A DNA stretch of 37,371 bases from Sphingobacteriales bacterium (GCA_900299495.1 OMKD01000273.1:1-37371), one strand, 5' to 3'; shown: positions 1 through 37,371, counted from the stretch's first letter. The notes: generated from the sequence alone by a model not told the origin. A program made the numbers and translations.

Positions 1-827
1 GCTAAGATTAGTACCATACCTCCAAGACCATTAAAGACCTGTAAGGCCAGGACTAAGCCAAGACCAGAATTTTGAATTCCAGTTTCAATAGCAATAGCTC
101 TTGAGTTCTTTTTGCTCAACTTGAATAGTCTTGGAATCTGATATCCACCAAGTAATGCCAGTCCATTGTGGATAAGTACAATAAAGAAGACGGTGTGCAG
201 ATAATCCTGCATTTTACTGTAGTTATTAACCAATGCAACTGTTACAAACCCAAGAAAGATCAACATGGAGATATTCGCAATTGGTTTTTTGATCTTCTCT
301 GTCAGTTTGGGGTATTTATGGTTTATAAACATACCTGCGGAAACAGGGATGAATATCAGGAAAATAACCGTTTTGATTATCTTCTCTGGATCTACATTCA
401 GGGTTTGTAGCAATTCAGAAGTGATCGGATTTATACTTGCCCAAAAGCTGAAAGCAATAGGAGTCAGGATAATCGCAGATGCGGTGGTAAAAGAGGTTAA
501 TAAAACCGAAAGAGCTGCATTTCCTTTTGACAAGTGAACCATAAAGTTAGAGACCGATCCTCCCGGGCACACCGATACGAGTACCATGCCAAGTGCAATG
601 GATGCATATGGTTTTATTACAGCAATAAGCCCAAGGGTAAGTAGTGGTAGAAATATGTACTCACTAAAAAGACCAATAAGTGGAATTTTTGGAGCTTTAA
701 ATAATTGTTGGAAGTCTTTGACTTTGATATCAAGTGCAACTCCGAACATCAGAAAAGCAAGGATAATATTTAATACAAACAGATTGCTATCATCAAAATT
801 GATGACAATATCATCGATATTGGTCAT
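1..827 (-). CDS. Bile acid:sodium symporter (BASS/SBF) family transporter, C-terminus truncated by window edge
   Basis: Manual reverse-strand translation from ATG at 825-827: MTNIDDIVINFDDSNLFVLNIILAFLMFGVALDIKVKDFQQLFKAPKIPLIGLFSEYIFLPLLTLGLIAVIKPYASIALGMVLVSVCPGGSVSNFMVHLSKGNAALSVLLTSFTTASAIILTPIAFSFWA; the CPGGSVSNFMVHLSKGNAALSV segment is typical of SBF transporters. Open to position 1, so not in the ORF track. Confidence 0.85.
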   Translation of the reverse strand, partial: MTNIDDIVINFDDSNLFVLNIILAFLMFGVALDIKVKDFQQLFKAPKIPLIGLFSEYIFLPLLTLGLIAVIKPYASIALGMVLVSVCPGGSVSNFMVHLSKGNAALSVLLTSFTTASAIILTPIAFSFWASINPITSELLQTLNVDPEKIIKTVIFLIFIPVSAGMFINHKYPKLTEKIKKPIANISMLIFLGFVTVALVNNYSKMQDYLHTVFFIVLIHNGLALLGGYQIPRLFKLSKKNSRAIAIETGIQNSGLGLVLALQVFNGLGGMVLIL

Positions 828-878
828 TGGTATACTTGTTTAAAACCAATATACAAAAGACAGCGGAATTGGCAAGAT

Positions 879-1748
879 TTAGTTTTTGATGATATTTAAA
901 AAGTCAACTATGCTTTGATCTTCTTGTTTGAGTACATCTTCAATGGAACTCTTGGAAATCAACTCCTCTGCTTGGGCTTTTTGCTTTACCTCAAATCCAT
1001 CATACAACGCAGAATCCATGAAATTAAAAACAGTCCATTTGTGATTGTCGTATTCCAGACTTGTAAGGCTTTCCACCCAATCACCCGAATTCAAATAGTG
1101 TACCTTGCCATTTGGTGTATCTTCAATCCTGTTCGCACTTTCGTGTATATGCCCACAAATCACATAATCATAGCCTTGCTTTGCTGCCAGATTACAAGCT
1201 AGTTTTTCAAAGTCTCCAATGAATTTCACCGCTTTCTTAACACTACTCTTGATCTTTCTGGAAAAGGACATTTTAGGATAACCAAGTTTTACTCTGATAT
1301 TGTTTACCCATCTGTTTAAGACAATAAGCCAGTCATAACCCTTGCCTCCCATTTTAGCAAGTAAAGGAGATATCCTTACTGAAGCGTCGAATACATCACC
1401 ATGGAATATCCAATATTTTTCATTGTTCAAGCGAAGAATTAACTTGTCTCTAAGATGAATGTTACCAAGTGAAACATCAGAAAAACTGCGTAATCGATCA
1501 TCATGATTACCGGTAATGTAGAAGACCTTGGTTCCATTTGTGGACATCTTGATGATCTTCTGAATAACCTTTAAATGTGATTCAGGGAAATAACTTTTTT
1601 TGAATTGCCAAAAATCAATGAAATCACCATTTATAATAAGTGTCTCGACCTCTATGCTATTCAGGTATGCTAGCAACTCGTCTGCGTGACATCCATAAGT
1701 CCCTAAATGGATATCTGAAATTACGACTAAGGGCAAGATTCTTTTCAC
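879..1748 (-). CDS. Calcineurin-like metallophosphoesterase, UDP-2,3-diacylglucosamine diphosphatase (LpxH)-like
   Basis: 289 aa; metallophosphoesterase motifs SDIHLGTYG, INGDFIDFW, GNHDD, HGD, CGHIHES. Confidence 0.85.
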   Translation of the reverse strand: MKRILPLVVISDIHLGTYGCHADELLAYLNSIEVETLIINGDFIDFWQFKKSYFPESHLKVIQKIIKMSTNGTKVFYITGNHDDRLRSFSDVSLGNIHLRDKLILRLNNEKYWIFHGDVFDASVRISPLLAKMGGKGYDWLIVLNRWVNNIRVKLGYPKMSFSRKIKSSVKKAVKFIGDFEKLACNLAAKQGYDYVICGHIHESANRIEDTPNGKVHYLNSGDWVESLTSLEYDNHKWTVFNFMDSALYDGFEVKQKAQAEELISKSSIEDVLKQEDQSIVDFLNIIKN

Positions 1749-1958
1749 TTAATTTCTATATTTTCTGCAAAGGTGCTATTGTATTGTTAACTGATTGTGA
1801 ATGGATTGTTATGATTGTATAAAATATCTTGAAACCAACCACCACATGTAAGTTGTTAAATACATTGGAGGGTCTAATTTGACTTTGTCTAAGTCTCCTA
1901 AAAGGCCTATATTAGGGATTCCGAATCTCCTAATTTTTACCATACAATCTATCTCAGC

Positions 1959-4900
1959 ATGCAAGACTTTTTACACCTTCATTGTCATACTCAGTTTTCT
2001 CTCCTCGATGGTGCCAGCGAGATCGGTGCCATGATGGATAAAGTAAAGGCTGATGGTCAAAAAGGTGTTGCTCTTACCGATCACGGTAACATGTTTGGTG
2101 CCTTCAAGTTTGTTGCAGAAGCGGAGCGTAGAGATCTTAAGCCGATCATAGGTTGTGAGTTCTATTTGGTAGAGGATCGTCATCGTAAGGCATTTTCCAG
2201 AGCCAAGAATGAAAAAGACAAACGATACCATCAACTTTTATTGGCTAAGAATCAAAAAGGATATGAGAATCTATCTAAGCTTTGTTCTCTTGGTTTTATC
2301 GAAGGTTTGTATTCTAAATTTCCAAGAATTGATAAAGAGCTACTAGATAAATATAGCGAAGGCTTGATTGCAACCAGTTGTTGTATTGGTGCAGAGATTC
2401 CGCAGGCCTTTATGCATGGCCAAGATGAAAAAGCAGAGGAATTGTGTAAGTGGTGGATGGAGCGTTTTGGCGATGATTTTTACATTGAAATTCAAAGACA
2501 CCGTGGTCTTGAAAATATAGATGGCTTAGGTATCAGTCAGGAAGATATCAACCAAAAACTAATTGCACTTGCAAAGAAGTACAACCTAAAAGTGATTTGT
2601 ACGAATGATGCGCACTATGTGGAAGAAGAGGATTGGACGCCGCATGATATTTTGCTTTGTGTAAACACTGGAGCTTTATTAGAGGAAAGCAAACGATTCA
2701 AATTCCCTTCTTCAGATTTCTTCATGAAGACTAAAGCGGAGATGAATCAACTTTTCGGTGATGTACCCGCAGCTCTTGATAATACCTTGGAGATCTATGA
2801 TAAGGTTGATAAAGTAACCTTGGTTAGAGATGTATTACTTCCTGCATTCCCATTGCCTCAGCAATTCAAAACACAGGATGATTTCCTTAGGCATATCACC
2901 TTTGAAGGTGCAAGGAAAAGATACAAGACAATTACGCCTGAGATTGAGGAGCGCCTTAACTTTGAGTTGAAAGTTATTGAAAATTCAGGGTATCCCGGAT
3001 ACTTCCTGATTGTACAAGATTTTACTACTACAGCAAGAGAAATGGGCGTTTCGGTAGGACCAGGACGTGGTTCTGCGGCAGGTTCAGCTGTTGCATATTG
3101 TATTGGTATTACGAACGTGGATCCCATTAAGTATGATCTACTATTTGAACGTTTTCTGAATCCGGAAAGGGTATCACTTCCCGATATTGATATTGATTTT
3201 GATGATGAAGGTCGTCAAAAGGTAATCGATTATGTAATCGATAAATATGGTCAAAACCAGGTGGCACAAATTGTTACCTATGGTACTATGGCTGCAAAAT
3301 CCTCTATTCGTGATGTAGGTCGTGTAATGGATATTCCGCTTCCTGAAGTAGATCGGGTAGCAAAAGTATTCCCTCAGAATATGAAAGCTTCATTGGGGAA
3401 AGTACTTGCTGACGGAGACATTGATCCTAAGTTGAAAGGAGCGATGAATGCAGAGGATATTGAAAAAGCCTATCAGTTTAGATCCTTGGCAGATGGTCAG
3501 GATCAGGTAGGAGAGATGTTGCGATTGGCGAAAAAGCTGGAAGGTTCCGTTCGAAATACCGGTATTCACGCTTGTGGTGTGGTTATTACACCGGATGATA
3601 TTACCAAATATGTTCCAGTAAAGGTGGATAAGGGATCCAATATGCTGATCTCGCAATTTGATAACTCAGTAGCTGAGATTGCCGGATTATTGAAAATGGA
3701 TTTCTTGGGGCTTAAGACCCTGACCGTGATTAAAAACGCAATCAAGATCGTTGCAAAAACCAAGGGCATAGAAATCGATCCCGATGATATTCCTTTGGAT
3801 GATGAAAAGACCTATGAGCTTTTCCAGCGAGGAGAAACGATTGGTATCTTCCAGTACGAGTCCGCTGGTATGCAGAAGTATATGAAAGAGTTGATTCCAA
3901 CTACTTTCGAGGATCTTATTGCAATGAATGCCTTATATCGTCCTGGACCGCTGGAATATATTCCAGAGTTCATTAACCGTAAACACGGTCGCTCTCCAAT
4001 CGTGTATGATTTGGATGATATGCAGGAGTATCTACAAGGGACTTACGGTATTACAGTCTATCAGGAGCAGGTGATGCTTCTATCCCAAAAGTTAGCAAAC
4101 TTTACCAAGGGTCAGGCAGATATGCTGCGTAAGGCCATGGGTAAAAAGAAAAAGAAACTGATTGATCAGTTACACCCGCTTTTCATCGAAGGAGGTGAAA
4201 AAAATGGTCATGATAAACAAAAATTGGAAAAAGTTTGGAAGGATTGGGAGGCATTTGCATCCTATGCCTTCAACAAGTCTCACTCTACCTGTTATGCTTT
4301 TGTAGCATTCCAAACGGCTTATCTGAAAGCACACCACCCAGCTGAATTTATGGCGGCAGTGCTTACGAACAACAAGAGTGATATCTCTAAGGTGACCTTC
4401 TTCCTAAAAGAATGTAAGCGCATGGGATTGACTGTGCTTGGACCAGATATCAATGAGTCTTACTCGGACTTCTCCGTAAATCAGGAAGGACAAATACGTT
4501 TTGGTCTGACAGCTCTTAAAGGAGTAGGAGAGGGACCTGTTTCGGAGATTCTGACTGAACGTAAAGAAAATGGAGGTTTTGTTTCTGTTTACGACATGGT
4601 TAGGAGATTGGCAATGGGTTCTGTGAACAAAAGGGTGATGGAATCCTTGGTACTTGGTGGAGCCTTCGATCGATTTGAGGAACTTCCAAGATCCGTATAC
4701 TTTGAGGAGTCTGATAAATATTCTACTTATCTGGAGCATCTTTTGAAATATGGTGCAGCTTATAAGAATCAAGCAAAGGAAGCAGTAACTTCTTTGTTTG
4801 GAGGTTCTGATGAAATTATGATTCCTGAACCGAAATTGCCAAAGATCAATCCTTGGCCATTGATCGAGAAGTTGAATAAAGAAAAGGAAGTGACAGGAAT

Positions 4901-5492
4901 CTTTATTTCAGGTCACCCTTTGGATGATTTCCGTGTAGAGATCGATCAGTTTACCAACATGAGTCTTGAGCAGGTTATGAACTCTACTTCTAAGGATATC
5001 AAAATTGCGGGTATTGTTCAGGAGGCTCAACATCGTATCTCTCAGAAGGGAACGGGTTGGGGTAAGTTTGTTATTCAGGATTTTAATGGATCTCTTGAAT
5101 TTGTACTTTTTAAAGAGGACTACCAGAATTTCAAAGCATTATTAGAAGTTGGTCAGAGTCTATTCTTGAAAGGTGGAATGGAAAAACGCTGGAACAGTAA
5201 TGAGATGCAGTTCAAAGTTCGTGAGGTTTCCCTACTTGAATCTGTAGGTCAGGATATGACCAATTCTATCAAAATAAATATAGCTGTCGAACGTTTAACC
5301 GATGAGCTTATTGATGAGTTAGAAACACTTGTGAAGACCAAAAAAGGACAACATAAACTAAGATTCCAATTAATTGATAGTGTGAATCGTCAAAAGCTAC
5401 AAATGTACTCTAAGGAATACCTTGTTGAAGTAGATAACGATTTTGTTATCGGACTGGAGAAGCTTGGTTTAAAATATAAGATTAATGGTTAG
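1959..5492 (+). CDS. dnaE: DNA polymerase III subunit alpha
   Basis: 1177 aa; PHP domain LHCHTQFSLLDGAS, polymerase core GPGRGSAAGSAVAYCIGIT, PDIDIDFDDEGR, YAFNKSHSTCYAFVAFQTAYLKAHHPAEFMAA, C-terminal OB-fold region. Confidence 0.98.
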   Translation: MQDFLHLHCHTQFSLLDGASEIGAMMDKVKADGQKGVALTDHGNMFGAFKFVAEAERRDLKPIIGCEFYLVEDRHRKAFSRAKNEKDKRYHQLLLAKNQKGYENLSKLCSLGFIEGLYSKFPRIDKELLDKYSEGLIATSCCIGAEIPQAFMHGQDEKAEELCKWWMERFGDDFYIEIQRHRGLENIDGLGISQEDINQKLIALAKKYNLKVICTNDAHYVEEEDWTPHDILLCVNTGALLEESKRFKFPSSDFFMKTKAEMNQLFGDVPAALDNTLEIYDKVDKVTLVRDVLLPAFPLPQQFKTQDDFLRHITFEGARKRYKTITPEIEERLNFELKVIENSGYPGYFLIVQDFTTTAREMGVSVGPGRGSAAGSAVAYCIGITNVDPIKYDLLFERFLNPERVSLPDIDIDFDDEGRQKVIDYVIDKYGQNQVAQIVTYGTMAAKSSIRDVGRVMDIPLPEVDRVAKVFPQNMKASLGKVLADGDIDPKLKGAMNAEDIEKAYQFRSLADGQDQVGEMLRLAKKLEGSVRNTGIHACGVVITPDDITKYVPVKVDKGSNMLISQFDNSVAEIAGLLKMDFLGLKTLTVIKNAIKIVAKTKGIEIDPDDIPLDDEKTYELFQRGETIGIFQYESAGMQKYMKELIPTTFEDLIAMNALYRPGPLEYIPEFINRKHGRSPIVYDLDDMQEYLQGTYGITVYQEQVMLLSQKLANFTKGQADMLRKAMGKKKKKLIDQLHPLFIEGGEKNGHDKQKLEKVWKDWEAFASYAFNKSHSTCYAFVAFQTAYLKAHHPAEFMAAVLTNNKSDISKVTFFLKECKRMGLTVLGPDINESYSDFSVNQEGQIRFGLTALKGVGEGPVSEILTERKENGGFVSVYDMVRRLAMGSVNKRVMESLVLGGAFDRFEELPRSVYFEESDKYSTYLEHLLKYGAAYKNQAKEAVTSLFGGSDEIMIPEPKLPKINPWPLIEKLNKEKEVTGIFISGHPLDDFRVEIDQFTNMSLEQVMNSTSKDIKIAGIVQEAQHRISQKGTGWGKFVIQDFNGSLEFVLFKEDYQNFKALLEVGQSLFLKGGMEKRWNSNEMQFKVREVSLLESVGQDMTNSIKINIAVERLTDELIDELETLVKTKKGQHKLRFQLIDSVNRQKLQMYSKEYLVEVDNDFVIGLEKLGLKYKING

Positions 5493-5967
5493 ATATTTTT
5501 TAATAGCTCTATTTGGATGTATTGGCTTCTTTGCACAAGCTCAAGAAGTAGTTGTAGTAAAGAAATTTGCTGAAATTGAGAACATGTTCAATTCAAAATC
5601 AGAAGAGGTACATGTGATCAATTTTTGGGCAACTTGGTGTGGCCCTTGTGTGGCTGAATTACCCTATTTTGTTGAAGCTAGTACCACGTTCAAGAATAAG
5701 AATGTAAAGTTTTCTTTTATTTCCTTGGATTTTAAGAACCAATACGAGTCAAAATTATTACCCTTCCTTGAGAAAAATCCACTGCCTGGTGATCAATATA
5801 ATCTTTGGGATATGGACTATAATGCCTGGATAGACAAGGTCAGTCCGGAATGGTCAGGTGCAATACCTGTTACCGTTATTATGGGGCCAAAAGGCAAGCT
5901 TGTGGCAACAAGTAGTTTTGAATCCAGTGAAGAGCTGAATGATCTGATTCTTCAGGCCCTCAAATAA
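5485..5967 (+). CDS. TlpA-like thioredoxin-family protein, exported
   Basis: 160 aa; N-terminal signal peptide MVRYFLIALFGCIGFFAQAQ; WATWCGPCVAELP active site. Confidence 0.9.
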   Translation: MVRYFLIALFGCIGFFAQAQEVVVVKKFAEIENMFNSKSEEVHVINFWATWCGPCVAELPYFVEASTTFKNKNVKFSFISLDFKNQYESKLLPFLEKNPLPGDQYNLWDMDYNAWIDKVSPEWSGAIPVTVIMGPKGKLVATSSFESSEELNDLILQALK

Positions 5968-6077
5968 GAGATAATACAGATTAGACAATAATTAGCTTTC
6001 TAAATCGTTTTAAAACTTGCTAAAGCTAAATGCTGTTAGTAAATTGATAATCTGTTAGATTTCAAACACAAATAATT

Positions 6078-6686
6078 ATGAGAACAAAACTTTCTTTAGT
6101 TTTTTTAGCAGGTCTTGTGGGACTGCTGTTTAGCTCCTTTGTAGAAGGAGGATTAAAGGTTGGAGATACTGCTCCTGATTTTAAATTGAAAAATATTGAT
6201 GGGCAGATGATGTCACTTGCAGATATAGATGATGCCGAAGGTTATATAGTAGTTTTTACTTGTAATACTTGCCCTTTCTCTGTAAAGTATGAGGATCGTA
6301 TCATTGCTGCCAATAAAAAATATGCATCAATGGGCTATCCTGTTGTAGCAATCAATCCAAATGATGCCAACAGAAGACCTGGAGATTCTTTTGAAGAGAT
6401 GAAAGTACGTGCTAAGGATAAAGGGTTTGATTTCCCTTATCTGTATGATGAAACACAGGAGATTGCAACAGCATATGGTGCAACGCATACACCACACGTT
6501 TATCTTTTGGATAAAAATAGAACGGTACAGTATATTGGTGCTATTGATAATAACGCAAATGATGCTCAAGAAGCAAGCGAGTTTTATCTTTCGGATGCTA
6601 TTTCAGCGCTAAAGGCAGGCAAGAAGCCTAGTCCTGATTTTACGAAAGCAGTTGGATGTACTATAAAGTGGAAATCCACTAACTAA
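6078..6686 (+). CDS. AhpC/TSA-type thioredoxin-fold (redoxin) protein, exported
   Basis: 202 aa; signal peptide; GDTAPDFKLKNIDGQ and FTCNTCPFSVKYEDR (CxxC) motifs. Confidence 0.88.
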   Translation: MRTKLSLVFLAGLVGLLFSSFVEGGLKVGDTAPDFKLKNIDGQMMSLADIDDAEGYIVVFTCNTCPFSVKYEDRIIAANKKYASMGYPVVAINPNDANRRPGDSFEEMKVRAKDKGFDFPYLYDETQEIATAYGATHTPHVYLLDKNRTVQYIGAIDNNANDAQEASEFYLSDAISALKAGKKPSPDFTKAVGCTIKWKSTN

Positions 6687-6690
6687 ACAA

Positions 6691-6720
6691 AAAAAGGAGA
6701 GCGATTAGCTCTCCTTTTTT
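6691..6720. terminator. Bidirectional intrinsic terminator between convergent genes
   Basis: AAAAAGGAGAGC-GATTA-GCTCTCCTTTTTT; stem GGAGAGC/GCTCTCC with A/T tracts on both sides. Confidence 0.85.
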
Positions 6721-7352
6721 TGTTCTGCTATGGCTATAAAGTAGTCTTCGATCTTTCGGCAGTGAATATCGAAGTCTGCTTTCAGATCATCTTTGATTAC
6801 CTTACCCAATCCACACCCTTTTTTTAAATCATTGGGTAATCGGGTCAGTTTTAGATCTCTTCTGAATTCAACCTTGCCATTTCCGTATGCCTTGAATAGG
6901 GCTTCTTTTGCTCCCCAGAAATGATGAACGATGTCAGTATTGATTTGACCATCATACCAGCCAAATTCTTCTTCAGAAATAAATTTCCCTTTTATACGTT
7001 CAAGTTTTGGATTCATCTGCTGTATATCTATCCCGACAAGTCGGTCCGAAAGTACAACTGCAACATAAGATGCCGAATGCGAAAGACTAATTTCATAGGC
7101 TCTATTCTGTAGAAAGGGCTTCCCACTTTTACTTATATCCAGAAATACACGCTGCTCTTCTCCTGTGGCAAGATGGAGTAAGTATCTGCATGCCAAAAAT
7201 TCCTTTCTTTTTGTTTCAATTAATTTATCATGGTATTCTTGCTCGAATTCATCCAAAACCAATTGATCCAGAAAGAATTCTTCCTCCTCGGTAATGTGCC
7301 AAATGAAATATTCTGAATACGGGCTTATTTTTTCTTTAACTATTAACGGCAT
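6705..7352 (-). CDS. 4'-phosphopantetheinyl transferase superfamily protein (Sfp-type)
   Basis: 215 aa; LSHSASYVAVVLSDRLVGIDIQ and FWGAKEALFKAYG motifs. Confidence 0.9.
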   Translation of the reverse strand: MPLIVKEKISPYSEYFIWHITEEEEFFLDQLVLDEFEQEYHDKLIETKRKEFLACRYLLHLATGEEQRVFLDISKSGKPFLQNRAYEISLSHSASYVAVVLSDRLVGIDIQQMNPKLERIKGKFISEEEFGWYDGQINTDIVHHFWGAKEALFKAYGNGKVEFRRDLKLTRLPNDLKKGCGLGKVIKDDLKADFDIHCRKIEDYFIAIAEQKKES

Positions 7353-7404
7353 ATTGCTTATTTTCCATTATCCGAGAATTAATCGCTTGAATAATGACCA
7401 TACA

Positions 7405-8298
7405 ATGATACCCAAGTTTAGACATAAAAAACAATTTTTAGGCCATAATGGAGCAGTCTTCTGTTTGTCAAAAGATAGTTCTCGAGGATTTTATAGCTGT
7501 GGAAGCGATGGCATGTTGGTTCATTGGGAAGATCATAATAAGGAAGATGGCCGTTTGGTAGCACGTATCAATACTTCTGTATATGCAATGCTGTGTATAG
7601 CAGAGAAACAAGTTTTTCTTACTGGTAATCTGGATGGAAATCTACAATGGATTCAGGAGGGTGCAGAGCGATTTAATTTTAAAGCGCACACAAAAGGAAT
7701 CTATGCTATCGAGGATTTAGGCGATCGATTTTTAAGTCTTGGTGGAGATGGTCGGCTTGGAGTGTGGTCTTGGCAAAATCCAAAATCTCCTTTATTTATC
7801 CAGCTATCGGATAGTGCCCTTCGAACAGCCTTGTTTTCAAGAGTTGAAGATACGGTTTATATCGGATCCAGCGATGGAAACATCTATGTTTTGGATGCAA
7901 AATCAATGACGTTGATACACACTAAGGAAGAAGCTCATGCCAACTCTGTATTCACCCTTTGTTTATCTAAGGATGGTGCAACCTTGTTTAGTGGTTCGAG
8001 AGACAATTTTATTAAATGCTGGAATAGGAATGATTATGCCTTGGAACATGTTGTTCCTGCACATGCCGCTACAATCAATCATTTGGTAAATGGACCTAAT
8101 GAAGTTTTGATTAGTGCCGGTAGAGATAAAGAAATTCGAATTTGGAATGATCGTACCTTGGAGTTAAAACAAGTCCTTAAAGCTCCAAGAGATCAGGGAC
8201 ATGTCAATTCTGTGAACAGACTTCTATGGGATAATTCAGCATCCCTGCTATATTCTACAGGAGATGACAAGTCTATAATTTGTTGGGAAATAGAATGA
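7405..8298 (+). CDS. WD40-repeat beta-propeller protein
   Basis: ORF 7294-8298; start refined to ATG 7405 because the upstream portion overlaps the divergent PPTase gene and does not look like a WD40 repeat. Repeats such as GHNGAVFCLSKD...GSDGMLVHWED, HANSVFTLCLSKDGATLFSGSRDNFIKCWN, GRDKEIRIWND, TGDDKSIICWE. Confidence 0.88.
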   Translation: MIPKFRHKKQFLGHNGAVFCLSKDSSRGFYSCGSDGMLVHWEDHNKEDGRLVARINTSVYAMLCIAEKQVFLTGNLDGNLQWIQEGAERFNFKAHTKGIYAIEDLGDRFLSLGGDGRLGVWSWQNPKSPLFIQLSDSALRTALFSRVEDTVYIGSSDGNIYVLDAKSMTLIHTKEEAHANSVFTLCLSKDGATLFSGSRDNFIKCWNRNDYALEHVVPAHAATINHLVNGPNEVLISAGRDKEIRIWNDRTLELKQVLKAPRDQGHVNSVNRLLWDNSASLLYSTGDDKSIICWEIE

Positions 8299-8359
8299 AT
8301 CCTTTAATTTCAAATTAATTTCTTTGTAATATTAAACTAAAATACTTAATTGAAAACAG

Positions 8360-8896
8360 ATGATACTTTCAGATAAGAAAATCCTTGAAGCAATTGAAGA
8401 TGGTCAAATTGTTATCGAACCCTTTGACAGATCCTGTCTGGGAACAAATTCTTATGATGTGCATCTAGGTAAACATCTTGCCTTATATCGTGACCAAATC
8501 CTTGATGCAAAGAAACACAATGAGGTTGAACATTTTGAAATCCCGGAGGAGGGATATGTACTGGAACCTGGTACCCTGTATCTTGGTGTAACTGAAGAGT
8601 ATACGGAGACCCATAATTCTGTTCCATTTCTTGAAGGTAAATCCTCAGTAGGTCGATTGGGAATTGATATCCATGCAACTGCTGGAAAAGGAGATGTTGG
8701 CTTTTGTAATACATGGACCCTTGAAATTTCGGTTACGCAAAAAGTCCGTGTTTATGCGGGAATGCCTATTGGTCAGTTAATCTATTTTATGGTAGAGGGT
8801 GACATTGAAAATTACTACAACAAGAAGAAAAACGCGAAATACAACACCAGAACTATACTTCCGGTAGAGAGTATGATGTGGAAAAATAAATTCTAG
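8360..8896 (+). CDS. dcd: dCTP deaminase
   Basis: 178 aa; SDKKILEAIEDGQIVIEPFD, GTNSYDVHLG, LEGKSSVGRLGIDIHATAGKGDVGFCNTWTLEI. Confidence 0.93.
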   Translation: MILSDKKILEAIEDGQIVIEPFDRSCLGTNSYDVHLGKHLALYRDQILDAKKHNEVEHFEIPEEGYVLEPGTLYLGVTEEYTETHNSVPFLEGKSSVGRLGIDIHATAGKGDVGFCNTWTLEISVTQKVRVYAGMPIGQLIYFMVEGDIENYYNKKKNAKYNTRTILPVESMMWKNKF

Positions 8897-8912
8897 AATT
8901 TAAGAGTACCAA

Positions 8913-11900
8913 ATGAATGTAAAGCTTATCTCAGCAGGAGCTGGTTCAGGTAAGACCTATCGCTTAACAGAGGAGATTGTTCAGAAACTGAAGGAAGGCA
9001 TACCTCCCTCAGGGATTTTGGCAACTACTTTTACCAAAAAGGCAGCTGCAGAATTAAGGGAACGGGTTAGACAACGTTTAATCAAAGAAGGCCTGTTTGA
9101 TGCGGCAGAAGAAGTATCCAATGCGTTGATCGGGACGGTAAATGGATTAGGTACTAAATTGCTACAGCGATTTAGTTTTGAAGCAGGTTTATCTCCTAAT
9201 GTCCAGGTTATGGATGATTCTGAAATAGATATCTACTTCAGGTTAGCCCTTGCTCGAATTCTAGATCCTGAACGCGTGGAACAAATACAAGACCTGGCAA
9301 GCCGTCTAGGTTTGATGCCGGATGGTGGACGCTATAGTGGTAATGACTGGAGAAAGGATTTGAGTGTTATTTGTAATTATGCCAGAACCAATAATTTCAA
9401 AGCTCCAGAATTAGCAAACTCACTTGAGCTTTCCATAAAAACATTAGAGGATCTGTTTGAGGAAACAGTTTCAATAGATCATGCTAATCAAATATCCAAG
9501 CTAAAGCGGCTGATGGATTTTGTATTGGATGAGGTTGATCTTGATACGGACACAACTAAAACCACCTCAAACGCGATAGAGAAACTCAAAAAGTATAAAC
9601 GAAGCATAGATAATGGACAAACCTTAAAATGGTCCGATTGGTTGGGTATTGCTAAAATTAAACCAGCAAAAAAGTCAATAGACCTGTTCATAGATTTACA
9701 AGAATTTGCTCAGGATCATATCAAGTTCGAAGGATTTCAGTTCGACATAAAAACCTATGTCAAGCAATTATTCGAAATCACTCGAGAGGCCATAGAGGAG
9801 TTTGATGATTACAAAAAGAACAGAGGACTGATTGATTATATTGATATGGAAGCCATGCTGGATACTTTGCTTCAGCGATCAGATATTCAGGAAATATTAA
9901 GTGATGAACTTCGATTGGTTATTGTGGATGAGTTTCAGGACACGAGTCCCCTTCAGTTAAAGTTGTTTTTAAAACTGGATGAGCTAGCAGGAGATTCTAT
10001 CTGGGTAGGAGATCCTAAGCAGTCTATTTACGGTTTTAGAGGTGCAGATCCAATTCTAATGGCTTCTATATTGGAGGAGATTCTAATTGCTCCAGAGGAT
10101 ATTCAAAAGTTTTCTTATCGATCTAGAAAGGATCTTGTGAATTTCTCCAATTGTATATTCACTAGAGCCTTCTCAGATTTGCCAGAAGAACAGGTGGCCT
10201 TAATTGCTAAGCGCAGACCTGATGCAGTGCTGGAAGATCATAGAGAATCAAACAGTATGGCTAAGGCTGTACATAATTGGCATTTCCCTAAAGTGGAAGA
10301 CCAAAACAGGTTATCTGTATCAGCTTATGCAAGGCAAATCAGTGAAAAAATTGTAGATCTTCTACACAATCCACCGATTATTCATTGTAGAAAAACAGGT
10401 TCCTTTAGGCCTTTAACGCCCGGAGATATTGGTATCCTTTGCCGAACGAATAAATCCTGTCTCGAATTTTCTAAAGTGTTTCCGGAATTTGGCCTAAAAG
10501 CATCCATAGCAAAGGCAGGTTTGATGGATACTCGGGAAGTTAGACTTATTACAGCCTGTCTATATCATTTGATGGATCAGAATGATTCACTCTCTACAGC
10601 TGAGCTATTAGTTCTGCGGGGAGCTATGAACCTCAAAGAGGTATTGGATAGTAGGGCGGAGTATGTGTTGGCTGGAAAAGTTGATTACCGGGAACAATGG
10701 ATGGAAACTGATCGGTGGATTCAAATTTTGAAGAGCGTTGAAAGTCATAGTGCTGAGCTTTCCATTACGGAATTACTGGACTTGATTATGGAAGAGTTGC
10801 CCATTCGAGAAACGGTGATGGCTATGGAAAATCCAGCACTCCGAATGGCGAATTTGGATCAATTATTTATGTATGCACGTCAGTTTGAAGGTTCTTTTGC
10901 CCGTTTAGGTAAGGCTGCTACTATTGATGGATTTTTACTTTTCATGCAAGATTTGAATTTTTCCGAAAAGGACAATCAAGCTGCGACTGAGGATTCTGAT
11001 GCGATTCATTTATTAACCTATCATAGAAGTAAAGGCTTAGAGTATCCTTTCGTTATTTTATTCAATCTGAATGAGGTCAGAACCCCAAGTCCATTTGGGA
11101 TTAGTGTGCAACAAGGGGCTGAAAAACTTGATTTTCGGGATGTGCTTGCTGAACGTTGGATTCGTTTTATTCCAAATCCTTATGGTATAGGATATAAAAA
11201 TTCAGCCTTATTCAATAAGCTAAAGGAAACTCCTATCATGGAGCAGGCTATTCATAAAGAAAAAACAGAGAGTGCTCGTTTATTATATGTAGGTATTACC
11301 AGAGCTCGGGATTACATGGCTATACCAAGTTCAGAATATAAGAAATCCTTGCAATGGCTTAACCAGACTTTTTCAGAAAAAGCTGATCCGGAAGAAGAGT
11401 TCTTATCAGCAATCGTATCCAGTCCTATGGAGTGGAAAACAGAACCAATAGTTATTCTCAAAGAAGAAGTTGAGAAAGAGCAGCTTGATTTAGAATCGTT
11501 TTCTCCTAAGGTGAGTGAAATAAAGGTATACGCCAAAGAAAAGCATAAGCTGAATCTAAAAAAGGAATTGATTAAACTTAAAGACTTACCCGTAGATGAA
11601 ACTATGCTATTAGATGAATCTGCTTTCATACCTATTCATAGTTTAAATGTGGTGCCAGTCATTGAGCAGAAGGCCTATTATAAAGTGCTTGTTCGATTGA
11701 CCAAGTACAGATTGGTTTCAGAATCCGTTCCGGACAAACTTAACGAGTATGTTCGCGCTATAGAACCTGAGTTTAATGAAGAGCAAATAGATGGGCTAAT
11801 CAGAACTTCTGAGGCCCTTAGTAAGGTTCTTATTAGTAATGGAAGCATATTTATTGATTATCCTTTTCAGTTCAAAGAGCAGGAGCAAATCGTGGCCTTT

Positions 11901-12101
11901 GATGTTGATGTCCTAATAGAGGATGATGGTAGGAAGGAGGTTGTTCTGTTCATGGTGCCAGGTATGAATCCTAAAAGCCACAGAGAGCAAATAAAATTGA
12001 TCTCTTCGAAGTTAAAATTGCTGAAACAATCATCCTATTCAGTCTCTGTATTGAATGTGGCAACGCTGGGAATTTTGAAATACGAGGATATTTCTTTTTA
12101 A
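8913..12101 (+). CDS. UvrD/Rep superfamily 1 helicase, AddA/RecB-like
   Basis: 1062 aa; SAGAGSGKTYRL, TTFTKKAAAELRERV, VIVDEFQDTSPLQL, WVGDPKQSIYGFRGAD, LLTYHRSKGLEYPFVILFN, LLYVGITRARDYM. C-terminal nuclease region appears divergent (see findings). Confidence 0.92.
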   Translation: MNVKLISAGAGSGKTYRLTEEIVQKLKEGIPPSGILATTFTKKAAAELRERVRQRLIKEGLFDAAEEVSNALIGTVNGLGTKLLQRFSFEAGLSPNVQVMDDSEIDIYFRLALARILDPERVEQIQDLASRLGLMPDGGRYSGNDWRKDLSVICNYARTNNFKAPELANSLELSIKTLEDLFEETVSIDHANQISKLKRLMDFVLDEVDLDTDTTKTTSNAIEKLKKYKRSIDNGQTLKWSDWLGIAKIKPAKKSIDLFIDLQEFAQDHIKFEGFQFDIKTYVKQLFEITREAIEEFDDYKKNRGLIDYIDMEAMLDTLLQRSDIQEILSDELRLVIVDEFQDTSPLQLKLFLKLDELAGDSIWVGDPKQSIYGFRGADPILMASILEEILIAPEDIQKFSYRSRKDLVNFSNCIFTRAFSDLPEEQVALIAKRRPDAVLEDHRESNSMAKAVHNWHFPKVEDQNRLSVSAYARQISEKIVDLLHNPPIIHCRKTGSFRPLTPGDIGILCRTNKSCLEFSKVFPEFGLKASIAKAGLMDTREVRLITACLYHLMDQNDSLSTAELLVLRGAMNLKEVLDSRAEYVLAGKVDYREQWMETDRWIQILKSVESHSAELSITELLDLIMEELPIRETVMAMENPALRMANLDQLFMYARQFEGSFARLGKAATIDGFLLFMQDLNFSEKDNQAATEDSDAIHLLTYHRSKGLEYPFVILFNLNEVRTPSPFGISVQQGAEKLDFRDVLAERWIRFIPNPYGIGYKNSALFNKLKETPIMEQAIHKEKTESARLLYVGITRARDYMAIPSSEYKKSLQWLNQTFSEKADPEEEFLSAIVSSPMEWKTEPIVILKEEVEKEQLDLESFSPKVSEIKVYAKEKHKLNLKKELIKLKDLPVDETMLLDESAFIPIHSLNVVPVIEQKAYYKVLVRLTKYRLVSESVPDKLNEYVRAIEPEFNEEQIDGLIRTSEALSKVLISNGSIFIDYPFQFKEQEQIVAFDVDVLIEDDGRKEVVLFMVPGMNPKSHREQIKLISSKLKLLKQSSYSVSVLNVATLGILKYEDISF

Positions 12102-12157
12102 ATTTCCGAACAAAACATACATTTATCAAATAATTGAAAAAACTAAATATATAGAAA

Positions 12158-12715
12158 ATGGCGAAGAAAGATATTTTATTGATCGGTATCATTGTTGTGG
12201 TTTTGGCCGCACTTACTTATTTGATCTATGATCAGGTATTCAGTGATAAGGATGCCACAAATGAAGTAGTTTCTAATACTTTGGAAGATACCTATGAAGA
12301 AGATTCTGAAGATATGTACGATTATGACGAGCCGAATGAATCGGAAGACGAGAGTGACTTTGAAGATGAGGATATGACTGCAGATGATCTTATTGCCGAT
12401 GCTATTGATACAGATGAGTCAGAGGTTGTAGAGCCTGAAGATTATGAAGAAGATACTTTTGACAGTGATTTAGCCTCTTCAGGAGGAAAGTATATGGTAA
12501 TGGCTGGACAGTTCCGTCAAATGAAATGGGCTGAAGAACAGCAAAGACTAATGGTGAAAAAAGGGTACACTAAATCAAAAATCGAAATTTTTGATAAAGG
12601 AGCCTGGGCCAATGTACTTGTTGATCGCTTTGACAATTCCGCAGAGGCAGAAGCCTTAGTGGCAGAGTTAACCGATAAAGGAGTGGAAGCAACTATTATC
12701 GTTAAAAAGAACTAA
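12158..12715 (+). CDS. SPOR-domain-like membrane-anchored protein with acidic linker
   Basis: 185 aa; TM segment ILLIGIIVVVLAALTYLIYD, long D/E-rich linker, C-terminal KYMVMAGQFRQMKWAEEQQRLMVKKGYTKSKIEIFDKGAWANVLVDRFDNSAEAEALVAELTDKGVEATIIVK typical of SPOR. Confidence 0.82.
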   Translation: MAKKDILLIGIIVVVLAALTYLIYDQVFSDKDATNEVVSNTLEDTYEEDSEDMYDYDEPNESEDESDFEDEDMTADDLIADAIDTDESEVVEPEDYEEDTFDSDLASSGGKYMVMAGQFRQMKWAEEQQRLMVKKGYTKSKIEIFDKGAWANVLVDRFDNSAEAEALVAELTDKGVEATIIVKKN

Positions 12716-12720
12716 AAAAA

Positions 12721-12753
12721 GCCCCTTGAGATAATTCTCAAGGGGCTTTTTTT
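12721..12753. terminator. Bidirectional intrinsic terminator
   Basis: GCCCCTTGAG-ATAATT-CTCAAGGGGC (10-bp perfect stem) flanked by A and T tracts. Confidence 0.92.
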
Positions 12754-13045
12754 ACATATCCTGCCAAGCAAGTACTCCACCAGTCAGGTTTTTAACATCG
12801 CTGAATCCAGCTTGAAGCATCAGGTGCTGAGCCATAGCAGATCGCTTACCTGATCGACAATGAACGATTACTTCTTTTCTTTTGATGTCCTCAAGATCAC
12901 CAAGTGCGCCCATGATTTCACCTAGAGGAATAAGTTTTCCTCCTATATTGAATTCATCATATTCATGTTTCTCTCTAACGTCTATCAGGACAAAATCTTC
13001 TTTATTGTCCATCTTCGCCTTAAGGTCTTGTACTGAAATTTCCAT
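12752..13045 (-). CDS. Rhodanese-like domain protein
   Basis: 97 aa; LIDVREKHEYDEFNI, VHCRSGKRSAMAQHLML, LTGGVLAWQD. Confidence 0.93.
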   Translation of the reverse strand: MEISVQDLKAKMDNKEDFVLIDVREKHEYDEFNIGGKLIPLGEIMGALGDLEDIKRKEVIVHCRSGKRSAMAQHLMLQAGFSDVKNLTGGVLAWQDM

Positions 13046-13046
13046 A

Positions 13047-15521
13047 TTATTTGATTATTACGAATTTAGTTTTTGCATAGCTAATACCCTTATCATCTTC
13101 CACATTAAGAAAATACATGCCTTGCGGTAGCTCTTCTAAATTGATTTGGTGCTGTAAGTCTAAAATTTTGACTTGATTACCCAATTGGTCGAATATCCTG
13201 CATAATGAATTAGCTAGAACATTGTCCATGTCAAAGTTTAAAAAGCCTGTTGTAGGATTCGGATAAACATTTAGTTCATAAGTGACATCTTCCTCACGCG
13301 TACTTGTTGGTATAATATCTTCATTTCCTACAAGTGCACGAATCATAGGACTTCCTTGAATTATTCCTTCTTGATTAACCCAGTCACCCCAAATGTTTGC
13401 ATATATTTTGGAGGAGACATCACGATTGATGTCCAAGCCAACTGGTATACCAAAATTGGTTGAACTCAATTGTTGAAAACCTATGTAGAACTTCTGGCCT
13501 GCCTCCAAAGGAATTCCAGCTTCCTGGCCAAAGATATCCTTTAACAGATAGGTGGTAAAGCCTTGTAAGGTATCGAAATAACTGTCTGCATATATAGGAC
13601 TAATGAACTCCAAACTTTGGGTTGGTTCATTTGACAGTTCGTCCAGGTATATGTGAATAGAAAATAATTGATTCTCTATGTTTCCATTGATATGTGGAAA
13701 ATGGAATTGTACAGCCTTCAGTGTGTCCTCTATCTTAGACTCAAACTCCAAAGCAAAGGAAGGATTGTCAGTCTGTGGATTTTCAAGATATATCTGTCTT
13801 TCGGCAGTACCATCATCGTAAGCAAAATAGTTGTCGAAACGATGGATTCTGCTCACCTCGTCATTTTCTGTTATCTCATTTTGCAGGTTGAAGGTGTATG
13901 TTAATTCTAGTTCTGCCTTGTCGAGATTTGAAAATTGACTATTAATCGTATTAATAACATTTGATACCCTATCCACGGATAATTCCTGATAAAAGAAAGA
14001 AAATATCCCAGGTTCAACATTAACCGCGTCAATTACATTAAGGTTTAGAGGGATGCTTGTCCCAGTAGTTCTCTCTGTAAGTAATATATCTGAATCATTT
14101 GCCGGATTTTGAGGGATTTCATAATGATTAAAAAATACGGACTCCAGTTCCTGAACTACAATTTGCTGATTGATATCCGCAAGAAAATGCTTCCAGGGCA
14201 TATGCTCATATTCTAATATTAATGAATTTGGAATATCCACAAAAGCTACATCATCAAAAACACTGTTGAATGCTTCTGAGGCAGCTAATCTTACGTAATC
14301 AATATGCCAAAGATCATAAACCCCTGCAGGACTTACCTCATTGACGAATCTGAATTGGAAGCCATCGTATCTAAAATCTTCCGGAACATTTAGGCTTTGA
14401 AATTCAAATGGAGGAGAGATGCCAATAGGTGTATTTGAATCAAATCCACCACGAACCCATTGGGTTACCCAATTGCCATTTTGTTCTTTGAACTGAACTC
14501 TTAAACTATCTTGTTCATTCGGGTAAAGTCCATTCCCTTTTCTGGTATAAAAGAATCTTAGACTTACATCCTGATTGTTTAATCCTGCCAGATTCAACCC
14601 TCTTGAGGTCAAATAATCCGCTTCCCCTGATTCCAAATAAGGCGCACCTGTATGGTCCAAACCATCCAATGTTACCATTCCAACAGAAGGAGGATTCTCT
14701 GCCATGGTATTATTAACAAATCCGTCCTTTGTTAACCATCTACCAGAAGAGGTGTAAGGTTGATTACTATCTGAAAAATCATCAAAAAAAGGAATATCTA
14801 TATTGTATGATTGTACTTCCAACGGTACTTTGTAATAATCACAGACCGCAAATTCATCACATAATATTGCACAAATCGTATCTGTTCCTGCACCCAAACC
14901 AGCTGTGTATTTGAAACAAGAGGTAGGTTCATCATAGGTCATCCAGGCATTGCTTGCTAATTCATTATTGTATGAATTATCCGGGCAACTATAAAAAATA
15001 TTGCAGCTAAGTGATCCAGGTAAAAGATCACTGTCCAAACAAATATTTTCTATCGTTTCTTCTTCATTGATACTTATGCTGTTTAGAATGTGCGTTTGAC
15101 TTTCTCTTTGCGTCACAAAAGTATATTCGATTGTGGCGCAGTCTCCTTGATCTGGACAATACTCTACGCATACTTGCTCTAAAAATCCATCAAAGTCTCC
15201 TGCTTCATAGATTAGAAAATCTCCCTCAAAACTAACACCACCCTGTGCCTGAATTCCATCACAGTCTACAATTGTGAATACAGGATTTACAGAATATCCT
15301 ATTCCAGCGGTATCGATCTTAATATCTACCGTTTCGTTTTTTAGTAAATAGTTATAGTTGCCATATAGATTTGGGCAATTCATCATGCTAACCTGTAGCG
15401 CTTCATTTTGAACAGAACCATTGTACAAAGCAGGATTACTTTGCAGCGGAGCTTCCACAAGTTGTGCAGCCATAACAAAAGGAAGAAAACCAAGAAATAG
15501 GGTGTATATAGATTTCCACAT
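13047..15521 (-). CDS. Secreted surface protein with T9SS type A C-terminal sorting domain
   Basis: 824 aa; signal peptide; C-terminus LNVYPNPTTGFLNFDMD...LEELPQGMYFLNVEDDKGISYAKTKFVIIK. Confidence 0.85.
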   Translation of the reverse strand: MWKSIYTLFLGFLPFVMAAQLVEAPLQSNPALYNGSVQNEALQVSMMNCPNLYGNYNYLLKNETVDIKIDTAGIGYSVNPVFTIVDCDGIQAQGGVSFEGDFLIYEAGDFDGFLEQVCVEYCPDQGDCATIEYTFVTQRESQTHILNSISINEEETIENICLDSDLLPGSLSCNIFYSCPDNSYNNELASNAWMTYDEPTSCFKYTAGLGAGTDTICAILCDEFAVCDYYKVPLEVQSYNIDIPFFDDFSDSNQPYTSSGRWLTKDGFVNNTMAENPPSVGMVTLDGLDHTGAPYLESGEADYLTSRGLNLAGLNNQDVSLRFFYTRKGNGLYPNEQDSLRVQFKEQNGNWVTQWVRGGFDSNTPIGISPPFEFQSLNVPEDFRYDGFQFRFVNEVSPAGVYDLWHIDYVRLAASEAFNSVFDDVAFVDIPNSLILEYEHMPWKHFLADINQQIVVQELESVFFNHYEIPQNPANDSDILLTERTTGTSIPLNLNVIDAVNVEPGIFSFFYQELSVDRVSNVINTINSQFSNLDKAELELTYTFNLQNEITENDEVSRIHRFDNYFAYDDGTAERQIYLENPQTDNPSFALEFESKIEDTLKAVQFHFPHINGNIENQLFSIHIYLDELSNEPTQSLEFISPIYADSYFDTLQGFTTYLLKDIFGQEAGIPLEAGQKFYIGFQQLSSTNFGIPVGLDINRDVSSKIYANIWGDWVNQEGIIQGSPMIRALVGNEDIIPTSTREEDVTYELNVYPNPTTGFLNFDMDNVLANSLCRIFDQLGNQVKILDLQHQINLEELPQGMYFLNVEDDKGISYAKTKFVIIK

Positions 15522-15615
15522 AAGGTATATATTTGAATCGCCGAATAAACGAGCAACTTTTCAAATTGTTGCTGATTAACAGTATAATCTTAACAAGGTT
15601 TATTCATATAAAGTG

Positions 15616-15646
15616 CAAAAGTAGTCATTAATTCAATAAGCCCCAA
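15616..15646 (-). promoter_or_regulatory. Putative Bacteroidota sigma-A promoter (TTG-N20-TACTTTTG) for the 13047-15521 gene
   Basis: Reverse strand: TTG at 15646-15644, 20-nt spacer, TACTTTTG at 15623-15616, matching the TTG-N~19-21-TAnnTTTG consensus; about 95 nt upstream of the start codon. Confidence 0.5.
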
Positions 15647-15673
15647 TAGTTAAGATTATTGGGGCTTATTGAA
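15632..15673. terminator. 17-bp perfect inverted repeat, terminator-like hairpin just after the PASTA gene stop
   Basis: TTCAATAAGCCCCAATA-GTTAAGAT-TATTGGGGCTTATTGAA, starting 8 nt beyond the 15681 gene end; lacks a clean poly-U tail on the minus transcript. Confidence 0.65.
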
Positions 15674-15680
15674 AAACTAT

Positions 15681-16580
15681 TTAGAACTGATTTTCATCTT
15701 CATCTGATACATCTAGATCGTCAGAACCGCAGGCCATGGGTTTTTCCAGCGTCAGATAAATCTTTACATAATCACCGGATATAAGATTTGTTCCAGGATC
15801 GGGTGTCTGTTTGTAGATATATGCTTCTTCCAGGTCAATAACACTGGAATCTTCTATTGCATCAAAATTTAATTGACTGGATTCCAATAGGAATTTTGCA
15901 GTGGATAATTTAAGGCAGACAAGCTCTGGAACGGTTCTTTGTGCAATTACCTGTTTGGTAATAACTAAATCCAGTTTTTCCCCCTTCTCCACAAAGTATC
16001 CTTCTTTTAGCATCTCTTCCTCGATCTTTCTACCCTTATGATACATGTAGAGTATTGTTCCTTTTGCTTGCTTAGTATCTATGATCTCTTCCTTGATTTC
16101 AGAATTGATGCCTCTAACCTCCAATATTCTTTTGTACGATTCATACATATACGCAGCATCTCTGAATAAAGGCACCTCTACTTTTGGTGGAGTGTTAGAA
16201 CTAACGGTCAAATAGACTGTACGACCTTCTTTGATTTTAGCACCCGGACTCGGATTCTGAGAAAGAACTACTCCCGCTTTGATATCTTCTTTCCAAAGTG
16301 AATCAAATACAACAACCTTATAGTCCCCCTTTCGAGCAATCTTTTTTACTTGTTTTAACGGCAATCGTTGAAGATTATCCAAATAGATAGACTCTCCATG
16401 TTGTGTGTACATATTTAAACCAATGATCACTACGAATACAAAGCTTAAAATAGCCACAAGCATTAGTCCAAGATTTTTTAGGACCATTGGAGTTGTCAAA
16501 AAGATCTTTAGATTATTTGGTGCTGCTTTTAATGAAGGCAGAAATGTATTAGTCCACCATTGTTTTACTCGCTCTTGCAT
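15681..16580 (-). CDS. PASTA-domain membrane protein (about three PASTA domains, no kinase domain)
   Basis: ORF 15681-16631; MQERVKQWW at 16580 is a plausible start. TM LGLMLVAILSFVFVVIIGLNMY, then PASTA-like units (VVLSQNPSPGAKIKEGRTVYLTVS; GTILYMYHKGRKIEEEMLKEGYFVEKGEKLDLVIT; VPELVCLKLSTAKFLLESSQLNFDAI...YKQTPDPGTNLISGDYVKIYLT). Confidence 0.88.
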   Translation of the reverse strand: MQERVKQWWTNTFLPSLKAAPNNLKIFLTTPMVLKNLGLMLVAILSFVFVVIIGLNMYTQHGESIYLDNLQRLPLKQVKKIARKGDYKVVVFDSLWKEDIKAGVVLSQNPSPGAKIKEGRTVYLTVSSNTPPKVEVPLFRDAAYMYESYKRILEVRGINSEIKEEIIDTKQAKGTILYMYHKGRKIEEEMLKEGYFVEKGEKLDLVITKQVIAQRTVPELVCLKLSTAKFLLESSQLNFDAIEDSSVIDLEEAYIYKQTPDPGTNLISGDYVKIYLTLEKPMACGSDDLDVSDEDENQF

Positions 16581-19242
16581 GGAAGCCAAATTCAAGAATT
16601 TTATCAATAAAGTTGTAAGGTTTATACCCATTAATGGCAGCCTGATGGAAGATACAAGTAGCAGGAGTCATACCCGGTAGAGAATTTACCTCTATAATGA
16701 TGGTTTCCGCTTGGTTGTTATCGAATATACGAACGAAGGCATCTATACGTGCATACCCTTGAACATTCAGTACTTCAGCTGCTTTTTGAAGTGTATGTTT
16801 TACCTGTTCTGCAATATAAGAATATTCATTAGGATTCTTTGAATATCTTGCCGGAGTAATGTTTTGTCCTTCTCCCGCGAGGAATTTTTCCTGCAAGGAA
16901 AGTATTTCACCACTGGCAAGTGCTTCAGAAGGTTCGAACATTTCATATTCTACTTTACCGTCCAGCTCTTTTGTTAGGAATCCACCTGTTATCTCTAAGA
17001 AATGCTTGGCACCTTCTTTTTGGATTAGTTTTTCAAAAAGAATTTGATCCTTAATAGGAAATTCTTCTTTCGCATCCAGATCCAATATTGCTCTTTGCTC
17101 CTGACCAAAACTATCATCAGATCGGAACATCAGCTCCGAGAAAGCAATTAGTTGCTTTTGGTCTTTGATGACTTTTACAGCAGAGGAACAGCCATCATCC
17201 ACTGGTTTTGCTATCAATGGATAGCCCATATTTTGCTCCACTTGCTCAATAAAGGCAGTTGGATTTTCGTTGAACGTTGCTTTGCTCAACAAGAGCTGAT
17301 CCGTAACGGAAAAACCGTGTTGCTTTAGCGTTTGGAGCGTATTGTATTTATTGATGGTTACAGAAGATGCCTCTGCTGAACACCCATTATATGGTAAACC
17401 CATTTCATCAAGTCTTGCCTGTACTTCACCATCTTCACCCGGTCTTCCATGCAATGCAATGAAAACGGCATTCGCTTTTTCACGAAGTTCTTCATAGCTA
17501 ATCTCCACAGCATTGAATATCGTGTCAGAGCCAGAGTAGGTCTCTGTCATTTGGGTCAAGGATGCTTTGATTTCATCAATAACCGGATGATGCTCATTCT
17601 TCAGTATTTTATCCCGAATATCGTCTGCATTATCTTTTAGTAGGAGATTTATTGGGATTTGGAAAAGCCTGTGACTATCCCCATCTTTCATCAGGAAAAC
17701 AGGCATAGGAGCATATTTTTCAGAGCTCGCTAGCTTTTCATAGATATTTCTTCCGGATTCAACAGATATATGTCGTTCAAAAGAGTATCCACCAAGAAAT
17801 ACAGCAACTTTAGATTTGCTTGCTTCCTGATTTTTTTGGTTTTGCATCTGTTTCTTAAGGCTCTCGTATAAGCCTTCTGCACGTGTTTTTCTAACACTGT
17901 CTTTGATGCGTTCCTGTAATGAAACCCTTATGATAAAGGTCAAAAACTGCGATGGATTCAAACCGATCTCTGCTGCCTGATGGAAGAAGAATGATGATGG
18001 CAACATCCCAGATGTTGTATTCGGATCATTTAGGAATATTTTTCCTTCTGGGTTTATAAACCCATCGATTCTTGCGTAAGTATGGAACTGAAGGTACTCG
18101 AAAAGACGAACACATTCTGCCATGATTCTTCGAATGTCTCCGTGGTCATCAAGATTGATTGGAGTCAGTTTTCTAGATAAACCAGGCATATATTTTGATC
18201 GATAATCAAAAAGCTCGCCACCTTTTACAATTTCAGTTGGCGGTAACGCTGCTGCTGTCCCATCTTCTTTTCGAACCACAATACAGGAGAACTCTTTTCC
18301 CTCAATAAAGGATTCTAGAATGACCAATTGTTCATTGGACCAAGCTTCCAACAAGACTTTATCCTTACCAGATTTAAAGGCTTTGTTTAGCGTATTTAAT
18401 AATTCTTCCGGATGATAGACGGTCTCATCTAAAACATCCATTGGGAAGCCAAGTCCATCTCGAATATCTGCCATGTTCCTCAGGTATTCGATCTGTTTTT
18501 GCTGATCCATGGATTCCCATTGATCTTTGTGAACCCACTGTCTGAAAAAAGCTAAATCAACAGCGTCTACAAAATCCTGAAAATCGGTATCATTATTAAG
18601 TATACTAACTCCTATAGAGGATCCTTGTTTAGCAGGTCTGATTACAATTGGATATTTGATGTCAGATTTGGCCTGCTCATAAATACTATCCTGATTACCT
18701 TCTAACCAGTCCGCTCTTTTGAGTTCAATGATGTTTGGACAATTGAAATCAGCTACCTCCATCATTTTTTTCTGGAAGGCTTTATCTATACCTATAGAAC
18801 AAGCTCTGATGCCTGATCCTGAATAAGGAATATCAAAGGATTCAAGCATACCCTGGATCTGTCCATCTTCACCAAATTCTCCATGCAATGCAAGGAAGGC
18901 AAAATCAATGCGATCACTCAATTGTTCCCAGGACAGTTCTTTGCCGACAGAGGCACGCAGTGCTTTAAGTTCAGCATCCGAAAGATGATTCAAACTTTCT
19001 AGGTAAACTTGGAATTGATGTTCGGTTTCAGGCAAATATTCCACTGGAGGAAAGAAGTCTCGGATTGTTCCTTTATATATATAGGACCAATCTAATTCGA
19101 TCAAACACCCATAACTATCAACGAATATTGGAACGGGTTGAAAAAGGGATTTGTCAAGGTTGTCATAAACCGTTCTTCCACCTGCGAACGAAATTTCCCT
19201 TTCACGGGAAGGACCTCCAAAGAATATGCCGACTTTTATCAT
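16549..19242 (-). CDS. Tandem fused D-alanine-D-alanine ligase-like protein (two ATP-grasp Ddl modules in one ORF)
   Basis: 897 aa. Module 1 (res ~1-455): FGGPSREREISFAGG, LALHGEFGEDGQIQGMLE, QGSSIGVS, FDYRSKYMPG, ARIDGFI...LNDPNTTSGM. Module 2 (res ~478-897): LGGYSFERHISVESG, ALHGRPGEDGEVQARLD, LQEKFLAGEGQNITPAR, ARIDAFV...IEVNSLPGMTPATCIFHQAA. Confidence 0.93.
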   Translation of the reverse strand: MIKVGIFFGGPSREREISFAGGRTVYDNLDKSLFQPVPIFVDSYGCLIELDWSYIYKGTIRDFFPPVEYLPETEHQFQVYLESLNHLSDAELKALRASVGKELSWEQLSDRIDFAFLALHGEFGEDGQIQGMLESFDIPYSGSGIRACSIGIDKAFQKKMMEVADFNCPNIIELKRADWLEGNQDSIYEQAKSDIKYPIVIRPAKQGSSIGVSILNNDTDFQDFVDAVDLAFFRQWVHKDQWESMDQQKQIEYLRNMADIRDGLGFPMDVLDETVYHPEELLNTLNKAFKSGKDKVLLEAWSNEQLVILESFIEGKEFSCIVVRKEDGTAAALPPTEIVKGGELFDYRSKYMPGLSRKLTPINLDDHGDIRRIMAECVRLFEYLQFHTYARIDGFINPEGKIFLNDPNTTSGMLPSSFFFHQAAEIGLNPSQFLTFIIRVSLQERIKDSVRKTRAEGLYESLKKQMQNQKNQEASKSKVAVFLGGYSFERHISVESGRNIYEKLASSEKYAPMPVFLMKDGDSHRLFQIPINLLLKDNADDIRDKILKNEHHPVIDEIKASLTQMTETYSGSDTIFNAVEISYEELREKANAVFIALHGRPGEDGEVQARLDEMGLPYNGCSAEASSVTINKYNTLQTLKQHGFSVTDQLLLSKATFNENPTAFIEQVEQNMGYPLIAKPVDDGCSSAVKVIKDQKQLIAFSELMFRSDDSFGQEQRAILDLDAKEEFPIKDQILFEKLIQKEGAKHFLEITGGFLTKELDGKVEYEMFEPSEALASGEILSLQEKFLAGEGQNITPARYSKNPNEYSYIAEQVKHTLQKAAEVLNVQGYARIDAFVRIFDNNQAETIIIEVNSLPGMTPATCIFHQAAINGYKPYNFIDKILEFGFHARASKTMVD

Positions 19243-19517
19243 AAAAATATAAGACCTTTTTATATCAATAGAATGCTAAGGTAGTTATTTTATTATAATC
19301 CTTTTGGTGTTTTTTAAGTTCACTAAACAGTGACTTAACTTTCTTTTAATACCATAATTTATAGAACAAAATTATAGGAATTTTTGGGATTAAAATTGAG
19401 TGAACTGAACCTTAAATCTTGTTAACAAAAATTATAAAATTTGTTAATATGCTTTTTTCGATCGCGCTAGTTTAACGGATTAATTTAAGGCATCTTTTAA
19501 ATTAATCTTGTTACATT

Positions 19518-21350
19518 ATGAAATGTCTTTATTCAATCCTGATGATTCTAGGGGTTTCCTTGGGAGCATCTGCTCAAACTTTATTCGATCTTCAGATCGA
19601 TCCAAATTTTACAGGTACGGAAGTTATTGTACCTGAATCTCCATTAAAGTATCAGATTCTGTTTGTAGGTGGTGTAGATATGGTTCAGACTACCGCTACT
19701 TATGGAAACCCTGCTACTGAAGTTCCAGCTAAGGAGTGGAACGATTTTATTGGATTTACACCTGATTTTTCTGAGGAATCATTAGGTTGGATCTCTATCA
19801 ACCATGAGCGTGTAGAAGCAAATGATAACATCGGTGACGGTGGAGGTATGACAACATTCCGTGTTATGAGAGACGCTGATACGGATACGCTTATCATTGT
19901 TGAGCAAACACTTGAAGATGGAAGAACAGGAAAATTCTTCAATGTTGACTTTGCAAATACTACAGGTGAAACGGGTATGAATTGTGGAGGTATATCATCA
20001 GTTGTTGATGGCCGTATCTGGACTGCTGAGGAATGGTGGAGAGGTGATAACACAGCAATCGCTGATCGTGATACTTCTGATTTCATTATTGGTGAAGGAA
20101 CAGTTGATGGTAACATAGCACCTAATGGATTCCCTGGATTTAACGGACAGCAAATCAAGAAGTATCAGAACTACAATTACATGACTGAAATTGATCCTCG
20201 TCAGGCTCGTGCAGTTCGTAAGCAATACAACTGGGGTCGTCAGGCTTTTGAAGGTGGAACTGTTCTTCCTGACAACAGAACTGTGATCTTAGGAGTAGAT
20301 GCAACGCCTGGATTCCTTACAAAATTTGTTGCAGATGTACCTGGTGACTTTACTAATGGTAAAACTTATGTTTACAAGCATGATGGTGTTGAAAAGTGGA
20401 TCGAGTTGGATAATAAGGACATCGATGTAGTTCTTAATTTCAAAGACTATGCAGTAGCTTCTGAAGCAACTATGTATAATCGTCTGGAGTGGGTAACAGT
20501 TGATCCGCGAACTGGTAAGGTTTATATGACTGAGACAGGTCGTGATAATCCTGGTTCTAGATGGGCTGATGAGCATGCTGCAGGTGCAGTACACGCACCT
20601 CACCATTTAGCAAGAGCTGAAGAGCAAGGAGCAATGCATCCTGATTCTGCTGCATACTGGGATTACTATGGTCGTGTTCTTGAGTTTGATCCTGCAACAG
20701 ATGAGGTTTCGGTTTACCTAGAAGCAGGACCTTATTTTACAGAGAGTCCTGAAGAGGCAGACTATCCAATGACTCACCTTTCTAACCCTGATGGTCTTCA
20801 CGTTATGGTTGTTAAAAATAAATCTTATATGGTAATTCAGGAAGATTTAAATGGTACTAGTCATGGTAGAATGCCAGCAAACTTCGATAATCGTCAGTGT
20901 GAGCTTTATTTTCTTGATATGTCCATCGAGGAGCCAACATTGGATGATCTTGTAAGAATCGCAGTTTCTCCTTTTGGATCAGAAATTACAGGCGCTATTG
21001 GCACTCCTGATGGTAATACACTTTTAGTGAATGCTCAGCATCCATCAGCAGATAACCCATATCCATACAACCACTCTTTAACTTTTGCGCTTACTGGCTG
21101 GGTTGATGCATTAACACTAACAAGTACCAAGAATGTATTTACTCCAGGAAATGAGTTTCAGGTCTATCCTAATCCAGTATCTCAAACACTGTATTTAAAC
21201 AAAACAACTGACCTTGCTATCTATGACGTAAATGGAAAGCGTATTCGTGTAGAACGTAATGTGAATCAGTTAGATATTTTCGGTCTTGCTCCGGGCATTT
21301 ACTTCATTCAGACTGCTGAAGGAGAGATGAGAAAGATAATCAAAAAGTAA
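19518..21350 (+). CDS. PhoX-like (DUF839) phosphatase-family protein with T9SS C-terminal sorting domain
   Basis: 610 aa; signal peptide; NCGGISSVVDGRIWTAEEWW, RLEWVTVDPRTGKVYMTETGRDN, LSNPDGLHVMVVKNKSYMVIQED, TPDGNTLLVNAQHPS; C-term FQVYPNPVSQTLYLNK...LAPGIYFIQTAEGEMRKIIKK. Confidence 0.82.
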   Translation: MKCLYSILMILGVSLGASAQTLFDLQIDPNFTGTEVIVPESPLKYQILFVGGVDMVQTTATYGNPATEVPAKEWNDFIGFTPDFSEESLGWISINHERVEANDNIGDGGGMTTFRVMRDADTDTLIIVEQTLEDGRTGKFFNVDFANTTGETGMNCGGISSVVDGRIWTAEEWWRGDNTAIADRDTSDFIIGEGTVDGNIAPNGFPGFNGQQIKKYQNYNYMTEIDPRQARAVRKQYNWGRQAFEGGTVLPDNRTVILGVDATPGFLTKFVADVPGDFTNGKTYVYKHDGVEKWIELDNKDIDVVLNFKDYAVASEATMYNRLEWVTVDPRTGKVYMTETGRDNPGSRWADEHAAGAVHAPHHLARAEEQGAMHPDSAAYWDYYGRVLEFDPATDEVSVYLEAGPYFTESPEEADYPMTHLSNPDGLHVMVVKNKSYMVIQEDLNGTSHGRMPANFDNRQCELYFLDMSIEEPTLDDLVRIAVSPFGSEITGAIGTPDGNTLLVNAQHPSADNPYPYNHSLTFALTGWVDALTLTSTKNVFTPGNEFQVYPNPVSQTLYLNKTTDLAIYDVNGKRIRVERNVNQLDIFGLAPGIYFIQTAEGEMRKIIKK

Positions 21351-21369
21351 GTTTTTTAATTCGATGATT

Positions 21370-21397
21370 AAGGAAGGTCCCCTGGGCCTTCCTTTTT
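21370..21397 (+). terminator. Intrinsic terminator after the PhoX-like gene
   Basis: AAGGAAGG-T-CCC-CT-GGG-CCTTCCTT followed by TTT; near-perfect hairpin. Confidence 0.75.
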
Positions 21398-21410
21398 AAT
21401 TTATATAAGT

Positions 21411-23330
21411 ATGAAATCGTTAAAAACAGTTATAGCTATATTTGTTTCTAGTTCTTTACTTTTAAGTTTCCTAAGCCCAATATCCAAAAATTCTCGTATT
21501 GATTCCATTGAGAGTAGCCTATATCAAAATTTGGAATATTTTGCTAAAACAATCGAATCGTATAAACAAAATCTGGAGGCATTTGAATCAAATGAAATTA
21601 ACAAGAGCTCTTTAATTGATGCTCACTTAAATTGCAGATCTTCTTTTAAAGCAGTTGAAACTTACCTGTATTATTTTCAAGGTGAGGCAATTAAGAAATA
21701 TATTAATGGTGCACCTCTTCCAAGTATTGAAAAAAATACATCTTCTTTATTCGTCTTTGAACCAAAGGGACTTCAGACTCTTGACGAATTGATTGTAGAG
21801 GACATTCTTGATATTGAATTGATCCATAATGTTTTAGATGAAACGGAACGAGAATTCTTAAAAATAAAAAAGTACCAAAAGACAATCAAGTTATATGATT
21901 ATCAGGTGATAGAAGCAAATAGGGCTTCTTTAATTAGAATTTTCACTCAAGGAGTTACTGGATTCGATACCCCTGGTTCACTTTATGGTATCAATGAATC
22001 CTATGTTGTTCTTGAAAATATGTATAAAGATATTAGTCATTACAGAGATTTGGTTAGACCTGCCCTTTTTACTAAAGTAATGGAAGCCTTTGAAAAAGGA
22101 TTGACTCAATTGGAGGAAGAGGATTTTGAAGAATTCGATCGATTGAATTTTTTAATTGAATGTATCAATCCTCTTTATGCTGCATTATTGGATATACAGA
22201 TTGAATTGGGTATCGAATTACCAAATGAAATTTTACAAAAGCGAACAGCAGTTAATTATATGGCTAAAAACATTTTCTCTGCTGATTTTTTGGATGAAGC
22301 TTATTATGCTCAGTTGGAAATAGGAGGAGATAAAAATGCTCGAAGAGAACTAGGAGAATTTCTATTCTTTGATCCTATCCTTTCAAAAAATATGGAGGGT
22401 TCATGTGCAAGCTGCCATATTCCTGAAAAAGGATTTTCAGATGGTCAACAAAAATCATTAGCTTTTGATGGATCTGGAACCATTGAGCGAAATGCACCTG
22501 GCTTAATTAATGCAGTTTTGGCAGATCGCTATTTCCATGACCTTAGAGCATCTGAACTTAAGTTTCAATTGGATCATGTTGTATTCTCTGACAAAGAGTT
22601 CAATACAAACTATATAGAGATCGTGGAAAGACTTAGAAAAAGTGATACATATAAGGACCTTTTTCAAAAAGCTTTTTCAAATAGGAAGCATAGTCTAAGT
22701 TCTGAAACAGTAAAGTTAGCAATCAATGAATATGTAGCCTCATTGGTTAGTTTCAACAGTCCTTTTGATCAATATGTACAAGGATATAGCACTCAAATTG
22801 ATCCTCGAGTACGAAATGGGTTTAATTTGTTTACGGGAAAGGCAAATTGTGCAACTTGTCACTTTTCCCCAACTTTTAATGGAAATGTTCCACCTGATTT
22901 TGAAGAGTCAGAAAGTGAAGTCCTCGGTGTTCCCTCGGATAAATCCTACAGTAGTCTTGATAACGATCTTGGACGTTTTGCAAATAAACGAGATAAGGAA
23001 AAGGCAAATCATTATAAATATTCCTTTAAAACTCCAACGGTAAGGAACATTGAACTGACAGCACCCTATATGCACAACGGTGTATTTAGTACATTAGAGG
23101 AGCTTATGGAGTTTTATAATAAAGGCGGTGGAGAAGGTCATGGTTTAAATGTTCCTGGTCAGACACTTGGAGCTGATCCTCTTAATCTTTCTGATAAGGA
23201 AATTGAAGATATAATTCTATTTATGGAACACCTTACTGAAGAGTCAATAGATCGAACTTGGCCAGACTCACTTCCAAGTTTTGAGAGAGCTGTTGAATGG
23301 AATAAAAGATATACCAAGTTGAACTATTGA
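21411..23330 (+). CDS. Di-heme cytochrome c peroxidase (MauG/CcpA-like) with an extra N-terminal helical domain
   Basis: 639 aa; two CxxCH sites, CASCH (22404-22418) and CATCH (22848-22862); GEFLFFDPILSKNMEGSCASCHIPEKGFSDG, KTPTVRNIELTAPYMHNGVFSTLEELMEFYNKG. About 300 N-terminal residues precede the peroxidase domain. Confidence 0.88.
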   Translation: MKSLKTVIAIFVSSSLLLSFLSPISKNSRIDSIESSLYQNLEYFAKTIESYKQNLEAFESNEINKSSLIDAHLNCRSSFKAVETYLYYFQGEAIKKYINGAPLPSIEKNTSSLFVFEPKGLQTLDELIVEDILDIELIHNVLDETEREFLKIKKYQKTIKLYDYQVIEANRASLIRIFTQGVTGFDTPGSLYGINESYVVLENMYKDISHYRDLVRPALFTKVMEAFEKGLTQLEEEDFEEFDRLNFLIECINPLYAALLDIQIELGIELPNEILQKRTAVNYMAKNIFSADFLDEAYYAQLEIGGDKNARRELGEFLFFDPILSKNMEGSCASCHIPEKGFSDGQQKSLAFDGSGTIERNAPGLINAVLADRYFHDLRASELKFQLDHVVFSDKEFNTNYIEIVERLRKSDTYKDLFQKAFSNRKHSLSSETVKLAINEYVASLVSFNSPFDQYVQGYSTQIDPRVRNGFNLFTGKANCATCHFSPTFNGNVPPDFEESESEVLGVPSDKSYSSLDNDLGRFANKRDKEKANHYKYSFKTPTVRNIELTAPYMHNGVFSTLEELMEFYNKGGGEGHGLNVPGQTLGADPLNLSDKEIEDIILFMEHLTEESIDRTWPDSLPSFERAVEWNKRYTKLNY

Positions 23331-23364
23331 TTAATGTGAAATTCTTTTTTGTATTTTTCCTGAT

Positions 23365-24675
23365 ATGAATCCTTCAAAAACAATAAACAAAGAATTATTA
23401 AGATTAGCAGTACCGAATATTCTCAGTAATATTTCTGTGCCACTTTTATCCTCTGTGGATACAGCTTTAATGGGACATGAGTCCATAAAACATTTGGGAG
23501 CTGTTGGTATTGGAGCGATGATCTTCAATTTTCTGTATTGGAATTTTGGCTTCCTAAGAATGGGAACAACTGGTTTTACGGCACAGGCATATGGTGCAAA
23601 GGATCAGACAGAGATCATAAGCACGCTGTTTCGTGCAGCGTTTCTTGCTTTGTGTATATCTGTACTTTTGGTTTTATTCAGCCAAGGGGTAGGGGGGCTA
23701 GCCACTGATCTCATGTTTGTGCAAACGGATCAGGTAGATTTAGTGCTTAAATATTTTTCAATACGGATTCTCGCAGCACCCGCATCCCTGATGCTATTTG
23801 CATTATTTGGCTGGTACTTTGGGATGCAAAATTCAATCTTCCCTCTAATCATAACTATAACCCTGAATATTGTAAATATCCTGCTTAGTTTTTTATTTGT
23901 AAAGCAATATGGTTGGGGTATAGAGGGTGTAGCATGGGGTACTGTAGCAGCACAGTATACAGGATTAATTATAGCTTTACTTTTATTCCTGATCAGATAC
24001 CGTTCTTACCTTACAGCGCTAAAGTTATCAAGTCTGAAGCAAGTTGATAAGGTGACTTCTTTTTTGAAAATCAATGGAGATATCTTTATCCGTACCTTCT
24101 GCTTAACCTTTGTTTTTGGATTCTTTTATTCCCAATCCTCAAAGATGCAGGCCAATACACTAGAGATTAATACCATCTTGATGCAATTCTTGAATTGGAT
24201 GTCCTATGGAGTTGATGGATTTGCTTATGCAGCAGAGAGTTTGGTTGGAAAGTATTTGGGGGCTTCTAATAAAGAGAAACTTAAATTAGCTGTACGTCAG
24301 AGTTTCCGATGGGGGATGAGCTTTGCACTTCTTTACGCCCTGGCTTATGGAGTTTTTGGAGAACAACTATTAGGAATATTTACCGATGAATCGATACTTA
24401 TTGAAGCTAGCATGGGGTATTTATTCTGGATGATCATATTCCCAATTGCAGGGACTCCTTGCTATATCTGGGATGGTATTTTCGTAGGCTTGGCAGCTTC
24501 AAAGCAGATGAGAAATGGTATGCTGATCTCCTTGCTTCTATTTTTGGCTGTATTTTATTCCGTAAAAACAACTTATGGTAATCATGGCCTCTGGTTTGCC
24601 CTTTGCATATTCCTGGTTGTACGAGCTTTAATACTCTGGTGGTATTATAGAAGAGGTGAATTTAAACGGGTATAA
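23365..24675 (+). CDS. MATE family efflux transporter (DinF-like)
   Basis: 436 aa polytopic membrane protein; LRLAVPNILSNISVPLLSSVDTALMGH, LGAVGIGAMIFNFLYWNFGFLRMGTTGFTAQAYGA. Confidence 0.92.
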   Translation: MNPSKTINKELLRLAVPNILSNISVPLLSSVDTALMGHESIKHLGAVGIGAMIFNFLYWNFGFLRMGTTGFTAQAYGAKDQTEIISTLFRAAFLALCISVLLVLFSQGVGGLATDLMFVQTDQVDLVLKYFSIRILAAPASLMLFALFGWYFGMQNSIFPLIITITLNIVNILLSFLFVKQYGWGIEGVAWGTVAAQYTGLIIALLLFLIRYRSYLTALKLSSLKQVDKVTSFLKINGDIFIRTFCLTFVFGFFYSQSSKMQANTLEINTILMQFLNWMSYGVDGFAYAAESLVGKYLGASNKEKLKLAVRQSFRWGMSFALLYALAYGVFGEQLLGIFTDESILIEASMGYLFWMIIFPIAGTPCYIWDGIFVGLAASKQMRNGMLISLLLFLAVFYSVKTTYGNHGLWFALCIFLVVRALILWWYYRRGEFKRV

Positions 24676-24707
24676 AAAAAGGAGCCTCTCAGAGGCTCCT
24701 TTTTTTT
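24674..24707. terminator. Bidirectional intrinsic terminator between convergent genes
   Basis: AAAAAAAGGAGCCTC-TCA-GAGGCTCCTTTTTTTT. Confidence 0.92.
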
Positions 24708-27700
24708 ATTTGCTGATTACAACTCGCTTCGATTCGGAGTGATTATCACCTATCAGCTGTATGGAGTAAACTCCTGCTGGTAAGTGGTTCAAATCGATTG
24801 ATTTGCTGATCAAGTTATTTTGAATGCTTTCGCTATATAGTAAAGCACCTTTTACGTCCGTTAGTTTGATCTGCTTAAGATCTGTTGTCCAGTTTCCAGA
24901 AAGTCCAACTGTAATGCTTCCTCTAGTTGGGTTTGGATACACAATCCACTCAGAATCATCCTGTATTGTTTCATTCACAGATGTTGGAGCATTTGGATCA
25001 AGCTCAATGAATACGGTTGTTTCCTGAAGTAAACCACCTTGACCATCAGTTACGATAAATTTGAAACTATCATTTTCGCCATCGCCACTGTGGAAGTATT
25101 CTACATGGTTAAGATCAATGGATATTTGCTTGAACGTACCACCCAGAGGAACGTTTGCTCCTGCCCAGTGTACCTCACCATGTTTTGGTGCTTCAGTAAT
25201 CGTAAATATCAACTCATCGGGAGTATTGTCCTCATCTGCTACCTGAAGAACCTCCGTTTCAATCCAACGACCTTCTCCATCTCTTACTTTCAGAATCTCG
25301 TTATTTACGATATATGGATTATTAGGAATAGCCTCACCACAAGACTCCAATTCCCAGTTAGTGATCTTACCACCAATACCATCTTCATCAAGCACTGTAA
25401 CGACAAGCTCCCAGATTCCAATTAGTGTTTCACCATCAAAGTCAGATAGGTTTCCAACAGGCTGAACCAATTCTCCTGTATTTGCAGGACAAGGTATATC
25501 CGCTAAAGATTCATCATCGAAGCTCAATTTCATACTGGTTAGGATACAAGTACCTTCGTGTAAGGTTACCTCCGTTCCTTGCGGTGAACGAACAGATATT
25601 TTTATATCATCCAACTTATCGTGAGAAACATCTAGGTTAGCAATGTTTATATCTGTAATTGTTGAGTTATCAATTGCTGCAAGTTCAGATACTACTGAAG
25701 CACCAGCAGCCAACTGCGGACTAATGTTCTTAGGAAGTCCATTGGCAGTAAAGGTCTCACAGATTTCTGTAAATGTTTGGTAGTAGAAAGGTCCAACCCA
25801 GTCTCCATTTCCACAACGGTTTGCGTTGGCTCTAACTCTCCAGAAGTATACAGTTCCTTTATTAAGTGGCTCGTCAGAGTCATAGAAATTCTCCGTTAAG
25901 CCATACTCCTCATCAATGATTGAAGCTGGAGCAAAATTAGGATTATCAGCAACCTGAATATCATAATTTACAGCAGTCGGTACTTCAACCCAAGAGTATG
26001 AAGTTGCCAAAGGCTGCTGAACAACTTGGTTCGCAGGACCTGTTAATGCCAGGGCTGAGAAGTCTGCGTTTTCAGTTTCTACAAAAATAGATTGATAGAA
26101 GGTATCATTTTCTACGATTCCTCTAATTTCAAGTTCTGTATAGGCGTTTGGATAGTCAGCATCGAAACTAACATTTAATCCTAAATCCTCGCCCGCTTCC
26201 ATTGTCGCAGACTGCCAACTTAAATTCATCCCATCGGGAATGACGCTCATGATTTCTAAATCCACAGAACCTGTGAAGTCGTTAAACCCTGAAAAGTTGA
26301 AGTCATAATCCAAGGCTGCCGGAAGACAAGCAAACTGATAGTTACTTGAATTAATATAGAATCCGTAGTATGGAGTATCTGGTTTTGAAACCTGAATATT
26401 AGAGTTCGAAATATCAAAGAATATATTGTCTGAAGCTTTGATCTTGATACGACCAGCAAATGTTGAAACGTCCGGTAGGAAGAACGTATGTTCTCCATCA
26501 TTCGGTACATCCTCTGCCAACAGAACATCAAAATCGAATCCTGAATTCGTGGATAAGTAAATATCCACACTGCTACAATTTACAGGGGCATTGAATGAAT
26601 TTGCCGGATCCCAAGTGATTGTAACCTGCTCACCACCTTCAAGAATATCTCCTGATGCAGATGGATAGGTCACGGAGAAAGGACCTGAGTTACCATCGAC
26701 ATTGAAGGTTACTTGTGTAGAATTCCAACCACCTGATTCTTGATTATTATCTCTTACTGTACACTTGAAATTCATCTCTCTTTCTACAGATGGTAAACGT
26801 TCACTGCTATTACTTTGATTCTGAAGAATAAGACTCAATGAAGGGAAGCTTCTAAGGTTGTCTGTCGTAGGAGTTCTCGACATGAATAGAGGAATAGTAA
26901 GATTTGGTATTTGTCCCTCATTGATACTTGTTGTAGGTCCAAGATCATACTGTTCCCAACAATAAGTCAGATCATCACCATCTTCATCTGTTCCAAAAGC
27001 TTCCAATTCAAATGCTGTTGACTTTGGAATGTGGAAACCATTTCCATGGTTGTGCGTTACTTCAGGTCTGTGGTTAGCCGTTTGAATTACATCCGGACAG
27101 GTATTACCTGTTGATTGCTCACTGTATTGTCTTACTTGCTCTAAAGATTTTACATGGTAATAAGTGTTGTTTTGACCAAATCCAAGATTGATGTTTTCAC
27201 CTCCACAAGAACCCAGGTAAGACATGATCGTTGATCCTGACCCTGGCTCATATGCTGAACCTGAAGCTAGCTGACCTTCAATGCCAGGACAGTTTGCCCA
27301 AGTATGACCTGCAGAAAACTGGTGATCGATTTCGTGTGCCATTACATTATATACAATGTTTGTCATGTTCGCATAGTGACAAGTTACCCCTCTACCTTTA
27401 TTTGGAGCATTACATGCTGTACCACTTACTACACCACCTACATCTGTACATGCCATTGTAAATACGTGACCGATATCAAAGTTGTTATTTCCGATTACCT
27501 GGTTAAGGTAATTTTGATTTTGTTGTAGAAGTTGTCCACCAACGTTTGCATTAGTGAAAAAGTCAGTTGCAGGATCAAGATTGATCAATAGATCGTTACT
27601 CTCAATCATTTCAAACTTCATGGATTGCTCAGGTTGTAAAACACCGTTCAATAAAGTTAGAGCCTGAACAAATGAAGCCATTACAGCTGCTTCCGTTCCT

Positions 27701-28368
27701 CCTTTTGCTACACCATATTCACCAGTACACGCTAAAGCTAGTTCATAAACTCTCAGCTCAGCTATGTCTGCTTGCGGAGTCACAAGTGCTGTATTAGTGA
27801 AATCAGGAGTGATGTCTTGCTCTATTGTTGCCGGATTAAATCCACATGCTAATGGAGGTCCAAGCTCGTGATAGGCATGATGATCCATCTGATTGAAATA
27901 ATAGGTCTGGTGAATACCAGAACCATCTTCCGGATAATCAATAAGTGAAAGTCCGTCCTCATTAGAAATAGAAGCTACAACTCCATAAGGAGTAACACTT
28001 AAATAAAGAAGACCTTTTTTACCATTTATTCCAAAACCACGGTAAGACTTTAGTTCTGGAAATTTGGCAGCCAAATTAGGATGCATTACCGGCGACTCAA
28101 CCAATTGGAAGAATTGGTTTGATCCATTAGGAAGAGGAAGATTTACAATTGTATTTGAGTTTCTTGCTGCGTTGGTATACTCCATAGGAGCATCACTTGC
28201 CGCATCTTGCAGAGCTTCTAAATTAATGGTAATAAATCTTGGATCTTCTGTTAATAAGGCACTATTGGCATTAGGTATTTGATCTGTATCCTTCCATATT
28301 GTAGGGCTTTGCGCTTTGGCAAAGGAAAAGGAAAGCGATAAGAACAAAGAACAAATAATATATTTCAT
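24706..28368 (-). CDS. Secreted multidomain metalloprotease (reprolysin-like zinc site, P-domain, cadherin-like segment, T9SS C-terminal domain)
   Basis: 1220 aa; signal peptide; MAHEIDHQFSAGHTW (HExxHxxxxxH); P-domain-like LDVSHDKLDDIKISVRSPQGTEVTLHEGTC...LIGIWELVVTVLDEDGIGGKITNWELESCG; C-term VYPNPTRGSITVGLSG...LPAGVYSIQLIGDNHSESKRVVISK. Confidence 0.88.
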   Translation of the reverse strand: MKYIICSLFLSLSFSFAKAQSPTIWKDTDQIPNANSALLTEDPRFITINLEALQDAASDAPMEYTNAARNSNTIVNLPLPNGSNQFFQLVESPVMHPNLAAKFPELKSYRGFGINGKKGLLYLSVTPYGVVASISNEDGLSLIDYPEDGSGIHQTYYFNQMDHHAYHELGPPLACGFNPATIEQDITPDFTNTALVTPQADIAELRVYELALACTGEYGVAKGGTEAAVMASFVQALTLLNGVLQPEQSMKFEMIESNDLLINLDPATDFFTNANVGGQLLQQNQNYLNQVIGNNNFDIGHVFTMACTDVGGVVSGTACNAPNKGRGVTCHYANMTNIVYNVMAHEIDHQFSAGHTWANCPGIEGQLASGSAYEPGSGSTIMSYLGSCGGENINLGFGQNNTYYHVKSLEQVRQYSEQSTGNTCPDVIQTANHRPEVTHNHGNGFHIPKSTAFELEAFGTDEDGDDLTYCWEQYDLGPTTSINEGQIPNLTIPLFMSRTPTTDNLRSFPSLSLILQNQSNSSERLPSVEREMNFKCTVRDNNQESGGWNSTQVTFNVDGNSGPFSVTYPSASGDILEGGEQVTITWDPANSFNAPVNCSSVDIYLSTNSGFDFDVLLAEDVPNDGEHTFFLPDVSTFAGRIKIKASDNIFFDISNSNIQVSKPDTPYYGFYINSSNYQFACLPAALDYDFNFSGFNDFTGSVDLEIMSVIPDGMNLSWQSATMEAGEDLGLNVSFDADYPNAYTELEIRGIVENDTFYQSIFVETENADFSALALTGPANQVVQQPLATSYSWVEVPTAVNYDIQVADNPNFAPASIIDEEYGLTENFYDSDEPLNKGTVYFWRVRANANRCGNGDWVGPFYYQTFTEICETFTANGLPKNISPQLAAGASVVSELAAIDNSTITDINIANLDVSHDKLDDIKISVRSPQGTEVTLHEGTCILTSMKLSFDDESLADIPCPANTGELVQPVGNLSDFDGETLIGIWELVVTVLDEDGIGGKITNWELESCGEAIPNNPYIVNNEILKVRDGEGRWIETEVLQVADEDNTPDELIFTITEAPKHGEVHWAGANVPLGGTFKQISIDLNHVEYFHSGDGENDSFKFIVTDGQGGLLQETTVFIELDPNAPTSVNETIQDDSEWIVYPNPTRGSITVGLSGNWTTDLKQIKLTDVKGALLYSESIQNNLISKSIDLNHLPAGVYSIQLIGDNHSESKRVVISK

Positions 28369-28403
28369 TTTGTAGATTTTAACTATCAGGACAGTTGTTT
28401 TGA

Positions 28404-28411
28404 CAAAAATA
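28404..28411 (-). promoter_or_regulatory. Possible -7 element (TATTTTTG) upstream of the metalloprotease gene
   Basis: Reverse-strand TATTTTTG matches TAnnTTTG 36 nt upstream of the start codon; no convincing -33 TTG at the expected distance. Confidence 0.3.
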
Positions 28412-28445
28412 GAGAATCAAACGTTTATTTTTTGTAAGAAAATGG

Positions 28446-31400
28446 CTAAAAGAACGCTGAGAATTGAAGATTACCGGTATGGATGATTTTTAAGTCACCA
28501 TTTTTTCGACCATCGTATCTCAGACCTAATCTTAGGCTCTTATTTATTTTCCTGTTAACACCCAAATTCCAATTGAAGTTTTGTCCGGATTGTAATCCAT
28601 TTAGTAGAGCAAAACCAATTGGACTGTTCGCTTCTCCTGAATATTTTACCGATGAAAATACAAAACTTCCCTCAAGTAACCCAAGATTGCTGTTGATCTG
28701 AGATTCAATTTTTAAACTTTGAATCTTACCATTATCGATGTTGAAGTCTTGATCCGTAAAACTTTCCAGGGTTGAATTCAGTACAATACGACTTTTATCA
28801 GAAGGGAAAAAACTTAATTCCGGCTTCAGTATTCTTGTTTTGACCTGGAAACTTCTTTCTGCATATTGTTCTATATCAGCAGATTTACTACCCTCGGATC
28901 CGGTCAATCGGAAACTGAGCCTATTTGATAAATTCCAACGAACACTTGTTTCCAGATTTTGTGTTTTTCTCTTTTCCAAGCCTGTAATCAACAGGTTACT
29001 AAGCGAAACTTGGGTTTGAGAAATTTGAACATCCAGGGTTTTACCACCGCGATTTATCCAAAGACTATTCCGAATGTTGCTACGGTCATTTACAATATCT
29101 TGTTGGTCAATATTGTTTTGTAGTGGGTGCCAATAAATAGCACCATCGGTGTCCTGTACTTTTTGTTCTAGCTGTAAATTGGATTGAAAACTTAAATAAC
29201 TAATGGCCTTTCGAATGCCATCCTTGTTGAACCATATGGCTTTAGGACTTATGTTGATGTTTTGATTGAATAGCGCATTATTGGTCTTTATGAATTCGTC
29301 TGAGTAATAGATAATTCGGATGTGAGTACCCTGGTCGGGATTGGGCGCGATTACAAACTCAGATGCTTGCTCCACTCCATCTCCATTGAAATCTATGTGC
29401 TGAAAATTCCCTTCTCCAGGATTAACCTGTTGATAAAGGAATTGTACTTTTTGTTCCTGTCCTGAGCTTAGCTGATACAGCGATGATAGGCGAATGACTC
29501 CTTTTAAAAATTGTTGGTTGAGATTCACTTTTCCCATTAATTGTCCTGCCTCTTCTGGTAATTCTTCCAATACATTATCGAATTTTCGATAATTGATTTG
29601 AGCATTCAGCTTGGTGTTTTTGAAGTTCTTTAAATTCGCATCTATACCCGTGTTATAAGCATTTTTCCACATGTTTAATTCGCCCTCAGAAACATTGAAA
29701 TCTCTTCTATTTTGGGTGTATACTGTCCAACTAAAATTATGTTTTTCTGGCAGGATTAAACGGATTTCAGATTGATTGAATTTAAAACTTGAGTTAAGTA
29801 GTGTATCTGTATTACTATCTAAACGTTCATTAGATTCTTCAAACCAACTCACCTGGATTTCAAAGTCATTATCATTCCCGAATTTTCTACCTAATGCAAT
29901 CGATGGTTTTTGATATTGAGTCTCTGAAAATGTTGTGCTTGCATTTAAGACAGAAGCTTTAGCATCTATATTCCATTTATCATTTTCTAATAAAAATTGT
30001 CCCTCGTGCTTTAGTCCATTGTATTCGGATCCTCTATTCAAAAAACTAAGTACATAATCTATAATTATTCCTTTTTCTTTATGTTCTATTTGGAACTTGC
30101 CATTACCTAGGTGTTCTTCCAATGGAGCTATTGGGTCATTGTTATTATTAAGGTCCCAGTCTCTATTGAATTCTGGCAATCGATATGGGTTTATAGCTCT
30201 AAAATTTTGTTGTTTCCATTCGTGATTGGCATCAAGTAAAAGCCCCCATTTACTCCTCGTCTCAATTTGTTTCTTAAATGAGCTGAACAAGGCTAGCCCC
30301 CAATCATCTTTTGCATCTAAAGGAGAGATTTTATTTTGGTCATTTTGAGAGAGGGCAAGCTCTGTGCTAAAGTAACCATCTGTTCCTAGCCTTTGCTCTA
30401 ATCCAAGATTGAGTAATTTTTTAGATTGAGGAAGTGGTAAGAGCCGAATCGGCTCGTGTGTACCTTGTAAGTTGCCATTATCATCAGGGCCTACAAATTG
30501 GAAAACTATACCATTAGCATCGAGATCAACTTGTATGTAATTTCCATTTCCTAAACCAAGGTTTGAGAAGAAAGCGTTATAATGTGTAAGCTCCTCGTTC
30601 CGGGTGGGTGCATATTCTAAAAATTGAATATTATTTCCATTAATTAGGGTGTCTCTGAATATGTAGTTAATTGGATTAGAAGAATTGGATGCGGTGTCTA
30701 TTGCAGGAATTCCTGCCGCGAATGGATTGTCTCCTGCATTTGCGAGGATCAATTGTTGTTCTTGATTCAAAGGTCCTTCTCCAATTCTTGATTTACCATC
30801 CTGTTCGGCATAAACATTTGAATAGAGACTTAAATGCTTCCTTTTATATGTGGAGTTTACGGTGTATAACGATCTTAGGTAAGACTGATCATTATATTCG
30901 AACTCAATAACAATTCTGCGCTCGGTGCTCATCGGTTGTCTCACCGTAAAAGTAATGGTTCCAGCATTATAATCTATGATATAATCATTGTCGAATCCAC
31001 GGGTAAGTAATTTCCCGTCTACGTATACCTTTTCTGTATTTGCCAATACTATGATGAATGTTTCACCTTCAGCACCTCTTAGTTTGTATGGCCCCTGATT
31101 CCCTTCCTCTCCTGTAAATGCATTACGAGCAAACTTTCCTTTTGTGATGGCAAAAGAACTTTGAAGCGTAAATTGCCCTTTCCCAAGATCTAGAGTGTCC
31201 TGTGTAAATTGAACCCCTTGTAATTTTTTAAAATACTTTAAAAAGTAACTGTCTCGATTTCCTTGTTGATAATCTCCCAGAAGTAGTTTTGTGTTATTCT
31301 TTTTTAGTTCAATAAATACTCTGTCGAATTCATTGAGCTGTTGGGTGTTTCCTTCTGGTTGAATTGGAATATTCGCATCTGAAATTGCTGCTCTTATTTG

Positions 31401-31916
31401 AATATTATCTCCAATATCTCCATTTAACTGAAGATTAAATGTGGAATTTAATACCAAATTTTGGTTGTTGCCCACTCCAATACTTCTGCTAAACACCCCA
31501 CTACTTTTTAGACCTCTTCCATTATTCAGTAGTTGAATGTCTTTTGGATTTTTTTCAATTTCATATACCAATCTGTAGGAATCTGATAAATTTCTTTCAG
31601 GAAATAAACTGGCTTGATTATTTAATTCTAGTTGTTGTAGACATCGACATGTTAATGTTAAAGAACTATTTTTTCTAATTGACGGATTAATAATCAAAAT
31701 TTTATTGGAATCAACTACAAAGTCCTTATTTTGAATCAGTGAATCACCTTGATTGTCTGTTACTTGCACGGAAGCGGGATATATTACACAGGAGTCAAGT
31801 GTTTGCCATTCTTCACTTACTTTAATTTCAAACTTACGAATATTACTTTCAGGTGATTGGGCATTAAGCCCAGTCAATGATAAAAAAGTCATTAATATGA
31901 GAAAGCAATATTTCAT
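28446..31916 (-). CDS. Large putative outer-membrane beta-barrel protein of unknown function
   Basis: 1156 aa; signal peptide MKYCFLILMTFLSLTGLNAQ; many amphipathic strand-like segments; terminal aromatic strand LKIIHTGNLQFSAFF; internal GPYKLRGAEGETFIIVLANTEKVYVDGKLLTRGFDNDYIIDYNAGTITFT. Confidence 0.7.
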   Translation of the reverse strand: MKYCFLILMTFLSLTGLNAQSPESNIRKFEIKVSEEWQTLDSCVIYPASVQVTDNQGDSLIQNKDFVVDSNKILIINPSIRKNSSLTLTCRCLQQLELNNQASLFPERNLSDSYRLVYEIEKNPKDIQLLNNGRGLKSSGVFSRSIGVGNNQNLVLNSTFNLQLNGDIGDNIQIRAAISDANIPIQPEGNTQQLNEFDRVFIELKKNNTKLLLGDYQQGNRDSYFLKYFKKLQGVQFTQDTLDLGKGQFTLQSSFAITKGKFARNAFTGEEGNQGPYKLRGAEGETFIIVLANTEKVYVDGKLLTRGFDNDYIIDYNAGTITFTVRQPMSTERRIVIEFEYNDQSYLRSLYTVNSTYKRKHLSLYSNVYAEQDGKSRIGEGPLNQEQQLILANAGDNPFAAGIPAIDTASNSSNPINYIFRDTLINGNNIQFLEYAPTRNEELTHYNAFFSNLGLGNGNYIQVDLDANGIVFQFVGPDDNGNLQGTHEPIRLLPLPQSKKLLNLGLEQRLGTDGYFSTELALSQNDQNKISPLDAKDDWGLALFSSFKKQIETRSKWGLLLDANHEWKQQNFRAINPYRLPEFNRDWDLNNNNDPIAPLEEHLGNGKFQIEHKEKGIIIDYVLSFLNRGSEYNGLKHEGQFLLENDKWNIDAKASVLNASTTFSETQYQKPSIALGRKFGNDNDFEIQVSWFEESNERLDSNTDTLLNSSFKFNQSEIRLILPEKHNFSWTVYTQNRRDFNVSEGELNMWKNAYNTGIDANLKNFKNTKLNAQINYRKFDNVLEELPEEAGQLMGKVNLNQQFLKGVIRLSSLYQLSSGQEQKVQFLYQQVNPGEGNFQHIDFNGDGVEQASEFVIAPNPDQGTHIRIIYYSDEFIKTNNALFNQNINISPKAIWFNKDGIRKAISYLSFQSNLQLEQKVQDTDGAIYWHPLQNNIDQQDIVNDRSNIRNSLWINRGGKTLDVQISQTQVSLSNLLITGLEKRKTQNLETSVRWNLSNRLSFRLTGSEGSKSADIEQYAERSFQVKTRILKPELSFFPSDKSRIVLNSTLESFTDQDFNIDNGKIQSLKIESQINSNLGLLEGSFVFSSVKYSGEANSPIGFALLNGLQSGQNFNWNLGVNRKINKSLRLGLRYDGRKNGDLKIIHTGNLQFSAFF

Positions 31917-32084
31917 AATTGAGAAAACGAATCAGAAATCCGTTTCGTTAAATAATTGAATTAAAAAATTAATAAACGTTTACAATTTGTAAATTCAGAA
32001 CTTGGGTTAGGATAATTGCAGATATTTAAGCTATTAACTCATTAGTTGAAATAATATTTTTTGTAAAGGTAAGGATTAAGATAA

Positions 32085-34109
<2,025 letters not shown>

Positions 34110-34119
34110 ATTCGTTACT

Positions 34120-35097
34120 ATGAGGAACAATAGAAGAAGTTTCATTTTAAATTTTGGTATTGCTGCACTCGGTATGGTACTTGGTCGAAATGCGGATAAA
34201 ACTAAACCTAAATTTCGAGCAAGGAAGGGAGCTGGGCCAATTTTCATAAGTACTTGGAATCATGGTATAGAGGCAAACCAAGTTGCACTTGAGGTCCTTA
34301 AGAAGGGAGGCAGCGGTTTGGATGCAGTTGAAAAGGGCGTAATGGTAGTGGAGTCTGATCCAGATAACGGTTCTGTGGGTATAGGTGGAATGCCTGATAA
34401 TAAAGGTAATGTTGCTCTCGATGCATGTATCATGTCTTCAGATGGTAATTGTGGAGCGGTGTGTATGTTAGAAAATATTGAGCATCCTATTTCAGTTGCT
34501 AGAAAAGTTATGGAGGATACTCCTCATGTTCTTTTGGCTGCTGATGGGGCCTTCGACTTTGCAATTTCCAAAGGATTCAAAAAAAGAAATTTGAATACCA
34601 AAAATTCCAAGCAAGCATATAAAGAGTGGAAAAAAGAATCAAGATATAAACCAATCATCAATGTTGAGAACCACGATACAATTGGTATGTTGGGCATGGA
34701 TGATAACGGAGATATCTTTGGTAGTTGTACAACATCGGGATTAGCATTTAAAATGAGAGGAAGAATTGGTGATTCCCCAATCATAGGTGCTGGATTGTTT
34801 ATTGATAATGAAGTTGGAGGTGCTGTGGCTACAGGTCTCGGTGAATCTGTTATCAAAGTTGCTGGAGCTGCAATTATAGTAGAATTGATGCGCCATGGTT
34901 ATAGTCCTGAAGATGCTTGTAAAGAGGCTGTGTTGAGGATTCAAAAGAATGAAAACACCAAAGATATACAGGTGGGTTTTCTAGCAATCAACAAAGCAGG
35001 AGACATTGGGTCATACGCAATACATCCTGGCTTTAATTATGCGCTGACAATAAACGATAATACAAGTTTAGAAGATAGCGATTATTTAAGAAACTAA
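34120..35097 (+). CDS. Glycosylasparaginase (N4-(beta-N-acetylglucosaminyl)-L-asparaginase family, Ntn hydrolase), exported
   Basis: ORF 34084-35097; likely start ATG 34120 after the fadH-like stop. HDTIGMLGMD autocleavage/nucleophile region, RIGDSPIIGAGLFIDNEVGGAVATGLGE; N-terminus MRNNRRSFILNFGIAALGMVLG. Confidence 0.88.
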   Translation: MRNNRRSFILNFGIAALGMVLGRNADKTKPKFRARKGAGPIFISTWNHGIEANQVALEVLKKGGSGLDAVEKGVMVVESDPDNGSVGIGGMPDNKGNVALDACIMSSDGNCGAVCMLENIEHPISVARKVMEDTPHVLLAADGAFDFAISKGFKKRNLNTKNSKQAYKEWKKESRYKPIINVENHDTIGMLGMDDNGDIFGSCTTSGLAFKMRGRIGDSPIIGAGLFIDNEVGGAVATGLGESVIKVAGAAIIVELMRHGYSPEDACKEAVLRIQKNENTKDIQVGFLAINKAGDIGSYAIHPGFNYALTINDNTSLEDSDYLRN

Positions 35098-35120
35098 ATG
35101 AATGGATTTGATAAGTATAA

Positions 35121-35158
35121 AATGGACAAACTATATTGATTTAGTTTGTCCATTTTTT
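35121..35158 (+). terminator. Intrinsic terminator after glycosylasparaginase
   Basis: AATGGACAAACTA-TATTGATT-TAGTTTGTCCATT (13-bp perfect stem) followed by TTTT. Confidence 0.88.
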
Positions 35159-35193
35159 GTTGGTTTTAAGTGCTTTATAACCAATTATAGGTA

Positions 35194-35224
35194 TTTGGTG
35201 GCAGAGAATTAGATAGTACATTTG
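35194..35224 (+). promoter_or_regulatory. Bacteroidota sigma-A promoter (TTTG-N19-TACATTTG)
   Basis: TTTG at 35194-35197, 19-nt spacer, TACATTTG at 35217-35224; matches the established TTG-N~19-TAnnTTTG consensus; 87 nt upstream of the 35312 start. Confidence 0.65.
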
Positions 35225-35311
35225 TAAAGAGTCTTCGTTAGGGGATTCTATGTTAATTAATCACCATGAAATTAGTTTAAACTATTTCTTTACAACAAAT
35301 TATCAAATCTT

Positions 35312-37371
35312 ATGAGAAAACTGTGTTTTACTCTTTCCAAGACACTATTCGTTTTCGTTTCTTTGATGATCTTGACCTTTGGACACTCCAACGCTCAGAC
35401 ATTAGCATGTAACGACAACATTTCAGTGTCAATCGATCCCGAGGCTGACTTCTCTTGTGATGCAGACTTGAATGCCGATGACTTCCTTGAAGCTATCGAT
35501 ACGGATCTAGACTATCAGATAGATATCTATGATGGTCTTAACCTAGTTGCATCTGGGCTCAATGAGCTTGTTATAGATGCTGCTGCTTATTTAGGCGAGA
35601 CACTGGATTATGAAGTTACAGAAACTAGTTCTGGCAACTCTTGTTCTGGTTCTATGTCTTTACATGATGCTGTTGCTCCTGAATGTGCAGGATTTGAAGA
35701 ATTTACTGTTGATTGTACAGAAGATATTCCTTCAGCTACTTCAACAGCTCCTTCATTTAATGATAACTGTTCTGTAGATAATGTTGCTCTTGCTTCTGAA
35801 ACTATGGTTGATGATAACATTTGTGATGACTACATGCTTCTTGTAAGAGAATATGTAGCTACAGATGGTTCTGGTAATCAGTCAACTGAGTTATGTAAAT
35901 CTGAAATCTTTATTGCACGTGCAGAAGTTCAATTCGGTGGAGATTCTGAGTATGACTGTGGTAGCTACTCTGTTGGTGACCTTACTCCAGATCTAACTGG
36001 TTATCCTGCAGCTGTTACTTCTGATGCTTGTATGTACAACTTCTCATACAGCGATCAAATACTTCCATCTTGTGGAGGTCTTGAAAAGATCATCCGTACT
36101 TGGACTGTTCTTGATTGGTGTACTGGTCAGCTAGTAACATCTACATCTAACGGTGAGGATAATGTTCAAATTCTTAAGATTACTGATTCTACTGGTCCTT
36201 CTATCGATGGATCTGATCTTGATCTTTCTACTTCGTCGTCTTCTTGTGCATCATTAAGCTGGATATCTCTTCCAGGTATTTCTGATGATTGTTCAGGTGT
36301 AGCTTCTGCGGCTATGTTTGCTGTAGGATTCAGTGAGCTAGATTATACTTATGATGGTAGTGGTAATATTACTGGTGGTTATATTCCTGCTCCAGGTTTA
36401 GGTTTAGGTTCTCATGAACTATTAGTTACTGCTACAGATGAATGTGGTAATTACTCTGAGGCTACTTATACTCTAACTGTTTCTGACGATGTAACACCTA
36501 CTCCAGTTTGTGATGAAATTACTCAGGTAGCTCTTGGATCTGACGGTACTGCTACTGTTTTCGCTGAGACATTTGATGATGGATCTCACGATAACTGTTG
36601 TTTAGATGGTTTCGATGTTAGAAGAATGGATGATGCTGCATTTGCTGGTGCTGTTACTTTCGATTGTGATGATATTGATGCTACTACTCAGGTTATTTTA
36701 CGAGTACATGATTGTAATGGTAATACTAACACTTGTATGGTAGATGTTCTAGTTGAGGATAAATTAGCTCCTTACCTAGCTGTACCTGCTAACCTAGAAA
36801 TTTCTTGTGATGAGTACTATACTGATGTAGCTGCTGAGCTAGATAACGGTAACGGTGCTATCCTTGATGATTTGTTTGGTACTGCAACATATGGTGATAA
36901 CTGTGAGGCTATCCTTGATTATTCTTATACTTATGGTGTAGATCAGTGTGGTGTTGGTTCAATCACTCGTTCTTGGACAGTGAATGATCCTTCAGGTAAT
37001 GGTCCTGTTTCTGGATCTCAAACAATTGGTATCTACCATGTTTCTGATTGGTCTATTTCATTCCCTGGTGATCTTGACGCAACTTGTGTTGATGGTGAAT
37101 TGCCAGATTTTGGTGAGCCAACTGTTTCAGGTGATGAGTGTGAAATGATCGCTATATCTCACACAGATACTCAATATGATGTAGTTCCTGATGCATGTTA
37201 TAAGATCGTACGAGAGTGGTCTGCTATCAACTGGTGTACTTACCCAGATGAGCCAGCAGTAACTGCTACTCAAGTGATTAAAGTAACTGATAATGAAGCT
37301 CCTATCTTCGACGTAGAAGACTTCACGGTTGAAATTACAGAAGCTGATTGTGATGCTGCTGTAACTCTACC
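35312..37371 (+). CDS. Large secreted Cys/Asp-rich repeat protein (HYR-like/Ig-like surface protein), truncated by window end
   Basis: Open frame from ATG 35312 to the window end (686 codons, no stop): MRKLCFTLSKTLFVFVSLMILTFGHSNAQTLACNDNISVSIDPEADFSCDADLNADDFLEAIDTD...; HYR-like ATDECGNYSEATYTLTVSDDVTPTPVC and recurring KIIRTWTVLDWCTG-type motifs. Not in the ORF track because it has no stop in the window. Confidence 0.88.
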   Translation, partial: MRKLCFTLSKTLFVFVSLMILTFGHSNAQTLACNDNISVSIDPEADFSCDADLNADDFLEAIDTDLDYQIDIYDGLNLVASGLNELVIDAAAYLGETLDYEVTETSSGNSCSGSMSLHDAVAPECAGFEEFTVDCTEDIPSATSTAPSFNDNCSVDNVALASETMVDDNICDDYMLLVREYVATDGSGNQSTELCKSEIFIARAEVQFGGDSEYDCGSYSVGDLTPDLTGYPAAVTSDACMYNFSYSDQILPSCGGLEKIIRTWTVLDWCTGQLVTSTSNGEDNVQILKITDSTGPSIDGSDLDLSTSSSSCASLSWISLPGISDDCSGVASAAMFAVGFSELDYTYDGSGNITGGYIPAPGLGLGSHELLVTATDECGNYSEATYTLTVSDDVTPTPVCDEITQVALGSDGTATVFAETFDDGSHDNCCLDGFDVRRMDDAAFAGAVTFDCDDIDATTQVILRVHDCNGNTNTCMVDVLVEDKLAPYLAVPANLEISCDEYYTDVAAELDNGNGAILDDLFGTATYGDNCEAILDYSYTYGVDQCGVGSITRSWTVNDPSGNGPVSGSQTIGIYHVSDWSISFPGDLDATCVDGELPDFGEPTVSGDECEMIAISHTDTQYDVVPDACYKIVREWSAINWCTYPDEPAVTATQVIKVTDNEAPIFDVEDFTVEITEADCDAAVTL

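Follow-up and report, generated by a model that had tools for sequence, protein, structure and literature searches.

The window, a stretch of 37,371 nucleotides from a Sphingobacteriales bacterium, harbours a gene for a tandem D-alanine-D-alanine ligase (Ddl) and, overlapping its stop codon, a downstream gene for a protein with one transmembrane helix and PASTA domains (TM-PASTA). The individual features are given in Table 1. According to the initial annotation, one open reading frame of 897 aa comprises two full Ddl modules, and translation as well as Pfam matches in both halves confirm this. Its coordinates and length hold as well, but it named no strand; the gene is located on the minus strand, and the plus strand of the same region contains many stops and is not open. 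The translation shows both sets of Ddl motifs in their proper order. In the Pfam search, Dala_Dala_lig_N matches two times and Dala_Dala_lig_C matches in four segments across both halves (E 5e-48 and 5e-53). With 163 bits for PF01820 (cut-off 34.6) and 180 bits for PF07478 (cut-off 24), each matching in both halves, the protein is a member of the Ddl family. TIGR01205 and NF002378 are likewise above cut-off, and the NCBIfam name is D-alanine--D-alanine ligase.

Table 1. Features of the tandem Ddl locus, with positions counted from the first letter of the window.
Feature	Position	Strand	Basis and details
Tandem D-alanine-D-alanine ligase gene	16549..19242	-	897 aa + stop, ATG start; Pfam, NCBIfam, translation
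Module 1 (residues 1-453)	17884..19242	-	Ddl N and ATP-grasp domains; Pfam, residue mapping, model
Module 1 key residues			S208 (=DdlB S150), Y351 (=Y216), R391, D393, D406 (=E270), N408, R202 (=K144)
Module 1 insertion, ~64 residues (~232-295)	18358..18549	-	before the E180-equivalent strand; alignment
Module 1 omega-loop (residues 342-355, ...FDYRSKYMPGL...)	18178..18219	-	alignment; low-confidence in model
Helical linker (residues 454-475)	17818..17883	-	fixed length, variable sequence; alignment and model
Module 2 (residues 476-897)	16552..17817	-	Ddl N and ATP-grasp domains; Pfam, residue mapping, model
Module 2 key residues			C685 (=S150), F787 (=Y216), T862 (=S281); canonical K679, E851, N853, R832, D834
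Module 2 omega-loop (residues 776-793, ...ILSLQEKFLAGEGQN...)	16864..16917	-	alignment and model
Downstream TM-PASTA gene	15681..16631	-	overlaps ddl stop; Pfam PF03793, hydropathy, context
Likely start codon of TM-PASTA gene	16580		ATG; short cytoplasmic N-terminus
Transmembrane helix of TM-PASTA protein	~16407-16475	-	one helix; hydropathy
PASTA domains	16197-16379 and 15753-15935	-	PF03793

The structure was predicted with AlphaFold2 from the window protein and 55 homologues. The model reaches a mean pLDDT of 86 and a pTM of 0.86, hence the relative placement of the modules is confidently predicted. Only residues 342-355 and 776-793 fall below 50; these are the omega-loops bearing Y351 and F787. 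The linker is predicted to be helical. Its length is nearly constant (36 residues across the span 445-480 in 98 of 109 relatives) and its sequence is poorly kept (over residues 447-474, relatives are on average 18% identical to the window). The insertion of ~64 residues is found in all module 1 sequences of the alignment shown and in the truncated forms described below, and is absent from single Ddls. Foldseek groups the modules with Ddls (best 3i12, TM 0.71-0.85 by target length). By profile and fold both thus belong to the family of DdlA/DdlB (PF01820 and PF07478; TIGR01205). Solved Ddls, however, consist of one chain of about 306-386 aa, in contrast to a tandem of 897 aa with two differently substituted active sites. 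An intramolecular dimer had been proposed in the initial annotation. As far as the scores of the predicted model tell, the modules form one confident unit, and this arrangement would fit an intramolecular pseudo-dimer. The Ddl interface positions reported in PMC6899670 are better kept in module 1 than in module 2, which would fit an asymmetric interface.

The same fusion occurs in about 100 distinct proteins of Saprospiraceae, other Chitinophagales and Cytophagales, mostly with 50-63% full-length identity. Named GTDB representatives with a tandem include Saprospiraceae, Lewinella, Aureispira, Rhodocytophaga, Adhaeribacter and Pontibacter (55-63% identity), and the tandem of the nearest relative among the GTDB representatives is 76% identical to the window protein. 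Genomes of isolates are among those with an intact fusion (Aureispira, Rhodocytophaga, Adhaeribacter, Pontibacter). Within 60 related genomes the tandem is found in 33, of which five have it interrupted by a contig end; a single Ddl only is present in 26, and one genome, 57% complete, has none. Full tandems are present in only few of 396 genomes drawn across the phylum, so a single Ddl has been retained by most Bacteroidota. No viral copies were found in the viral contig collection searched. That two neighbouring ORFs were joined by an assembly error or a frameshift is excluded for all practical purposes: the stop or start at the linker of close relatives, which the initial annotation had named as its sign, was looked for and the homologues run through full-length and stop-free, the linker length is fixed, the fusion recurs in dozens of independent assemblies, and no point in favour of an artefact was found. 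The tandem is an ancient architecture across several families and orders of Bacteroidota and no local curiosity.

A tree built from 92 Ddl modules unites all first modules in one clade (support 95) and all second modules in another (support 100), and the internal order of both is similar. Hence there was a single old fusion, which was inherited as a unit. The two modules of the tandem share 24% identity. Between species the mean identity is 0.588 for module 1 and 0.594 for module 2, hence they are equally conserved. Twelve alignment columns are common to modules 1 and 2 alone, compared to 9 and 5 for the alternatives, and both lie on one side of a branch that has a support of only 63. An internal duplication is therefore slightly favoured by the sequences over a fusion of two different Ddls.

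The source genome (3.41 Mb in 384 contigs, 94.7% complete) was searched for another ddl gene, a check that the initial annotation had suggested. A second Ddl is not found with PF01820 and PF07478, as PF01820 matches the two modules of the tandem only. The remaining PF07478 matches, in frames of 940, 451 and 391 aa, were rejected as additional Ddls; they probably represent CarB-, AccC- and PurK-like ATP-grasp proteins. PF01820 counts in the relatives give the same picture, with two modules only in tandem genomes and an extra Ddl in just three of them. The product of Ddl is the last building block of the cell-wall peptide. Since the gene is the only Ddl of its genome, we infer that it serves the synthesis of D-Ala-D-Ala.

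The active sites were compared in an alignment of 109 tandems, numbered after E. coli DdlB (sequence from MG1655). Considering the DdlB set E15, K97, K144, S150, E187, K215, Y216, R255, D257, E270 and N272, module 1 has all residues except K144R and E270D, module 2 all except S150C and Y216F. Throughout the alignment, module 1 retains E15, S150, K215, Y216, R255, D257, N272 and S281 and carries the substitutions K144R (79/109), E270D (107/109) and P275S (109/109). Module 2 retains E15, K97, K144, E187, K215, R255, D257, E270 and N272; its substitutions are S150C (108/109), G153A (109/109), Y216F (109/109) and S281T (106/109). Judging from the alignment, such uniform substitutions are something other than random decay. 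The asymmetric evolution of the halves that the initial annotation had envisaged is thus real, with consistent active-site changes of its own in each module.

Naturally truncated forms also exist. Three genomes of the family f30 encode module 1 followed by a stump of the N-terminal domain of module 2, the remainder of which is gone, and a Bernardetia plasmid gene of 623 aa has the same composition. The truncated forms group within the module 1 clade beside Cytophagales tandems in one tree (support 99) and next to the module 1 clade in a larger tree. The stump of module 2 suggests that they descend from a tandem. As no further Ddl match is found in the f30 genomes, module 1 alone appears to be sufficient in those lineages, and it probably suffices for D-Ala-D-Ala. 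As a counterpoint, module 1 of the truncated forms has K144 and Pro275, unlike module 1 of the window.

The link of the tandem to a TM-PASTA gene lies beyond the scope of the initial annotation. Among 105 distinct tandems, a TM-PASTA gene is adjacent on the same strand in 68 and fused in frame in 20; nothing comparable lies downstream in 14, and 3 are at a contig end. The fused chains have the order Ddl-Ddl-TM-PASTA and a length of 1140-1341 aa. The coupling to PASTA is confirmed by Pfam. Single-Ddl loci with sufficient flank have a TM-PASTA neighbour in only 2 of 34 cases. The in-frame fusion in many genomes suggests, in the manner of a Rosetta stone, that the Ddl tandem and the PASTA protein work together, and further points to a physical link between cytoplasmic D-Ala-D-Ala synthesis and periplasmic peptidoglycan sensing. 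The association is non-obligatory, as the 14 tandems without a downstream PASTA gene demonstrate. Positive charges ahead of the transmembrane helix would agree with Ddl lying in the cytoplasm and PASTA in the periplasm. PASTA Ser/Thr kinases (PknB/PrkC/StkP) consist of a cytoplasmic catalytic part, one transmembrane helix and extracytoplasmic PASTA domains. The triple-fusion relatives resemble them in layout, with a Ddl pair and no kinase as cytoplasmic part. The window itself differs from these kinases in having a gene of its own for the PASTA part, which overlaps the ddl gene; a one-chain arrangement is present in the 20 fused tandems.

The protein is a real and ancient tandem Ddl and very probably functional. 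We favour, with a probability of about 0.7, a reading in which the sole Ddl of the genome acts as a covalent pseudo-heterodimer: module 1 would make D-Ala-D-Ala, module 2 would be its partner or an altered ligase, and the PASTA protein would serve as anchor. Module 1, which retains the Tyr-type dipeptide-ligase pocket, would be the site of dipeptide synthesis. Module 2, with its Cys150/Phe216/Thr281 pocket and its ATP/Mg residues kept, most likely binds ATP and aids module 1 allosterically or structurally; alternatively, it may be a second ligase with changed acceptor preference. The PASTA partner would tether the tandem to the inner membrane and may tie the provision of dipeptide to the condition of the peptidoglycan in the periplasm. 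A counterpoint to this explanation is that K144R (in the window) and E270D in module 1 could lower the binding of ATP/Mg.

Relatives with an additional Ddl bear on the question whether catalysis is the main task of the tandem. In the residue table, core catalytic losses are confined to three tandems (those of genomes G022, G003 and G020), and these genomes are exactly the three relatives that have an additional single Ddl. Nine further cases came from a larger sample, 198 genomes of the family; all have a separate full Ddl and a tandem that has lost active-site residues. Where both modules can be read, both have losses (in G563 the contig stops ahead of module 2); these are mildest in G022 and G540. 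Within the genus g32, the tandem is decayed in G548, which has an extra Ddl, and intact in G604, which has none. More generally, the active-site residues are intact in the tandems examined from genomes without another Ddl. The co-occurrence of decay and extra Ddl is perfect but traces back to no more than two independent changes in the phylogeny, so that a sign test (p 0.5) is powerless. These observations suggest that the tandem has to work as a ligase only as long as no other Ddl is present. The joint damage of both modules moreover suggests that they serve one shared job.

The same relatives lend some weight to the idea that tandem and PASTA protein are mainly a peptidoglycan receptor or scaffold, the ligase being one of two roles and droppable. 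The locus is complete in 11 of the 12 genomes with a damaged tandem, and all 11 keep TM-PASTA within the same ORF; the tandem of G473 lacks most of module 2 and still has TM-PASTA. A dead tandem may hence be kept for another role. One could picture, tentatively, the Ddl pair with its PASTA part as a transmembrane peptidoglycan sensor that is active as sole Ddl and was repeatedly turned into a dead regulatory or scaffolding receptor beside a separate Ddl. However, intact catalytic residues wherever the tandem is the sole Ddl indicate that ligase activity is under selection in the window. Moreover, the dead copies may just be degenerating while PASTA is retained for a reason unrelated to them, and there are only the two independent events. 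A primary receptor function is thus a possible explanation, clearly behind the pseudo-heterodimeric ligase.

Rather unlikely is a truly bifunctional enzyme whose module 1 would produce D-Ala-D-Ala and whose module 2 would have another specificity, e.g. for a depsipeptide (D-Ala-D-Lac). Phe at the position of DdlB Y216, the mark of Phe-type depsipeptide ligases, is found in every module 2 (109/109) and in module 2 only. In lactic acid bacteria Phe or Tyr at this site sets depsipeptide versus dipeptide activity (PMC5996685), so an altered acceptor preference of module 2 is conceivable. Module 2 shares this Phe with the Ddls of Leuconostoc mesenteroides, L. plantarum and L. curvatus; its catalytic ATP/Mg residues are intact, and it is as conserved as module 1. 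Unlike Phe-type ligases, however, it is part of a fused protein and also carries S150C, G153A and S281T; the aligned D-Lac-type Ddl of L. curvatus shows neither the S150C nor the S281T change. Furthermore, both modules decay together beside a single Tyr-type Ddl, which argues that a product of module 2, if any, is not independently essential, and the truncated lineages survive without module 2. PF01427, the family that contains VanX, has one member in the genome, but it is broad and not diagnostic. Reports of D-Lac ends in the tandem-bearing group were not found in the literature searched.

Still less probable is that the roles are reversed, with module 2 as main ligase and module 1 regulatory or weakened. 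It is true that module 1 departs from DdlB at ATP/Mg residues (R202, D406, i.e. K144R and E270D) and that module 2 keeps the canonical K144, E270 and N272. On the other hand, lineages missing one half are missing module 2, and module 2 lacks two members of the E15-S150-Y216 set (S150 and Y216) as well as S281 of the D-Ala pocket.

Loss of DDL in Physcomitrella leads to a chloroplast-division phenotype. Plant DDLs (At-DDL of Arabidopsis, PpDdl of Physcomitrella) share with the window protein the fusion of two units in one chain. Compared by description, they differ from the Bacteroidota tandem in being plastid enzymes without a reported PASTA partner. The initial annotation knew of no characterised tandem Ddl, yet the plastid enzyme has been published as two fused DDLs throughout the plant lineage (PMC9954125), and a tandem Ddl as such is already known. 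The P. patens Ddl is reported to be closest to homologues from Fibrobacteres-Chlorobi-Bacteroidetes (PMC9434261). Given this affinity and the double plant enzyme, the plant fusion may be related to the tandem of Bacteroidota or derive from it. A limited literature search gave no description of a bacterial tandem Ddl, its PASTA coupling or dead tandems. The strongest new points are the consistent way in which active-site changes are divided between the halves and the Ddl-Ddl-TM-PASTA link with catalysis lost beside another Ddl.

Ddl, an essential enzyme and the target of the antibiotic D-cycloserine, is usually regarded as a plain homodimer. In a covalent tandem whose two active sites differ, the asymmetry of Ddl subunits becomes directly testable, and nature supplies controls in the variants that have only module 1 or are catalytically dead. 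The large chain of carbamoyl-phosphate synthase also comprises two ATP-grasp modules with divided labour, and the enzyme is among the structural matches obtained with Foldseek (1bxr). It catalyses another reaction, has extra domains and shows no close sequence kinship, but provides a precedent for paired ATP-grasp modules.

A similar 'PFFDDF'-type motif recurs in genes following the membrane-anchored TM-PASTA protein gene in several distant relatives, including loci L053, L111 and L116, and for this reason the order ddl-PASTA-'PFFDDF' gene seems to be conserved. As judged by eye, the C-terminus of the small acidic protein encoded near the tandem locus resembles a SPOR domain.

Features in the vicinity of the tandem ddl
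Feature	Location	Strand	Remarks
Secreted-protein gene after PASTA	window 13047-15521	-	C-terminal sorting-like tail, 'PFFDDF' motif
Small acidic membrane-anchored protein, 185 aa	window 12158-12715	+	near tandem locus
Similar-looking counterpart of the 185-aa protein	L053 12832-13473	-	near L053 tandem

The Ddl of family f30 (L121, L122 and L123; ~560-590 aa) consists of module 1 followed by a remnant of module 2 and is a tandem with one half deleted, fixed in the family. A Ddl of module 1 plus the stump of the module 2 N-terminal domain is also encoded on the large 601-kb plasmid of Bernardetia sp. Wsw4-3y2 (NZ_CP147018.1, L148), where the plasmid search gave two matching places, at one of which this form was read.

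A second, strongly divergent tandem Ddl (36% identity; L182 / L184) is found in genome G476 on contig C311 (6744 bases), adjoined by a serine recombinase gene. It shares the tandem signature in module 1 (D270, S275; E. coli DdlB numbering) as well as in module 2 (C150, F216, T281). The GC content of this contig is 0.38, compared to 0.45 at the main tandem locus. Possibly the contig is a contaminant originating from another phylum, in which case tandem Ddls would also occur beyond Bacteroidota.
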